Origin: Bacteroidota bacterium
GTDB lineage: Bacteria > Bacteroidota > Ignavibacteria > Ignavibacteriales > Melioribacteraceae
Assembly (NCBI GenBank): GCA_018818165.1
Contig: JAHISP010000039.1
Coordinates: 1-64,000 of the forward strand
Length of the DNA: 64,000 bases
Direction of reading: 5' to 3'
The translations under genes were made by a program, and so were the position numbers. Shown one piece after another: positions 1 through 64,000 of this stretch. Every line of letters begins with the position of its first letter. Positions within the stretch are counted from its first letter, which is position 1. Below the pieces are notes generated by a model, which saw only the letters and a list, made by a program, of their open reading frames with translations, did not search any database and was not told the DNA's origin.

Positions 1-479
1 CCAGCTGCGGTATGATTAATTTTACGAATGTTCTTTTTCATAATAACCTCAATGTTGTTAAACAAAGACCGTGTTCGAAGATAATTATAAGTAGGCTGCC
101 AAGCGGGTTTTCCGAAATATGTGATATAACACCAATTATTGAATTACGTATCTCCAACAATAAGACTCAAAGCACGAGCATTTTAGGCATCAATTTGCGG
201 GACTATTATTTTTACACGGATTATCAATACTAAGGTCACTGTTTTTTTGAATAAAGGCAAGTCCTTTATGGGAGACTCAACCCGACCGCCTTTTCGCTTT
301 TGAGTTTTCTAATATTTTTGGGTTGGTTGTTATGGTTTTGTAATAATAAAAGTAGTTGGAGTTAGTTAGGTTTTAAATAAATTTAAGGTTGTAGCGTAAG
401 CGTTTTTTAAGGTGTAAAAACTGCGGCGCTATACGCATCAGCCGTTATACACCAAAATGAAATTAATGGATTATACAGT
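1..479. other. Intergenic, no supported gene
   Basis: No credible coding sequence is visible. A 73-codon open frame at 12-233 has no ribosome binding site, no recognisable motif and an unconvincing composition. The last 60 bases, ending in CCGTTATACACCA, resemble the 3' end of integron attC-like sites found between gene cassettes in Bacteroidota; see the entry for the inverted repeat at 443-454. Confidence 0.4.
443..454. repeat. Left arm of a 12-bp inverted repeat around the 480-965 gene
   Basis: CGTTATACACCA at 443-454 is the exact reverse complement of TGGTGTATAACG at 977-988. The pair brackets one gene tightly, 25 bp before its start and 11 bp after its stop. GTTATAC differs from the integron core site GTTRRRY at one position. 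That the two arms are the ends of neighbouring attC sites is inference. Confidence 0.5.
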
Positions 480-965
480 ATGGCAAGAGTTTATACAAAA
501 ATTGGTGACATATTTTCAGCAGAAATCGATGATACTAGTAAGAAATATTTACAATATGTTGCCAGAGATTTAACTCAATTAAATAGTGATGTAATTAGAG
601 TATTTGAGGAAATATATCCAATTGATTTCACTCCAGATTTGTCAAATGTTATAAAAGGTAAAGTAGAGTTTTATGCTCACTGCGTAATAAAATGGGGTGT
701 TAAACAAAAATATTGGGAAAAGGTTGGTAGTAATTCGGAAATCGGGAAAGTTGAAATTCTTTTTAAATCTAGTGGTGATGAAGGAAATCCAGATATCAAA
801 GTTTCTCACGATTGGTGGATATGGAAAATCAATGAAGAACAGAAACGAGTTGGAAAACTATTAGGGAACAATCAAAAAGCAGAAATTGGGAGTGTCATTA
901 CTGCAGATAGTATTATTCATCGAATGAGAACTGGGGAATATGATTTTGTATATCCAAGTTACTGA
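480..965 (+). CDS. Hypothetical protein, possible gene cassette product
   Basis: This 161-residue soluble protein has no signal peptide or membrane segment and starts MARVYTKIGDIFSAEID. I do not recognise a characterised family. The opening is loosely reminiscent of Imm26-like immunity proteins, which begin with a similar GDxF segment, but I cannot confirm this. Acidic and aromatic residues are common (DWWIWKIN at about 118-125). It is a lone gene with no neighbour on its strand for more than 16 kb and is bracketed by a perfect 12-bp inverted repeat (443-454 and 977-988), which suggests arrival as a promoterless cassette. No strong Shine-Dalgarno sequence is visible before the ATG. Confidence 0.6.
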   Translation: MARVYTKIGDIFSAEIDDTSKKYLQYVARDLTQLNSDVIRVFEEIYPIDFTPDLSNVIKGKVEFYAHCVIKWGVKQKYWEKVGSNSEIGKVEILFKSSGDEGNPDIKVSHDWWIWKINEEQKRVGKLLGNNQKAEIGSVITADSIIHRMRTGEYDFVYPSY

Positions 966-1260
966 ATCTTTGTGAGTGGTGTATAACGTTATAAAGGATT
1001 GATACCGAACGGAGCTGAGGTATAATCCGGTGTTGAGCTAAGCCACAGCTACTACTTGTAATTTGGTATAGTGTTTTTAGGGGGTAGTTTTTTTTATTTT
1101 GCTACAATTTTACTTCTGCTAAGAGTTGTTTTTGTCTTTTCTGTTAATCCAACTCACTATTTGGTTATTGGTTCCAGTCAATATTTGAGCATTTATCTTT
1201 TATTTTACATTGCTCACCACTTACCATAAAATATTTTTTTTAGGGGGTTGAATAAGTTGT
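966..1260. other. Non-coding stretch holding the right cassette-like end
   Basis: It begins with the right arm of the inverted repeat (977-988), followed by about 85 bases with several short self-complementary pieces, as expected of an attC-like site, and then T-rich DNA. No gene is visible. A complete attC cannot be drawn with confidence. Confidence 0.35.
977..988. repeat. Right arm of the 12-bp inverted repeat
   Basis: TGGTGTATAACG pairs exactly with 443-454 on the other side of the hypothetical gene. Confidence 0.5.
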
Positions 1261-1282
1261 TCTATTCCCCCCCCCCATAGGC

Positions 1283-1422
1283 CAATGCTGTCAACTTAAG
1301 CTCGTGTCATTCCGTTATGTTCTTGCACGGAATCAACTTTATGGCTAAGATTCCCAACAATCCCGACAAGTCGGGATGGGAATGACATACTATTACTATA
1401 TTCTCTTAAGTTGACAGCATTG
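1283..1422. mobile_element. MITE-like element with 18-bp TIRs and 9-bp target duplication
   Basis: The 140-bp element starts CAATGCTGTCAACTTAAG (1283-1300) and ends with its exact reverse complement (1405-1422). It is flanked directly by a 9-bp duplication CCCATAGGC (1274-1282 and 1423-1431). Inside are a second inverted pair, TGTCATTCC (1305-1313) against GGAATGACA (about 1378-1386), and a small palindrome ATCCCGAC-AA-GTCGGGAT. It has no coding capacity, so it fits a non-autonomous element moved by a transposase elsewhere. It sits inside the 3' end of the IS91-type remnant. The mobilising family is not identified. Confidence 0.85.
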
Positions 1423-1765
1423 CCCATAGGCAGAGCATTTTAATTTTGGATTATTGAAAAGAACATTTATTATTGGTGGAGCTTTGTTCTTTTGTAGTGC
1501 ATATCTAGGCATTATTGAAACAACCATCATTTCTTTTTTGCATTCTGGACATTTGAAGATTTTCTTTAGCTTTGGTTTTTCCTTCTTTGTAATTACTTTT
1601 TTGCATCCAAGGATTTCTGTTACTCTTGAAAGCTGTTTTCTGTTTGCAGAGGCAAATAAACCGTAATACCTTACTTTCACAAATCCAGATGGCAACACGT
1701 GTTGTAAAAATCTTCTTATAAACTCTTCGGCTTCTAGGCGTCGGATTAATAATAAAATGCAAATC
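1423..1765 (-). pseudogene. IS91-family (Y2) transposase, C-terminal remnant
   Basis: Read on the minus strand, the open frame contains EEFIRRFLQHVLPSGFVKV followed by RYYGLFASANRKQL, the conserved segment of IS91/IS801-type transposases, and then a CPEC-type cysteine pair near the end. The N-terminal part, including the catalytic region, is absent: the frame meets a stop near 1766 and the sequence above it is unrelated. The 3' end is interrupted by the 140-bp element at 1283-1422. Across that insertion the original reading frame would run only a few more codons to a TAG near 1262. This is a decayed insertion sequence, not an active one. Confidence 0.8.
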
Positions 1766-1874
1766 TAATAAATTAAAAGGTTTTATCTCAGATTATTTAG
1801 ATTTCTAAAAAATGAAAGAAATAACAAATTATATATTTTTTTTTGCTAAGCGGCAAATAATACCAATTACAAAT

Positions 1875-3206
1875 CTAGTTGCTTTTCTCTCTCTTAAAAT
1901 ATAAGTACAAAGGCAATCCAGTAAAAATAAGTGATAGACAAGCCAATAGACCACCAAGTGGGAAAGCTAGGAATGCTCCGTATGCTAAGTAAAGTTGAAC
2001 CAATACGGAAACACCACCCATAATTTTCCAAACGGGTGATTTGTATGTTGGTTTGTAATCTTCTTTTTTATGAAGCCAAAAGATTGATCCATAAACAAGC
2101 GTATTTTGCAAAACGTAGGACAGCGTAAAATATCCAAGTAAATCATTAAGATTACCAAACAACAGAACAACAGCAAATACCGATTGAAAAACAATTGAAA
2201 ATGATGGAGTTAAAAACTTTGGGTGCAATGTTGCAAAACGCTTAAAGAAAAGTCCATCCTTAGCCATTGCATACTCTAATCGCGGCTGTGTAATTATTGA
2301 AGAATTCATTACTCCAAGCATTGAAACAAAAACAGCCACTGCAAATATTCCACCAGCAATTCCAGAAATGCCTTGAATATATTTGAAAGGATTAATGAAT
2401 TTTCCTTCTTCAACTGATATTAAATCATTAAACGGAACAATAGCATTTGTGAAAAACGAGATTAGCACATACGCACCCATAACGAACAAAACTGAGCCAA
2501 TTAAAGCTTTAGGCAAATTCTTTGTAGGATTTTTAACTTCGCCAGAAGTATAAAGTATATTTAGAAATCCAGCGTAAGCCCAAATTGTTGCAGCAACACC
2601 AGCAGTAATAATTGATAAAGAAATTGGCTTATTTTCATTGGTTCTAAATAGAGATTCTACATATAAATTACCGTCGCCAATAAAGAAAAATCCAATAATA
2701 ACAACAGCCAAAAGTGGAAATAATTTTGCAAAAGTTAAAACTACTTGAACATTTCCACCCGATTTTACGCTTCTATATTGAAGGACAGTAAATATTGCAA
2801 TTAAAACAGCGGCAAATATTTTAGCATAAATTCCTAATCCTAATTCTGGGAAGAAAAAGCTTAATGCATCGGCAGCCAAAAGCCCAATAATAGTAAGGGT
2901 TGGAGTGTCGCTGGTTAGAAAGGCAGTCCAAGTATAAATAAAAGCTAAAAACGGTGAACCTGCTTTGTGAATAAAATGATAAGGACCGCCTTGATCAGGA
3001 TAAGCAGTTCCCATTTCTGCAAGAATAAATATTTGAGGAAGCCATAATAATCCGCCCAAAAACCAGATAAACACTGCAATCCACGAATTGCCTGCAATTG
3101 CAGCCACGATAGGTATATTAATAAAAATTCCAGAACCAATAACTTGTCCAATAATAATTGAAGAAGTTTGTAAAAGATTAAGTTGTCGCTTTGGTTTTAA
3201 TGTCAT
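1875..3206 (-). CDS. APC-superfamily amino acid permease
   Basis: A 443-residue inner-membrane transporter with about 12 hydrophobic helices. The first helix carries the substrate-binding GSGIF motif (residues 24-28, after IIIGQVI), typical of the amino acid/polyamine/organocation superfamily, and the whole length matches the LAT/AAT-like members. It should move an amino acid by exchange or proton symport; the substrate cannot be read from the sequence. The start has AAAGGA about 12 bases upstream. Downstream the gene runs into the IS91 remnant. Upstream lies a palindromic repeat (3262-3340) that separates it from the cell-wall genes, so it is probably its own transcription unit. Confidence 0.9.
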   Translation of the reverse strand: MTLKPKRQLNLLQTSSIIIGQVIGSGIFINIPIVAAIAGNSWIAVFIWFLGGLLWLPQIFILAEMGTAYPDQGGPYHFIHKAGSPFLAFIYTWTAFLTSDTPTLTIIGLLAADALSFFFPELGLGIYAKIFAAVLIAIFTVLQYRSVKSGGNVQVVLTFAKLFPLLAVVIIGFFFIGDGNLYVESLFRTNENKPISLSIITAGVAATIWAYAGFLNILYTSGEVKNPTKNLPKALIGSVLFVMGAYVLISFFTNAIVPFNDLISVEEGKFINPFKYIQGISGIAGGIFAVAVFVSMLGVMNSSIITQPRLEYAMAKDGLFFKRFATLHPKFLTPSFSIVFQSVFAVVLLFGNLNDLLGYFTLSYVLQNTLVYGSIFWLHKKEDYKPTYKSPVWKIMGGVSVLVQLYLAYGAFLAFPLGGLLACLSLIFTGLPLYLYFKREKSN

Positions 3207-3261
3207 ACTACAGTATATCCTTTTACATATTTATTTTAGATAAACATCTTATAATCTGAGC

Positions 3262-3340
3262 GTCTTTGCGAGGAGTTTCATCCAGAAGCAATCTGTGAAA
3301 GATTGCTTCACCCAACAAAAAACGTTGGATTCGCAATGAC
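3262..3340. repeat. Palindromic intergenic repeat, copy 1
   Basis: The ends GTCTTTGCG and CGCAATGAC pair with one mismatch. Inside are GAAGCAATCT (3285-3294) against AGATTGCTTC (3300-3309) and a small CCAAC/GTTGG hairpin. It has the same architecture as copy 2 at 4282-4363 and resembles widespread palindromes of the type GTCATTGCGAGG...CGCAATGAC. Confidence 0.8.
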
Positions 3341-3390
3341 TGATAAAATATAAGAAACACTCTTTGTATATTTCCCACTAACATAAATAG

Positions 3391-4263
3391 TTACTTTCGC
3401 ATTTTACTAATTTCCCAAGGCACAATTATTTTTCCCTTTTGATTTAAATCTTCATTCACTCTCATAAGTGCAATACCAATGTACTTTTTAGAATTAGTAA
3501 AATTATTTACCCATTCTTCAAAAGGAGTATCGAGAACAGTTGCTTTACTTAGAGACGATTCACGTATTACCAATCCCTTTGAGGTGTTATATGCCATAAG
3601 CATATGTGCTGAAAATATATTATCTAAATTTCTGAACATGAGAGCGAGTATATCTCCATCCTTAAAATTCTTTTTCGCATCCATTAAAGCATCAAACGGA
3701 ATATAATTTATTGTCATTGTTCTATCTTCTTTAACATAGCGCATATCCTCAATTCCTTTAGCAGCAAAGAATTTTTTGTGTGAAATTGTACGAGTTAAAG
3801 TTTTTGCCTTAGACCCAGCAACTTCTTTTGCGACATCGTGGAGTAACCAACTATTCTCTGGAAGCCAATCACCCATTGTATAGTGGTTACGTGTTTTCAT
3901 TCCAACAATACCATCTTTGTAGCGTATTTGCTGAAGATTGTTAAAAAAGTTTTCGTAACTATCAGAGATAGATAGGGCTAGAACATCCTCGCAAAAGACC
4001 ATACAATTAGTTGTGTCAAATGTTAGCTGTGGTTTAGTGTCATACAAGGCGTAAGGTCCATCACCAACGCAGGTAAGTCCGTAAGGCATTCCAAGAAACA
4101 TTTCAGAGTAGAAACTCATTCGTTCAGTGATGGTTAAATTTTCCGCTGATTTTTTGGTGAGTAAATCATTTATTTCAGCTTTATCCATTTTGTAAATCTT
4201 TTGTTGTGCATTTAATGCTACAGTAAATAATAACATTACTATTATTGATTTTATTGTTTTCAT
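3391..4263 (-). CDS. DUF1460 family cell-wall amidase-like protein
   Basis: A 290-residue exported protein with a signal peptide of about 19 residues ending ALNAQ. The segment NCMVFCEDVLAL (86-97) aligns with the DCxTFVExVLAL signature of DUF1460 (N-acetylmuramoyl-L-alanine amidase-like, papain-type fold), making Cys87 the likely nucleophile. RNHYTMGDW (125-133) supplies the conserved His127. Family members cut muropeptides in the periplasm. The usual Asp before the Cys is Asn here. The gene stands alone between two copies of an 80-bp palindromic repeat and lies just downstream of two other murein enzymes on the same strand, which suggests a shared role in wall turnover or recycling. Confidence 0.85.
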   Translation of the reverse strand: MKTIKSIIVMLLFTVALNAQQKIYKMDKAEINDLLTKKSAENLTITERMSFYSEMFLGMPYGLTCVGDGPYALYDTKPQLTFDTTNCMVFCEDVLALSISDSYENFFNNLQQIRYKDGIVGMKTRNHYTMGDWLPENSWLLHDVAKEVAGSKAKTLTRTISHKKFFAAKGIEDMRYVKEDRTMTINYIPFDALMDAKKNFKDGDILALMFRNLDNIFSAHMLMAYNTSKGLVIRESSLSKATVLDTPFEEWVNNFTNSKKYIGIALMRVNEDLNQKGKIIVPWEISKMRK

Positions 4264-4281
4264 ATTTTTTTACTTTCCTCC

Positions 4282-4363
4282 GTCATTACGAGGTGTTTAC
4301 TTTGTTATGATGAAGTAATCTGTGGCAGATTGCTTCATCCCAAAAATCGGGATTCGCAATGAC
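4282..4363. repeat. Palindromic intergenic repeat, copy 2
   Basis: GTCATTACG (4282-4290) pairs with CGCAATGAC (4355-4363) with one mismatch. Inside, TGAAGTAATCT (4311-4321) pairs with AGATTGCTTCA (4327-4337), followed by a CCC-AAAAAT-CGGG hairpin. Together with copy 1 it brackets the DUF1460 gene. Confidence 0.8.
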
Positions 4364-4382
4364 ATTTATATTCGATTTATAA

Positions 4383-5846
4383 TTATTTTATTTCTACTAA
4401 TTTAATCATTATTTCTTTATGAATATTTGAAACTGCGCCACCACTTCCATTAAAATTATTTGCAATCATTGAAAACACAATTGTTCTGCCGCCCATATCT
4501 TTTAAATATCCTGAATAAGCTCTAACTCTTTCAATAACTCCAGATTTTAAATGAACATTCATTTCAATTGGAGTTCCAATTCCATAATTACTATATGCAC
4601 TAATATCATTTGGATTGCCAACAAACGCGAGCGAATTAAAGAATGATGGGAAGTAACTTTTCTTTGAAATCATCGTTAGCAAATCACACATAAGATTAGT
4701 TGTAATTGCATCTGAGCGTGAAAGCCCACAGCCGTCATACATTATTAGTCCGTCTGTATTGATTTTATTCTTATTAAAATAATCTTCAATAGCTTCAATT
4801 CCCTTTTCAACACTTCCCTCACCTTTTGCTTTATAGCCAATAGCTTTGAGTAACATTTCTGTATATAGATTATCGCTTTTCTTATTTACAATAAAGACAA
4901 TATCCTTTAAGGGTGGAGAAGAAGTTTCCGTAATTAGATTATTGTTACTATACTTTATTTTTTTATCAATAGTGGCAGCTTCACCTTTAACAAATATTTT
5001 ATTTTGGATTAATGCTTTTCTCAAATATTGCGCAGCAAAAAGTGGAGGATTTGGAATAGAACCTTTTATTGAAAACTCATCATTACCTTGTGGAATTGTT
5101 CCACGCAAAGTAGCATTAAACTGCAGTGGGGCATTGTAAACATAACCATTATCGCCAGAGCCTTTTTCGCCAGTCTTCATATAATTTGTGAATTCAAGAT
5201 TCTCAATTATTGGTTCTGTGCGAATCAATTCTGCAGCATCACCAACTTTATCAGCTGGTTTGAAATATAGGAAATAAAGATTATTGTTAATGGTCAATGC
5301 CGAGGTTGATGCTGCATAATAATTTCCAAGATCAACCCAAACCCAATTATCAGGTATTGGAATTCTGTCGAAGAGCAAATCATCAGCAATAATATTTCCA
5401 CTAATAGATTTAATTCCTTTATCATTAATGGCTTTAATCCAACTTGCCATTAAATTATCAATAGTCAATGAGCCTTTAACAAGATTATAACCAAGCGTTG
5501 GGTCACCACCGCCAACTATATAAATATTTCCATTTAAGATTCCAGCTTTATCAATCTCACCATCTGAATATATTCTAGTAACAAAGTTGTAATCTTCGCC
5601 AAGAATATCCAAAGCTGCAGATGATGTAATTAACTTCATGTTTGATGCTGGAGCAATAGCAAGCTCAGAATTGAGCGAAACAATTTTTTCTCCGCTATCT
5701 AAATACCTTGCCGTTACTGACCACGAAGCATTTTTGAGTAGTTTTGTTTTCTGCGCATTGTCAATAACCTTTTGAACAGATGAATAATTCTGCGCAAATA
5801 TTGAAGTTGAAAATACAAGACAAATGAGTAAATATACTTTTCGCAT
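4383..5846 (-). CDS. dacB: D-alanyl-D-alanine carboxypeptidase/endopeptidase (PBP4 type, peptidase S13)
   Basis: A 487-residue periplasmic penicillin-binding protein with a signal peptide ending IFAQ. The active-site SxxK is SNMK (68-71), in the usual APASNMKL context. The second motif region is GCGLSRSD (about 372-379), where most homologues have GSGLSRxN, so the small residue before GLSR is Cys and the Asn position appears to be Asp. The third motif is KSG (434-436) in place of KTG, followed by a typical VRAYSGY. The length is normal for PBP4/DacB. It lies 9 bp after the amidase lipoprotein gene, so the two are probably co-transcribed. Confidence 0.92.
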   Translation of the reverse strand: MRKVYLLICLVFSTSIFAQNYSSVQKVIDNAQKTKLLKNASWSVTARYLDSGEKIVSLNSELAIAPASNMKLITSSAALDILGEDYNFVTRIYSDGEIDKAGILNGNIYIVGGGDPTLGYNLVKGSLTIDNLMASWIKAINDKGIKSISGNIIADDLLFDRIPIPDNWVWVDLGNYYAASTSALTINNNLYFLYFKPADKVGDAAELIRTEPIIENLEFTNYMKTGEKGSGDNGYVYNAPLQFNATLRGTIPQGNDEFSIKGSIPNPPLFAAQYLRKALIQNKIFVKGEAATIDKKIKYSNNNLITETSSPPLKDIVFIVNKKSDNLYTEMLLKAIGYKAKGEGSVEKGIEAIEDYFNKNKINTDGLIMYDGCGLSRSDAITTNLMCDLLTMISKKSYFPSFFNSLAFVGNPNDISAYSNYGIGTPIEMNVHLKSGVIERVRAYSGYLKDMGGRTIVFSMIANNFNGSGGAVSNIHKEIMIKLVEIK

Positions 5847-5855
5847 TAAAGTAAC

Positions 5856-8831
5856 CTATTTAATTTTGAAATATTTTAAGACTGCATTCATTAATTCATT
5901 TCGTGAATCTTCTGATTTAATTGTTTCAAATGGGAACCCTATTACAATTGAACCATAAGCATCTTTATAAGCAACACCAGCACTATAATAATTTTCTGTG
6001 TATCGCATAAAAGTTTCACTTCCGTTGGTAGCTCCAATAGCATCTGGAGCTTCAACTCTATAAATATCTTCGCTATATTCTTTATTAAATTCTAGTTTAT
6101 TCAATAGTCCAAGTTTTGTGTTTTCAAATTCAACTACTCCATTTTTCACTGCATGATCTGAAGCTAATCTATATTTAAGCACATCTTTACAGAATTTATA
6201 ATCATTAGATTCTTTATCCTTTCCAATAAACATGTCACTTCCAACATAAGCACCAGAGATAAAAATGTTGCCACCATTAGTTAAATAATTAGTAATTGCT
6301 TTTTTCATTTTGGGAGGAAATACCTTAAATCGAGTTCCATTTAGAGAATCAGCAAAAGGAGTTTGCCAATGGGTTTCTTTTTCCTCGCCGTATATTAAAT
6401 CAACAAAATTATAGTTATTCAAATTTATTATTGAATCTTCAACCGATTCATCACTGGCTGAGGCAAAAGAGAATCCGGCATTCGTAATTGATTTACCGTG
6501 TATGTATGGGAAATCAAATGTATTACCAGCAAAGATTTGTGTTTCCATATCGGCATAACTAGCACCATGGCCTGGTACATCGTCAGTCTCCCATTTAGAA
6601 TATGGAGTAAAATTATGCTGCTCACCAACAAATCCAATGTCATATTTATCTGGAACACCTTCATCAATTGCACTTACAAATCCAGAAAAGTTTTCTGATT
6701 CAATCACTTTAGCTGAAGAAACCCTATCAAATCCGTTTACAATTAAAAGTGGTTTTTCATTTTTCCCGTTCCAAGATAACGCAAGAATTTCGGAAGGAAA
6801 ACTTTCGCCACCATCGTTAATAGCAGTGACTTTAAAACTATAAATTTTGGTTGGATAGATTTTTTGTATTTCAAAATGAGGTTCTAGAACAATAACTCCA
6901 TTATCAAATCCGCCATCATCAATACGAGTATATACTTTATAAGTTTTTGCTTTCGCAGTTGGCTCAATGGAATCCTCCTGTGGTTTCCAACTAAGAGAAA
7001 TGCTTCCAGTATCTGAAAGCGACGCAGCAAAATGGGTTACTGGAAGTGGCTGCACAACATAATTAAAGTTATTTTGAGCTGATAAAAATCTAAGCATCGA
7101 TTTATAAATTGAACGTGATACATCAAACCTAAATTGAGGATCGTTCATAAATTTCACATCTTGAAGATTTTGATGCGACAATAATTCCAACAATGTCGCT
7201 GGAACGTTTAAACGAAACGCCTCGCTATAACCAGCTTCCATAAGCTGTCTTCTATTCCAAGCCGAATCATATTTTGCTTTTAAATCTTTACAGATTTGGG
7301 TTTGCATAATATCACTCAAATCACGATTTGCTAATCTTGAAACTCCATCTGGAAAAACTTGTTTATCCTCAGCATCTTCAAGGCTATATATTTGTAACGT
7401 GCCAATAACCGTATCATTCCTAGTAATTCCAGCATCTGTATGGAATGCAAGGGATAAATCTATAGGAATACCCAATCCTCTTTCATCTCGCTTCTTATTT
7501 GGTCCAAAAGGAGCGCCAACTAAATAATTAACCCATTCACCTCGACTTTGATAATCGTCATTATAATCTTTCACATTCTTGTTTAAGTCGTAAACTAAAG
7601 TATCTGGCATACCAGCGTATTGCAAATAATATCGAGCCCCTTCAACAAATTTTGGACGCTCGCTTGTCGTGCCTTCTCTTTCAACAATTCCCATTCCTCC
7701 ACCGAAGCGGACCGCATCGGTAGTAACAAAACCATTTTCTAAGCTTTCATTTGATAGAACTACTTGTCCAATATTTTTATTTTCACCTTTTGCAAACTTG
7801 AATGTGCCAAGATAAATCCATGTTTCACCACCTATTTGCTGATTAACACTAAACTCAGTAACTCCACCAAGATGGTAAACTTTATATTTTGCATCACTAA
7901 CATTTTCGGCATCATGTTTGTAAGAAACATAAACTGCATAATTACCAGCTTTGTTAAAATTTGGAATATAACGAACACTCCCATTTTCATCAGTTGATGC
8001 TTTAGTTTTTCTAAAACTGCCCTGCAAAAATGGATTTAAATTATTTGCATATGGTGGTGTTCCAATAGCAAAGCCAGTAGAATCAACATCAATCCAATTG
8101 CCCAGCTCTAAATATTTCCCACCATTTGAACCATTATTGTCAATAACAATTTCTTCAGTCTGCGCATCTCTTTCTCGTGGAACAAATACATTTGCCCCAG
8201 CATTTTCAAGCATTGGAATTATGTACGGAATGGTAAATGTAAAGGGGCCTAAATCTTCAACAGCAGTAAATAACCTTGCACGCTGCCACATCCATCGTTT
8301 GTAATCGTAGTTGTAATACCAACCATGGCTATGCCACAAAGCAATGTGCCTTCCCACTAAACCATTTGAAATATTATATCCTTTATCCACATTGGTTACA
8401 AGTGGCTTGATACTTTTTCTTTTGGATATTCTGCTTAAGTCGATATTATTTTTATTTCCCAGATAATAATTTGGGACTAATTTTTCAATTGGAAGTCCAA
8501 GTGAATAAATTTTGATATCGTAATCAAAATACTCTGCACCTAAAAAACTTCTTATTTCATTATAAATATCTGAAATATCATTTTCTCTGAAAGCTCGATA
8601 TGAGAATCTATTATCAGCAATAATTTTTATTGATTTGGATTCTTTATCAACTTCAACAGTATCAATTTTTGACGCGTTTGGAATATCAAATGAAAACTTT
8701 CTCATTTTAAAATTCGCTTTCATCAATTCAATTTTATCTTCTTTAGGAATTTCTTTTTGAACAGTTAATATTTGAGAGCTGGAACAATAAGTTAACAATA
8801 AGGCTAATGGAATTATGAATAAACGTTTCAT
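5856..8831 (-). CDS. Large amidase-like lipoprotein with golvesin-like and FN3 domains
   Basis: A 991-residue protein with a lipoprotein signal (LTYC, lipid Cys16). An amidase_3-like zinc site can be read as WHSHG (166-170), SLAFHTDAG (His464) and ATLLELLSH (Glu549), matching the H, H, E pattern of N-acetylmuramoyl-L-alanine amidases. A beta-sandwich segment at about 245-380, with GNYAVYVSY and TTDAVRFGGG, looks like the golvesin C-terminal/xanthan-lyase-type domain and is inserted inside the amidase. An FN3-like domain follows (about 600-690), then about 300 residues I cannot assign, which may be a Rossmann or GATase-like fold. Homologues in Bacteroidota are often labelled xanthan lyase; the sequence supports an amidase better. 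It probably acts at the outer membrane or in the periplasm. Confidence 0.8.
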   Translation of the reverse strand: MKRLFIIPLALLLTYCSSSQILTVQKEIPKEDKIELMKANFKMRKFSFDIPNASKIDTVEVDKESKSIKIIADNRFSYRAFRENDISDIYNEIRSFLGAEYFDYDIKIYSLGLPIEKLVPNYYLGNKNNIDLSRISKRKSIKPLVTNVDKGYNISNGLVGRHIALWHSHGWYYNYDYKRWMWQRARLFTAVEDLGPFTFTIPYIIPMLENAGANVFVPRERDAQTEEIVIDNNGSNGGKYLELGNWIDVDSTGFAIGTPPYANNLNPFLQGSFRKTKASTDENGSVRYIPNFNKAGNYAVYVSYKHDAENVSDAKYKVYHLGGVTEFSVNQQIGGETWIYLGTFKFAKGENKNIGQVVLSNESLENGFVTTDAVRFGGGMGIVEREGTTSERPKFVEGARYYLQYAGMPDTLVYDLNKNVKDYNDDYQSRGEWVNYLVGAPFGPNKKRDERGLGIPIDLSLAFHTDAGITRNDTVIGTLQIYSLEDAEDKQVFPDGVSRLANRDLSDIMQTQICKDLKAKYDSAWNRRQLMEAGYSEAFRLNVPATLLELLSHQNLQDVKFMNDPQFRFDVSRSIYKSMLRFLSAQNNFNYVVQPLPVTHFAASLSDTGSISLSWKPQEDSIEPTAKAKTYKVYTRIDDGGFDNGVIVLEPHFEIQKIYPTKIYSFKVTAINDGGESFPSEILALSWNGKNEKPLLIVNGFDRVSSAKVIESENFSGFVSAIDEGVPDKYDIGFVGEQHNFTPYSKWETDDVPGHGASYADMETQIFAGNTFDFPYIHGKSITNAGFSFASASDESVEDSIINLNNYNFVDLIYGEEKETHWQTPFADSLNGTRFKVFPPKMKKAITNYLTNGGNIFISGAYVGSDMFIGKDKESNDYKFCKDVLKYRLASDHAVKNGVVEFENTKLGLLNKLEFNKEYSEDIYRVEAPDAIGATNGSETFMRYTENYYSAGVAYKDAYGSIVIGFPFETIKSEDSRNELMNAVLKYFKIK

Positions 8832-8902
8832 TTTTACTTTCTTTATTTAATTTATTATTAAACCTAAGCTACTCCATTTGAAGTAGCTTATAATTAGTGG
8901 TT

Positions 8903-9919
8903 TTAGAATTTAAACCCAAGTGACAAATAGTGAACATTTTTCATGCGTCCAAAATCTTGATACGCATAATCAATCATCACATTTACAACATCTACAAGTT
9001 TATAATTAAGACCAACACCAAGCGTTAATCCTTGTTCTGTTTCTTTTTCAAATAGAGATTTAAGTCCAGCTCTTGCAAACAATATTTCATTCCATGCAAA
9101 TTCAGTACCCAAATTAAGATATTCTGTGTGATCATTTGGATGAATAGCATCAACAGCAGCAGTAACTCTAAAAGAACTTTCTTTAATTACATCTGCTGCA
9201 ACTCCAACTCTAAATAAAAGTGGAAGATCATATTTACCTAATTCGATTTTTGTATTAATTAAGTTACCTTGGCTGCCTTCACCAACCGATTTAATTTCCA
9301 AAATATCTCTCCCGTCTAGCTGCATTTTTGTTCCAAAGTTAGCGACACTAGCAGCCAAACGAAGTTCATTTAATACATTAATTTTATATAACACACCCAT
9401 ATCAAAAGCAAATCCATCGGCTTTCATATGCCAAATTGATTCTTGAATGTATTTTGCATTAAATCCAATTGAAAAATTATCCGTCAAATTTCTTGCAAAT
9501 GTTAAACCAATAGATATACCACCTGCGTCGAATAATTCCCCCGTACCTTCTGGTTTATCATTAGTTCTTACAACTTCACCATCAATTGATTTTGACACAA
9601 TAATAAATGCACCAACAGTACCAACATCAGGAATATAGCTTGCTATAGCTGCAAAATCATTAGATACATCTGCTATCCAATCTGTGTGATTAAAATAGAC
9701 TTGATTGGAATGGCTTTCAGCAACTCCAGCAGGATTCCAATATATAGCGGATAAATCATCGGCGGTGGCAGCAAAGGCAGCTCCCATGCCAATAGCCCTT
9801 GGTCCAATTCCTATTTTTAGAAACTGCGCAGCAGTAATTCCTGCTTTGGAAATATCTTGAGCAAACATTTGCATTGTTGCCACAAGAAAAATAAATACAA
9901 TTAATTTATTTTGTTTCAT
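8903..9919 (-). CDS. PorV/PorQ family outer-membrane beta-barrel protein
   Basis: A 338-residue protein with a signal peptide (ending MFAQ) and the diagnostic N-terminal stretch IGPRAIGMGAAFAATADD then IYWNPAGVAE of the PorV/PorQ family. The rest is alternating amphipathic beta strands ending in an aromatic (LSLGFKF), as expected for an outer-membrane barrel of FadL-like fold. PorV works with the T9SS as a shuttle for sorted cargo. Here it sits directly after a large T9SS-type protein (23 bp apart) and the TonB receptor, so it may serve that cargo. A good Shine-Dalgarno (TAGGAG) precedes the ATG. Confidence 0.88.
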   Translation of the reverse strand: MKQNKLIVFIFLVATMQMFAQDISKAGITAAQFLKIGIGPRAIGMGAAFAATADDLSAIYWNPAGVAESHSNQVYFNHTDWIADVSNDFAAIASYIPDVGTVGAFIIVSKSIDGEVVRTNDKPEGTGELFDAGGISIGLTFARNLTDNFSIGFNAKYIQESIWHMKADGFAFDMGVLYKINVLNELRLAASVANFGTKMQLDGRDILEIKSVGEGSQGNLINTKIELGKYDLPLLFRVGVAADVIKESSFRVTAAVDAIHPNDHTEYLNLGTEFAWNEILFARAGLKSLFEKETEQGLTLGVGLNYKLVDVVNVMIDYAYQDFGRMKNVHYLSLGFKF

Positions 9920-9942
9920 TGTTTTCTCCTAACTACAAATAT

Positions 9943-12900
9943 TTATTTAATTATGGCAAATTTTATAATTTTTTCACCAACACCAGGCGCATCAATATGT
10001 GCAATATAAACACCATATGAAACACTAAAACCATCTTCATTTAACAGATTCCAGTATTCACGTGCATTCTCTTGAAAAACATCATGTTCAAGTACTTTTA
10101 CTGGGTCTCCAGAAAGCGAATAAATTCTGATAGTACATTGTGATGGCAGATTTTCAAAATAGATACGGCGTTCTCCTCGCGTTTGACCAGGTAATTTATT
10201 TGTAGGTTCTATTTCATTATATCCAACATAAGGATTTGGTACAACATAAATATTATCCATATTGGCTGATGCTTTTACTTTGCTTACATCTGCTCCAATA
10301 GTTTCAATTGCAAATTTATCGTTATTTTTAAATGGTCTATACGTTTCAATAAAAAGTATATCTCCATCAGTAGGAATAACTGGAATTGCAGTTGAATCAT
10401 CGAGATTATCAGTTATCACAACTCCCCAAGTTAATGTATCTTGAATAGTACCTGCAGAATATGGTTTGAAAAAAACAATTTGTTCACCAGGATCCCATTG
10501 AACATTTTTAGTGCTAGGAACTTCAGATAAGAAGGTAATTATTGGAATTGGAACTCCTGTTGATATCTCTTTTACTGAATAGTTTACTGGAATTGTGATT
10601 AAGCTAGTTGTATAAGTAACAGCAGAATCAATATTTGTGGATGAAAATGTAATTTCATATTTACCAGGATAAAATTCCTTATTAACACCAATTAGAGACT
10701 TTCCAACAGAAAATTTTAGATTGGTTTTACTTCCATCTAGCCAACGACTATTCTCCTGATCCCATTTAAGTTCTGGATCATCGGCAACAATAACTTGAAC
10801 ACCATTAAATATGGGGTTGGAATCGCCACCAGCTAAATCAGTACTTTCATAAATTGGATAATAGTGATAACTTATTGTTACAGTACTTTCATTTGGTATT
10901 GTACTAACTCCTGTCCTTCTTACTATTCCTTTTTCGTAGTTAACTATGTAATCAGTACCTTCCACATATAAAATATCACCACCTTGTTTATGCAAATCAA
11001 AAGTACCATCATTAGCAATATGTTTATTTGAAAGTTGAGCAAAGTTTGTATCATACAAAATTGCTGTTTCAGAAATAAGAGATAAATCAATTATAGAATA
11101 ATTTTTCATCTTAATTTTGCCATTTTCAGAATTCATTGAATCGGCGAACTCTAAAGAATAATTACCAGCTTTTTCAATAGCTAAATCATCCATAATATTA
11201 AATTGTACATCCCCTGTTCCTACACCTTCAATATGTACAACATTATCAGTATTTATTGATGGTTTAACATATCCACTAGTACGAGGTCCAGGCACAACCA
11301 TAACAGTATTTTTATCAAATGTTAATATACTTGTAATTGGATCAACAGTTATTTTTTTGGTTGTTTCAGTTGGTGGAATTCCAATAGAATCACCATGATC
11401 ATAAGCAACAATAGCATAATAATATGTTTGTCCATTAATTACATTGTTTGTGTCAACAAAGGAATGTACTAAACCACTATTGTTTCCAAGGTCATAATGG
11501 ACTCCTCTTCCTTGATATGGAATTGGGTGATAACCTTCCCAAGCATTATCTAAATCCCATTTTGCAGATAATCCTTCTTTTGTTTTTAACGGTTCATTTA
11601 AGAAGAATGAACCTTTGCCATCAGTGATGGTTTGAATATCATTAAAACTAGGATCAACACTTCTGTAAATAACATAACCTTCAAAATCCTTTCCTGTTAT
11701 TGGGTCATCTGATTCTTCTGCCGCAGAATCCCAATAAAGAGTTACCTTTTTATCATCAGCAACAGCTTTTACAGTTGGTGTATTAGGTGGTTTAAAAAAT
11801 TGATAATTCTGATTATAAATTGTTTGAACCGTTTCGGCACTAAGTAATAAGTCCTCTAAATTCTGTCCAAGTAGAAGTGCCATCGAAATTCGTTTTGTCT
11901 CTCCAGCTTTAAGAGAAATGTAGCCCGATCCAAAAATAAATACTAAGTCAGTATTTTGTTGAATAGCACCGAAGTTACCAGGAATTGATCTATTCCACAT
12001 TGACTCATCATCCGAAATTTTATCCTGATTCCAAGTCCAACTATTAAAACTTGTTAAACCTATCTGATCTGACTCATCCAAATCTGTAAACTCAAAATTA
12101 GGTTCACCAGGGTACAGCGGATCTAATGAGCCATCACTCAGTTGAAATCCAGCAGTTGGTATTCCATCACCCTCGCCTTCATCAAATGTGGCTGCTATAC
12201 CATCTAAACCTAAATCGTGTAAATCTGGATTCCAATCGCCATCATTGTCAATTCCATCTTCTTGGCTTTCATCAACCATTCCATCGCCATCATCGTCAAA
12301 ATTATTATCGGAATTGCCTGGACTCTCTAAGAATTTACAGCCTAAATATCCAAGAGGTAAACCTAAATCACCTTTCATATCAGGGTCATAAAAGTAAACC
12401 ATACTTCTGGCATATACTGGAATATTTGAAACATCTACAGAATCCAGTGAATAAGGTGGGATAAAATATCCATTATCGTCCTTGTTTTCAGGAGTTCCAC
12501 CGCCAATATCTGGGTCGCCATATATTCCAAAAAAGACTGAATCTAAATCTTTACCACTAACATTAGTTATTGAATAGATAAAAAATATTGTATTTTCTGC
12601 AAGAGCATTGCTCCATTGAAATGCTCTTCCATCCACTTCTAGTCCTAAACCTTTTCTGGTTTTATCTTCTTCAAATGGAAAATATTTGAATTCTGTATTG
12701 TCTCTATCATCCATTTTCCAGTAAACCTCTAAATCGGAATTGGCTGCATTTTGGGAAAGAAATCCAGGCCATACATATTTTCCTAAAGTTGGATTATACC
12801 AACCTCTTGGCCAACTATCGGGTTTACCGTCACCATCAGCATCAACAGCGGGATTAGAAGCCATATTTGGTTGATCCGCTTCTGCAAATCCAGGTAAAGG

Positions 12901-13404
12901 CTGCCATTGCCAAGCCGTATCACCTGTTGGATTTAACTCTTGAAGCATAGGACTAGTGTAATCGTTTAATCCATCAGAAATAATATGTATTTTTTTTCCA
13001 GAAGTATCTCTAACCTCTGCACCTACAATTGGACAGAATTGAAATACATAAGAAAGGTCTTTCCAAACAAAATTGTTTACTCCTCTTAATAATCCGTAAC
13101 CAGGTGCAATTCCACCATAATTAAAGATTTGAGTACCAATTTTATTACCATTCATGTAATACGATTTTCTATCTGCAGCACTATTTATTTTTTGTAAAGT
13201 ATTATTGCCGTCATAAGGCTTTGAAAACTTTTCATTTTCAACCGCTGGCGATGATTGTCCTTGCTGTGACATTTTTGTAAGCAAATCTTTAACCGCAGCA
13301 TGTTCTCTATTTCTTTTTTCAGATGCTGATTGTCCACAAATTGACCCAACAAAAAAGAAGAGCAACACTGCTATTATATATTTAATAAAATTTTTCTTAA
13401 CCAT
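9943..13404 (-). CDS. Large secreted surface protein with FN3 and Asp-rich repeats, T9SS-type C-terminus
   Basis: A protein of about 1153 residues. I place the start at the second Met (13404, MVKKNFIKY) because GGAG lies about 8 bases before it, whereas the ATG at 13416 has no such site. A signal peptide ends at SICGQ. At about 370-410 it has Asp/Gly/Asn-rich stretches (DDDGDGMVDE, DGIDNDGDW) like calcium-binding thrombospondin type-3 repeats. A fibronectin III-like domain lies at about 550-690 (KVTLYWDSAAEE, YVIYRSVDPSF). The last 80 residues (RIYSLSGDPVKVLEHD through the final IIKFAIIK) are a type A sorting domain for the T9SS, without the usual NPFNP. It is co-linear with the TonB receptor and PorV-like genes. 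The substrate is unknown. Confidence 0.82.
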   Translation of the reverse strand: MVKKNFIKYIIAVLLFFFVGSICGQSASEKRNREHAAVKDLLTKMSQQGQSSPAVENEKFSKPYDGNNTLQKINSAADRKSYYMNGNKIGTQIFNYGGIAPGYGLLRGVNNFVWKDLSYVFQFCPIVGAEVRDTSGKKIHIISDGLNDYTSPMLQELNPTGDTAWQWQPLPGFAEADQPNMASNPAVDADGDGKPDSWPRGWYNPTLGKYVWPGFLSQNAANSDLEVYWKMDDRDNTEFKYFPFEEDKTRKGLGLEVDGRAFQWSNALAENTIFFIYSITNVSGKDLDSVFFGIYGDPDIGGGTPENKDDNGYFIPPYSLDSVDVSNIPVYARSMVYFYDPDMKGDLGLPLGYLGCKFLESPGNSDNNFDDDGDGMVDESQEDGIDNDGDWNPDLHDLGLDGIAATFDEGEGDGIPTAGFQLSDGSLDPLYPGEPNFEFTDLDESDQIGLTSFNSWTWNQDKISDDESMWNRSIPGNFGAIQQNTDLVFIFGSGYISLKAGETKRISMALLLGQNLEDLLLSAETVQTIYNQNYQFFKPPNTPTVKAVADDKKVTLYWDSAAEESDDPITGKDFEGYVIYRSVDPSFNDIQTITDGKGSFFLNEPLKTKEGLSAKWDLDNAWEGYHPIPYQGRGVHYDLGNNSGLVHSFVDTNNVINGQTYYYAIVAYDHGDSIGIPPTETTKKITVDPITSILTFDKNTVMVVPGPRTSGYVKPSINTDNVVHIEGVGTGDVQFNIMDDLAIEKAGNYSLEFADSMNSENGKIKMKNYSIIDLSLISETAILYDTNFAQLSNKHIANDGTFDLHKQGGDILYVEGTDYIVNYEKGIVRRTGVSTIPNESTVTISYHYYPIYESTDLAGGDSNPIFNGVQVIVADDPELKWDQENSRWLDGSKTNLKFSVGKSLIGVNKEFYPGKYEITFSSTNIDSAVTYTTSLITIPVNYSVKEISTGVPIPIITFLSEVPSTKNVQWDPGEQIVFFKPYSAGTIQDTLTWGVVITDNLDDSTAIPVIPTDGDILFIETYRPFKNNDKFAIETIGADVSKVKASANMDNIYVVPNPYVGYNEIEPTNKLPGQTRGERRIYFENLPSQCTIRIYSLSGDPVKVLEHDVFQENAREYWNLLNEDGFSVSYGVYIAHIDAPGVGEKIIKFAIIK

Positions 13405-13455
13405 TCTTTTCTCCATAATTTCATCTTAAGTATGTATTTAATAATACTCTTCTCA

Positions 13456-16218
13456 TTAAAACTCTAAAGTTAAACCAAGTCGAACCTCTCTTGGAGCTCT
13501 GTAATAATCAGGCCTGTTGTAATACTCTGAAGATGTGTGAACACCATCTATTCTTGCTGCAATTCTATCAGTTTCCAATGCTTCCGCACGATTAGCATCT
13601 AACGTATAAGTTGAGCGTCCAGTAGAAGCATAAACAGAATTTTCATTTAACTGATCAAACAAATTATATACTTTTAGGAATGCAACAATATTTAATTTAT
13701 TTACTTGGAAAACTTTTTCAAAAAGAAAATCGAAGTTAAAGTAAGTAGGTCTTCTATCGGTATTTCGTTCTAAATATACTTGTTTATCATAAAGCAATGG
13801 AGTGTATGGTAATCCAGTAGTATATTTACTAATTAGCGCAACATTCCAATCTCCAGTTTTACCAACATTAAAAGTTGAATTTATTTGATGAGACTTATCC
13901 CAATCTAATAATACTGGTATTTTTTCTGACTGTCTTCCAGAAGATAAATCTAAAAAGAACGCATCAGAATTTACATCATTACCTTCGCCAACTTGGTAAG
14001 TGTAATCTAATGTAAATCCCCAAAGATCATCTATTGTTTTACGTTTTGTAAAAGAAAGAATAACACCTTTGATGCTACCATAGTCTTTATTAACATAAGT
14101 ATAATATGTTTGTGTTCCACTAATTCTTATTTGCTGTCTAGCCAATAAATCACGAACATCTTTATAATAGCCAGTAACATTAAAGGCAACGTTATCAGAA
14201 AGTCCTTGCTGCAAGCCAATTTCATATGTAACTGTTCTTTCAGGATTTAGATTAGCATTTCCGTAAGTTGGTGAGCCTACAGCAAACTTAAACTCTGGAT
14301 TTGTGTAAAGATACGATAGAGAAGGAAGTTGATAAAAATGTCCATATGAAAAGTGAATAATTCCTTGATCAGTAATTGGAAATGAAACACCTAAACGTGG
14401 ACTAATTTGATGCTTAGCTTCTGCATCTGCTAACAATCCGCTTTTTTTATCCTCTGGAACCGTTGGATCATTAGGTGATGGTGAAAACACATCTGTTGAA
14501 TATTGCGAATTTGCGTTAAAGTAATCGTAACGCAAACCAACATTTAATATTATTGAATTAAATTCCATTTTGTCTTGTATATATGCAGACATTTCTAATG
14601 GTTTTTTGTTGTATTTATTATTACTGTTTGAATTTTCTGGAGCAATTGTAGCTTTTAAATAGGTAGTAGTATCACGCAAAATTGAAAAACTACTCATTGC
14701 AATATCATAAGTTCTGGCTTGTGCACCAAATTTAATTTCATGTTCTTTGCTTAACTGACTTGTCATATCAAATTTAGCACCAAAAATTTTTGAGCGTTGA
14801 TAAAAATGAGATTGCCCGCCACTCTGGTAAGTTCCACCTGCACTAAATGCAATTGGTGCTGGCAATACAGTTGATTTGTAATCTGGTTCATAGCGTTGAT
14901 CAGCATATAATCCATCAAGACTCATTCCTGCATAATAATCAGCTTCATTTCCATCAGCATCAACTAAACCATACAAATATCTTTTGTAATCGTCTATGTT
15001 ATAAGAAGTGCGAACTGTATAAAATGTATTATTACTTAACGCATGATTAATTTCAATCATTCCAAGCAAACCCCAACCCATTCTTGGATTATTTGCATCT
15101 GGATTGTATTTAAGGTCATGATCATAAGGTGTATATTTATTTTTGGAATAAATCATATCCATATTTATTTTCAAAGTAGTTAATGGTCTAAAAGTAAGTT
15201 TACCAGTTGTAGTATAACTCCATCCAGTATTCATAGGTACTATTTCTCCATCACCGGTTGATATAACTTTAATATCATTAGGATCTAATGGATTTTTACT
15301 AACAAAATCAGATACATCATGTTCTCTAACTCCATATAAATAGCCCTGATCGTCACTATATCTTCCAGAAACAAAGAAATTTATTTTATTGCTTATTACT
15401 GGTCCAGCTAGTGTAAATTCAGTGGTTGTTTTGTTTAATGGATTTACATCATCAATATTAAAAAAAGTTGCTGTTCTATCGCTTAAATAGTCTCCAGTAT
15501 AAAAAGAGATACTTCCATTATAACTGTTTGAACCTTCTTTAGTTATTGTATTAACAATACCACTAAGCGCATTACCATACTCAGCATTAAATGTACCACT
15601 TACAACCGAAAGCTCTTGAACAGCATTTGTAGCAATAGAAACTGTTTGAGTATTATCATAAGGATTTGAAATTGACATTCCATTAACGCTGTAAGCTGTT
15701 TCATTTGCTCGTCCACCCCTAATATGGATGGCACCACCAGCATCTTGTGTAATACCAGCTTGCAAAGTTAGCATTTGTGCTATACTTTCAACAGGTAATG
15801 ATTTAATTGTTTTTGAATCAATCTGTGTATGTGATGAAGTTAAATCTCTTCTAACCATTGGCGTTTTAGCTTGTACCACAACTGTTTCAACTTCTATCGA
15901 TTCAGTAGACAGTTTAAAATCTAATGATGTAGTAAAATCAGCAGATACTTGTACATCAACAAATTTTTTCCTTTGAAATCCAACGCCTGAGGCTATTATT
16001 ATATATTTTCCTGGTGGAATATTATTGATAAGAAAATACCCATTTATATCAGATGCAGCACCCATTGATGAACCTTCAATCATAATATTAATACCTATTA
16101 AAGGTTCTCCTGATTCATTATCAACTATAGTACCTGAAATTTTTCCAGTATTTCCAGCATAAGAAGATATTGTAAAAAGAAGTAAGAATGGTATTGCTAA
16201 AAGCAATTTTTTAATCAT
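13456..16218 (-). CDS. TonB-dependent receptor with carboxypeptidase-like regulatory domain
   Basis: A 920-residue outer-membrane receptor. After the signal peptide (ending SSYAG) comes a CarboxypepD_reg-like domain (about 24-110, GKISGTIVDNESGEPLIGIN). A plug domain follows (about 118-225, with IHIRGGRANETAYSVNG), then a 22-strand-type barrel ending LGLTLEF. There is a strong Shine-Dalgarno (TGGAGG). It should import a large or scarce ligand using TonB energy; the ligand is not evident. The adjacent upstream ROK regulator and the shared 11-bp motif suggest control by a sugar-derived signal. No SusD homologue follows, so this is not a classical SusCD pair. Confidence 0.92.
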   Translation of the reverse strand: MIKKLLLAIPFLLLFTISSYAGNTGKISGTIVDNESGEPLIGINIMIEGSSMGAASDINGYFLINNIPPGKYIIIASGVGFQRKKFVDVQVSADFTTSLDFKLSTESIEVETVVVQAKTPMVRRDLTSSHTQIDSKTIKSLPVESIAQMLTLQAGITQDAGGAIHIRGGRANETAYSVNGMSISNPYDNTQTVSIATNAVQELSVVSGTFNAEYGNALSGIVNTITKEGSNSYNGSISFYTGDYLSDRTATFFNIDDVNPLNKTTTEFTLAGPVISNKINFFVSGRYSDDQGYLYGVREHDVSDFVSKNPLDPNDIKVISTGDGEIVPMNTGWSYTTTGKLTFRPLTTLKINMDMIYSKNKYTPYDHDLKYNPDANNPRMGWGLLGMIEINHALSNNTFYTVRTSYNIDDYKRYLYGLVDADGNEADYYAGMSLDGLYADQRYEPDYKSTVLPAPIAFSAGGTYQSGGQSHFYQRSKIFGAKFDMTSQLSKEHEIKFGAQARTYDIAMSSFSILRDTTTYLKATIAPENSNSNNKYNKKPLEMSAYIQDKMEFNSIILNVGLRYDYFNANSQYSTDVFSPSPNDPTVPEDKKSGLLADAEAKHQISPRLGVSFPITDQGIIHFSYGHFYQLPSLSYLYTNPEFKFAVGSPTYGNANLNPERTVTYEIGLQQGLSDNVAFNVTGYYKDVRDLLARQQIRISGTQTYYTYVNKDYGSIKGVILSFTKRKTIDDLWGFTLDYTYQVGEGNDVNSDAFFLDLSSGRQSEKIPVLLDWDKSHQINSTFNVGKTGDWNVALISKYTTGLPYTPLLYDKQVYLERNTDRRPTYFNFDFLFEKVFQVNKLNIVAFLKVYNLFDQLNENSVYASTGRSTYTLDANRAEALETDRIAARIDGVHTSSEYYNRPDYYRAPREVRLGLTLEF

Positions 16219-16306
16219 ACAACCTCCATTGAACTTTATTTTTTTGAAATTGATTAACTACGTTAAAATTTTATTGCTAGATATCATATTTTTTATGTCT
16301 TTTCTA

Positions 16307-16317
16307 TAAACTGATTT
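16307..16317. promoter_or_regulatory. Candidate ROK operator upstream of the TonB receptor gene
   Basis: TAAACTGATTT here is identical to 17641-17651. It lies 89-99 bp upstream of the TonB receptor start, and the other copy lies 94-104 bp upstream of the ROK gene start. A looser repeat, TGATTAACTACG (16251-16262) and TGATTTAACTACG (16312-16324), is also present. Operator function is inference. Confidence 0.35.
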
Positions 16318-16359
16318 AACTACGCTAGTTATTTCAACCTTTATTTATAAACAAATTCT

Positions 16360-17547
16360 TCATTTTCTATTTTCTATTTTAAATCCATTATCAGTAAAAT
16401 ATTTTTTAAGTATTAAAGCACTACCACCAATTGCTCCACTATAAACTCCCATTGGAGAAAATTTAATTGGAGTATTCTTTACTACTTCAGATATTACTTT
16501 GGAAGCTACTCTTTCTTTAATTATTGGAGCAATAAATTCCTCTGCTTCAGAAATATCGCCACCAATTACAACCACTTCTGGATTTAATAAATTTACAAGC
16601 TCAACAATTTTATTACTCAATTCTTTACCTACTTCTTTAAGGATAAAAATTGAAGCCATATTTCCCATTTTTGCCTGTTCAATTATTATGGATTGAGTAA
16701 TAACCTTATCATTGTTTAGTTTAATATTATCAAAACAATCAACTCCAAATTTTTTAAATGCCTTATTTAATATTCTATTCCACATTGATTTAGCTATAAA
16801 ACTTTGAATTTCACCAGCAGCAGAATTAATTCCTCTATAAATTTTGTGGTCAAATAAAAAGCCAGAACCAATACTCGGGAAATTTTTATTTATACTTAAA
16901 TAAAGAATGTGGCGTGTCATGTACTCTTCTTTATCTAACCATTTTACACCAAGTACACCTACATTTGCGTCATTATCAATTTCTATATGAAACGGAAAAG
17001 AATCAGATAAGATTTTACAAAAATCAACATTATGAAAATCAAGAGCATATGAATAGTTTATTATTCCATTTTCATTATCTATTGTACCAGGAATACCAAT
17101 ACCAAAACCCAATATTCTGTTATCCAAAATATGTAATTTGGTTTGAACTTTTTTAACAATGTCTTTTATTTGATTCGCAATAACATTTGGATCACTAGAT
17201 AGCTGAATTGGGAAAATATTTTTATATTTTACTTCACCTTTAATATTTAGCAAAACAAGCCTAGCTTCGCTTGATAATAATTCCATTCCAAAAATAAGTC
17301 CATAATCGGCTACAAGATCCCATAATACTGGAGGTTTACCACCATTAACAGTAGAATTTCCGTATCCAATTTCTTTAACTATACCTTCTCCCATTAGAAC
17401 TTTTAAGGTGTACAGAACCGTTGACATTTGAAGATTAGTTTTTTCTTTTAAGAAAGTAGCTGAAATTCCAGGATGGATTCTAACAAGATTTAAAATGTGT
17501 TGTTGATTAAGATTTTTAACTAATTTTGTCGAACCACTTTTAAACAT
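16360..17547 (-). CDS. ROK family transcriptional regulator
   Basis: A 395-residue protein of NagC/XylR type. Residues 1-85 form a winged helix-turn-helix (LVRIHPGISATFLKEKT, then STVLYTLKVLMGEGIVKEIG). Residues 90-395 form a ROK sugar-kinase-like fold with the phosphate loop region (FGMELLSSEARLVLL), IDNDANVGVLG holding the conserved Asp, and VVVIGGDIS. The zinc motif CxCGxxGC that normally follows GxAGEIG is absent, with SAAGEIQSFIAKSMW in its place, so zinc-dependent ligand binding may differ. It is divergent from nothing; it lies upstream of and co-directional with the TonB gene, with a 141-bp gap. It is likely a repressor released by a sugar or sugar phosphate. Confidence 0.88.
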   Translation of the reverse strand: MFKSGSTKLVKNLNQQHILNLVRIHPGISATFLKEKTNLQMSTVLYTLKVLMGEGIVKEIGYGNSTVNGGKPPVLWDLVADYGLIFGMELLSSEARLVLLNIKGEVKYKNIFPIQLSSDPNVIANQIKDIVKKVQTKLHILDNRILGFGIGIPGTIDNENGIINYSYALDFHNVDFCKILSDSFPFHIEIDNDANVGVLGVKWLDKEEYMTRHILYLSINKNFPSIGSGFLFDHKIYRGINSAAGEIQSFIAKSMWNRILNKAFKKFGVDCFDNIKLNNDKVITQSIIIEQAKMGNMASIFILKEVGKELSNKIVELVNLLNPEVVVIGGDISEAEEFIAPIIKERVASKVISEVVKNTPIKFSPMGVYSGAIGGSALILKKYFTDNGFKIENRK

Positions 17548-17956
17548 TTATTACTTCACTTATGTGTATTTGATATTCGATATTTAAATATTCTTAATCA
17601 AAAAGAAGGTGATATTTTTCTTGATGATAGATTATTAAAGTAAACTGATTTTAGGTTGTTAATACATATTTGCTATATAATGATATTTTTTTTATAACTA
17701 ATATATTCATTTTCCTCATTAACAATCTAATTTCGACATCAGTTAATTCATTATTTCTAATAACTAATATATTTTATTATATTTTAAGTATCAATAATTA
17801 TTTTGTACTTTCAATTTTTTTATCACTAATTATTTAATAAATAGTTTTAGATAACTACAAATTATTAAGATAACTTTTAATGTTTTTGATTCATAAAAAT
17901 GGTAATAATTCATCTAGTTTTGCATATTTTTTATAGAAAAAGGAGTTTAATAAAAC
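17548..17956. other. Intergenic region between divergent ROK and GNAT genes
   Basis: Very AT-rich, with no gene. It contains the candidate ROK operator copy (17641-17651) and a 14-bp direct repeat ATAACTAATATATT (17694-17707 and 17760-17773). Promoters for both flanking genes must lie here. TAGTTTTG at 17915-17922 fits the TAnnTTTG -7 element of Bacteroidota, but no well-spaced TTG partner was found. Confidence 0.4.
17641..17651. promoter_or_regulatory. Candidate ROK operator upstream of the ROK gene
   Basis: TAAACTGATTT, identical to 16307-16317 and at nearly the same distance from the start of its gene, as expected for autoregulation. Inference only. Confidence 0.35.
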
Positions 17957-18514
17957 ATGGCACAAATAAACAAATTTATTGCAAGCGAAAACATTTATCT
18001 GCGTGCATATGAAGAAACTTCCGATTTGGATTTGTTGCATTTTGGCAAAAATAGCAGCGAAGTTAGAGATACGCTTTTCCTCTTTTCTCCCGTAACTAAA
18101 AAACAAGTAGCAGAAGAAATGGAAAAATTGGTTGCTGCCAAAGAAAATGAGTTATTCACCATTTGTGAAAGCAGCACAAATATTCCAATTGGAGTAACTG
18201 GGCTTTTCCGAATTGATTTTATTAGCAGAGCTGCCATATTTTTTATTGCCATTTATAATCCAGAATTTTGGTCAAAAGGTTATGGAAAAGAAGCTACTAA
18301 ATTGATATTAAAATATTCATTTGATATTTTAAATTTGAACAGAATTCAATTACACGTAGCCAAAAGCAATGTAAAAGGTGTAAAAGCATACGAAAAAGCT
18401 GGTTTCAAAATTGAAGGAACTTTACGCGAAGCAATGTACCACAACAATGAATACATCGATTTTTATGTTATGGGAATTTTAAGAAAAGAATATTATAAAG
18501 AGCCTGAGATGTGA
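17957..18514 (+). CDS. GNAT family N-acetyltransferase (RimJ/RimL-like)
   Basis: A 185-residue cytoplasmic acetyltransferase. The acetyl-CoA-binding motif A is seen as NPEFWSKGYGKEATKLILKY (about 100-119, with the GYGKEA loop), and motif B as LHVAKSNVKGVKAYEKAGFK. It ends in the typical EGTLREAMYHNNEYIDFYVMG, as in RimJ/RimL and spermidine-type acetyltransferases. The target is probably an N-terminal amine or a small amine; it cannot be told which. A strong AGGAG precedes the ATG by 12 bases. It is a monocistronic plus-strand gene between two minus-strand blocks. Confidence 0.9.
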   Translation: MAQINKFIASENIYLRAYEETSDLDLLHFGKNSSEVRDTLFLFSPVTKKQVAEEMEKLVAAKENELFTICESSTNIPIGVTGLFRIDFISRAAIFFIAIYNPEFWSKGYGKEATKLILKYSFDILNLNRIQLHVAKSNVKGVKAYEKAGFKIEGTLREAMYHNNEYIDFYVMGILRKEYYKEPEM

Positions 18515-18519
18515 GGCAC

Positions 18520-18554
18520 AAGATATAAGATATAAGATTTGAGATTTGAGATTT
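18520..18554. repeat. Heptanucleotide tandem repeat, five units
   Basis: Five consecutive 7-bp units of the form (A/G)AGAT(A/T)T directly after the GNAT stop codon. Function unknown; it is probably neutral. Confidence 0.8.
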
Positions 18555-18676
18555 GCAAGATAGGATTTATTTGAAAAATGGAAATGTTAAGTTTTTAGAT
18601 TTTTGGGGTAATTGTAAAATTAGTCTGCGTAGTGGTGGTTTTTCATATTGCATATAAGTTTAAGTCTTTAAATAAA

Positions 18677-18704
18677 AAGCCCGATTTAACAAAAAATCGG
18701 GCTT
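18677..18704 (-). terminator. Rho-independent terminator of the FG-GAP protein gene
   Basis: GCCCGATTT (18679-18687) pairs with AAATCGGGC (18694-18702). On the minus strand the stem is followed by a T-rich run. It lies between convergent genes, so it may also serve the GNAT gene, although the plus-strand T tract is weak. Confidence 0.85.
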
Positions 18705-18737
18705 CTATTATCTTGATACTAATATCTCAAATCTAAT

Positions 18738-20582
18738 TTATTTCAACAATTGCATTTTAATTGACTGATTAAAATTGCCATATTTCATTGTTGCAATGTA
18801 GTTTCCACTTGCAACTTTGCTTCCAAAGTTATTTGTTCCATCCCAAGTTGCTTCGTAACTACCTTTAGCAAATTCTTCGTTATTAACCAAAGTTTTTACT
18901 TCGCTACCTAACATATCATAAACAGTAATTGTCACTTTTTTAGAAACTGGAAGTGAAAATCTGATATTAGTTGTTGGGTTAAATGGATTTGGATAATTTT
19001 GAGCCAAAGTATAATCATTTGGAGTTACAATGTTCATATCTTTAATAACACCAGTACCAGTACCATATTGAAGAACTCTAATTTGAATATTATGGTCGTT
19101 GTAAATTTTTCCTTCAGTTTCTACCCATACAGAACCATCCCATGTGCGATTAACTACTGTCATCGAATCATAAACATTTGCTTGATATCCAATTACCAAT
19201 TCTGGTTTTCCATCATTACCAATAATATCTCCAGAACCCATTTTCATAACGCCTGGATTTCCCCAAGCACCTGTTGAATAAGAAGTATCAACAACACCAG
19301 CTGAATCAGAAATTGTGATGGTTTCCCATTCCCATTCTGATTGTTTTCCACCACCATAATAATGCATTACATCATAGTTTGCACCATCATGAATATCACC
19401 AGAACCATTATATTCTATCGCAACAACATCATCTTTATAAAAACCACCTGCAAGAATTTCATCTTTGCCATTTCCATTTAAATCGGCAGCATAGCATCCC
19501 CAAAATTGAGCAGCGCTATCACCAGTTGCTGTAATATCAAAAGGTATTTTTAGAACTGAGAAATCTGATGCATCCCAAGTATCTGTTCCATTACTACCTT
19601 GTGCTTGACTAACTAATGCGATATCATATTCTGGATATACAACACCAGCAATCTCATCTTTTCCATCACCATCAACATCGGCTACTGCAATACCCATAAA
19701 ACCAACACCGTCAATATTTTCAGCCTTTAAGAACTCAATATATGATGGACCTTCAACACCAGCAGCATTTGGAGTTGGGTATATGTAAGAATCTGCACCT
19801 GAAACTTCAATTGTTGTAAAACCGTAAAAATTCCAGTTGTGGTTAACTATTTCATTAACGCCATCCCCATCTATATCAGCAGAAACTGATTGCCATGCAG
19901 AAGCTCCGGTAACTTTACTTGTTGCATTATTATCCAAATCCCCACCTTCAATAACCCAAGAAGCAAATCCAGGTGCATCACCATTAATTGAAAGTACGTA
20001 AACATTGTTATCTGCATTTGAAAGAATCAATTCAGATTTTCCGTCATTATCAAAATCAGCAACTGAACCTCTTTCTCTATCCATTCTAAAAGCGCCGTTT
20101 CCATTTGCTACAAACATTTCAGCTGGAAAATCAATAATTGTGCTTGTTCCATAATCATTATCAGAACCTTGATATTCATAAACTTGAATGCCACCAGTGT
20201 ATCTTGGTCCTAATGGGAAAATAATTTCCATGTTTCCGTCACCATCTAAATCGCCAGTTTGAACCCAACGAGGACTGCTATTAGGATTTGCTTCATATAC
20301 AATTGGAGATGACCAAACAACTTCTAAAACTTCGTTGTCAATATATTCTAAAACATGAACACGACCACCATTTGAATAATCTGTGGCAATTATTTCTAAT
20401 TTGCCATCACCATCTAAATCGTTAGTTACATGAACAGATCTTATTCCACCACTAGCCCAAGGACGTTCTGCATCATTTTGGTCCAATGCACTTCTATTAA
20501 AGTAAGCTTTGCTTGTTGTAAGTTGTGCAAAAAGAGAAGCTGCTCCAAATAGAAATAATAAAGAAATTAACATTTTTTTCAT
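18738..20582 (-). CDS. FG-GAP/VCBS repeat surface protein with T9SS type A sorting domain
   Basis: A 614-residue secreted protein with a signal peptide ending LFAQ. It carries at least seven copies of the D-x-D-x-D-G-x-x-E calcium-binding loop (for example DLDGDGKLEI, DLDGDGNMEI, DFDNDGKSEL, DIDGDGVNEI, DVDGDGKDEI), diagnostic of FG-GAP/integrin-alpha-like propeller blades. The last 90 residues start NYPNPFNPTTNIRFSLP and end SIKMQLLK, a classical T9SS type A sorting domain. The mature protein should therefore be displayed or released at the cell surface. It has a perfect AGGAGG and its own terminator, so it is monocistronic. The binding partner is unknown. Confidence 0.92.
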   Translation of the reverse strand: MKKMLISLLFLFGAASLFAQLTTSKAYFNRSALDQNDAERPWASGGIRSVHVTNDLDGDGKLEIIATDYSNGGRVHVLEYIDNEVLEVVWSSPIVYEANPNSSPRWVQTGDLDGDGNMEIIFPLGPRYTGGIQVYEYQGSDNDYGTSTIIDFPAEMFVANGNGAFRMDRERGSVADFDNDGKSELILSNADNNVYVLSINGDAPGFASWVIEGGDLDNNATSKVTGASAWQSVSADIDGDGVNEIVNHNWNFYGFTTIEVSGADSYIYPTPNAAGVEGPSYIEFLKAENIDGVGFMGIAVADVDGDGKDEIAGVVYPEYDIALVSQAQGSNGTDTWDASDFSVLKIPFDITATGDSAAQFWGCYAADLNGNGKDEILAGGFYKDDVVAIEYNGSGDIHDGANYDVMHYYGGGKQSEWEWETITISDSAGVVDTSYSTGAWGNPGVMKMGSGDIIGNDGKPELVIGYQANVYDSMTVVNRTWDGSVWVETEGKIYNDHNIQIRVLQYGTGTGVIKDMNIVTPNDYTLAQNYPNPFNPTTNIRFSLPVSKKVTITVYDMLGSEVKTLVNNEEFAKGSYEATWDGTNNFGSKVASGNYIATMKYGNFNQSIKMQLLK

Positions 20583-20693
20583 GAATACCTCCTAAGATAT
20601 TTTATTGAATTAAGATAAAGTCATTTTTAGTTATGCGTATAATACTACAAACTTTCCAAAAATACAAAATTAATTAGCTAAAAATAGAAATTT

Positions 20694-23258
20694 CTAACCA
20701 GCTTTAACAAGTACAAATGTAATATCGTCATTTTGTGGATGGTTTTTTCTGTGATGTTTCAATTCATTAACAAGCTCTTCTTGAATTTCTGAAGTGCTCA
20801 ATGCAGATTTATTTATAAGAAATTCGTTTAGTTTTTTACTTCCAAACATTTCATTTTTGCTGTTCATTGCTTCGGTTACACCATCAGAGTAGAATGTAAA
20901 AAGCGATTTTTCGTCAAACTGCAGTTCAATTTCTTGTAAGTTTTTGTCAAATATTTTGCCTTCTTCAAGTCCAAGTCCAATTCCACTTGGAGTAATTTCG
21001 GTCAAATTTCCATTATTTATTAAAACGGTTGAAGTATGTCCAGCTCGGCAAATTTTTACCGATTTACTTTCCATATTAAACAGCGCAACTGTAGCGGTAA
21101 TAAACCAATTTTTCTCCATCTCTTTATAAATACGGAAGTTTATTTTTGAAAGAACATCATATGGCGTATTTATTTCGTTACAATAAAGTCTAACCATTGT
21201 TTGTAATTTTGACATATAAAAAGATGCTGCAAGTCCTTTGCCAGAAACATCACCAACAATTACAAAAACTTTTGAATCGCTAACTTTTATTACGTCAAAA
21301 TAATCGCCACCAACTTGCATTGCCGAAATCATTGTTCCGTTAATATCGAGCCCTTTTATTTTTGGAATTGACGCTGGAAGAAGACTTTTTTGAATTTTTC
21401 GAGCATTTTCGAGGTCGTTATCAATAATTAGTTTTTCTCTTTCTGATTCATAAAGACGAGCATTTTCAATTGCAACAGCAGTTTGGTTTGCCGTTGCGGT
21501 TAATAGTTCAATATCTTTTCCAGCAAAGCGCGAACCTGAATATTTGAGTCCAAAAAGTAGTAGTCCAATAATTTTATTTTTGATAATTAATGGAATAACC
21601 GTATAAATTCCATGTTCAATTAAAATATTGGCGGAATTTGGACAGATTGTCTGAAATTCGCTATCCTCAATTACAACTGGTTGTTTGGCTGCTTTTTTAT
21701 CCAAAAGGTATTTAAGTAATTCAGATTCATTGGAATTTAGTTTAAAAGTATCTTGATTTATTCCAACACTTTCTTTTAGTTCATAATTTTGAGAATTATT
21801 GCTTTTTAATGCAATTCCAAAAACAGCTAATTTTAACGATTCGACAAAAGTATTTGTTGTCGATTTTAATATGTTTTCCAAACCAAATATTGTAAGAACA
21901 TCGTTGCTAAATTTTATTAACACTTGTTGGTAAGCAAATTGTTCAGGATAGAATTTCTTGATTATTAAATTTTGAAATTTGTCTTTTGTTGATTGAAAAA
22001 TTATTGCAAAAGCAACAAAAATAATTCCCGCAATAAGTCCTTGATATTCTGTTCCAATAGCTGTACTTAAAGTTTGACCAAGCAAATAAATAACAAGAAA
22101 ATATGTTGCTGCAATGCTAACAGTTGCTAATCCATAAAGTAAAGTAGTTTTAACAACATCTGAAACATCTAATAAAGAGTATTTGAAAATTGAGTAAGCA
22201 AACGCAATTGGAAGTAAAGCAACTAAAATAATTGGCATAAAAAATTCTGGTTGATTGTACATCATTGCTGATGAAACTGTTTTAACCAAAATGAATGAAT
22301 AAATTGCAGCTAAAATTCCTATTGCATAAGCAACTAAAATTAGGAAAATTGGTTTTCTATCCTTTTTGTTTTCAAGCTTTAGATAGTTTACAAAAAGTGA
22401 AATAAATCCAATAAATGCCGCAATAAAAATAAAAGATATGGAAAACTTAGAAATTATTGAGTAAAATCTTATTGAGTTAATTGCGCCTGTGTAAACATAT
22501 TTATATTTCACAAAAACAAGTATTGCAAATAAAAATGATGGAATAGAATACATTGCTTTGTTAATCCAAGCTTTTTGAAACCTTTCAATTTTGTTTGGGA
22601 AAATCCAGAAAAATTTAATAATTAAAAATGGAAGAAATAATGTACCCAAAGACCATAAGTGATCTACAATTTGGATAAGTGCCGGCTGTTCAAATAATGG
22701 ATTTGTTATATTAGCTTCAATAAGTAAATTAAAGCAAGAAAATAAAACGAAACCGATTCCAATTCTAAAAAATACAATATGAGCTTCACCATTTTCTTTT
22801 GATTTGATAACGATAAAACCAACTATTAACCAAATTAAACTTAGCAGAGCAAAAGAAAGTCCACCAAATTGAATTAGTTTTTTTACTTCTACTTTAGTCT
22901 CAAAAATTACATCATCTCTGGAAACAGTATAAAGAGCTGAATCGCCAACGGACATACTATTTAAAATAAAACTTGCTTCAAAGATTTTAATAATTGGTTT
23001 GTTATTTATCCTAAGTAACTGATCACCATCTCTAATTCCAGAATTCCAAGTTACACCGTCAAATTTTACTTCATCAAAGAAGTAACCAACACTATCCTTT
23101 GAAACTTCGCGAGGAATCCATAAACATTCATCATTTGGCTGTGGAGTAATTTCAAAAATAAAATAGAATTGTATTAGCAATAAAACAGATAGAAATAGCA
23201 TTAAAGGAGCAGTTATTTTGCTTCTATATTTTGATAATATATTTTCTAATCTATCCAA
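20694..23258 (-). CDS. Membrane PP2C (SpoIIE-type) phosphatase with PDZ-like and GAF domains
   Basis: An 854-residue protein. After one N-terminal helix (about 17-36) comes an extracytoplasmic PDZ-like segment (about 60-125, with SGIRDGDQLLRINNKPI), then seven or eight helices (about 130-410). A GAF domain (about 450-600, ending TANQTAVAIENARLYE) and a linker helix lead to a SpoIIE-type phosphatase domain (about 640-852). Its metal residues are visible in GGDYFD (about 650), VGDVSGKG and NDDITFVLV. It should remove phosphate from a STAS antagonist in response to an envelope or ligand signal. It is last in the operon and overlaps the preceding phosphatase gene by 8 bp. Confidence 0.9.
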   Translation of the reverse strand: MDRLENILSKYRSKITAPLMLFLSVLLLIQFYFIFEITPQPNDECLWIPREVSKDSVGYFFDEVKFDGVTWNSGIRDGDQLLRINNKPIIKIFEASFILNSMSVGDSALYTVSRDDVIFETKVEVKKLIQFGGLSFALLSLIWLIVGFIVIKSKENGEAHIVFFRIGIGFVLFSCFNLLIEANITNPLFEQPALIQIVDHLWSLGTLFLPFLIIKFFWIFPNKIERFQKAWINKAMYSIPSFLFAILVFVKYKYVYTGAINSIRFYSIISKFSISFIFIAAFIGFISLFVNYLKLENKKDRKPIFLILVAYAIGILAAIYSFILVKTVSSAMMYNQPEFFMPIILVALLPIAFAYSIFKYSLLDVSDVVKTTLLYGLATVSIAATYFLVIYLLGQTLSTAIGTEYQGLIAGIIFVAFAIIFQSTKDKFQNLIIKKFYPEQFAYQQVLIKFSNDVLTIFGLENILKSTTNTFVESLKLAVFGIALKSNNSQNYELKESVGINQDTFKLNSNESELLKYLLDKKAAKQPVVIEDSEFQTICPNSANILIEHGIYTVIPLIIKNKIIGLLLFGLKYSGSRFAGKDIELLTATANQTAVAIENARLYESEREKLIIDNDLENARKIQKSLLPASIPKIKGLDINGTMISAMQVGGDYFDVIKVSDSKVFVIVGDVSGKGLAASFYMSKLQTMVRLYCNEINTPYDVLSKINFRIYKEMEKNWFITATVALFNMESKSVKICRAGHTSTVLINNGNLTEITPSGIGLGLEEGKIFDKNLQEIELQFDEKSLFTFYSDGVTEAMNSKNEMFGSKKLNEFLINKSALSTSEIQEELVNELKHHRKNHPQNDDITFVLVKAG

Positions 23259-24945
23259 AATTTTCTCGTTTTACTTTTATAACAATACAAGTAATATCAT
23301 CCGATTGTTCTGTACCATCTGTATGTTTATTAACTGCATCTAAAATTTTCTCAAGAGATTCTTCAGCAGAATTGTTGCTTAATGTAAGCGAAAGCTCTTC
23401 CAATTTTTCATCCGAAAATTCATTCTGGTCTTGATCCATTGCTTCCGTTATACCATCAGTAAATAAAATAACTAAATCATCCTTCATCAACGTTGTAATT
23501 TCTTTTTTATATGGAGCTATTGTTGGCATTACTCCCATTATCATTCCACCAACTTTTAGTTTTATAATTTTTCCATCTCTAATAATTAACGGAGGATTAT
23601 GACCCATGTTAACGCTTTCAAAATTAAGAGTTTCATCATTTAAAATTCCCCAGAAAAATGTAATAAATCTTCCATCGGAAGTGTTATCGCTTACTAAATC
23701 ATTTAGCAAATTAGACGCTTCACCAAGCTCTTTGTTTTGCTTGCTAATTGCTTGCAAAAAAGCTTGCAGATTAGCCATTAAAAGAGCAGCTTGAACTCCT
23801 TTTCCAGAAACATCCGCAATTGCAACTAAAATTTTTCCATCCGATAATTTTAGAGCATCGTAGTAATCGCCACCAACTTGTTTTGCAGCATTATTAAAAG
23901 CTGCTATTTCAAAATTTTTCATTTTAGGAAGCTTGCTTGGAAGCAAATTTCTCTGAATTTTTTTAGCTATTTCCAAATCTTTTTCGAGCTTCTGCTTTTC
24001 CAATGTTTCTTTGAATAAAATACTATTTTCAATAGAAATTATTGCAAGTCCCCCAACAGAGGATACAAATTCAATATCAGATTTAGTAAAACTTTCGCCT
24101 GTATTTCTTCTGCCCAGTAAAATTAGTCCTTTTGTTTTCTGTTTAATTTGCATTGGAACAATTAGTTCAATTCCCATCGAAAAGAGAGAAGTACATGAAC
24201 CACTTAATTCAGAATTGCATAGAATTGGTTGAGAAATATCCGCAGCATTAAAAGAAGAAATATTTTGTTTTAATAAATCAGAATTAAATCTTGACTCAAG
24301 AATTTCATATTTATCATCACGAAAAATTACAATTGCATATTTTGTAACTAAAAGTTGTCCAATTATTGAAAAACCCAGTAGCTTACTAACCAATGGAATT
24401 TCAAGAATTCCTCCAAACTCTTTACTCAAATCAAAAAGAGCACTTAGCTGATGTACTTTATTATCAAGATTTCTATTTACTTCCTTTAATTGCGTAATGC
24501 TAATAGAATTTTCTAACGCTGTAGCGGTAATATTCAAGAATGTTTGTAAAAATTTTATATCATCTTCAGAATAATCATCGCCACTTAATCGTTCACCAAG
24601 AAAAAGAACGCCTATTAATTTATCCGCTGAAAAAACTTCTTGAGAGTGAACTAATTTATGATTTTTCAAATAATTATTAAAATTTGAGGAATTTATGTAA
24701 TTGTCGCTTTCAACTTCTGGAAATTCATCAGCCGAATTTCCATTTAAACCTTTGCTAATTGAAAACTGTAATTTGCCATTTAATATAACAGCAAAAAGTC
24801 CTTTGGTAGTATGAAATTTACCAAAACAAGTTAATAGTAAATTATTTAGAATAAATTTTGTGTCGAGCGAAGAGTTTATAAGATTACCAAAATCTACGAG
24901 TGCAGATAGATTTCTTAAATTGCTTTTATTTGTTTGATTTTCCAT
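23251..24945 (-). CDS. Soluble SpoIIE-type PP2C phosphatase with two GAF domains
   Basis: A 564-residue cytoplasmic protein. Two GAF-like domains (about 10-155, ending TATALENSISI, and about 165-310, ending GLAIISIENSILF) are followed by a coiled linker (LEKQKLEKDLEIAKKIQRNL) and a PP2C domain (about 335-560) with GGDYYD, VADVSGKG and QSDDITCIVI. All metal-binding aspartates are in place, so it should be active. The input is a small ligand or redox state sensed by GAF, unlike the two membrane-bound partners. It starts 2 bp after the kinase gene and overlaps the next phosphatase, so translation is coupled. Confidence 0.9.
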   Translation of the reverse strand: MENQTNKSNLRNLSALVDFGNLINSSLDTKFILNNLLLTCFGKFHTTKGLFAVILNGKLQFSISKGLNGNSADEFPEVESDNYINSSNFNNYLKNHKLVHSQEVFSADKLIGVLFLGERLSGDDYSEDDIKFLQTFLNITATALENSISITQLKEVNRNLDNKVHQLSALFDLSKEFGGILEIPLVSKLLGFSIIGQLLVTKYAIVIFRDDKYEILESRFNSDLLKQNISSFNAADISQPILCNSELSGSCTSLFSMGIELIVPMQIKQKTKGLILLGRRNTGESFTKSDIEFVSSVGGLAIISIENSILFKETLEKQKLEKDLEIAKKIQRNLLPSKLPKMKNFEIAAFNNAAKQVGGDYYDALKLSDGKILVAIADVSGKGVQAALLMANLQAFLQAISKQNKELGEASNLLNDLVSDNTSDGRFITFFWGILNDETLNFESVNMGHNPPLIIRDGKIIKLKVGGMIMGVMPTIAPYKKEITTLMKDDLVILFTDGITEAMDQDQNEFSDEKLEELSLTLSNNSAEESLEKILDAVNKHTDGTEQSDDITCIVIKVKRENFG

Positions 24946-24947
24946 AA

Positions 24948-25379
24948 CTAATTATAATTTTTTATTAAAATTAGTTCGTTACCATTTACTTTAGAATTAT
25001 AATGCACCTCATCCATTAGTTTTTTCATTAAAAACATTCCTAAACCACCACCTTTTTTCATTTTTTGATTTTTCTCAATATTTGGTTCTGGAATTTTATT
25101 TGGGTCAAAATGCTTTCCGTTATCAGTTATTATTACAATAAATTGACTATTTGAAGTTTCAATTTTAACTTTAATTTTTTTATCCAATAAGTTGTTGTAC
25201 GCATGTTTAATAATATTTGTACAAGCTTCATCAACAGCTAAAGAAATATGAGCTATTGTTTTATCGCTTAAACCAACTTTATTTCCATTAATTTCAACAA
25301 AGTTACGCACTTCATGAAGATGGTCGGTGGAACTTTTGAAAGTAAGTTCATTCTTTAATATGTTCAATTTAGGTTTCAC
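24948..25379 (-). CDS. RsbW-like serine kinase/anti-sigma factor (HATPase_c_2)
   Basis: A 143-residue GHKL ATPase of the anti-sigma serine kinase class. The N box is DEACTNIIKHAY, with the catalytic Glu and Mg-binding Asn. The G1 box is DNGKHFDP, and the G2 region is GGGLGMFLMKKLMDEV. It should phosphorylate the STAS protein encoded next to it and bind a target when the STAS protein is phosphorylated. No group 3 (SigB/SigF-like) sigma gene is present; the only sigma gene in the operon is of ECF type, so its target is not obvious. It is the only such kinase in the window. Confidence 0.92.
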   Translation of the reverse strand: MKPKLNILKNELTFKSSTDHLHEVRNFVEINGNKVGLSDKTIAHISLAVDEACTNIIKHAYNNLLDKKIKVKIETSNSQFIVIITDNGKHFDPNKIPEPNIEKNQKMKKGGGLGMFLMKKLMDEVHYNSKVNGNELILIKNYN

Positions 25380-25388
25380 TATTCTGAA

Positions 25389-25733
25389 TTATCCAAATTT
25401 TTTAATAGCGTCTTTTTCTTCTTTATAAAACTCATATAAAACTGGAAAGCCAAGCAAATCAAAAATGCTGTAAACATCATCTTTTAAATTTGAGAATTTA
25501 ATATCACCGCTCTGCTCTCGCATTGTTTCTACATAAGCCATAAAAACTCCAAGACCTGCACTGCTTATATAGTTCAGTTCACTGAAATTAACAACCACTT
25601 TGAATTGTTTTTTTTCAATTAACTTATTGAATTCGTTTTCGAGCTCTGGTGCAGTATGTGCATCGAGATACCCTTTTACATCGATAAGATTTACATCTCC
25701 ATCAACTCTTGATGAAACATTAAAATCAGCCAT
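25389..25733 (-). CDS. STAS-domain anti-sigma factor antagonist
   Basis: A 114-residue SpoIIAA/RsbV-like protein. The phosphorylation loop is NYISSAGLGVFMAYV, with the Ser preceding AGLG as the usual acceptor. The N-terminal strand DVKGYLDAHTAPELENEF is typical. It overlaps the upstream phosphatase gene by 8 bp and lies 9 bp before the kinase gene, the classic antagonist-kinase order. Confidence 0.93.
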   Translation of the reverse strand: MADFNVSSRVDGDVNLIDVKGYLDAHTAPELENEFNKLIEKKQFKVVVNFSELNYISSAGLGVFMAYVETMREQSGDIKFSNLKDDVYSIFDLLGFPVLYEFYKEEKDAIKKFG

Positions 25734-27813
25734 TAAGCTTCTCCAATGATTTTTTAAAATTTTTCCATTTAAATAGTACTAGTGTAATATCGTCGTGTTG
25801 CTGTTGTTCTCTAGAGAAGAGTGACACTTCTTCAAAAATACTTCTTGTAATATTTGTCAACTCAGTATCACAATTGGCTTCAACAACATTCAATAATCTT
25901 TCAAATCCAAATTCTTCATTAAGAGAATTTCGAGATTCTGTAACACCGTCAGTATATAGCATTAAAATATCGTTATTATTTAACTTAATTTCCATATTAT
26001 CAATATTGGAACTAAAGATTGTGCCAAAATCAAGCCCTAATCCAATTCCTTTTGGTAAATATTCTTTAATTTTTCCTTTAGAACAAATTGCTAAAGGCAT
26101 GTGACCAGCACGAGCAAAATTTAGAATTCCATTTTCAATATCAATTATTCCGTAAAGAGCAGTTACAAAACTATTTTTACTTAAACTCTTTTTTAATATG
26201 TCGTTCGTTTCAATTAAAAGTTCCTTAGGACTTTCAATAACTCTTGAGAGAGATTCAAAAATTCCTTTCACTTCTGCCATAATATATGAAGCGACAACAC
26301 CTTTTCCTGAAACATCTGCAATTACAAATCCCAATTTATTATTGCCTAGTTGGAAATAATCGTAGTAGTCACCACCAACTTCGAATGCAGGAACAAAAAG
26401 TGCATCAACTTCAAGTTGTTCATTTGTTGGATTTTCGCTTGGTAAAATTCTTGATTGAATGTTACGAGCCACTTCAAGTTCGTTTTCCATCCTTTCTTTT
26501 TCAACAGATTCTTTGAATAATTTTGCATTTTCCAAAGCAATTGCAGCATAATCTGCAAATGCACCAACTGCTTTCTTTTCATCTTGGTCAAATTTATATT
26601 TTTGCCTTTTGGCAGCAAAGAGATATCCATTTGTCTTTTCGTGCACTTTTAATGGAGCAACAATTATTGCTTGGAATACGTATGTGCGAACATCATTTTT
26701 TAGTTTTATTTTTATTAATTTTTTGTTCAAAGTTAAGACTTCTGTCAATTGCATTTTAAATTCAGAAAGCAACTCGTCAGTAATATTTTGAGCTTCTAAG
26801 TAACCAATATTATTAACAGAAATCAAATTCCGTTCTTCATTCTCCATTGTTACTAACCAGGCAGAGTCAGAATTGCAAACTTTATTTGTAGCGTCGGTTA
26901 AACTATCGGCAAGCTCTTTAAAATCAAGAACTTGAGTCATAAGTTTACTTAAATCAATAAGTGATGTTATTTCTTCAGATTTTTGGTCAAATGCACCAGC
27001 TGTTGGCAAATGGAAAAGAGTAGTAAAGAAAACAATTCCAAAATAGATATTTCCATATAACATTATTAGTGTATATGAAATTCTAACTCCCGAAGAAAAA
27101 TTAAAAACTATTTGTTCAATTATATTACTTTCAGAAAAAAACGCGAAGTTAAGACCAAATAATGCAGATACAATAATGGAGATAAAAAGCACAAATACTT
27201 TTTGTTTTTTGGTTAGAAAAGCAATCCAAGATACTCTAAAGGAATTAATTACAACTAATAAAATTGAGACAATAAAAAATGTTTTTTCAACAAATTGTAA
27301 TTCTGGGTTTAACTTACTTAATGTTCCTGAAAAGGATGCCAGCAGCAAAGCAATTAATAAATAGTTAAAATAGTTTTCTTTTGCTCTTTTTTGGCGCATT
27401 AAATAATAAGTTTGAAATGATGCTAATATATAAACTGCGGATAGAATAAATAATTGAGAAATAATTACAGAACTGAAAGTGTAAAATATTCCATTTACTT
27501 CCTCTATATTTTCGATAGTATCAAAAATAGCAGATGAAAGAGAAGTTATAAAGAACAGAACTGCACTTAAAATTCCAACATTTAGCGTTAATGAAATTGG
27601 GTTGTCGCTTTTACTTGATTGTATTTCAACAAAATAAAGAAATGCTAAAGTAAGAGAGCCGAATATTAATATCTCGTTAATTATAACAAGAATTGTGGCA
27701 TCTACCAAAGGAAAGATAATTTTAAACAGCACTAATAGTATTATTGAGAAAAAGAATTTTTCTAGTTTACTTCTACTATTCCCTTCCAAAAGATTATTTA
27801 CTAAAAGTCTCAA
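25726..27813 (-). CDS. Membrane-bound SpoIIE-type PP2C phosphatase with GAF domain
   Basis: A 695-residue protein. About eight hydrophobic helices occupy residues 20-270, with no clear periplasmic domain, followed by a GAF domain (about 285-435, ending FADYAAIALENAKLF). A linker (ELEVARNIQSRIL) leads to a PP2C domain (about 460-685) with GGDYYD, IADVSGKG and HDDITLVLFK. The metal ligands are complete. It overlaps the upstream unknown gene by 4 bp (ATGA type) and the STAS gene by 8 bp. Its membrane part differs from that of the 854-residue phosphatase, so it probably senses a different input. Confidence 0.9.
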   Translation of the reverse strand: MRLLVNNLLEGNSRSKLEKFFFSIILLVLFKIIFPLVDATILVIINEILIFGSLTLAFLYFVEIQSSKSDNPISLTLNVGILSAVLFFITSLSSAIFDTIENIEEVNGIFYTFSSVIISQLFILSAVYILASFQTYYLMRQKRAKENYFNYLLIALLLASFSGTLSKLNPELQFVEKTFFIVSILLVVINSFRVSWIAFLTKKQKVFVLFISIIVSALFGLNFAFFSESNIIEQIVFNFSSGVRISYTLIMLYGNIYFGIVFFTTLFHLPTAGAFDQKSEEITSLIDLSKLMTQVLDFKELADSLTDATNKVCNSDSAWLVTMENEERNLISVNNIGYLEAQNITDELLSEFKMQLTEVLTLNKKLIKIKLKNDVRTYVFQAIIVAPLKVHEKTNGYLFAAKRQKYKFDQDEKKAVGAFADYAAIALENAKLFKESVEKERMENELEVARNIQSRILPSENPTNEQLEVDALFVPAFEVGGDYYDYFQLGNNKLGFVIADVSGKGVVASYIMAEVKGIFESLSRVIESPKELLIETNDILKKSLSKNSFVTALYGIIDIENGILNFARAGHMPLAICSKGKIKEYLPKGIGLGLDFGTIFSSNIDNMEIKLNNNDILMLYTDGVTESRNSLNEEFGFERLLNVVEANCDTELTNITRSIFEEVSLFSREQQQHDDITLVLFKWKNFKKSLEKLNG

Positions 27814-28916
27814 ATGCCATCCATTTTATTCTTTTTTAATTTTTCAGCTTTATCTTCCAAACTTCGCGAAATGGAGTCCATTTTAATTCCATATTCTATC
27901 CATTCGTCCAGATTTTTTCCGCTAAATATTTTAATAGAATTTGTAACTGCACTTTCGATATTATCAGTATTCATCTCATAACGAATTTTATTGTTTGTGC
28001 TATCAGCGTAGCTAAATTTAAACATAAAGTTATCAGTTGAATCGCCAGATAGTTCAAATGATAACTGTACATTTTTATCAGAACTATCAATAACTTTCTT
28101 AAAAAATTGAATGTTTTTGAAGTCATCCATATTAAGAAAATTATTTAATGTAACATTTACTAGGTTTGAATCAATATGAACATTAAAATCATTATTATTG
28201 GTTAGCTTTTTATCCTTCATTTTGATTTTATAATGGGGAGTTACTTTAATTTCATAATTCGTTGCATCAACGTTTTCATATCCTTGTTGAAAAACCGTGT
28301 CGGGAGTAAAAACCAGATAATCGCGAACTTCATTATTTTGTTTTTCTTCTAATAAATAATTAGCAGAAGCATTTATTGTATAATCTTTGTTTTTCTTATC
28401 CGAAATAAAATTCGAAAGTTCTTTGTTTAAAGATACCCGTACTAAACCTATTTGTGGGTCGATAGCAAATGCTTTATTTTCATCTTTATAAACCGATTGA
28501 GCTAAAACATCTGAATATGATTCCAGAATTGAATCTAATTCCTTTTTACGGGTATTATCCAATTGTAGTTTTTCAACAACTTTGTCGTAATTATCGTCAA
28601 CTTTTTTTAAATCAAATTTTTTAATTCCAATTACTTCTCTGCCAGATAAATCATTTCTTAATTGTAAAACTTTATTCTCATTTTTGTCAATGACTAAATC
28701 ACCTTCTAAAGCAAAGTTAAGAATTTCTTTTTTATCAAAAGTTTCGGATGTAAAAATTGGCTTAACGGTAGAGGAATAAAATTCGCTAATAACATCAGTA
28801 TGTTTATCGTTTTTTTCGTCCGATTGTTCAATTCTAAACACGATTAATAATATTAAAGTGAGAATTACTATCGAAACAGTAAAAATATTTTGTTTTAATT
28901 TTGTAAGTAAATTCAT
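27810..28916 (-). CDS. Membrane-anchored protein of unknown function in the sigma/partner-switch operon
   Basis: A 368-residue protein with a very short cytoplasmic start, one helix (about 12-29, TVSIVILTLILLIVF) and about 335 hydrophilic residues that should face the periplasm. I do not recognise a family. A helical piece, VEKLQLDNTRKKELDSILES, recalls the LTxxQ-type helices of CpxP/Spy sensors, but only weakly. It follows the ECF sigma gene directly and overlaps the first phosphatase gene by 4 bp, so it is in the right place to be a sensor or an anti-sigma factor. However, the cytoplasmic part (about 11 residues) looks too short to hold a sigma factor. Confidence 0.75.
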   Translation of the reverse strand: MNLLTKLKQNIFTVSIVILTLILLIVFRIEQSDEKNDKHTDVISEFYSSTVKPIFTSETFDKKEILNFALEGDLVIDKNENKVLQLRNDLSGREVIGIKKFDLKKVDDNYDKVVEKLQLDNTRKKELDSILESYSDVLAQSVYKDENKAFAIDPQIGLVRVSLNKELSNFISDKKNKDYTINASANYLLEEKQNNEVRDYLVFTPDTVFQQGYENVDATNYEIKVTPHYKIKMKDKKLTNNNDFNVHIDSNLVNVTLNNFLNMDDFKNIQFFKKVIDSSDKNVQLSFELSGDSTDNFMFKFSYADSTNNKIRYEMNTDNIESAVTNSIKIFSGKNLDEWIEYGIKMDSISRSLEDKAEKLKKNKMDGI

Positions 28917-28973
28917 TTTATTTGATAATAAGTTACAATAAAAAATAGTTTAACTAAATACTTGATAAAAAGA

Positions 28974-29576
28974 CTATCTATTCATTTCTTTTTGGTAAGG
29001 TTCAAGCATTGCTTTTAAACTTTCACGAGCTCTAAAAATCCTTGATTTCACAGTTCCAACTTCACAATCCAATTTTTCTGCAATTTCATTATAACTTAAC
29101 CCATCAATATCTCGGTATACAAGTGGAATTTTCAACTTGTCTGGCAATCGGTTTATTGCTTTTCGAACCAGACCAGGAATATCAATATCTTCGTGAATTC
29201 CAGATGAAGAAATATTCTCATGAGAATCCATAATAGGAACAAAAATGCTTCTTACTCTCTTCTTGCGCAAGTAATCGCGGCACTTATTAACAGTAATTCT
29301 ATAGAGCCAAGTAGTAAATTTAGACTCAAATCTAAATTCAGATAATTTATGATAAATGCTAATAAATACATCTTGCGAAATATCATCCACAAATTCAGAA
29401 TCATTTAAAGTAAGAAAAATTAGATTACGTACTTTATCCTTATGGCGAACCATTAACCTTTCAAAAGCGGTTTGGCTGCCATTATTATACTCTCTAATCA
29501 GAATAAAATCTTCATCTTCTATTTCTAAGTTATTATCTGATAAGCTATTATTTACTACGGAAGTTTTAGACGACAT
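28974..29576 (-). CDS. ECF RNA polymerase sigma factor
   Basis: A 200-residue sigma factor of the RpoE type. Region 2 (about 35-110) has FVDDISQDVFISIYHKL and FTTWLYRITVNKCRDYLRKK, the core-binding and -10 recognition helices. Region 4 (about 135-190) has LPDKLKIPLVYRDIDGLSY and VGTVKSRIFRARESL, the -35 helix-turn-helix. It is the first gene of the minus-strand operon that continues into the unknown membrane protein and the partner-switch genes. No classical anti-sigma gene (zinc ZAS domain) follows. Confidence 0.93.
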   Translation of the reverse strand: MSSKTSVVNNSLSDNNLEIEDEDFILIREYNNGSQTAFERLMVRHKDKVRNLIFLTLNDSEFVDDISQDVFISIYHKLSEFRFESKFTTWLYRITVNKCRDYLRKKRVRSIFVPIMDSHENISSSGIHEDIDIPGLVRKAINRLPDKLKIPLVYRDIDGLSYNEIAEKLDCEVGTVKSRIFRARESLKAMLEPYQKEMNR

Positions 29577-29755
29577 AAGCCTTACTATGTTCCACCATTA
29601 AAATTTGTTATAGATTAAAGAAAAACTATTGTTTAACCTTTTTTTGCAAACTCTTTTTTGTAAGTTACAAAATAATATAATTATTTCTAATTATATTTGT
29701 ATTCTTTTTACTAAGTTTATCAGCATAATTTCAAAAATTAATTATAGGTACTAAT
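29577..29755. promoter_or_regulatory. Divergent promoter region between the ECF sigma operon and the second STAS gene
   Basis: 179 AT-rich bases must carry both promoters. TATATTTG at 29692-29699 fits the Bacteroidota -7 element TAnnTTTG for the plus-strand STAS gene, but there is no TTG at the proper distance. No clear ECF-type promoter could be assigned on the minus strand. Confidence 0.35.
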
Positions 29756-30097
29756 ATGCGTATCAAAACAAGCGAAAAGTATGGTGCAGTAGTAATTACT
29801 TTAAAAGGTAACGTAATGGGTGGCCCTGAAGCACAAGAATTTCACGATCTGTTGGGCACTTTATTAGAAGAAAATAAAAGCAATATCATTATAGATCTGG
29901 GCAGCGTTAAGTTCATGAATAGTACTGGACTTGGCATGCTAATAAGTGGATATACTTCTGTAAAAAATAAAGGTGGAGTTTTAAAACTTGCTAATGCTAC
30001 TGATAAAATCAACAGTCTTCTGGTTATAACAAAACTTATTACTATTTTTGAAAATTTTGATTCGGTTGATGCCGCAGCAAAAAGTTTAAATAGTTAA
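29756..30097 (+). CDS. Second STAS-domain anti-sigma factor antagonist
   Basis: A 113-residue RsbV/SpoIIAA-like protein with the acceptor loop VKFMNSTGLGMLISGY and a C-terminal LITIFENFDSVDAA typical of the family. It is transcribed away from the sigma operon and lies 45 bp before purA, with which it may be co-transcribed. It probably competes with, or substitutes for, the operon STAS protein for the single kinase; which phosphatase serves it cannot be told. Confidence 0.92.
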   Translation: MRIKTSEKYGAVVITLKGNVMGGPEAQEFHDLLGTLLEENKSNIIIDLGSVKFMNSTGLGMLISGYTSVKNKGGVLKLANATDKINSLLVITKLITIFENFDSVDAAAKSLNS

Positions 30098-30109
30098 ACT
30101 TCATCATAA

Positions 30110-31411
<1,302 letters not shown>

Positions 31412-31460
31412 AAATTCTTATTACATACAAAAATTCTATTGCTATTATTTTGGAAATATT

Positions 31461-32675
31461 ATGAATAGAAAAATGACTGGTGGACCTGGATCAATCCAGA
31501 TAAAAGTAATCCTTCTTGTTTTTGCAACAATTATTGCGCTTGCTACCTTTATATATACACAAACATTAATTTCACAACTTGAAGCTCGCGAAAAAAAAGT
31601 TGCTGAATTATTTGCGTCTAGTTTACAACAAGTTGCTGAATTAGATGCTTCAGATAAAGATTTCACTTTTCTACTTGATGTAATTAAACGAATAGATTTT
31701 CCGTTAATTTTAGCAGATTCAAGTGATAACGTTTCATTAAATGGAATGACTGGAGGAATTAGAAATCTGGATATTGATTCAACTTTAACTGACACTCAAA
31801 AAGTTGCATTTATTAAAGATAAAATAGCTGAGTTTAGTGAGATTAACAATCCAATATTTGTGTATATCCAAGATAGTATTGTCCTAAGTAAAATTTATTT
31901 TGGCGACTCTGTTCTAATTACGCAATTGAGATATTACCCTTATTTACAAATAATTTTTGCAATGATGTTTGTAATTATTGCTTACTTTAGCTTTAGTTAT
32001 CTTAAAAAGAATGAACAGAGTAATATATGGGTTGGTATGGCAAAAGAAACTGCTCACCAATTGGGTACACCAATTTCAAGTTTATTGGGTTGGAACGAAA
32101 TATTAAAAATAAACAAACAGAACCCAGACAAAGTTGAAGATATAACATTAGAAATGAGCAATGATTTACAAAGACTAAACAAAATTGCTGATAGATTTTC
32201 GAAAATTGGCTCTATTCCAAAATTAGTTCCAGCAAATATTACAGAAGTTATTCAATCAGTTATTGAGTACTTTAATAGACGCTTGCCAATTTCTAGCAAA
32301 AAAACTGAACTTAAAATTATAAATGCTACCAATATATTAATTCCTCTAAATAGGTCTCTCTTTGAATGGGTTATTGAAAATTTGATTAAAAACGCACTTG
32401 ATGCCATAGAGTCTAAAAATGGATTGATTACTTTTGAAATTATTGAAGAAGCAAATAATGTAATTATTGATGTTTCTGACAATGGAAAAGGAATAGACCT
32501 TAAAAACAGAAAAGATGTTTTCAGACCTGGTTATAGTACCAAAAAACGTGGTTGGGGTCTTGGACTTTCACTAGTTAAACGAATTGTTGAAGATTACCAT
32601 AAGGGAAAAATATATGTTAAAAGTTCAGTAATAGATGAAGGTACAATTTTTCAGATAATTTTAAAAAAATCGTAA
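31461..32675 (+). CDS. Orphan membrane sensor histidine kinase
   Basis: A 404-residue kinase. One helix (about 14-36) and a second (about 158-178) enclose a periplasmic domain of about 120 residues; no HAMP or PAS domain is evident. The H box is AKETAHQLGTPISSLLGW, with the phospho-acceptor His in a variant HQLGTP context. The ATPase part has the N box NLIKNALDAI, G1 DNGKGID, F box FRPGYSTKKRGWG and G2 GLGLSLVKRI. No response regulator gene is adjacent, so the partner lies elsewhere. The transcript probably ends before the RNA units that follow. Confidence 0.92.
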   Translation: MNRKMTGGPGSIQIKVILLVFATIIALATFIYTQTLISQLEAREKKVAELFASSLQQVAELDASDKDFTFLLDVIKRIDFPLILADSSDNVSLNGMTGGIRNLDIDSTLTDTQKVAFIKDKIAEFSEINNPIFVYIQDSIVLSKIYFGDSVLITQLRYYPYLQIIFAMMFVIIAYFSFSYLKKNEQSNIWVGMAKETAHQLGTPISSLLGWNEILKINKQNPDKVEDITLEMSNDLQRLNKIADRFSKIGSIPKLVPANITEVIQSVIEYFNRRLPISSKKTELKIINATNILIPLNRSLFEWVIENLIKNALDAIESKNGLITFEIIEEANNVIIDVSDNGKGIDLKNRKDVFRPGYSTKKRGWGLGLSLVKRIVEDYHKGKIYVKSSVIDEGTIFQIILKKS

Positions 32676-32690
32676 AAAGTATTTTTTTTC

Positions 32691-32719
32691 TTGCATATAT
32701 TTTTTCGGTTAACTAATAT
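32691..32719 (+). promoter_or_regulatory. Sigma-70-like promoter in front of the tandem RNA units
   Basis: TTGCAT (32691-32696) and TAATAT (32714-32719) are separated by exactly 17 bp. Transcription would begin near 32726, about 30 bases before the first unit. The match is to the general bacterial consensus, not the Bacteroidota one, so use in this host is uncertain. Confidence 0.5.
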
Positions 32720-32756
32720 TACAGCACAAATTTTAGTTCTTAATTATTATTGAAAA

Positions 32757-32844
32757 GTTTATAGCGGAAAGGTCTAGTACCTTTTTGTTATACAAATCAG
32801 GCTACTAAGGTTGTGCCCTCTACCTTGGTAGCCTTCCCTCTTTT
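32757..32844 (+). ncRNA. Structured RNA-like unit, copy 1 of a tandem pair
   Basis: An 88-base unit repeated at 32871-32958 with 85 identical positions. Stem A is AAAGGT (32768-32773) with ACCTTT (32779-32784) and loop CTAGT. A small TTGT/ACAA hairpin (32785-32795) follows. Stem B is GGCTACTAAGG (32800-32810) with CCTTGGTAGCC (32823-32833), 11 pairs including one G-U, with loop TTGTGCCCTCTA. A TTCCCTCTTTT tail ends the unit. There is no reading frame. Strand is inferred from the promoter, the T-rich tail and the downstream gene. It could be a cis-regulator of the dCMP deaminase gene or a free small RNA; I recognise no known family. Confidence 0.6.
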
Positions 32845-32870
32845 TAATAATTTTTGTACATATATTGTAA

Positions 32871-32958
32871 GTTTATAGCAAAAAGGTCTAGTATCTTTTT
32901 GTTATACAAATCAGGCTACTAAGGTTGTGCCCTCTACCTTGGTAGCCTTCCCTCTTTT
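32871..32958 (+). ncRNA. Structured RNA-like unit, copy 2 of a tandem pair
   Basis: Same unit as 32757-32844, offset by 114 bp, with a dissimilar 26-base spacer between them. Only three bases differ. One (C to T at 32894) falls in stem A and turns a G-C pair into G-U, so pairing is kept; the other two are just outside the stem. Stem B and its 12-base loop are identical in both copies. The dCMP deaminase gene starts 84 bases further on, after a small perfect palindrome TTGAC-T-GTCAA (33009-33019). Confidence 0.6.
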
Positions 32959-33042
32959 AAAGCATAGTTTTGCCAAATTTTATTCAAATTATTTTAATAA
33001 TAACTATATTGACTGTCAATATTTAATATTTTGAGATAATTA

Positions 33043-33552
33043 ATGTCAGAGAAAAATAAAAGACCAAGCTGGGATGAGTATTTTTTAAAAGTTGCGATGC
33101 TTGTTTCCGAACGTGCAACATGTCCTCGTATGCATGTTGGTTGTGTATTAGTAAAGGATAAGCAAATATTAGCAACAGGTTATAACGGTTCAATTCCTGG
33201 TGATGCACATTGTGAAGATGATGGCTGCATTATTGTTGATAACCATTGTGTACGAACAAACCACGCAGAAATAAATGCAATAACTCAATGTGCTAATCAC
33301 GGCGTTAATACTTCGGGTGCAAAAGCATATGTTACAAATATGCCATGTACGACTTGTTCAAAAGCACTAATTGCCGCTGGAATTAAAGAAATTATTGTTT
33401 TTTCGGACTATCATAATACGCTTGCTACAGAATTTTTCAAAAAAGCCGATGTTACCATTAGAAAGCTTCCTATGCCAAATGGTGAAATTCAATATAATTT
33501 GGATAGTTATTCATCTGCCAAGAAAATTAATTTTGATGAGGAAAACAGATAA
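33043..33552 (+). CDS. comEB: Deoxycytidylate (dCMP) deaminase
   Basis: A 169-residue zinc enzyme converting dCMP to dUMP for dTMP synthesis. The catalytic zinc site is NHAEINAI (His and catalytic Glu) plus MPCTTCSKAL (two Cys). The N-terminal RATCPRMHVGCVLVKD and GYNGSIPGDAHCED match the ComEB/dCMP deaminase family. The length is normal. It is preceded by the two tandem RNA units and followed at 43 bp by the polyphosphate kinase gene, with no terminator between them. Confidence 0.95.
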   Translation: MSEKNKRPSWDEYFLKVAMLVSERATCPRMHVGCVLVKDKQILATGYNGSIPGDAHCEDDGCIIVDNHCVRTNHAEINAITQCANHGVNTSGAKAYVTNMPCTTCSKALIAAGIKEIIVFSDYHNTLATEFFKKADVTIRKLPMPNGEIQYNLDSYSSAKKINFDEENR

Positions 33553-33595
33553 AAATATTGATATTGGAATTACAAACATTTACTGAACATATAAA

Positions 33596-35737
33596 ATGAA
33601 ATTAAATAAAGAGAATTTAGAAAAATATTTTAAACGCGAAAACTTCTTTTCGCGTGATTTAAGTTGGGTTGAATTTAATAAACGTGTGCTTGAAGAAGCC
33701 ACAAATCCATCTTCACCTTTGCTTGAGAGAATAAAATTTATTTCAATATTTTTTACCAATCTTGATGAATTCTATATGATTAGAGTTTCTGGAATTAAAC
33801 AACAAATTCGTGCTAATATTATTGAACGTGGCATTGATGGATTAACACCAGCAGAAGAGTTAAATTTCATTCAAAATAACGTTCTTCCACAAGTTGATGT
33901 ATTGTTAAAATATTGGAATAACACAATTATTCCACAATTAGCTGAAAATAATGTAAACTTTGTTCAATATGATAAACTAAGTGACGAAGAAAAAGATAAA
34001 TTAAGTCAGTATTTTATCAAAGAAATTTATCCTGTATTAACACCGCTAGCATTCGACCCTGGAAGACCATTTCCATATATATCCAATTTAAGTTTATCTC
34101 TTGCAATTCAAGTTATGAAACCAAGTGGTCAATTACATTTTGCTCGTCTCAAAATTCCTTCAATTCTGCCAAGAATTATTAATTTAGATGGTATTCTGGA
34201 AAATGATTCCAATCCTTCAAATAGTGGGTTTTCTGTAAAACTTATATGGTTAGACGATTTAATTAAAAATAATCTAGAACCACTTTTTCCACGCCTGGAT
34301 ATTATTAGCGCACACAAATTTAGAATTACAAGAAATGCTGATCTAAATATTCAAGAAGATGAAGCAGATGATCTTCTTTCTTTAATTGAAGAAAATATTA
34401 AGCGAAGAAAGTTTGGCTCTGTTGTACGACTTGCTGTTGAAAAGGATATGCCTTATTTCATGATTAATATCCTAACAGAAAATCTTGAAGTTTCAGACTA
34501 TGAAACTCAAGTTGTTGATGGACCAATGGGTCTAAGCACTGTGATGTCACTTTACGATTTACCTTTGCCCCATTTAAAAGATAAGCCTTTTTATCCTGTT
34601 TTAATAAATCCATTTGATGATGAAGAAAGAGAATCTATTTTTAGCATAATTAAACAAAAAGATATTCTTCTGCATCACCCTTACGATTCATTTGAGCCTG
34701 TTATTGAGTTAATAAAAGAGGCTGCAAGTGACCCAAATGTGCTTGCTATTAAGCAGACTTTATATCGAATTGGTCCTAATTCTCCAATAGTTAAACATTT
34801 AATTCAAGCTGCCGAAGCAAACAAACAAGTGGCAGTTCTTGTAGAATTAAAGGCAAGATTTGACGAAGAGAATAATATTTATTGGGCTCGCGCTTTAGAA
34901 AAAGTTGGTGTTCATGTGGTTTATGGTTTGGTAGGATTAAAAACACACTCCAAAATGACTTTAATTGTTAGAAAAGAAAATGATGGTGTTCAAAGATATG
35001 TCCATCTTGGAACGGGCAACTACAATGCATCATCCGCCAAACTTTATACCGATTATGGCTTAATGACAAAGGATAAAGATTTATGCGAAGATGTAGCCGA
35101 AATTTTCAACTACCTTACTGGTTATTCTGAACAAAAAGTTTATCGAAAAATGTGGGTTGCTCCTTTAAATATCCGTAAAGAGTTTTTGAAATTAATTGGA
35201 AGAGAAATAGATAATTCCATAGCTGGCAAAACTGGTTATATTTCGTTTAAATTGAACTCACTTGTTGACCCTGTTATAATTGCAGCGCTTTATGAAGCTT
35301 CGCAAAATGGAGTAAAAATTGATTTGGTAGTGCGTGGCATTTGCTGTCTTGTTCCGCAAGTTCCTGGTCTTAGTGAAAATATTTTTGTACGAAGCATTGT
35401 TGGAAGATTTTTAGAGCACAGTCGTGTTTACTATTTTTATAATGATGGTCAAGATGAAATTTTTATGGGCAGTGCAGATATAATGGAAAGAAATCTTGAT
35501 AGAAGGGTTGAAACAATTTTTCCTATTGAAGACCATGATATAAAAAAAACCGTAAAAGAAACACTGCTAAATATCTCATTAAAAGATAATCAAAAAGCCA
35601 GAATCCTTCTTCCAACTGGAAAATATGTTCCTAATCATAAAATATACATGCAAGACGATATAAATTTGCAAGAATGGTTAATGCACTATGCCTCCAGCAG
35701 TGAAAAGAAAAAGAAAAAGCTAAAAAAAGTTAAATAG
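33596..35737 (+). CDS. ppk: Polyphosphate kinase 1
   Basis: A 713-residue enzyme that reversibly makes polyphosphate from ATP. It opens with the PPK N-domain (FFSRDLSWVEFNKRVLEEA). The two phospholipase-D-like catalytic domains show LKTHSKMTLIVR (autophosphorylated His) and FLEHSRVYYFYN (second His). VLVELKARFDEENNIYWA and HLGTGNYN are further signatures. The C-terminus is Lys-rich. Polyphosphate is linked to stress survival, but no direct regulatory link to the nearby signalling genes is visible. Confidence 0.97.
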   Translation: MKLNKENLEKYFKRENFFSRDLSWVEFNKRVLEEATNPSSPLLERIKFISIFFTNLDEFYMIRVSGIKQQIRANIIERGIDGLTPAEELNFIQNNVLPQVDVLLKYWNNTIIPQLAENNVNFVQYDKLSDEEKDKLSQYFIKEIYPVLTPLAFDPGRPFPYISNLSLSLAIQVMKPSGQLHFARLKIPSILPRIINLDGILENDSNPSNSGFSVKLIWLDDLIKNNLEPLFPRLDIISAHKFRITRNADLNIQEDEADDLLSLIEENIKRRKFGSVVRLAVEKDMPYFMINILTENLEVSDYETQVVDGPMGLSTVMSLYDLPLPHLKDKPFYPVLINPFDDEERESIFSIIKQKDILLHHPYDSFEPVIELIKEAASDPNVLAIKQTLYRIGPNSPIVKHLIQAAEANKQVAVLVELKARFDEENNIYWARALEKVGVHVVYGLVGLKTHSKMTLIVRKENDGVQRYVHLGTGNYNASSAKLYTDYGLMTKDKDLCEDVAEIFNYLTGYSEQKVYRKMWVAPLNIRKEFLKLIGREIDNSIAGKTGYISFKLNSLVDPVIIAALYEASQNGVKIDLVVRGICCLVPQVPGLSENIFVRSIVGRFLEHSRVYYFYNDGQDEIFMGSADIMERNLDRRVETIFPIEDHDIKKTVKETLLNISLKDNQKARILLPTGKYVPNHKIYMQDDINLQEWLMHYASSSEKKKKKLKKVK

Positions 35738-35848
35738 ATTATTGCTTATTAAATACTTTTTATTCGATTATAATATTGAATAAATATTTTGACAATAATT
35801 TTTTGTAATTTTAAACTTCAAATTTTAATTGAAAGGAAACACTAAAAT

Positions 35849-36943
35849 ATGTCACAAATTAGTAAAGAAAATGTTATAAATGCTTTAAGCAAGGTTAATG
35901 ATCCCGACCTAAAAAGAGATTTGGTTTCATTAAATATGGTAAAAGATATTATTATAGATGGAACAAAAATAACTGTACAAATTGAACTTACTACTCCAGC
36001 TTGTCCCTTAAAAGATACCATTAAAAATGATTGTATTGCAGCTATTAAAAAAGAAATACCAGAGGCTGCGGAAATAATTATTGACATGTCTTCAAATGTA
36101 AGTGAGCACTTAAATAAATCAAAAAATGCAATAATGCCTGGAGTTAAAAATACAATTGCAATTGCTAGTGGTAAAGGCGGCGTTGGAAAAAGTACTGTAG
36201 CAGTAAATCTTGCTATTGCACTTGCAAAAGATGGAGCAAAAGTTGGGATAATTGATGCTGATATTTATGGACCTTCGATGCCTTTAATGCTTGGACTAAA
36301 TAATAAAACTGGGCTTCATCAGGATCCAGAGACAAAAAAACTTGCGCCATTAGAAAGTTATGGAATTAAAATTATTTCAATCGGTTTTATGATTGATGAT
36401 GAAAATCCAGTTATTTGGCGTGGACCTATGGCAAGTGGTGCATTAAAACAATTTATGACTGATGTACATTGGGGTAACCTTGATTATCTAATTTATGATT
36501 TGCCTCCAGGAACTGGGGATATACAACTTACGCTTGTTCAAACAATTCCACTAACTGGTGCAGTTATTGTTACTACTCCTCAAGAAGTATCATTGATTGA
36601 TGCAAAAAAGGGTTTTAAAATGTTTGAACGAGTTAATGTTCCAGTTTTTGGAATAATTGAAAATATGAGTTATTTCATTGCTCCAGACACAGGCAAACAA
36701 TACGATATTTTTGGTTCTGGCGGAGGTGAGAAACTTGCTTTGCAATTGAACTCAAAATTATTGGGATCTATTCCTATTGATTCAAGAATTAGAGAAGGTG
36801 GAGACAATGGAAAACCAATTGTTGAAGCATTGCCTGATTCTGAAAATGCGAAAAAAATTATTGAAATTGCAAGAAACCTTGCAGCACAAATTAGCATAAA
36901 AAATGTTAATGAAAATTTGAATGAAGTGGAAATTCAATTATAA
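35849..36943 (+). CDS. apbC: Mrp/ApbC family Fe-S cluster carrier ATPase
   Basis: A 364-residue cytoplasmic P-loop ATPase. An N-terminal MIP18/DUF59 domain (1-95, ALSKVNDPDLKRDLVSLNMV) precedes the Mrp domain with the deviant Walker A SGKGGVGKSTVAVNLA (about 109-124), IDADIYGPSMP and YLIYDLPPGTGD. The usual CxxC near the C-terminal third is not evident; SYFIAPDTGKQYDIFG stands where many homologues have Cys pairs, so direct cluster binding is uncertain. AAGGA precedes the start. It is followed by a NifU-like gene, which fits a role in Fe-S delivery. Confidence 0.93.
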   Translation: MSQISKENVINALSKVNDPDLKRDLVSLNMVKDIIIDGTKITVQIELTTPACPLKDTIKNDCIAAIKKEIPEAAEIIIDMSSNVSEHLNKSKNAIMPGVKNTIAIASGKGGVGKSTVAVNLAIALAKDGAKVGIIDADIYGPSMPLMLGLNNKTGLHQDPETKKLAPLESYGIKIISIGFMIDDENPVIWRGPMASGALKQFMTDVHWGNLDYLIYDLPPGTGDIQLTLVQTIPLTGAVIVTTPQEVSLIDAKKGFKMFERVNVPVFGIIENMSYFIAPDTGKQYDIFGSGGGEKLALQLNSKLLGSIPIDSRIREGGDNGKPIVEALPDSENAKKIIEIARNLAAQISIKNVNENLNEVEIQL

Positions 36944-36976
36944 ATTAAATTAGATAAAGTATTAGCTGGAGAAAAA

Positions 36977-37213
36977 ATGTCTGAAATTCTAAAAGAAAAG
37001 GTTGAAAAAGCATTACAAAATGTCCGTCCATATTTAGTTGCTGATGGCGGAGATGTTGAACTTGTATCAATTAATGATGATGGAATTGTTGAAGTTAGAC
37101 TTACGGGTGCTTGCGTTGGCTGCCCAATGTCATTAATGACTTTACGGGCAGGAATTGAACGAGCATTAATGAGAGATATTCCAGAAATAAAACGAGTTGA
37201 AGCAGTAGAATAA
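36977..37213 (+). CDS. NifU-like Fe-S scaffold protein
   Basis: A 78-residue protein made of one NifU C-terminal-type domain: VRPYLVADGGDVELVSI, then GACVGCPMSLMTLRAGIE with the cluster-binding CxxC. Such short proteins hold a transferable 4Fe-4S cluster between two subunits. It has a GGAG site and is transcribed with the Mrp-type carrier (33 bp before) and tpiA (16 bp after). Confidence 0.95.
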   Translation: MSEILKEKVEKALQNVRPYLVADGGDVELVSINDDGIVEVRLTGACVGCPMSLMTLRAGIERALMRDIPEIKRVEAVE

Positions 37214-37229
37214 AATTAAAAGGATTAAA

Positions 37230-37982
37230 ATGAGAAAAAAAATTGTAGCTGGTAATTGGAAAATGAATAATGACTTAAATGAGTCTATTTCATTAATTAA
37301 TGAAATTAAAGAAATTTTAGTAGACAGAGATGATGTAAAGGTAATAGTTGCTCCACCATTTACTTCTCTTGATAGCGTTTCACAATTGCTAAGGGGTACT
37401 GAGATTGGACTTAGTGCACAAAATATGTGTTATGAAGATTCAGGAGCTTTTACAGGGGCTGTATCGGCTAAAATGTTAAAAAGTGTTGGATGTGAATACG
37501 TTATTCTTGGACATTCAGAAAGAAGAACTCTTTTTGGTGAAACTAATGGTGACGTGAACAAAAAAATTAAAAAAGCCATTTCTGAAAGTTTAATTCCAAT
37601 TTTTTGCGTTGGCGAAACTCTTGAAGAAAGAGAAGCTGGTAAAATGAAAAAAGTTATTAAAAAACAAATAAAAAAAGGTCTTAAAGGCATTTCAGAAGAA
37701 GATTTTTCTGGGGCAATAGTTGCTTATGAACCTGTTTGGGCAATAGGAACTGGAAAAACTGCAACACCAGAACAAGCTCAAGAAGTCCATGCATTTATTC
37801 GTAATCTTCTTAAAGAGCTATATTCAGAAACTTTAGCAGAAAATACAACTATTCAATATGGTGGAAGTGTTAAACCAGAAAATGCATCTGAACTAATTGG
37901 ACAAAAAGATATAGACGGTGCCTTAGTTGGCGGAGCTTGTTTAAAAGCTGATTCATTTGCTAACATTGTTAAAAATGCTTAA
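37230..37982 (+). CDS. tpiA: Triosephosphate isomerase
   Basis: A 250-residue TIM barrel of glycolysis and gluconeogenesis. The catalytic residues are visible: Lys in AGNWKMN (7-13), His in ILGHSERR, Glu in VAYEPVWAIGTG, and the phosphate-binding IQYGGSVKPEN. The length is normal. It is the last gene of its operon and is followed by a terminator. Confidence 0.98.
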   Translation: MRKKIVAGNWKMNNDLNESISLINEIKEILVDRDDVKVIVAPPFTSLDSVSQLLRGTEIGLSAQNMCYEDSGAFTGAVSAKMLKSVGCEYVILGHSERRTLFGETNGDVNKKIKKAISESLIPIFCVGETLEEREAGKMKKVIKKQIKKGLKGISEEDFSGAIVAYEPVWAIGTGKTATPEQAQEVHAFIRNLLKELYSETLAENTTIQYGGSVKPENASELIGQKDIDGALVGGACLKADSFANIVKNA

Positions 37983-37992
37983 GTAAATTTTA

Positions 37993-38030
37993 TCCTTCGA
38001 GGATTCTCTCTGTTCCTCGAAGGAGCTTTT
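37993..38030 (+). terminator. Rho-independent terminator after tpiA
   Basis: TCCTTCGAGGA (37993-38003) pairs perfectly with TCCTCGAAGGA (38014-38024), followed by GCTTTT. Confidence 0.85.
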
Positions 38031-38371
38031 AAATAAGCCACTATGAACTGCAAGTCAATAGTTTTGGTTACGAATACTTCGCCAAGCTCATTAACCGTAT
38101 AATTCAGTTTGAAAGACCAAATGACAAAAACCAAATAATATCCAAATTTCATTTTCTAACATCCAAACTTTGCGGTTTAAAGAGCCCAACTTTTTTGAAA
38201 AGTTGGGCTCTTTCAGTTTTCATTTGGTAAAAGTTGGGCTTTTTTTTTAAATTCGTTTTACTATTTGTTTAAAATTTATCTTTTGTCTTTTGATATTTAT
38301 CATGACACTTATAGAAGATAAAACGAGATGCAATTAAGTAAATAGTTTTAACTCCTACTGAGACAAATAAA
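38031..38371. repeat. Dispersed 300-bp intergenic repeat, copy 1 (with hairpins)
   Basis: It aligns imperfectly over its whole length with 54546-54838 in the same orientation. Shared blocks include ACTGCAAGT, AAATAATATCCAAATTTC, CCAAACTTTGCGGTTTAA, a hairpin AGCCCAACTT...AAGTTGGGCT and TTTTAACTCCT near the end. This copy has about 50 extra bases and a second AGTTGGGCT with a T9 run (about 38228-38246). There is no reading frame. The hairpin (38181-38211) with its T-rich tail could act as a terminator. Confidence 0.75.
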
Positions 38372-38564
38372 TTACTAGTATTTAGAGCTTCAAAAATATC
38401 TCAATAACTTTACGTAACTTCTTATTTTACATTAAATTAGCTCATTTTTCCATTGATTTCGCACATTTTATTTAGTATATTTGTAAGCTAATTTTGGAGT
38501 GTTTTACAATAAAAATTGTATCGACTTTAATTAATTTATTAATTAGGAAATTATAATACTTAAC
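38372..38564. other. Upstream region of the GH2-like gene
   Basis: No gene is seen. It holds the promoter at 38453-38483. The rest is AT-rich without other visible structure. Confidence 0.5.
38453..38483 (+). promoter_or_regulatory. Bacteroidota-type promoter upstream of the GH2-like/smc operon
   Basis: TTG (38453-38455) and TATATTTG (38476-38483) are separated by 20 bp, matching the -33/-7 consensus TTG-N19-21-TAnnTTTG known from Bacteroidota. It lies about 80 bp before the start codon. Confidence 0.55.
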
Positions 38565-41090
38565 ATGAAAAAATTCTTATTCGCTTTTTTGTTACTACTA
38601 AATTTTAATTTTTTTGCACAAATAAGAATTAAAGAAATAGCCTCAAATTTACCTTCAGAATCACCAAATTATTCAAGCACAGTATTAAGAGAAATTATTC
38701 CATTTAATGATAATTGGAATTTTACAACCTTAGACTCCGAAAAAGAAGGAGTAAAATTAAATGTACCAGCAATATATAATTCAAATGATGTAGTAGTTTT
38801 TCAGAAGGATCTGAATTTATCTAATGCCGATATTAGCCATTATAACTTCAAAATTTATTTTCTAGGAATTTCTTATTCAGCTGATATTTTTTTAAATGAC
38901 CTTGTTATATATAAAAAAGCTGGCGGTAATATCCCATTTGAAGTTGAATTACCAAGCGATTTAATAACTCTTGATGGCAATAATATTTTAAAAGTAGTTA
39001 TAAAAAGTGAGTTAGATTCTGAAACTAGTATTCCTCTTTATCAAAGATTTCTATTTCCAAAATATTTTGGTGGTATTGTTAGAGATGTTTTCCTTAAAAA
39101 GATTCCAAAAGAGAATTTAGAATTAGTAAGATATTCTACTGATATTAACAGGGATTTTAAGTCAGCTCAAGTCAATTTTGAATTAAAAACAAATTATAAT
39201 TTTACTAAAACTGAAAATAAGTATAAAATTGAAGTATTGATTAATGATAATTTTGGTGAAGTAACTTCGGTAAAAAAAGACATATTAAATTCTGAGTTAA
39301 ATAGCAGTTTAATAGAACTAAATATTACTAATCCTAGAATTTGGGATATTAAAACACCAAACCAATATATTGCCGAATTTAGATTATTCAAAAACGATTC
39401 TTTAATTGATTTGAGTAAAAAATCAATAATTATTGCAAAGTTGGAAAACCGCCCTGATGGTTTTTTTCTTAACTATAATAAATTTGAATTCAAAGGTGTT
39501 ACATATATTCACTCCGATAAAGAATATGGAGAGTCAATTTCATATTCGGATTTGAGAAATGATTTACAAATAATTAAAGATATGGGGCTTAATAGTGTAA
39601 GATTTGCAAAAGCCACTCCTCACCCATTTGCGCTAGAAATATGCTCCGAACTTGGTTTAGTGCCTTTCATCGAAATTCCACTAAATTCGCCACCTAAATT
39701 AATTGTTTTGGACGCAAACTTCTCCGATAGAGTTAAAAGATATATTGATGAATTTGTAAAATCTTATTCAAATTATTCTTCCATTTTTATAGTAGGAGTT
39801 GGAAGTGGTTATTTATCAAATTCACCAATTGATTATGAATTAATATCAACACTTTGTAAAAATGTACATTCCAACGGAAATTTTATAACATATGCTTCAT
39901 TCGATGGAATTCCGAAGACAAAAATTGATAATTTAGACTTATACGGAGTTGAAATATTTAATAATTTTTTACAGATTGAAAGTAATATTGCTAATTCAAC
40001 TGTTGGAATCGATAATATTTTTATTAGCGAAGCCACATATCCAACTTATAATGGAAGCACAAATGGATATTTAAATTCTTTTTCGCTTGAAGCTCAAGCA
40101 AAATATTTTGAGAATACTATTGATTTTGCAAACTCAAAAAATATAAGTGGATTTTTCTTAAACTCAATGTTCGATTATTATGGCGATTTTAGCTCATTTT
40201 ATGCAAAATATTCTGAGAACAATTTATATAGAATAGGAATTTTAGGTGTTGATAAAAATCTGAATAGCACCAGTTACAAGGTAATAAAAGCAAAAATAAA
40301 TAACTCTCCACGTGTCACAATTCCATTAGGGAATAGTAAAGATGACGCTCCAATGTTCTTCATAATTGTTGGTCTAGTTCTTTCTATATTAATGGGAATT
40401 TTAGTGAACTCAAAGAAAAAATTAAGGGAAGATGCTTCACGTGCATTTATAAGACCATATAATTTCTTTGCCGATATTCGTGATCATAGAATTATTTCAG
40501 GTTTTGCAACTGTATTATTAATGCTTATTCTTTCATGTGCACATTCATTACTAATTATAAATATTTTATACTTCTTAAGAGATAATATTTTATTCGAAAA
40601 AGTTTTGCTCTCTTTTGGAATTCCTTCTTTAATTTCCTCATTAAATTATTTTGCATGGAATCCTATAGAAGCATTCTTTTTCTTTTCCCTTTTAAGCGTT
40701 TTTTCCTTTCTATTTTTAAGCGCTCTTATTTCTTTAACCTCATTTTTCATTAAAATTAAAATATATTTTACAAGTATATTTTTCACTGTAATATGGGCTT
40801 CACTACCATTAGCTTTATTATTGCCAGTTAAAATGGTTTTATACAGAATTTTAGAAGCAAATATTATTAACCATTATATTTACATTTTTCTTTTTGGATA
40901 TCTTCTTTGGCTAATAAGTCGTGTAATGAAAGGGGTTTATGTAATTTTTGATATTAATGCTGGAAGAGTTTACTTATATGCCTTTGTTATATTTCTAATC
41001 TTATTTGGAAGTCTAATCCTTTATTTTCAAATAAATCATTCAACAATTTATTATCTAATTAATGTTTTTAATCAAGCAAAGTTGATTTAG
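38565..41090 (+). CDS. GH2-like protein fused to a multi-helix membrane domain, probable non-enzyme
   Basis: An 841-residue protein with a signal peptide (ending FFAQ). A GH2-type jelly-roll (about 45-170, VPAIYNSNDVVVFQKDL, SADIFLNDLVIYK) is followed by an Ig-like sandwich (about 185-305). A TIM-barrel follows (about 310-580), opening FEFKGVTYIHSDKEYG and SVRFAKATPHPFALEICSELG. Where GH2 enzymes have the acid/base GNE, this has VGVGSGY, so the catalytic Glu is missing; a Glu remains at FISEATYPTYNG, near the nucleophile position. Residues 605-841 form about six or seven membrane helices. It may bind a glycan at the inner membrane. It lies 9 bp before smc and so is co-transcribed. Confidence 0.75.
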   Translation: MKKFLFAFLLLLNFNFFAQIRIKEIASNLPSESPNYSSTVLREIIPFNDNWNFTTLDSEKEGVKLNVPAIYNSNDVVVFQKDLNLSNADISHYNFKIYFLGISYSADIFLNDLVIYKKAGGNIPFEVELPSDLITLDGNNILKVVIKSELDSETSIPLYQRFLFPKYFGGIVRDVFLKKIPKENLELVRYSTDINRDFKSAQVNFELKTNYNFTKTENKYKIEVLINDNFGEVTSVKKDILNSELNSSLIELNITNPRIWDIKTPNQYIAEFRLFKNDSLIDLSKKSIIIAKLENRPDGFFLNYNKFEFKGVTYIHSDKEYGESISYSDLRNDLQIIKDMGLNSVRFAKATPHPFALEICSELGLVPFIEIPLNSPPKLIVLDANFSDRVKRYIDEFVKSYSNYSSIFIVGVGSGYLSNSPIDYELISTLCKNVHSNGNFITYASFDGIPKTKIDNLDLYGVEIFNNFLQIESNIANSTVGIDNIFISEATYPTYNGSTNGYLNSFSLEAQAKYFENTIDFANSKNISGFFLNSMFDYYGDFSSFYAKYSENNLYRIGILGVDKNLNSTSYKVIKAKINNSPRVTIPLGNSKDDAPMFFIIVGLVLSILMGILVNSKKKLREDASRAFIRPYNFFADIRDHRIISGFATVLLMLILSCAHSLLIINILYFLRDNILFEKVLLSFGIPSLISSLNYFAWNPIEAFFFFSLLSVFSFLFLSALISLTSFFIKIKIYFTSIFFTVIWASLPLALLLPVKMVLYRILEANIINHYIYIFLFGYLLWLISRVMKGVYVIFDINAGRVYLYAFVIFLILFGSLILYFQINHSTIYYLINVFNQAKLI

Positions 41091-41099
41091 GGAAGAATA

Positions 41100-44000
41100 T
41101 TGTATCTATCAAAACTTGAGATATTTGGATTCAAATCATTCGCGAATAAAACTGTTGTGAACTTCAATCGTGGAATTACTGGAATTGTTGGTCCAAATGG
41201 GTGTGGAAAAACAAACATAATTGATGCAATTCGTTGGGTATTGGGCGAGCAAAAAAGCAGCACACTACGAAGTGATAAAATGGAGAATGTTATTTTTAAT
41301 GGTACACGCCAAAAAAAACCGATGGGTATGTGCGAAGCATCATTAACTTTAGTAAATGACAAAGGAATTTTGCCCACCGAATACTCCGAAGTAACAATTA
41401 CAAGAAGAATTTTTCGCTCTGGTGAAAGTGAATATTTGTTGAACAAAAATATATGTCGGCTAAAAGATATAACAAATCTATTTATGGATACTGGAATGGG
41501 TACAAATGCTTATTCTGTGATTGAATTAAAAATGATTGAAACAATACTTAGCAGCAAAGCTGATGAACGAAGACACATGTTTGAAGAAGCAGCAGGTGTA
41601 AATAAGTACAAATTAAGAAGAAGATTAACACTAAAACGCCTTGAAGATGTTAAGTTAGATTTAGTTCGCGTAAATGATATTGTTAGCGAAGTTGATAAAG
41701 TTGTAACTTCCCTTTCGCGTCAAGCAAAAAAAGCTGATAAACATAACCAAATAACTTCTGTACTAAGAGAAAAAGAAATTGATTTAGCGGAAAGAGAATT
41801 TAGTTCATTTACTTCGCAATTAAATGAGCTAAGGAATTCTAAATCACTTAATGAATCACAAAGAGAACAAATTGATTTAGATACAAGAAAACTTGAAACA
41901 GAATTAGTTGAATTTAGGGATAAAATATCTGGAATTGAAGACGAATGGAATATTAAAAGAAAAGAACTTTCCGAAAATACCAATGAGCTTCATGAACGAC
42001 AAAGAAAAATTTCTGTTATTCAGGAAAGGGATAAAGTTTTACAAAGAAACTTATCCAATTATAAAAATGAATTATCAGAATTAGAATTTCAAATAACTGA
42101 AAATGAAGATAGAATTATCCAAAACCAAGAAGAACTTTTAAGTTTTGAACAAACTGTTTTAGACAAAGAAGAAAATCTTGCGCATAATCAAGAAACTTTG
42201 GCAAATAAACGTGAAGAACTTGATAGTTACCGTAGTTTAGTTAAAGAAGAAAGCGAAAAAGTAAGATTAGTTGAGAAAGAAATTTCAATTATTGAAAATC
42301 AGATAAATAATTCAAAATCTTCATTTGATAGAACTAATAGAGAAATTAATAAATTTGAAGAAATAATTCAGAAAACGACTTCTGATATTGCTAAAACAGT
42401 TGGGTATTTAGAAGAGCTTACTCAAGAAAAAGAAGAGGTTGACAGAAAAATTGTTGAATCGGATTCTGAGTTTATTAGAAAAGAGTTGGAAAAAGAAGAA
42501 CTTGAAAAAAGTTTATCAAAATTATTTTCAAAAGAAATGGAAGAGAAGAATGTAATTGCTGGAATTCAAAACAAAATTGAATTACTGCAATCGTTAATTT
42601 CAAACTTAGAAGGAATTTCAAAGGGGTCAAAAATTCTTCTTGAAAATAGCAGTTGGTCAAATGGCAAAAGCACTATTGTTGCCGATGCTGGTGATGCAAA
42701 AGATGAATTTCGATTAGCTTTAAATGCTGCTTTAAAAGATGTTCTAAATAATCTTTTTATTGAACAAATTGATGAACTAAACAAAGCAATTAGTTATTTA
42801 AGAAAGAATGATTTGGGAAAAGCTTCGTTCTTTCTACTTGATATGCCAAGCAATAATAAAGGTTTGTTAAACAAATTAATTGATTTCGATAAAAAAAGAA
42901 AATCCAAAAAACTTTCTTTGGAAGAATTATTTATTAGCTGGGCTAATGAACTTATTATTTCTGATATTAAATGGAAACCTTATTTTGATAAATTGCTTTC
43001 AAACATTGCGGTAACTAAAAATTTGACTTCTGCCCTTGAACTTCGAGCTAAATATAATAAATTTTCATTTGTAACTTTAGAAGGCGATATTGTTAAAAGT
43101 GATGGAATTATTGAAGCTGGTTCCCTTCCGCAACTTGACGAAACGCTTTTTGGACGAAAACAACATTTAGAAAATCTTAAACGAGATTTCCCTAAATATG
43201 AAGATAATTTAACTGAAATTTCAAATGAGATTACTGAAGTAAAAACTAAAATATCAAAAATTGATTTGAAAGATTTATCCGATAGAGGTAAAACTTTACT
43301 AAATGAACAAAATAATATTGAAAAGCAAATTGCACAAATTGAGTTCAAAAAGGAACGTGCAAATGATGAAATTGAAACCACACAAAATAAAATTAATGAA
43401 CTAGTTGCTGAAGCAAATAAATTTTCAAAAAATATTGATGAATTAAAGAATAGTATCGATTCTGTTAAAGTTGATTTTGAAAAAGCAAAAATTATATTTG
43501 AATTGAAAGAAAGTGAACAGCGAGAAAAAGAAAAAAGCTATAACTCTTTCTATGCTGACTATAATCAGACTAAAATTGAATTAGAAAGAACTCGCGGTCA
43601 ATTAACAAATGCAAAGGCTAGTATTAAGCGAGGCGAAGAACAACGCGAAATAATTAAAAATTCAATTTCCAAAAGAGAACTTGATATTGAAAAAACTAAG
43701 GAAGAATTATATTCCTTGGAATCAATAATTGATGAGAACCAAATTGAATATGATGAGTTAAATTCAGTTAGAGAAACCTTAGTTGAAGAAGAAAGTGAAA
43801 TTAAAACTCGCTTGAACCAGATTAAGGAAAAATCATCTCAATTGGAAGGCAACTTAAGTAGCTTTCGAAAAGATAGACAACAAATTTCCGACAGAATTTA
43901 TTCCAACGATATAAAAATGAGTGAACTTAACTTGCGTGTTGAAAATCTTGTTCAACATATAAGTGAGGAATATTCAATTTCACTTGAGTATAAAGAATTT

Positions 44001-44681
44001 GATAATACTGATTTTAATTTTAAAGAAGTTGCTGCTGAGGTACATTCTTTTAAACAACAGTTAAAAAATCTTGGACCAGTAAACCTACTTGCATATTCAG
44101 AATATGAAGAAGAGAAAGAACGACTTGAATTTTTAACTAATCAACGGGATGATTTAATTGCTTCCGAAAAAGATTTAGTTAAAACTATTGAAGAAATAAA
44201 CATAGCAGCAAAAAATTTGTTTACTGAAACTTTTGAACAAATTAGGCTGAATTTTCAAAGAATTTTTAGATCTCTATTTGATGATGGAGATGAGGCTGAT
44301 TTAATTTTGGAAGCTGGTGTTGACCCGCTTGAAGCAAAAATTGAAATTACTGCAAAGCCAAAAGGCAAACGTCCTTCATCAATTGAACAACTTTCTGGTG
44401 GTGAAAAAACTTTAACTGCAACTGCCTTGCTTTTTGCAATTTACCTTGTAAAACCTTCTCCATTCTGTATTATGGATGAAGTTGATGCTCCGCTTGATGA
44501 TGCAAACATTGATCGTTTTGCTAATCTTTTACAAGATTTTAGTGGCAATACACAGTTTATTATTGTAACTCACAATAAACGCACTATGAATTCCGCAGAG
44601 ACAATGTATGGTGTTACAATGCAAGAGGAAGGAATTTCCAAACTTGCTGGTGTTCGATTTACTGATGAGATTCAAGTATGA
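41100..44681 (+). CDS. smc: Chromosome segregation protein SMC
   Basis: A 1193-residue ATPase that organises and segregates the chromosome as a dimer with ScpAB. Walker A is GPNGCGKTNIIDAIRWVLG (32-50). Long coiled coils (about 170-500 and 680-1000) flank a hinge (about 505-670). The ABC signature is IEQLSGGEKTLTATALLFAI, and Walker B is FCIMDEVDAPLDDANIDRF. The start is TTG (YLSKLEIFGFKSFANKT follows), with AGGGAAGA just upstream; no ATG is placed better. It is followed by a 4-bp overlap with the HAD phosphatase gene. Confidence 0.97.
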   Translation: MYLSKLEIFGFKSFANKTVVNFNRGITGIVGPNGCGKTNIIDAIRWVLGEQKSSTLRSDKMENVIFNGTRQKKPMGMCEASLTLVNDKGILPTEYSEVTITRRIFRSGESEYLLNKNICRLKDITNLFMDTGMGTNAYSVIELKMIETILSSKADERRHMFEEAAGVNKYKLRRRLTLKRLEDVKLDLVRVNDIVSEVDKVVTSLSRQAKKADKHNQITSVLREKEIDLAEREFSSFTSQLNELRNSKSLNESQREQIDLDTRKLETELVEFRDKISGIEDEWNIKRKELSENTNELHERQRKISVIQERDKVLQRNLSNYKNELSELEFQITENEDRIIQNQEELLSFEQTVLDKEENLAHNQETLANKREELDSYRSLVKEESEKVRLVEKEISIIENQINNSKSSFDRTNREINKFEEIIQKTTSDIAKTVGYLEELTQEKEEVDRKIVESDSEFIRKELEKEELEKSLSKLFSKEMEEKNVIAGIQNKIELLQSLISNLEGISKGSKILLENSSWSNGKSTIVADAGDAKDEFRLALNAALKDVLNNLFIEQIDELNKAISYLRKNDLGKASFFLLDMPSNNKGLLNKLIDFDKKRKSKKLSLEELFISWANELIISDIKWKPYFDKLLSNIAVTKNLTSALELRAKYNKFSFVTLEGDIVKSDGIIEAGSLPQLDETLFGRKQHLENLKRDFPKYEDNLTEISNEITEVKTKISKIDLKDLSDRGKTLLNEQNNIEKQIAQIEFKKERANDEIETTQNKINELVAEANKFSKNIDELKNSIDSVKVDFEKAKIIFELKESEQREKEKSYNSFYADYNQTKIELERTRGQLTNAKASIKRGEEQREIIKNSISKRELDIEKTKEELYSLESIIDENQIEYDELNSVRETLVEEESEIKTRLNQIKEKSSQLEGNLSSFRKDRQQISDRIYSNDIKMSELNLRVENLVQHISEEYSISLEYKEFDNTDFNFKEVAAEVHSFKQQLKNLGPVNLLAYSEYEEEKERLEFLTNQRDDLIASEKDLVKTIEEINIAAKNLFTETFEQIRLNFQRIFRSLFDDGDEADLILEAGVDPLEAKIEITAKPKGKRPSSIEQLSGGEKTLTATALLFAIYLVKPSPFCIMDEVDAPLDDANIDRFANLLQDFSGNTQFIIVTHNKRTMNSAETMYGVTMQEEGISKLAGVRFTDEIQV

Positions 44682-45397
44682 GAGAACAGCAAATAAAAAT
44701 ATTCTGTGACTTTGATGGAACTATTACAACCAAAGATGTTGGTGAACACATGTTTTATCAATTTGGGGATTCCCAAAAAGCTATCGAAATATTTCAACGC
44801 TGGCTTCGAAAAGAAATTGATTCCGCCCAAGAATGGACAGAGCTTCTTGCGTTAGTTAAAAACTTAACTGAAAACGAATTTAATGAATTTCTTTCCACTA
44901 TTGAAATTAGATATGGATTTGAAGAATTTGTAAAATTTTGTGCTGATAATGAAATTGAACTAACCATTCTTAGTGATGGTATGGATTTTTATATTAAGAA
45001 GATTTTTGAAATTAATGGTTTTCAAGAGTTAAAATTTTATTCAAATAGTTTAATTTTTACAGATAATGGTCCCAAAGTTTCATTCCCATATTCTGATGAA
45101 GAATGTAAAGCCTGTGCAAACTGTAAGAGAAACCATATTATTGAAAATAGTGGCGATGAAGATATTACAATGTACATCGGTGATGGTTATTCGGATACTT
45201 GTCCTGTTCAATACGTTGATTATATTTTTGCGAAAGAAACTTTATTAAAGTTCTGTGAAAAAGAAAGAATTTCATATTTCCCATTTAAAAATTTCAAAGA
45301 TGTTATTGCTCGCATAAGTCCATTATTAGAAAAATCAAAAATAAAGAAAAGACACCAAGCAGAGTTAAAGCGAAAAGCCGTTTACGCACAAGGATAA
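44678..45397 (+). CDS. MtnX-like HAD-IB phosphatase
   Basis: A 239-residue cytoplasmic phosphatase. Motif I is FCDFDGTITTKDVGEHM (nucleophile and acid Asp), motif II LTILSDGM, and motif III/IV IGDGYSDTC. The CKACANCKRNHI segment matches the CxxCxxC-like insertion of MtnX-type enzymes (2-hydroxy-3-keto-5-methylthiopentenyl-1-phosphate phosphatase). No other methionine-salvage gene is nearby, so the true substrate is open; phosphoserine is an alternative. Its ATG overlaps the smc stop (ATGA). Confidence 0.85.
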   Translation: MREQQIKIFCDFDGTITTKDVGEHMFYQFGDSQKAIEIFQRWLRKEIDSAQEWTELLALVKNLTENEFNEFLSTIEIRYGFEEFVKFCADNEIELTILSDGMDFYIKKIFEINGFQELKFYSNSLIFTDNGPKVSFPYSDEECKACANCKRNHIIENSGDEDITMYIGDGYSDTCPVQYVDYIFAKETLLKFCEKERISYFPFKNFKDVIARISPLLEKSKIKKRHQAELKRKAVYAQG

Positions 45398-45409
45398 GTT
45401 TTTATATTG

Positions 45410-46549
45410 ATGAATAATTTCAACAAAAAAATATTGATATTAGCTGGCGAAGCTTCTGGGGATTTACATGCATCTTCTTTAGTTACTGCTTTGCTAAACT
45501 CCAAAAACGAGTTGAAATTTTCTGGAATTGCAGGTGATAATATGATTAGCAGTGGTGTTGAAGCACTTTATCATATTAAAGAAATGTCTTTTTTAGGATT
45601 TGTTGAAGTTATAAAACATCTTCCATTTATTTTAAAAGTTGAAAAAGCAATTATTGAATATGTAAAACTAAATAAAATTAAATTTGCAATTCTTGTTGAT
45701 TATCCTGGTTTTAATTTACGAATTGCCAAAAAGTTAAAAGTATTAGGCGTAAAAATTGTTTACTACATTTCTCCTCAAATTTGGGCTTGGCATCAAAGTA
45801 GAATAAAAAAGATAAAAAAACGTGTTAATAAAATGCTTGTAGTCTTTCCGTTTGAAAAGGATTTTTACGAAGATGGTGGCGTGCAAGTTGAGTATGTAGG
45901 TCATCCACTTGTTGAAAGAATAGAAAATTTTGAATTTAAGTCAAAAGATAATTTGTTAAGTGAACTTGGAATTAAGAAAGATATATTCCTAATTCTACCA
46001 GGAAGCAGAAAACATGAAATTGAAGAACATCTTTCTGAATTAATTAAAACTGCAAAAATTATTAGTGATAATAACAATTTACAAACTGTAGTAGCTTGTT
46101 CAGAAAATTTGGATGTGGAATATCTACAGAAATTTATTTCTGATAATAATGTTAAAATTGTGAAAGGTAATACCTACAATTTGTTGAAGAATTCAAAATT
46201 TGGAATTATTAAATCTGGAACATCAACATTGGAAGCTACAATTATTGGACTTCCATTTGTTGTAATTTACTCAACAAATAAATTAACTTACGAACTTGGT
46301 AAACGCTTGGTAAAAATTAATTATATAGCCATGCCAAATATAATTGCCGGTAAAAGTGTTGTAAAAGAATTTATTCAGAATGATGTTAATGCTACTTTAA
46401 TTTCGGACTTCATACAATCCTTGCTTGATGATAACTCTGCAATAAGAAATTTGAAAAATGAATTAGAAATTATTAAAAATAAACTTGGTAAAAGTGGTGC
46501 GTCCAATAATGCTGCCAAAATAATTGAAGCAATGCTAAATGAAGATTAA
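45410..46549 (+). CDS. lpxB: Lipid-A-disaccharide synthase
   Basis: A 379-residue GT19 glycosyltransferase joining UDP-2,3-diacylglucosamine and lipid X. The signatures are ILAGEASGDLHASSLVTAL at the N-terminus, YYISPQIWAWHQSRIKKIK, and LPGSRKHEIEEHL. SGTSTLEATIIGLPFVVIY lies in the UDP-binding C-terminal half. I use the ATG at 45410 rather than the TTG one codon earlier. It is part of a lipid A cluster with overlapping genes: DUF374 acyltransferase, then lpxK. Confidence 0.96.
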   Translation: MNNFNKKILILAGEASGDLHASSLVTALLNSKNELKFSGIAGDNMISSGVEALYHIKEMSFLGFVEVIKHLPFILKVEKAIIEYVKLNKIKFAILVDYPGFNLRIAKKLKVLGVKIVYYISPQIWAWHQSRIKKIKKRVNKMLVVFPFEKDFYEDGGVQVEYVGHPLVERIENFEFKSKDNLLSELGIKKDIFLILPGSRKHEIEEHLSELIKTAKIISDNNNLQTVVACSENLDVEYLQKFISDNNVKIVKGNTYNLLKNSKFGIIKSGTSTLEATIIGLPFVVIYSTNKLTYELGKRLVKINYIAMPNIIAGKSVVKEFIQNDVNATLISDFIQSLLDDNSAIRNLKNELEIIKNKLGKSGASNNAAKIIEAMLNED

Positions 46550-47198
46550 AGGAATTAAACAAAAAGTGTTGCATAATCTTGGCAATATTTTTCTTCATAG
46601 TATTATAAATGTTCTTTGTAAGTCTGTAAAAATTGAAAAAATAAATTCCGTTGAAGTTCATGAACTTTTAAAATTGAATCAGAATTTTGTTTTGGCTTTT
46701 TGGCATGGAACAATGCTAATACCATGGTATGTTCATAGAAACCAAAATTTTTCAGCATTGGTTAGTTTAAGTAAGGATGGCTCTCTACTTGCAAATACTC
46801 TATTAAAATGGGGGTTTAAAGTTGAGAGAGGTTCAAGTCATAAAGGTGGAAAAGAAGCTTTAAATATATTGCTTGAAAATTGTAAACAAAAATATTCTGT
46901 TGCAATTACGCCAGATGGACCAACTGGCCCACCGCGAGAAATGAAAGCTGGAGCTGTAATTACGGCACAGCGTTCCAATTTGCCTTTAATACTGTGTGGA
47001 GTTGCATATAAGAAAAAGTACATTTTTAATAGCTGGGATAAATTTGAAATTCCAAAGTTTTTTAGCAATGTGGTTATCAAATATTCAGAGCCAGTTTATA
47101 TAAGTGCAGAACTAAGCAGAGATGAAACTTCGAAAGAAATAATTAGGTGTAATGCTTTATTGAATCAATTACAAAACGATGTCGAAAAAATATCTTAA
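46539..47198 (+). CDS. DUF374 lysophospholipid acyltransferase-like protein
   Basis: A 219-residue protein with the DUF374 signature: FVLAFWHGTMLIPW (the conserved His of the HxxxxD-type acyltransferase fold region), SLSKDGSLLANTLLKWGF and RGSSHKGGKEALNIL. AITPDGPTGPPREMKAGAV follows. Members lie near lipid A genes and are thought to add an acyl chain or act on related lipids, possibly replacing LpxL in this lineage; this is inference. It overlaps lpxB by 11 bp and lpxK by 20 bp, so translation is coupled. Confidence 0.88.
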   Translation: MKIKGIKQKVLHNLGNIFLHSIINVLCKSVKIEKINSVEVHELLKLNQNFVLAFWHGTMLIPWYVHRNQNFSALVSLSKDGSLLANTLLKWGFKVERGSSHKGGKEALNILLENCKQKYSVAITPDGPTGPPREMKAGAVITAQRSNLPLILCGVAYKKKYIFNSWDKFEIPKFFSNVVIKYSEPVYISAELSRDETSKEIIRCNALLNQLQNDVEKIS

Positions 47199-48237
47199 AT
47201 ATTTATTAATAATTTTATCACCATTAGCAGTTCTATACTCTGTGGTAATAAATTTTAGAAATTTCCTTTTTAACAATGGAATATTTCGCGAAGAGAAAGT
47301 TAAAGCAAAAATTATATCTGTTGGTAATTTAACTGTTGGTGGCTCAGGTAAAACTCCAACAGTTATTTATATAATTAAACTACTTAAAAAAAATAATGTA
47401 AACGTAGGTGTTCTTAGTCGCGGTTACGGAAGGAACTCAAAAGGCTTTAAGCTGGTTTCAGATGGTTCAAAAATTCTTTTATCGGTAATTGAAAGTGGCG
47501 ACGAAATTGTGCAGGTAGCTGAAGAATGTAAAGTTCCAGCTGCTGTTTCAGAAAAAAGAGTTTTAGGAGCTAAGAAACTAATTACAGAAATTGGTGTAGA
47601 TGTTATTGTCCTTGACGACGCTTATCAACATAGATGGATAGCTAGAGATTTAGATATTTTAATTTTTGATCAAAGATTTTTAATGAAACGTGATAGTATT
47701 GAACAAAAACCTTTGCCTTTAGGAAGAATGCGAGAACCATTTTCAGCAATTAATAGAGCTGATTTGATTTTGATAAATAGAAAATTTAATGACAAAAGAG
47801 AGTTATCTAAGAGTTTTAAAGAATTGGTACTTGGTAAAAAAGTTTACTATGGCAGTTATAAAGCATCGGGATTAATTGACGTAAAGAGTGAACAACTGTT
47901 TAGTCTTCATGAATTTGAAGGACAAAAGAGTTTAGTAGTTTGTGGAATTGCTCGTCCATTTTCATTTTTAAAAATTTTGGAAGACAGTAAAATTGATATA
48001 ACAAATAGAATGTTATTTAAAGATCACAAAGAGTATGACCTCAAAGAGGTTCAACAAATTAGGAAAAAGTTCTACGATACAAACTCTTATTCAGTAATAA
48101 CAACTGAAAAAGATTTTGTGAAATTAAAATCATTTGCAAAAGAATTGGATGATATAGACATATATTACCTCAAAATTGATTTGCAAGTTGAGAATGAAGA
48201 AGAATTTAATAAAGAAATTTTAAATATTATTAATTAA
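47179..48237 (+). CDS. lpxK: Tetraacyldisaccharide 4'-kinase
   Basis: A 352-residue inner-membrane kinase that phosphorylates the lipid A disaccharide at the 4' position. It has an N-terminal helix (about 5-25), a P-loop GNLTVGGSGKTPTVIYI (about 51-67), LSRGYGRNSKG, and the conserved VIVLDDAYQHRWIARDLDIL, followed by KPLPLGRMREPFSAINRAD. The length is normal. It overlaps the acyltransferase gene and is 31 bp ahead of ppdK. Confidence 0.96.
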   Translation: MSKKYLKYLLIILSPLAVLYSVVINFRNFLFNNGIFREEKVKAKIISVGNLTVGGSGKTPTVIYIIKLLKKNNVNVGVLSRGYGRNSKGFKLVSDGSKILLSVIESGDEIVQVAEECKVPAAVSEKRVLGAKKLITEIGVDVIVLDDAYQHRWIARDLDILIFDQRFLMKRDSIEQKPLPLGRMREPFSAINRADLILINRKFNDKRELSKSFKELVLGKKVYYGSYKASGLIDVKSEQLFSLHEFEGQKSLVVCGIARPFSFLKILEDSKIDITNRMLFKDHKEYDLKEVQQIRKKFYDTNSYSVITTEKDFVKLKSFAKELDDIDIYYLKIDLQVENEEEFNKEILNIIN

Positions 48238-48268
48238 ATAAACAATAACTCATTTGGAGGAAAAACAA

Positions 48269-50989
48269 ATGGCAAGTTCAAAACATGTATATTTCTTCGG
48301 GGGTAGTAAAACCGATGGTAAAGCAGAAATGAAAAATCTTCTTGGTGGTAAAGGTGCAAACCTTGCTGAGATGAGTTTAATTGGCGTTCCCGTTCCAGCT
48401 GGTTTTACAATTACAACTGAAGTATGTACTATATACAATCAAGAAGGAAAAGAAAAAGCTATTGAACTTATTAAACCAGAAGTTGAAGAAGCTGTGAAAA
48501 ATCTTGAAGAAATCATGGATGCAAAATTCGGTGATTTAGATAATCCTTTATTAGTTTCTGTTCGTTCCGGAGCAAGAGTATCTATGCCTGGTATGATGGA
48601 CACTGTATTAAATCTGGGCTTAAATGATGTTGCAGTTGAAGGGATTGCAAAAAAATCTGGAAATGACCGATTTGCATGGGATTCTTACCGCCGTTTTGTG
48701 CAAATGTATGGTGATGTTGTACTTGGTATGAAACCAGAAAGCAAAGAGGATATTGATCCTTTTGAAGCTATTCTTGATGAAGTTAAGGAAGCAAAAGGGG
48801 TTGAAGTTGATAATGATTTAACAACCGAAGACTTAAAAGAATTAGTATCTAAATTTAAAATTGCTGTAAAAAAGCAAACAGGTAGAGATTTTCCAGATAA
48901 TCCTTGGGAACAACTTTGGGGCGCAGTTATGGCAGTTTTTGATAGCTGGATGACTGATAGAGCAATTTACTATCGTAAAATGAACAAAATTCCATCTGAG
49001 TGGGGAACAGCTGTTAACGTACAAGCAATGGTATATGGAAATATGGGCTCTAACTCTGGCACTGGTGTTGCTTTTACACGTGATGCAGGAACTGGTGAAG
49101 ATATTTTTAATGGTGAATATTTAATTGACGCACAAGGCGAAGATGTTGTTGCTGGTGTTAGAACTCCTCAACAAATTACTCTTGAAGGCTCAAAACGTTG
49201 GGCCGAATTAGCAGGTGTTTCTGAAGATGAAAGAGCAAAAAACTTTCCTTCTCTCGAAGAAGTAATGCCAAATGTATATAAACAATTAGATGAAATTCAA
49301 ACAAAACTTGAAGCTCATTACAAAGATATGCAAGATCTAGAATTTACAATTCAAGATGGAAAACTTTGGTTGCTACAAACTAGAAATGGAAAACGCACTG
49401 GTGCTGCTATGGTGCGTATTGCCGTGGAAATGTTAGCAAATGGTGAAATTTCTGAAAGTGATGCTTTGATGAGAGTTGAACCAAATAAACTTGATGAACT
49501 TCTACATCCTGTATTTGATAAAGATGCAATGAAATCAGCAAAAGTTTTAACAAAAGGCTTACCTGCATCACCTGGCGCTGCTACTGGACAATTAGTTTTC
49601 TTTGCTGATGAAGCAGCTAAATATTCTAATGCTATTTTAGCTCGTACTGAAACTTCTCCAGAAGATTTAGAAGGCATGAACATTGCTAATGGTATTTTAA
49701 CTGCACGCGGTGGAATGACTTCGCACGCTGCTGTTGTTGCTCGTGGAATGGGTAAATGCTGTGTTTCTGGTGCTGGTGAAATTAAAATTGATTACAAAAC
49801 TAGAATACTAACTATTAAGGGTGAAAATTTTAATGAAGGTGATTGGGTTTCACTAAATGGTTCAACTGGTGAAGTTTATGAAGGTAAAATAGCAACTATT
49901 GACCCTGAGTTAAGTGGTGATTTTGGAAAGTTGATGGAACTTACCAATCAATTTACTGATATGTATGTTCGCACTAACGCCGATACTCCACACGATAGTG
50001 AAGTTGCTCGCAATTTTGGTGCAAAAGGTATTGGTCTTTGCAGAACAGAACATATGTTTTTTGAAGGTGAAAAAATTGTTGCAATGCGCGAAATGATTCT
50101 TGCAGAAGATGAAACTGGTCGTAGAGCCGCATTGGATAGATTACTTCCTATTCAGAGAAAAGACTTTGAAGGAATATTTGAAGCAATGCACGATCTTCCT
50201 GTAACAGTTCGTCTATTAGATCCTCCATTACATGAATTTGTTCCTCATGACGAAAAAGGTCAACAAGAAATGGCTGATGTAATGGGCGTTTCCGTTAAAC
50301 AAATTAAACAAAAAATTGAAGATTTATCTGAATTTAACCCAATGCTTGGGCACAGAGGTTGCCGTCTTGGAAATACTTATCCAGAAATAACTGAAATGCA
50401 AACTCGTGCAATTATTGAAGCTGCTCTTAACCTTAAATTAAAAGGTATTACAGCAATTCCAGAAATTATGATTCCGCTTACTGGAACACTTGCAGAAATG
50501 AAAATGCAAGAAACTATTGTTCGTGATACAATTGCAAAAATCTTTAGTGAGAGAAACGAATCAATTAATCATTTGGTTGGAACAATGATTGAAATTCCAC
50601 GTGCTGCTCTAACAGCAGATGAAATTGCAAAAAGTGCGGAGTTCTTTTCATTTGGAACAAACGATTTAACTCAAATGACATTTGGCTATTCTAGAGATGA
50701 TGCAGGCAAATTCCTTCCAATCTATATTGAAAAAGGTATTCTTAAAAATGACCCATTTGAAGTTCTAGATCAAGAAGGTGTTGGTCAATTAGTTGAAATG
50801 GCATGTAAGAAAGGTAAAGAAACACGTCCTAATATCAAACTTGGTATTTGTGGCGAACATGGTGGAGAACCTTCTTCAATTGATTTCTGCCATAGAACAG
50901 GGTTAGACTATGTTAGTTGTTCACCATTTAGAGTACCAATTGCTCGTTTGGCAGCAGCGCAATCAGCAATCCGAAATCCAAGAAAATAA
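48269..50989 (+). CDS. ppdK: Pyruvate, phosphate dikinase
   Basis: A 906-residue enzyme interconverting pyruvate and phosphoenolpyruvate with ATP and phosphate. An ATP-grasp N-domain (GGKGANLAEMSLIGVPVPAG; SVRSGARVSMPGMMDT) is followed by the swivelling His domain with GGMTSHAAVVARGMGKCC. The PEP-binding barrel shows IGLCRTEHMFF, GTNDLTQMTFG and LGICGEHGGEPSS with the catalytic Cys. I place the start at ATG 48269, 8 bases after GGAGG (48256-48260); the TTG at 48254 overlaps that site. It is likely used in gluconeogenesis or PPi-linked glycolysis. A terminator follows. Confidence 0.97.
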   Translation: MASSKHVYFFGGSKTDGKAEMKNLLGGKGANLAEMSLIGVPVPAGFTITTEVCTIYNQEGKEKAIELIKPEVEEAVKNLEEIMDAKFGDLDNPLLVSVRSGARVSMPGMMDTVLNLGLNDVAVEGIAKKSGNDRFAWDSYRRFVQMYGDVVLGMKPESKEDIDPFEAILDEVKEAKGVEVDNDLTTEDLKELVSKFKIAVKKQTGRDFPDNPWEQLWGAVMAVFDSWMTDRAIYYRKMNKIPSEWGTAVNVQAMVYGNMGSNSGTGVAFTRDAGTGEDIFNGEYLIDAQGEDVVAGVRTPQQITLEGSKRWAELAGVSEDERAKNFPSLEEVMPNVYKQLDEIQTKLEAHYKDMQDLEFTIQDGKLWLLQTRNGKRTGAAMVRIAVEMLANGEISESDALMRVEPNKLDELLHPVFDKDAMKSAKVLTKGLPASPGAATGQLVFFADEAAKYSNAILARTETSPEDLEGMNIANGILTARGGMTSHAAVVARGMGKCCVSGAGEIKIDYKTRILTIKGENFNEGDWVSLNGSTGEVYEGKIATIDPELSGDFGKLMELTNQFTDMYVRTNADTPHDSEVARNFGAKGIGLCRTEHMFFEGEKIVAMREMILAEDETGRRAALDRLLPIQRKDFEGIFEAMHDLPVTVRLLDPPLHEFVPHDEKGQQEMADVMGVSVKQIKQKIEDLSEFNPMLGHRGCRLGNTYPEITEMQTRAIIEAALNLKLKGITAIPEIMIPLTGTLAEMKMQETIVRDTIAKIFSERNESINHLVGTMIEIPRAALTADEIAKSAEFFSFGTNDLTQMTFGYSRDDAGKFLPIYIEKGILKNDPFEVLDQEGVGQLVEMACKKGKETRPNIKLGICGEHGGEPSSIDFCHRTGLDYVSCSPFRVPIARLAAAQSAIRNPRK

Positions 50990-50996
50990 ATTATTT

Positions 50997-51030
50997 TGCG
51001 ACTGAGTAATTCAGTCGCATATTTTATTTT
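50997..51030 (+). terminator. Rho-independent terminator after ppdK
   Basis: TGCGACTGA (50997-51005) pairs with TCAGTCGCA (51011-51019), followed by a T-rich tail. Confidence 0.85.
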
Positions 51031-51065
51031 TAATTTAAATATAAAATTGAATAATTGAGGTAAAA

Positions 51066-52103
51066 ATGAAACTCACTGATTTTAAATACACACTACCCGG
51101 AACGGCTATTGCGAAACATCCTGTGAGTCCAAGAGATAGTTCTAAACTGATGGTTCTTAATAGAGCCGATCAAAGTATTGAAACAAAACAATTCTCTGAT
51201 GTTATTGATTATATGTCAAGAGGTGATGTTCTTGTTGTTAACGAAACAAAAGTTATGCAGGCAAGACTATTTGGAAAGAAAGAAAGAACAAATGCAATTA
51301 TTGAGGTTTTTGTTTTAAGAGAATTAAATAAAAAAGAAAATATTTGGGATGTAATTGTTGATCCCGCTAGAAAAGTAAGAATTGGTAACAGAATTTATTT
51401 TAACGATAAACTGTGGTGCGAAGTTATTGATAATACTACATCTCGTGGAAGAACTGTACGTTTTAACGATGATTCTGGTGATATCTTTAAAGCTATTGAA
51501 AAGTTGGGTTCTACTCCTCTACCCCCTTATATTAAAAGAGAATCTGTAAAAGAAGATCGCGAAGATTATCAAACCGTATTTGCTCGTGAAGATGGTTCGG
51601 TTGCTGCGCCAACAGCGGCTTTGCATTTCACTCCAGAATTGGTAAAATTAATAAAGAAAAAAGGAATTAAAATTGCAACTGTAATTCTTCATATTGGACT
51701 TGGTACGTTTAGATATGTTGAAGTTGAAGATTTAACCAAACACAGAATGGATTCTGAATATTTTGAAGTGCCTGAAAAATCATGTGATATTATTAACGAA
51801 GCAAAAAGTGCTAAGAAAAAAATATTTGTTGTTGGAACCAGTGCAACACGTGCTTTAGAAACCAGCATTACTGCTGATGGTCTTGTAAAACCAGACTTTG
51901 GTTGGACAGATAAATTTATTTTTCCAGAATATGATTTCAAAATTGTGGACAAACTAATTACAAATTTTCATCAACCTGAATCTACACTTCTTATGCTCAC
52001 AGCCGCTTTTGCTGGATATGACTTAATGATGAAGGGTTATAAAAAAGCTCTTAAAGAGAAGTATCGTTTTTTAAGTTACGGCGATGCAATGTTGATATTG
52101 TAA
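51066..52103 (+). CDS. queA: S-adenosylmethionine:tRNA ribosyltransferase-isomerase
   Basis: A 345-residue enzyme that adds the epoxycyclopentane ring to preQ1-modified tRNA in queuosine synthesis. Signatures are PRDSSKLMVLNR, GDVLVVNETKVMQARLFGKK, STPLPPYIKRESVKEDREDY, ALHFTPELVKLIKKKGIK, HIGLGTFRYVEVE and NFHQPESTLLMLTAAFAGYD. It has a GAGG site 8 bases before the ATG. The length is normal. It is 5 bp ahead of ispD, probably in one operon through gpsA. Confidence 0.97.
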   Translation: MKLTDFKYTLPGTAIAKHPVSPRDSSKLMVLNRADQSIETKQFSDVIDYMSRGDVLVVNETKVMQARLFGKKERTNAIIEVFVLRELNKKENIWDVIVDPARKVRIGNRIYFNDKLWCEVIDNTTSRGRTVRFNDDSGDIFKAIEKLGSTPLPPYIKRESVKEDREDYQTVFAREDGSVAAPTAALHFTPELVKLIKKKGIKIATVILHIGLGTFRYVEVEDLTKHRMDSEYFEVPEKSCDIINEAKSAKKKIFVVGTSATRALETSITADGLVKPDFGWTDKFIFPEYDFKIVDKLITNFHQPESTLLMLTAAFAGYDLMMKGYKKALKEKYRFLSYGDAMLIL

Positions 52104-52108
52104 TTATT

Positions 52109-52789
52109 ATGACTACTTATGCAATAATCCCATCCGGTGGTATAGGAAAAAGAATAACCAGCTCTTTACCCAAACAATATGTAAAAATTAAGGGTAAAGA
52201 GCTTATTGCATATACTTTAGAAATATTTCAAAAATCAGATTTAATTGATAAAATAATTATAGCCGCACAACCTCAATACTTTTCGCTATTGGAAAAAATA
52301 AAAGAAAAATTTAACATCTCTAAACTCTCTAAAATTGTTGAAGGAGGTGTTGAAAGACAAGCTTCTGTTTACAACGCTCTATTAGCTACAAATGCAAAAG
52401 ACGATGACATTATTGTTGTTCACGATGCCGCACGTCCATTGCTTTCCCAAAATATTTTGAATAGAGCTTTAATTGAAGCAAAATCTTTCGATAATATTAT
52501 TGTAGCAATTAAAGCAACTGATACTTTAGTTTCCGGAGATACTTTTGTACAAGATTATCTCAATCGTAATTCAACTTATCTTGTGCAAACTCCACAGATA
52601 TCTAGATATAGAATTTTAACTGATGCGATGGAATCTGCAAATAAAATGAATTTTTTGGGAACTGATGAATCTATTTTGCTTTATAAAGCATCACATAAAA
52701 TAAAAATTGTCGAAGGATCATCTAAAAATTTTAAGATTACTACCGATGAAGACCTTGACCTTTTCAAAATTATTTGTGATATTAAGTAA
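52109..52789 (+). CDS. ispD: 2-C-methyl-D-erythritol 4-phosphate cytidylyltransferase
   Basis: A 226-residue enzyme of the MEP isoprenoid pathway that makes CDP-methylerythritol. The nucleotide-binding loop is IIPSGGIGKRITSSLPKQY; most homologues have AAGxGxRM there, so the loop is slightly divergent. VHDAARPLLS, KATDTLV and TPQISRYRIL are conserved. TDESILLYKA and VEGSSKNFKITTDEDL follow as in the family. No ispF is fused or adjacent. Confidence 0.95.
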   Translation: MTTYAIIPSGGIGKRITSSLPKQYVKIKGKELIAYTLEIFQKSDLIDKIIIAAQPQYFSLLEKIKEKFNISKLSKIVEGGVERQASVYNALLATNAKDDDIIVVHDAARPLLSQNILNRALIEAKSFDNIIVAIKATDTLVSGDTFVQDYLNRNSTYLVQTPQISRYRILTDAMESANKMNFLGTDESILLYKASHKIKIVEGSSKNFKITTDEDLDLFKIICDIK

Positions 52790-52845
52790 CTTTGATTGAG
52801 TAATTGTTAAATAATTGATACTCTAAACAATCCAAAAAGGAAGTT

Positions 52846-53511
52846 ATGTTAAATTTAATAGTAATAGTCATTTTGTCATATTTAGTTGGCTCAATTCCAA
52901 CAAGTATAATTGTTAGTAAATTGGTTAAAGGCATAGATATTCGTAACCATGGCAGTGGAAATGCAGGTGGTTCAAATGTTTTTAGAATCCTTGGATGGAA
53001 ATATGGATTAGCAGTAATTTTTCTTGATGCTTTAAAAGGTATGATTGCTGTGCTCTTGGTTTCTCGTTTATACTTTGGAAGCTTTCCATTCCCGAATGCT
53101 ACACCTTTTGATGATTTTACTTTAGTTCAAATTATTGCTGGAATATTTGCTGTTCTTGGTCATATATGGACAATATTTGCAGGCTTTAAAGGTGGTAAAG
53201 GAATTGCAACTGGGTTGGGTTTTTTAGTTTCGGTTGTTACAATTGATATGTTATTGGGTTTAGTGGTTTTTACTATTGTTGTTGGGGTATCAAAATATAT
53301 TTCTCTTGGTTCATTATCAGCAGCTATTTCAGTTCCACTAATTATGATAATACGAGAAAATATTTTTGGTGTTGATATAATTGGTTACCATACTATTCTT
53401 CCATTTACAATTTTTCTGGCTTTTTTAGTTATGTACACACACAAAGCAAATCTTGAACGTATTTTTAGTGGAAATGAAAGTAAAATATCTCTATCAAAAA
53501 AGAAGAAATAA
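52846..53511 (+). CDS. plsY: Acyl-phosphate:glycerol-3-phosphate acyltransferase
   Basis: A 221-residue inner-membrane protein with about five or six helices that acylates glycerol-3-phosphate at position 1. The three family motifs are seen: GSIPTSIIVSKL, GSGNAGGSNVFR and FAGFKGGKGIATGLG. The C-terminus is basic (SLSKKKK). AAGGAAG precedes the ATG. It lies 6 bp before gpsA, which makes its substrate, a sensible pairing. Confidence 0.97.
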   Translation: MLNLIVIVILSYLVGSIPTSIIVSKLVKGIDIRNHGSGNAGGSNVFRILGWKYGLAVIFLDALKGMIAVLLVSRLYFGSFPFPNATPFDDFTLVQIIAGIFAVLGHIWTIFAGFKGGKGIATGLGFLVSVVTIDMLLGLVVFTIVVGVSKYISLGSLSAAISVPLIMIIRENIFGVDIIGYHTILPFTIFLAFLVMYTHKANLERIFSGNESKISLSKKKK

Positions 53512-53517
53512 TTGAAT

Positions 53518-54525
53518 ATGAAAGTAACTGTTTTAGGTGCTGGTAGTTGGGGCACAGCACTAGCAATAATACTCGCAAATAATGGACATGACGTTATTCT
53601 TTGGGAATATAATAAGCAGTATGTGAAAGAATTAAAAAAGCATTCTGAAAACAAAATTTTTCTTCCTGGAATTAAAATCCCCCAAGAGATTGAAATAACA
53701 AATTCATTAGAAGAAGCATCTCTCAATAGACATCTAATTGTAATTGCAATACCAACGCAATTTATTAGAAGTGTTTTAGCACAAATGAAAAATTTTTCTT
53801 TTAAGAATACAACTTTTGTTAGTGTATCTAAAGGAATTGAAACAGAAACACTACTTACTGTAAATCATATAATTAGCGAAGTTCTAAATATTAGTGATGA
53901 TTTAATAGGCGTTCTTTCGGGGCCAAGCCACGCAGAAGAAGTAAGTCGTAAAATTCCAACCGCGGTAGTTGCTGCTTCCACAAATATTGAAACTGCTGAG
54001 GAAATTCAATCCGCTTTTGCAAATTCTTATTTTAGAGTTTATTCGTCAACTGACATCATTGGCGTTGAGCTTGGCGGTGCTTTAAAGAATGTTATTGCAG
54101 TTGGGGCTGGAATAATTGATGGAGCTAAATTTGGAGATAATACCAAAGCAGCTATTATGACAAGAGGAATTGCTGAAATTTCCAGACTTGGAATTGAACT
54201 TGGAGCTAGACCACAAACTTTTTCTGGACTTTCTGGGATGGGCGATTTAATTGTAACATGTATGAGTCGCCATAGTAGAAATAGATATGTTGGTGAACAA
54301 ATTGGAATGGGCAAAAAACTTCCAGAAGTTTTGAAGTCGATGCAAATGGTAGCCGAAGGTGTTGAAACTTGTAAATCTGTACATCAACTAGCAGCAAAGC
54401 ACCATATTGATGTACCAATTGCTAATGCAGTGTATAATATTCTTTTTAACGAGAAAGATCCCATTAAAGTAACTTACGATCTCATGTCGCGTGGAATGAA
54501 ATCCGAATTGGAATATAATTATTAA
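53518..54525 (+). CDS. gpsA: Glycerol-3-phosphate dehydrogenase (NAD(P)+)
   Basis: A 335-residue cytoplasmic enzyme making sn-glycerol-3-phosphate from dihydroxyacetone phosphate. The NAD loop is VLGAGSWGTALAIILANNG, followed by VSVSKGIE, LSGPSHAEEVSR, the catalytic Lys region GALKNVIAVGAGIIDG and GLSGMGDLIVTCMSRHSRN. I use the ATG at 53518 (MKVTVLGAG) rather than the TTG two codons earlier, as homologues begin there. The dispersed repeat with its hairpin follows and probably ends the transcript. Confidence 0.97.
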   Translation: MKVTVLGAGSWGTALAIILANNGHDVILWEYNKQYVKELKKHSENKIFLPGIKIPQEIEITNSLEEASLNRHLIVIAIPTQFIRSVLAQMKNFSFKNTTFVSVSKGIETETLLTVNHIISEVLNISDDLIGVLSGPSHAEEVSRKIPTAVVAASTNIETAEEIQSAFANSYFRVYSSTDIIGVELGGALKNVIAVGAGIIDGAKFGDNTKAAIMTRGIAEISRLGIELGARPQTFSGLSGMGDLIVTCMSRHSRNRYVGEQIGMGKKLPEVLKSMQMVAEGVETCKSVHQLAAKHHIDVPIANAVYNILFNEKDPIKVTYDLMSRGMKSELEYNY

Positions 54526-54545
54526 GAATATTTTTTTTGGTAAAT

Positions 54546-54838
54546 AAATAAACCACGATGGACTGCAAGTTCATAGTTCTGGTTATGAATAAAATTCGTT
54601 TTAAAAGACCAAATAACAAACCGTAAAAGCCAAATAATATCCAAATTTCAATTTCTAATATCCAAACTTTGCGGTTTAAAAAGCCCAACTTTTTTGAAAA
54701 GTTGGGCTTTTTTTTTAATTCGTTTTGCTATTTGTTTGAAATTTATCTTTTGACGTTTGATTTTTACTATGACATTTTTAGAAGATAACGCGAGTTGCAA
54801 TTAAGTGCATTGTTTTAACTCCTGCTGGGACCAATAAA
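54546..54838. repeat. Dispersed 300-bp intergenic repeat, copy 2
   Basis: Homologous to 38031-38371 in the same orientation and, like it, placed directly after a plus-strand gene. See copy 1 for the shared blocks. It is non-coding. Confidence 0.75.
54680..54717 (+). terminator. Terminator hairpin inside the dispersed repeat, after gpsA
   Basis: AAAGCCCAACTT pairs with AAGTTGGGCTTT, followed by a run of T. It is strong on the plus strand. Confidence 0.85.
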
Positions 54839-54939
54839 AATAATAATCCATTTTAATTCTAACCACAAAATTAAATTTGTAAGACTTTTAAATTTCCACT
54901 TCACTATATTATGACCTAGAAATCATGATATAATAGAAA

Positions 54940-57117
54940 ATGTCAATTACATTAAATAGTCAAATTCAGTATTTAAAATCTATTGGGCCAAAGAGAGCAG
55001 AAATTCTATCCTCAATAGGCATACAAACAGTCCATAATTTATTATATTACTTCCCCTCTCGCTATCTTGATAGAACTACAATATTAAACTCATCAAAAAC
55101 TTTTAAACTTGTTGCTAGTGGTTATAATAGCGATATAACAATTATTGGAAAGGTTGTAGAATCGGAAGAAATTAGATACGGTAAAACAAACATCTATAAA
55201 GTTTCCTTTAAAGATGATAAAGGATTTTTTGAATGCGTTTGGTTCAAAGGCATTAAGTATTTTCGTAATAGATTTAAAGAAGGCGATTATTATGCTATTT
55301 CAGCCAAGCCGGTAATAACCAAATATGGACATCTACAATTTGCCCATCCAGATTTTGACAAACTTGCATCTGAAGAATCACTTGACTTTTTGAATACTGG
55401 AAAGATTATCCCTTTTTACAAAATTTCCGCACAACTAAAAAATATTAATCTAGGTGATTTAAGCTTACGTCGGCTAATTTCAAGTGCTGTTGAACAATGT
55501 ATTGATGATATTTCTGAAACACTTCCACAAGAAATTATTTCTGCAAACAATTTGCTTAATCTGAAAAGCACAATTATAAACAAACACTTTCCAGAAAGTT
55601 CGGGAATATTAGATAGAGCAAATTATAGATTAAAGTTTGAGGAATTCTTTTATATTGAGTCATTAATTGCTCTTAAAAAGAAAACCAATAAAACTCGTAA
55701 GAATGGAATTAGCTTTAAATTGGATATTCCATTAGTTAAACAATTTCTTAATTCTCTAGAGTTTGAACTTACAAATGCTCAGCTTAAAACTCTTCACGAT
55801 ATAAGATTGGATATGGAAAACAAGGTACCAATGAACAGACTAATTCAAGGAGATGTTGGAAGTGGTAAGACTATTGTAGCTTTAATTGCATTATTAATTG
55901 CTGTTTCAAACAATAAACAAGCAGCTTTTATGGCACCAACCGAAATTTTAGCCATTCAGCATTTCCATAATTTGCAAGCAATGTTAACAGATTTTCCTAT
56001 AACTGTTCAGCTGCTAATTGGTGGACAAAAGTTAAAAGAGAAAAATTTAGTTTATGACAAAATGAAATCAGGATTTCCAGCAATTTATGTGGGAACACAT
56101 GCATTGATTGAGGAAAAAGCAAATTTTAGTAATCTTGGTTTGGTAATAATTGATGAACAGCATCGCTTTGGGGTAGCTCAGCGCTCTAAATTGATAACAA
56201 AGTCATTATCCCCAGATGTACTTGTCATGACGGCAACACCTATACCAAGAACTTTAACAATGACAGTATATGGAGATTTGGATGTTTCAATAATTGACGA
56301 AATGCCCAAAAATCGCATTCCTATTAAAACATTTTTAAGGAGTGATAAAAATTTAGATAAAATATATAAATTTATAATTGAAAGTGTTAAAAAGGGTCAG
56401 CAAGCATTTATTGTTTATCCACTTGTTGAAGATTCTGATAAATTAGATTTAAAAGCCGCTGAATCCTATTTTGAAGAATTAAATAGCTCTATTTTTAGAG
56501 ACTACAACGTTGGCTTAATTCATGGAAAAATGAAGTGGGATGAAAAAAAAGAGGTCATGGATAAATTTGCAAAAAAGGAATTTGATATTCTATTTTCAAC
56601 CACAGTAATAGAAGTTGGAATAGACATTCCTAATGCAAATATAATGGTTATTAATGATGCCCACAGGTTTGGACTTTCGCAATTACACCAACTTCGTGGA
56701 AGAATTGGACGCGGTGCTGAGCAGGGATTTTGCATTTTAGTTACTTCTGATGAATTAAGCAAAAGGCAATTTGATGCAACATTTAATTTTGACTATTTAT
56801 CCGATGCACAAATACAAAAGAATAAAACTATTATAAGACTAAATGCTTTGGTGGCGCATAAAAGTGGATTTAGACTTGCTGAAATTGATATGAAACTTCG
56901 TGGACCTGGTGATATTTATGGACTAAAACAGAGTGGCTTACCTGATTTCAAATATGCAAATTTGGTTGAAGATCAAGATATTTTATTTAAAGCCAAAAAT
57001 ACAGCTTTTGAACTAATCGAAGATGACCATAATTTAATAAAAGAGGATAATAACGTAATTAAAGAAAATTTAAAAAAATTTTACAAAGACAATCTACATT
57101 TTTCAAATATTGCTTAA
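54940..57117 (+). CDS. recG: ATP-dependent DNA helicase RecG
   Basis: A 725-residue helicase that reverses stalled forks and branch-migrates junctions. The wedge/OB domain (about 50-160, with VESEEIRYGKTNIYKVSFKD) precedes helicase motifs. These are Walker A GDVGSGKTIVALIALL, GTHALIEEKANFSNLG, the DEQH box in IIDEQHRFGVAQR, MTATPIPRTL, VEVGIDIPNANIMVI-type motif V and QLRGRIGRGAEQGFC. It closes with FRLAEIDMKLRGPGDIYG, typical of RecG. Its 3' end is 3 bp from the convergent truA stop. Confidence 0.97.
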   Translation: MSITLNSQIQYLKSIGPKRAEILSSIGIQTVHNLLYYFPSRYLDRTTILNSSKTFKLVASGYNSDITIIGKVVESEEIRYGKTNIYKVSFKDDKGFFECVWFKGIKYFRNRFKEGDYYAISAKPVITKYGHLQFAHPDFDKLASEESLDFLNTGKIIPFYKISAQLKNINLGDLSLRRLISSAVEQCIDDISETLPQEIISANNLLNLKSTIINKHFPESSGILDRANYRLKFEEFFYIESLIALKKKTNKTRKNGISFKLDIPLVKQFLNSLEFELTNAQLKTLHDIRLDMENKVPMNRLIQGDVGSGKTIVALIALLIAVSNNKQAAFMAPTEILAIQHFHNLQAMLTDFPITVQLLIGGQKLKEKNLVYDKMKSGFPAIYVGTHALIEEKANFSNLGLVIIDEQHRFGVAQRSKLITKSLSPDVLVMTATPIPRTLTMTVYGDLDVSIIDEMPKNRIPIKTFLRSDKNLDKIYKFIIESVKKGQQAFIVYPLVEDSDKLDLKAAESYFEELNSSIFRDYNVGLIHGKMKWDEKKEVMDKFAKKEFDILFSTTVIEVGIDIPNANIMVINDAHRFGLSQLHQLRGRIGRGAEQGFCILVTSDELSKRQFDATFNFDYLSDAQIQKNKTIIRLNALVAHKSGFRLAEIDMKLRGPGDIYGLKQSGLPDFKYANLVEDQDILFKAKNTAFELIEDDHNLIKEDNNVIKENLKKFYKDNLHFSNIA

Positions 57118-57120
57118 ATT

Positions 57121-57855
57121 TTAATACTTAACATTCAGCAAAAACAATCCTTTTGAAATAACTGCCCTTCCAGCACTCTCTCTTGATTTTTGGTTTATAA
57201 TATTAATAATCTCTTCATTAATTAAATTTTTCTCTGCAATTTGCAAAACTGTTCCTGTAATTGTTCTTACCATCCCGTGAAGAAAGCGATTAGCATCAAT
57301 CCTAAATAATATAAAATTCTTTACTTTCTTCCATTTTGCTAAAGAAATGTTACAGACCATATTTTCAGTATCAGTTTTTTTCCTTGAGAACGATGTAAAG
57401 TCATATTCACCAATAAGTAGATTGCTAATTTCATTTAACTTAGCAATATCCAAATTAAACACTGGTTGGTAATGGTAGGAATAATCATTATAAAAAGGTG
57501 ATTTTTCATCGGTAAAAAGGTAAAGATAACTTCTCTTTGAGGCATCAAAGCGTGAGTGAAATTCCAAAGGAACTTCAGAGATTTCTGTAATAGCAATATC
57601 CTCTGGAAGAATTGAATTTAATGAGTACATAAATTTGAATAAATTCAAATCATTATCAATCTGAAAATTTGCAATTTGCCCAAGTGCGTGTACTCCAGCA
57701 TCTGTGCGACCAGAACCAATTAAATTAACCTTAATTCCAGTAATAGTCTCAATTTTGCTTACTATTTCGCCTTGAACAGTTTTAACATTTGGTTGAATTT
57801 GCCAACCAGAATAGTTCTTCCCAGAATATTGAATTTTTAAACAATAGTTTCTCAT
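57121..57855 (-). CDS. truA: tRNA pseudouridine(38-40) synthase
   Basis: A 244-residue enzyme. The catalytic Asp is in GSGRTDAGVHALGQIANF (about 47-64); the start YCLKIQYSGKNYSGWQIQ is typical, as are DFTSFSRKKTD and FLHGMVRTITGTVLQIA. The length is normal. It is last in a minus-strand operon after mtaB and an envelope protein gene, with gaps of 12-18 bp. Confidence 0.97.
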   Translation of the reverse strand: MRNYCLKIQYSGKNYSGWQIQPNVKTVQGEIVSKIETITGIKVNLIGSGRTDAGVHALGQIANFQIDNDLNLFKFMYSLNSILPEDIAITEISEVPLEFHSRFDASKRSYLYLFTDEKSPFYNDYSYHYQPVFNLDIAKLNEISNLLIGEYDFTSFSRKKTDTENMVCNISLAKWKKVKNFILFRIDANRFLHGMVRTITGTVLQIAEKNLINEEIINIINQKSRESAGRAVISKGLFLLNVKY

Positions 57856-57867
57856 CGAAATAATTGA

Positions 57868-58611
57868 CTAAAATGTCGTTCTAAAATTCATTGATATTTT
57901 TTCTGGCTCATAATATCCATTAGAATAGTTGAATGAAACATCCCATCCAAGTTCAGTTTTTAGGTTCTTATTATACTTGTTAACAAGACGAATTGCGTTT
58001 ACCACACTTGCAATTCTATTTAGAATTAATGCCCCAATAATAAACCTAGTGCTGTTATTAGCTGTTTCACTAGACTTCCACATACTTCTATATTCGCGTC
58101 TTTCAGATTGCGTAGTCCATTTCCAATAGTGAGATTGTTCGTTATATACTTCAGTCAAATTACGATCTAGTTCTTGAATGTGATTATATTCATAAACATC
58201 AAGATAGCTGCTAATATCAGCAAAATATTTTTCATCTTTTCCAGATAAATTGACACCGCCAAAAGTTTCTGCAAATACTTTATAATTCTCTTCTTGATGA
58301 TTAGCATAAGCAGATACTCCAATTAAACTTCCCCATAAGGCAGCGTCAGCCATTGTAAAGTACTGTCCAGAAGAATATCCATCGGCATACAACTCACCCA
58401 TTCCTGGTAGGATAGCAGAAAAAATAATAGCTAAACCACTATTCTTTTTTTTCTCTTTATATTGAAGTTTTATCAAGTCATTATCTTCAATTTTAAAGTT
58501 TTTATTCAGTTGGTATTTTAATGATTCTAAACTCTCAACTGGCTTAGTTTGTATATTTTGAGCAAATATAATTGAAGAACTCAACAACAATAAACCTACT
58601 AACTTTTTCAT
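57868..58611 (-). CDS. Exported protein of unknown function (DUF5683-like)
   Basis: A 247-residue protein with a signal peptide (ending IIFAQ) and a central stretch GLAIIFSAILPGMGELYADG followed by a second hydrophobic run. This is reminiscent of DUF5683/P13-like proteins common in Bacteroidota and Ignavibacteria. Another helix lies near NSTRFIIGALILNRIASVVNA. It is probably an envelope protein. It is co-transcribed with two tRNA-modification genes (mtaB and truA), but this does not point to a shared function. GAGGA precedes the ATG. Confidence 0.75.
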   Translation of the reverse strand: MKKLVGLLLLSSSIIFAQNIQTKPVESLESLKYQLNKNFKIEDNDLIKLQYKEKKKNSGLAIIFSAILPGMGELYADGYSSGQYFTMADAALWGSLIGVSAYANHQEENYKVFAETFGGVNLSGKDEKYFADISSYLDVYEYNHIQELDRNLTEVYNEQSHYWKWTTQSERREYRSMWKSSETANNSTRFIIGALILNRIASVVNAIRLVNKYNKNLKTELGWDVSFNYSNGYYEPEKISMNFRTTF

Positions 58612-58629
58612 TTTTCCTCTATAGATTTG

Positions 58630-59922
58630 TTATAAAGCAGAGAGACAAATATTACTCTCTATACCATAAATTTTATTTTTAGATAATTTGTTTACTAAAT
58701 CTTTGTTATAAGGTTGTTGAACTCTAACATAATTACTAGTCCAACCAAGCATATTACCTTCGTGATTTTCTTCTTCAAAAAGAACTGTTACATTTTTGCC
58801 AATCATTCTATTATAATACTCATTCTTTTTTTTCTCACTAAGAATTCTGAGCATATTATTACGTCTTTTTCTTTCTTCAATAGGAACAACATTTTTCATT
58901 TCATTTGCTGGTGTATCTGGTCTTTCGGAATAAGTAAAAACATGTAAATAAGAAATTGGAAGTTCTTTTATAAAATTGTATGTTTCCATAAAATCCTCTT
59001 CATTTTCACCAGGAAATCCAACAATTACATCAACACCAATTCCAATATTTTCAATGCCAATATTCAACTTATTAATTAAATTCCTATAAAATAGCGCATT
59101 ATATCTTCTTTGCATTAGTCCAAGCATTTTGGAACTTCCACTTTGCAATGGAATATGAAAATGATTAGCCATTTTGGGTTCACTTGCCGTGAGCTTAATA
59201 ATTTCATCGGTAAGTAAATTTGGTTCAATAGAACTTATTCTAATTCGAAAATCTCCATCAACTTCAAGCATTTTAAGTAATAAATTATAAAGATTTTCAC
59301 CAATATGTTTGCCATAATCGCCAACATTTACACCAGTAAGAATTATTTCTTTATATCCATTTTCAACTAGTTTCTTAAATTCGGAAATAACTTTGTCTGG
59401 GTCTGTGCTTCTACTTTTTCCTCTAGCTTTTGGAATTGTACAAAAAGTACATTTATAATCACATCCATCTTGAATTTTAAAAAATGCTCGAGTTCTGCCC
59501 AATGCTTCTGATGAATATGCAAAATTAAATTCTTCTAATTTTTCAGTTGGAGTAACCTGAATACACGAAGGTGTATCTTTACTAAATTCTGGAATAATAG
59601 AAAATATATTAAATTTTTCATTGCTTCCAAGTACAGCATCAACTCCATCTATTTTTGTAATTTCTTCGGGACGAAGTTGAGCATAGCAGCCAGTAACAAT
59701 AATATACGCATTCGGGTTTGTTCTTAACGCCTTTCTAACTATTTGCCTGCATTCTCTATCAGCATTTTCAGTAACAGTACAAGTATTAATCACATAAACA
59801 TCCGCGTCCCCTTTGAAATCAACTACTTTAAAACCATTTTCAACAAACTGATTTCCAATTGTGGATGTTTCTGCGAAATTTAATTTACAACCTAATGTAT
59901 GAAATGCAACTTTTGACGACAC
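58630..59922 (-). CDS. mtaB: tRNA t6A37 methylthiotransferase MtaB
   Basis: A 430-residue radical-SAM enzyme that makes ms2t6A at position 37 of tRNA. The N-terminal cluster-binding domain has TLGCKLN, NTCTVTENADRECRQ and VTGCYAQLRPEE (three Cys). The radical-SAM site is DGCDYKCTFCTIPKARG (CxxxCxxC), followed by LTGVNVGDYGKH and MQRRYN-type sequence; a TRAM-like domain closes it. The MtaB rather than MiaB assignment rests on these motifs. The start is GTG (59920-59922) with AGGAAG 8 bases upstream. Confidence 0.93.
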   Translation of the reverse strand: MSSKVAFHTLGCKLNFAETSTIGNQFVENGFKVVDFKGDADVYVINTCTVTENADRECRQIVRKALRTNPNAYIIVTGCYAQLRPEEITKIDGVDAVLGSNEKFNIFSIIPEFSKDTPSCIQVTPTEKLEEFNFAYSSEALGRTRAFFKIQDGCDYKCTFCTIPKARGKSRSTDPDKVISEFKKLVENGYKEIILTGVNVGDYGKHIGENLYNLLLKMLEVDGDFRIRISSIEPNLLTDEIIKLTASEPKMANHFHIPLQSGSSKMLGLMQRRYNALFYRNLINKLNIGIENIGIGVDVIVGFPGENEEDFMETYNFIKELPISYLHVFTYSERPDTPANEMKNVVPIEERKRRNNMLRILSEKKKNEYYNRMIGKNVTVLFEEENHEGNMLGWTSNYVRVQQPYNKDLVNKLSKNKIYGIESNICLSAL

Positions 59923-59970
59923 TAATTTTACTTCCTTTCTAAAATATAAATCCCTTTTTCAACTTTGCAT

Positions 59971-60026
59971 AAAAAAAGGGCTGCCTATATGCTAAATTAA
60001 ACAATTAAGCAAATAGAAACAGCCCC
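59971..60026 (-). terminator. Rho-independent terminator after rpsA
   Basis: On the minus strand GGGCTG pairs with CAGCCC across an inner, imperfectly paired stem (CTAT/ATAG, GCTTAATT/AATTTAGC), followed by eight T. It separates rpsA from mtaB on the same strand. Confidence 0.85.
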
Positions 60027-60044
60027 AAAAATAATCACAATTAA

Positions 60045-62069
60045 TTATTTGTCTTTTTCCTCTGAATCTGTAGATTCTTCAGCAGCAACATCTATTGCTT
60101 CTTCAGTACTTTCTTCTTCGGATATTTTTTCATCTTCAACAATTACTTCTTCAGTAATAACTTCTTCTTTAGTAGTTTCTTCAACTTTAGCAACTACTTC
60201 TTCTTTAGCAGTTTCATTTACTTCAGAATTAGTTTCTTCTGATTTAGAAGATTCAGTATCTTTGTCCTTTTTGATTTGATCATCAAATACTTTAAAATCA
60301 GCGGCATCAAATTTGCCACCTTCAGCATTTTGAATATCTTCAACAGACACTTTTTCTAATTTGTGATCTTCAATATATTTTTCAATATCTTGAACTGTTT
60401 TAGTTTTAACAGCAGCAATTGATGAAAGAACTATTTTTTTGTTCTCTTTATCAAATTCAATTACCATTAATTCTAATTGAGTACCAACTGGGAAACAATA
60501 TGCAAAGTTTTTAATTTTTGAAGTTGATAATAATGTTCCAGGTACAAAACCGTCAACACCATGTTCTAATTCAGCTATTAAACCTTTTTCAATTATTCTT
60601 ACAACCTTACCATCAATTATTTTACCTACTGGGTATTCTCTTTCAAAAATATCCCAAGGATTTTCACTAATCTGTTTGTGACCGAGCGAAATTTTTCTTT
60701 GATTTGTATCAATTGAAAGAACTACAACATCTAATTGTTCACCTTTTTTAACAACTTCCCCGGGATGACGAATTTTCTTTGTCCATGATAAATCAGAAAT
60801 ATGTACTAATCCATCAATACCTGGTTCAAGTTCAACGAAAACACCAAAGTTAGTTAAGTTACGTGCAGTTCCAGAATGTTTAGAATCTACTGGATATTTC
60901 TTCATCAATTCTTCCCAAGGATCAGGAGTTAATTGTTTCATTCCAAGAGAAATTTTCTTGTTGTTTTTATCTAAGCTAAGAATCACAGCTTCAATAATTT
61001 GTCCCATAGAAACAAATTGAGATGGATGACTAATATGTTGTGTCCAGCTCATTTCTGAAATATGTATTAATCCTTCAATACCTTTTTCAATTTCAATAAA
61101 AGCACCGTAATCAGTAAGTGAAACAACACGTCCTGATACTTTATCATTAATATGATATTTATCTTCAATTGTTTCCCAAGGATGAGATAGTAATTGTTTA
61201 AGACTAAGTGATATTCTTTTTCTTTCAATATCAAAATCAGTTACAACAACTTTAATTTTTGCATCCAATTTAACAACTTCGCTTGGATGGTTGATTCTAC
61301 CCCAACTTAAATCAGTAATATGAACCAATCCATCAACACCGCCAAGATCAACAAAAACACCAAAATCTGTAATTGCTTTCACAATACCTTCAAGTATTTG
61401 TCCTTTTTCAAGACCTTCAAGAATTTCAAGACGTTGATCTGCAATTGTTTCTTCAATAAGAACTTTATGAGAAACAACAACGTTTTCTGTTGGTACATTA
61501 ACTTTAACAACTCTAAAATCCATTGTTTGTCCAACAAACGCATCAAAATCTCTCACTGGACGGATATCAATTTGTGATCCAGGCAAGAATGCTTCAAGAC
61601 CAAGAAGGTCAACAACCATACCACCTTTAATTCTTTTAAGGATTTTACCTTGAATAACTTCTTCGGTATCATGGGCTTTCATAATTCTATCCCATATTTT
61701 GAGGAAGTCAGCTCTTTTCTTACTTAAAACTAAGTTTCCATCTTCATCTTCAACACTTTCAATAACAATGTCAACAATTCCACCAAGAACTAATTCTTCG
61801 GTAGAGGAAAATTCATTTTTATGGATTGTACCATCAGATTTAAAACCAACATCTAAAACAATGTGGTCATCAGATATCCCAACAATTCGTCCTGAAACGA
61901 TTTCACCTTCTACAATATCATTAAATGAATTTTCGTAGAATTTTTCCATCTCTTCTAATTCATTTGCAGTATATTCTTCTGGGTTCATAAATTTGCTATT
62001 ACTAGCAATTTCATTTTGTTTAGTCTGTTTAGATGCTTCTTCTTGCGCATCTTTTTCAAATTCAGACAT
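60045..62069 (-). CDS. rpsA: 30S ribosomal protein S1
   Basis: A 674-residue RNA-binding ribosomal protein with six S1 repeats (about 52-118, 135-200, 218-288, 304-373, 390-460 and 477-545), each with the G-x-V-x-x-x-x-x-G-x-F/V core (for example GIVKAITDFGVFVDLGGVDG). Repeats 3 to 5 carry the typical LVHISDLSW. It is longer than E. coli S1 because of an acidic tail (about 610-674) rich in Glu, Ser and Thr. A perfect AGGAGG precedes the ATG. Neighbour cmk is its classic partner (cmk-rpsA order). Confidence 0.96.
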   Translation of the reverse strand: MSEFEKDAQEEASKQTKQNEIASNSKFMNPEEYTANELEEMEKFYENSFNDIVEGEIVSGRIVGISDDHIVLDVGFKSDGTIHKNEFSSTEELVLGGIVDIVIESVEDEDGNLVLSKKRADFLKIWDRIMKAHDTEEVIQGKILKRIKGGMVVDLLGLEAFLPGSQIDIRPVRDFDAFVGQTMDFRVVKVNVPTENVVVSHKVLIEETIADQRLEILEGLEKGQILEGIVKAITDFGVFVDLGGVDGLVHITDLSWGRINHPSEVVKLDAKIKVVVTDFDIERKRISLSLKQLLSHPWETIEDKYHINDKVSGRVVSLTDYGAFIEIEKGIEGLIHISEMSWTQHISHPSQFVSMGQIIEAVILSLDKNNKKISLGMKQLTPDPWEELMKKYPVDSKHSGTARNLTNFGVFVELEPGIDGLVHISDLSWTKKIRHPGEVVKKGEQLDVVVLSIDTNQRKISLGHKQISENPWDIFEREYPVGKIIDGKVVRIIEKGLIAELEHGVDGFVPGTLLSTSKIKNFAYCFPVGTQLELMVIEFDKENKKIVLSSIAAVKTKTVQDIEKYIEDHKLEKVSVEDIQNAEGGKFDAADFKVFDDQIKKDKDTESSKSEETNSEVNETAKEEVVAKVEETTKEEVITEEVIVEDEKISEEESTEEAIDVAAEESTDSEEKDK

Positions 62070-62154
62070 TTAGCCTCCTGTACAACTTGCTTTTTCATTC
62101 TTCCTTCTAAAGTCAGTAAAAAAGTTGAATGATTATTTTTTTAGTTTAACATTA

Positions 62155-62844
62155 TTAATTATTCTGACTTTTAATTAAAATTATTTTTTTTTTTATATTT
62201 TCAAATAAAATTTCAAATTCCTGCTCAACTGATAGATGTGATGAGTCAACTTCAATAGCATTTTCAGCTTTTTTAAGTGGACTTGTTTCTCTACTGCTAT
62301 CAATTTTATCTCTTTTGCTTATATTCTTTTTTACTTCTTCAATATCAATTTCAACACCCTTTTCAAGATATTCTTTATGTCTTCTTTCAGAACGGACATC
62401 AACAGATGCATCAAGGTAAATTTTCAAATCGGCATTTGGAAAAACAACTGTAGTAGTGTCTCTACCTTCAGCAACAATATTACCAAATTTCCCCATATGT
62501 TGTTGCATTCTTACTAATTCCTTGCGAACAATAGGCATGGCGGCTATTTCACTTACTTTTGAATTTACTTCTGGAGATCTAATAAATTCTGTAACTTCAA
62601 AGTCACCAGCAAAAACATGAGTTATTCCATTTTCATATTTTAGTGTTACTTCAAGCCCAGCAACAAGTTCATTAACAGCTTCTTCATTTTCAACAATTCC
62701 CTTTTGGAGGGCTAAATAAGTGATTGCTCGATACATAGCGCCAGTATCAAGATAAGTAAAATCTAATCTTTCCGCTACCATTTTTGCTATGGTGCTTTTT
62801 CCTGAACCAGCAGGACCATCTATTGCAATAATAATTTTTGACAT
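62155..62844 (-). CDS. cmk: Cytidylate kinase
   Basis: A kinase of about 229 residues that phosphorylates CMP and dCMP. P-loop IAIDGPAGSGKSTIAKMVA, then FTYLDTGAMYRAITYLA, GRDTTTVVFPNADLKIYLDA and RDKIDSSRETSPLKKAENA are all typical. I use the ATG at 62844 (MSKIIIAID); the TTG three codons earlier is less likely. In most homologues the motif reads GRDIGTVVFP, so GRDTTTVVFP is a mild variant. It stands 85 bp before rpsA. Confidence 0.96.
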   Translation of the reverse strand: MSKIIIAIDGPAGSGKSTIAKMVAERLDFTYLDTGAMYRAITYLALQKGIVENEEAVNELVAGLEVTLKYENGITHVFAGDFEVTEFIRSPEVNSKVSEIAAMPIVRKELVRMQQHMGKFGNIVAEGRDTTTVVFPNADLKIYLDASVDVRSERRHKEYLEKGVEIDIEEVKKNISKRDKIDSSRETSPLKKAENAIEVDSSHLSVEQEFEILFENIKKKIILIKSQNN

Positions 62845-62987
62845 AAGATACAAAAATACGAATTCTTTTTTCTTTCACCAATATAAATTTTTATAAACCT
62901 TTAAAATATAACAGTTTACATTCGTTTAAGTTAAGGTTTTAATTCTTAAAATGATGCAAGGAAGTATAGATTTATCACTATTTGGGT

Positions 62988-63755
62988 TTAGTTGTTATTT
63001 AATATTTGAATCATTCTGTCATGTACTTTTCCATTTGTAGCTAAAAGTTGTTTTGAAAATATTGAATTTTTATTATTTGTGAAATCCGTTATTTTTCCAC
63101 CAGCTTCTTTTACTAACAACATTCCAGCTGCCATATCCCAAGGATGCAAATTCACTTCCCAAAATCCATCAAAAGTACCATTTGCAACGTAGCATAAATC
63201 TATTGCTGCAGAACCCAATCTTCTAACTCCACGCGAATTTAGAACAAATCGACTAAATTTTTCAATAGCGTTATCTGGATTTTGTTTAATATTATACGGA
63301 AATCCCGTTACCAACAACGATTTATCCAAATCTGAGTTTTCGCTCACATAAATTCTTTTTCCATTTTGAAAAGACCCACTTCCTTTTTCAGATGAAAACA
63401 TAATATTGTTCATAACATCGTAAATTGCCCCAGCTATTATCTCTTTTTTTCTTAAAATTGCTATTGAAACTGAGAATATTGGTAGTCCGTGTGCAAAATT
63501 AACTGTTCCATCCAGCGGATCAATTACCCATGTATAATCTGAGTTAAAATTTTCAGCCCCACTTTCTTCAGCCAATATGTTGTGTTTTGGATATTTCTTT
63601 TTGATAAAATCAATTATTTTTTGTTCAGAAGCTTTATCAATATTTGTAACAAAATCCGAAATATTAGTTTTATATTCAAGAGTTAATTTCTTTCCAAAAC
63701 CTTCTCTTATTACTTCACCAGCTTCTCTTGATATTTCAATTATTTCATTAATCAT
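62988..63755 (-). CDS. suhB: Inositol monophosphatase family protein
   Basis: A 255-residue Mg-dependent phosphatase. Metal ligands are visible in ILAEESGAEN, WVIDPLDGTVNFAHGLP (motif 1, about 81-97) and PWDMAAGMLLVKEAGG (motif 2, about 204-219). The length matches SuhB. The substrate could be myo-inositol-1-phosphate or a similar sugar phosphate; the sequence cannot decide. It is divergent from lon. Confidence 0.93.
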   Translation of the reverse strand: MINEIIEISREAGEVIREGFGKKLTLEYKTNISDFVTNIDKASEQKIIDFIKKKYPKHNILAEESGAENFNSDYTWVIDPLDGTVNFAHGLPIFSVSIAILRKKEIIAGAIYDVMNNIMFSSEKGSGSFQNGKRIYVSENSDLDKSLLVTGFPYNIKQNPDNAIEKFSRFVLNSRGVRRLGSAAIDLCYVANGTFDGFWEVNLHPWDMAAGMLLVKEAGGKITDFTNNKNSIFSKQLLATNGKVHDRMIQILNNN

Positions 63756-63877
63756 GTAATCCTATAATTTTGTTATTAAAAGTTACTAATATTGGCACAC
63801 TATTATTAAATATTCAAGCGGAATTTTACTATTTTTGTAGTCCTAAAATATAATTATGAATGGAGAAATTTAAATAG

Positions 63878-64000
63878 ATGGCTGAATTGTCAAATAGCAC
63901 AATTGATGACTCAATTGTGGATGAAATTCCAAAAATACTACCAGTTTTACCATTAAGAGATAATGTGATATTTCCGTACATGATTTTCCCTGTTCTAATT
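63878..64000 (+). CDS. lon: ATP-dependent Lon protease, N-terminal fragment (cut by window end)
   Basis: 41 codons are present from ATG 63878, with TGGAGA about 12 bases upstream. After a short variable start the translation reads LPVLPLRDNVIFPYMIFPV, the hallmark opening of the LON substrate-binding domain. The AAA and protease parts lie beyond the window. Upstream, TATTTTTG (63830-63837) fits the Bacteroidota -7 element but has no well-spaced -33 partner. Confidence 0.9.
   Translation, partial: MAELSNSTIDDSIVDEIPKILPVLPLRDNVIFPYMIFPVLI

Follow-up and report, generated by a model that had tools for sequence, protein, structure and literature searches.

The tandem pair of structured units that lies between a sensor histidine kinase gene and a dCMP deaminase gene in a genome of the Melioribacteraceae (order Ignavibacteriales) is, as judged from its sequence, almost certainly a small RNA (sRNA) gene. 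The array is probably the duplicated gene of a trans-acting, C-rich sRNA of a sigma-54-controlled family, whose members in one genus have multiplied and passed to sigma-70-type promoters. Comparative analysis establishes a family of such sRNAs with predicted promoters of their own and terminator-like hairpins, linked to sigma-54 in most of the members found in the order. In their common form, a predicted sigma-54 promoter lies downstream of a kinase gene, CCCUCC(UUU) is left unpaired, the loop of a hairpin holds GCCCUC, and the RNA ends in a U-rich tail. In the genus represented by the window (the whole stretch of 64,000 nucleotides that was analyzed), the predicted promoters are of the sigma-70 type, two or three copies stand in tandem at the kinase/deaminase locus, others lie scattered with promoters of their own, and a plain hairpin takes the place of the 5′ CCCUCC segment. 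The form seen in this genus would be the derived state because its distribution is narrow, and the family appears to record a natural change between sigma-54 and sigma-70-type promoters together with gene multiplication.

Twin units, copies, and promoters in the genus

The two units (32757-32844 and 32871-32958) are each 88 bases long, recur with a period of 114 across a 26-base spacer, and differ at 3 positions, an arrangement that a sequence-only reading of this DNA had described and that holds on inspection. RNAfold gives -35.0 kcal/mol for 32755-32846 (z = -5.55) and -33.1 kcal/mol for 32869-32959 (z = -6.54), with 0 of 200 dinucleotide shuffles as good in either case. Although that reading was right to take the units as structured, its inventory of hairpins requires revision. 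What it listed as a 6-bp hairpin and a separate TTGT/ACAA hairpin is really one 14-bp 5′ hairpin with the loop CUAGU, and its 11-bp stem with a 12-base loop is really a 3′ hairpin of 13 pairs with a 10-nt loop, UGUGCCCUCU, followed in each unit by UUCCCUCUUUU.

On the forward strand, the 5′ hairpin of unit 1 spans 32760-32792 (from RNAfold and covariation), its 3′ hairpin 32799-32834 with the loop at 32812-32821, and its terminator-like pyrimidine/U tail 32835-32844. The corresponding elements of unit 2 lie at 32874-32906 (from RNAfold), 32913-32948 with the loop at 32926-32935, and 32949-32958. Both 3′ hairpins are drawn from folding and covariation, and both tails were read directly from the letters. 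A simple terminator scan made no call at the tail of unit 1; a pyrimidine-rich tail is also found in the aligned units. The minimum-energy fold places one extra isolated pair inside the 10-nt loop of the 3′ hairpin of unit 1. All 3 differences between the units fall within the 14-bp stem, two exchanging G-U for A-U and one G-C for G-U. Pairing is retained, as the earlier reading had observed for what it counted as a single change inside a stem.

No Rfam family reaches its gathering cut-off in the window, in agreement with the previous failure to recognize one, and ARAGORN found nothing there. At a low threshold, Rfam gives six matches around the array (E values between 0.59 and 5), every one well short of its curated cut-off, and a search over 40 homologue loci gave no match at the RNA, returning only 5 tRNA matches. 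Each unit would yield an RNA of about 90-100 nt, consisting of the 5′ hairpin and the terminator-like 3′ hairpin with an accessible GCCCUC loop.

The window's genome holds seven copies, namely the pair and five solitary copies on four other contigs, and a search of 58 relatives added 14 further copies in four other species of the genus, for a genus total of 21. The loop AGGTTGTGCCCTCTACCT occurs in 21 of 21 copies, and the loop together with its closing pairs, AGGUUGUGCCCUCUACCU, is identical in all of them, with a variable outer stem; these are copies found by similarity, so that ones with changed loops could be missed. In public records, the exact loop pattern occurs in nine stretches, which belong to Ignavibacteriales and Melioribacteraceae MAGs. 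An array of 2-3 units stands just before the dCMP deaminase gene in all five species of the genus, with 2 units in the window and 3, 2, 2, and 2 in G001, G002, G003, and G004, respectively. In the latter four, the deaminase gene comes next and a polyphosphate kinase gene follows further on; the upstream neighbor is a histidine kinase in G002, G003, and G004 and an EamA-type transporter frame in G001, all of these frames being named by similarity to those of the window and by eye. Solitary copies carry 5′ hairpins of other types, with GAAA or GCAA loops, and an unchanged 3′ loop. One such copy in the window's genome (L007, on contig C24) adjoins reading frames that by eye resemble transposase fragments.

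A sigma-70-like promoter with 17-bp spacing had been proposed upstream of the array, and it was located as TTGCAT-N17-TAATAT at 32691-32719 (forward strand). In 5/5 species, TTGCAT-N17/18-TA recurs 99-101 nt before the linker of the first unit, each array having this single site, ahead of its first unit; a simple consensus promoter scan did not list the site of the window. Among the solitary genus copies, TTGAC[AT]-N17-TAxxT lies 55-59 nt upstream of the linker in 10 of 10, against 0 of 230 control windows. The sigma-54 site and the 5′ CCCUCC segment are both missing in the genus (16 of the 21 units were checked for the promoter). On a looser sigma-54 score, 2 of 16 genus units pass, both of them lacking the GG of the -24 element.

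An RNA family linked to sigma-54 and a kinase locus

Paired changes in aligned sequences indicate that the RNA structure is under selection both in the units and in their relatives. For the 3′ hairpin, a set of 23 units (17 distinct) from 7 genomes, made up of 21 genus units and one each from G006 and G015, has changes on both sides in 8 of 13 pairs and 96.8% of cells paired, whereas slid controls reach 19.5-57.9%. The 5′ hairpin of the arrays (11 units) has 4 of 14 pairs changed on both sides and 96.8% paired, against 41.5-67.2% in slid controls; on one of five measures, that of further pair types, it does not rise above shuffles (417/500). Among 28 distinct relatives from outside the genus, double changes occur in 10 of 12 pairs, 95.5% are paired (slid controls, 25.3-49.4%), and the closing pairs of the 3′ loop are variable. 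The homologues with covarying stems that were looked for in relatives were thus found, and they extend across the order.

Their distribution was mapped with a covariance model, R2, built from 29 sequences, none of them from the window's genus; it recovers the window units at 4.1e-9 and 5.4e-8. At E <= 1e-3, R2 matches 80 of 391 genomes of the class, which a tally by hand divides into 73 of 91 in the order and 7 of 300 elsewhere, the seven comprising six in family f13 and one weak match. Within the family of the window, 40 of 47 genomes are matched. In a sample of the phylum that by listing includes 40 genomes of the order, 38 of 395 are matched at E <= 1e-4, all of them in the order and 0 among the 355 others. 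The matches of R2 fall in 93 places, 10 in the genus and 83 outside it (78 genomes), with one copy per genome in most matched genomes outside the genus. A preceding model, R1, also caught ordinary terminator hairpins at E <= 0.1, so that its tallies of 46/79 and 87/164 do not measure true membership; in the window's genome, two additional weak matches to R1 were rejected as ordinary terminator hairpins. What emerges is a single RNA family, supported by covariance, that has a class of promoter, a partner in synteny, and motifs open to testing, with a model match in 73 of the 91 order genomes sampled.

Outside the genus, the common form has a CCCUCC-rich segment, a homologous hairpin with GCCCUC in its loop, and a pyrimidine-rich tail, and R1 matches in other genera repeatedly show a sigma-54 -24/-12 site that precedes the hairpin by 50-80 nt. 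With the strict pattern [TC]GG[CT]A[CTG]-N5-TTG, a site lies no more than 100 nt upstream in 65 of the 83 extra-genus R2 places and is absent at 18. For 57 of these 83 places there are controls: 44 sites were observed against 0.11 expected from a Markov model; the background was 1/57 on the reverse strand, 1/57 downstream, and 13/2438 in other windows of the same loci. The looser score finds a site in 29 of 37 loci of a first, overlapping set. When these sets are joined (87 loci, 57 plus 30 from the first set), the strict pattern falls within 130 nt at 71, from which 69 distinct transcripts are predicted, 77-165 nt long with a median of 92. A -24/-12 site a short way upstream of a short terminated RNA, as in a sigma-54-dependent sRNA, is the arrangement at most places outside the genus (65 of 83) and not in the window's genus. 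The rpoN gene is present in 72 of 75 family genomes, that of the window included, and the window's genome has 28 matches to the sigma-54 activator domain, 23 of them strong, in a search that also gave matches in all 14 control genomes.

The syntenic partner is a sensor histidine kinase of 404 aa (Pfam HATPase_c), encoded in the window at 31461-32675 on the forward strand, whose C-terminal half resembles the AtoS, PnpS, ZraS, and PrsK models, all far below their equivalog cut-offs. A kinase orthologue lies upstream on the same strand at 60 of the 83 extra-genus R2 places (45 within 500 nt, 15 at 1.07-1.44 kb) and in another orientation at none; at the other 23 it is not within the retrieved stretch. 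The corresponding counts are 40 of 57 in the control subset and 25 of 37 in the first locus set. It is plausible that the RNA is controlled by this neighboring kinase: a signal would engage a sigma-54 activator, perhaps one served by the kinase, and the RNA would then be made. A candidate activator site is offered by a GGTAA-N3-TTACC-like dyad, whose best match falls 70-77 nt upstream of the -24 element at 13 of 43 loci (1.6 expected if uniform) and which scores at least 8 of 10 at 19 of 43 loci against 5 of 43 control stretches; the motif was picked after inspection, and these counts are a lead only. Individual dyads lie 72-75 nt upstream of -24 at L133, L135, L142-L144, L147, L160, L162, L165, L169, L178, and L188.

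Eighteen of the 91 order genomes have no R2 match, and 17 of them hold the kinase at E <= 1e-60. The stretch downstream of the kinase was scanned in 16 R2-negative genomes, a partial match in G054 being left out, and it contains diverged sigma-54-linked copies that are clear in 3 and degenerate in 2. In G055, G056, and G117, two sigma-54 sites stand in tandem 1.1-1.4 kb past the kinase, and a C-rich segment and a hairpin come after each of them (the second of G055 is incomplete at the end of the stretch); G122 and G123 have one site with a degenerate C-motif, and G110 has one weak site without a C-motif. No sigma-54 site was found downstream of the kinase in ten of the 16, where three contigs end within 1.1 kb. 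The kinase locus therefore predicts the RNA in some genomes where R2 fails.

Several variants of the arrangement were seen along the way. In family f3 (L162, L197, L200, L203), the genomes G149, G055, G056, and G117 hold two diverged tandem sRNAs downstream of the kinase, with a sigma-54 site per copy, and such pairs suggest that array formation may have taken place more than once. The RNA of family f13 (L148, L149, L158, L159, L173, L181) is longer, with several C-rich repeats (ACCCUUA, GCCCUCC), and in G200 and G209 of this family a second paralogue, with ACCUCCUU, lies about 1.07 kb past the kinase. In a second genus (g26), G029 has four copies (L041, L083, L084, L085) without a strict sigma-54 site, of which L083 adjoins the kinase and has a 5′ hairpin like that of the window; this may be a state akin to the multiplied form.

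Strong hairpins with U-rich tails just past the kinase stop, together with several scattered copies, are also what would be expected of a doubled intrinsic terminator of the kinase gene or of a mobile palindromic repeat. Such an origin is very unlikely in view of promoters at fixed spacing, a second covarying hairpin, a locus found across the order, and the predominance of single copies in matched genomes outside the genus. The sequence-only reading had named many scattered genomic copies as the mark of a mobile repeat; there are indeed seven, which fits in part, but they have their own promoters and covarying stems and therefore behave as genes. Likewise, REP-like elements are scattered without a conserved locus or promoter, whereas a shared kinase locus and conserved promoters are found here. 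Another suggestion of that reading, twin small RNAs, is supported by the promoter-like sites, covarying hairpins, terminator-like tails, and homologues across the order.

Candidate pairing motifs and comparable small RNAs

The unpaired CCCUCC and GCCCUC segments are complementary to GGAGGG and GAGGGC, the type of sequence found at ribosome-binding sites, and the unpaired CCCUCC(UUU) segment copies the anti-Shine-Dalgarno (anti-SD) core. In 64 predicted transcripts (five of the 69 were excluded because the motif was unrecognized or too late), mean accessibility is 0.92 for the first C-motif, CCCUCC, and 0.95 for the second, GCCCUC; with flanks shuffled, the first has an accessibility of 0.79. 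An SD-like 4-mer stands ahead of 16 of 40 window genes and 1 of 40 at a control offset; Shine-Dalgarno use is reported as rare in Flavobacterium johnsoniae, a Bacteroidia (PMC8710568). Pairing of the C-rich segments with SD sequences is plausible. They would bind the G-rich ribosome-binding sites of target mRNAs and block translation, a silencing that would run without Hfq, which was found in none of 39 genomes (the window's genome and relatives). Feedback on the kinase mRNA was considered and is not supported, an SD-like motif being present in just 7 of 45 kinase genes.

The main rival to pairing is a decoy of the CsrB type, in which the conserved loop would titrate an RNA-binding protein and extra copies would supply more binding sites. 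The loop and closing pairs (AGGUUGUGCCCUCUACCU), invariant across the 21 genus copies against a changing outer stem, and the multiplication of the RNA in the genus would suit a decoy, as would the target search: the exact complement of the 10-nt loop occurs at 7 non-sRNA sites in 5 genomes, of which none is immediately ahead of a start codon and the closest precedes a possible ATG in G001 by about 30 nt. That this search yielded no target also weighs against the pairing reading. However, the closing pairs vary outside the genus, the other conserved segment is the unpaired CCCUCC, a pairing motif, and no candidate protein is known, so that a decoy is unlikely and an RNA that pairs with its targets is the preferred reading.

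Unpaired C-rich motifs, often present several times, also mark the C-rich-loop sRNAs CcsR (Rhodobacter), LhrC (Listeria), and RsaE/RoxS (Firmicutes), where they are held to pair with SD sequences. These sRNAs differ from the present family in sequence, promoter, and lineage, homology having been compared through Rfam alone. Among sigma-54-dependent sRNAs, Pxr is controlled by sigma-54, and Qrr works with Hfq, whereas Hfq was not found here (0/39). Qrr of Vibrio is likewise an sRNA behind a sigma-54 promoter (PMC10162802), and Pxr is an sRNA of Myxococcus (PMC5684412). Likely control by a kinase and activator, and sometimes several copies, are shared with Qrr and Pxr; unlike them, the RNA here has no Rfam match.

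Closest in logic among published cases is NfeR1, one of the alpha-r14 ("cuckoo") sRNAs of Alphaproteobacteria, which carries the ultraconserved anti-SD motif CCUCCUCCC unpaired, is Hfq-independent, and silences ntrB (PMC10746234). Anti-SD motifs in unpaired regions with differing stem sequences are common to both, and the Hfq-independence of NfeR1 and its link to the kinase NtrB are paralleled by the lack of a detected Hfq and by the kinase locus here. However, NfeR1 has three hairpins, the motif CCUCCUCCC, and an RpoD promoter, whereas the present RNA has two domains with CCCUCC and GCCCUC and belongs to another phylum; the alpha-r14 signature of CCUCCUCCC in the unpaired regions of three hairpins is not found. 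Moreover, NfeR1 silences ntrB, whereas an SD-like site is rare at the kinase gene here (7/45). A search of open-license PMC literature found no report on a regulatory RNA of this kind in Ignavibacteriales.

A broader proposal, to be held only tentatively, is that a sigma-54 two-component circuit has in this family an RNA arm that spans the order. The kinase would act through an NtrC-type activator, bound some 70-75 nt ahead of the -24 element, to switch on an Hfq-independent anti-SD RNA. In a lineage with SD sequences at just part of its genes, this RNA would silence the SD-bearing genes as a class, and one genus would have cut its copies loose from sigma-54 and multiplied them. The family also offers a chance to study C-rich sRNAs where Hfq was not found and SD-like sequences occur in just part of the genes.

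The dCMP deaminase gene

The gene downstream of the array (33043-33552, forward strand) had been taken for a dCMP deaminase, and Pfam supports its identity as a dCMP/cytidine deaminase; it is ComEB-like, scoring 185 against the ComEB model, whose cut-off is 219.45, and is a neighbor rather than a part of the RNA. The association of array and deaminase gene in all five species of the genus is what would favor a cis-acting leader of a dCMP deaminase operon, and a double riboswitch or attenuator for dCMP/dTMP supply had been suggested. Such a role is extremely improbable. Of the 37 extra-genus loci in the first set, just 8 have dCMP deaminase as their first downstream gene, and 12 have a first downstream ORF on the opposite strand; among the genes that follow at other loci are 3-dehydroquinate synthase, an amidohydrolase, and a ferredoxin reductase-like gene. 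The window's genome holds five further copies at other loci, both units of the array end in a terminator-like tail, and no Rfam riboswitch matches.

The converse arrangement also occurs, with six family genomes that lack an R2 match (G008, G016, G019, G021, G058, G060) having the deaminase gene close behind the kinase and no sigma-54 site found downstream of the kinase. The deaminase gene thus stays where the RNA is absent. A riboswitch would be expected to keep a stable link to one same-strand downstream gene, and no such link is seen; as far as sequence alone can tell, a promoter and terminator of its own and no fixed downstream gene are instead the features of a trans-acting sRNA.

Between the array and the deaminase gene, the leader at 32984-33035 contains an inverted repeat, TCAAA...TTTGA, that by eye seems to be kept in the genus and is possibly a separate leader element or operator. 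In G001, the deaminase leader has CCAAG...CTTGG at this repeat.
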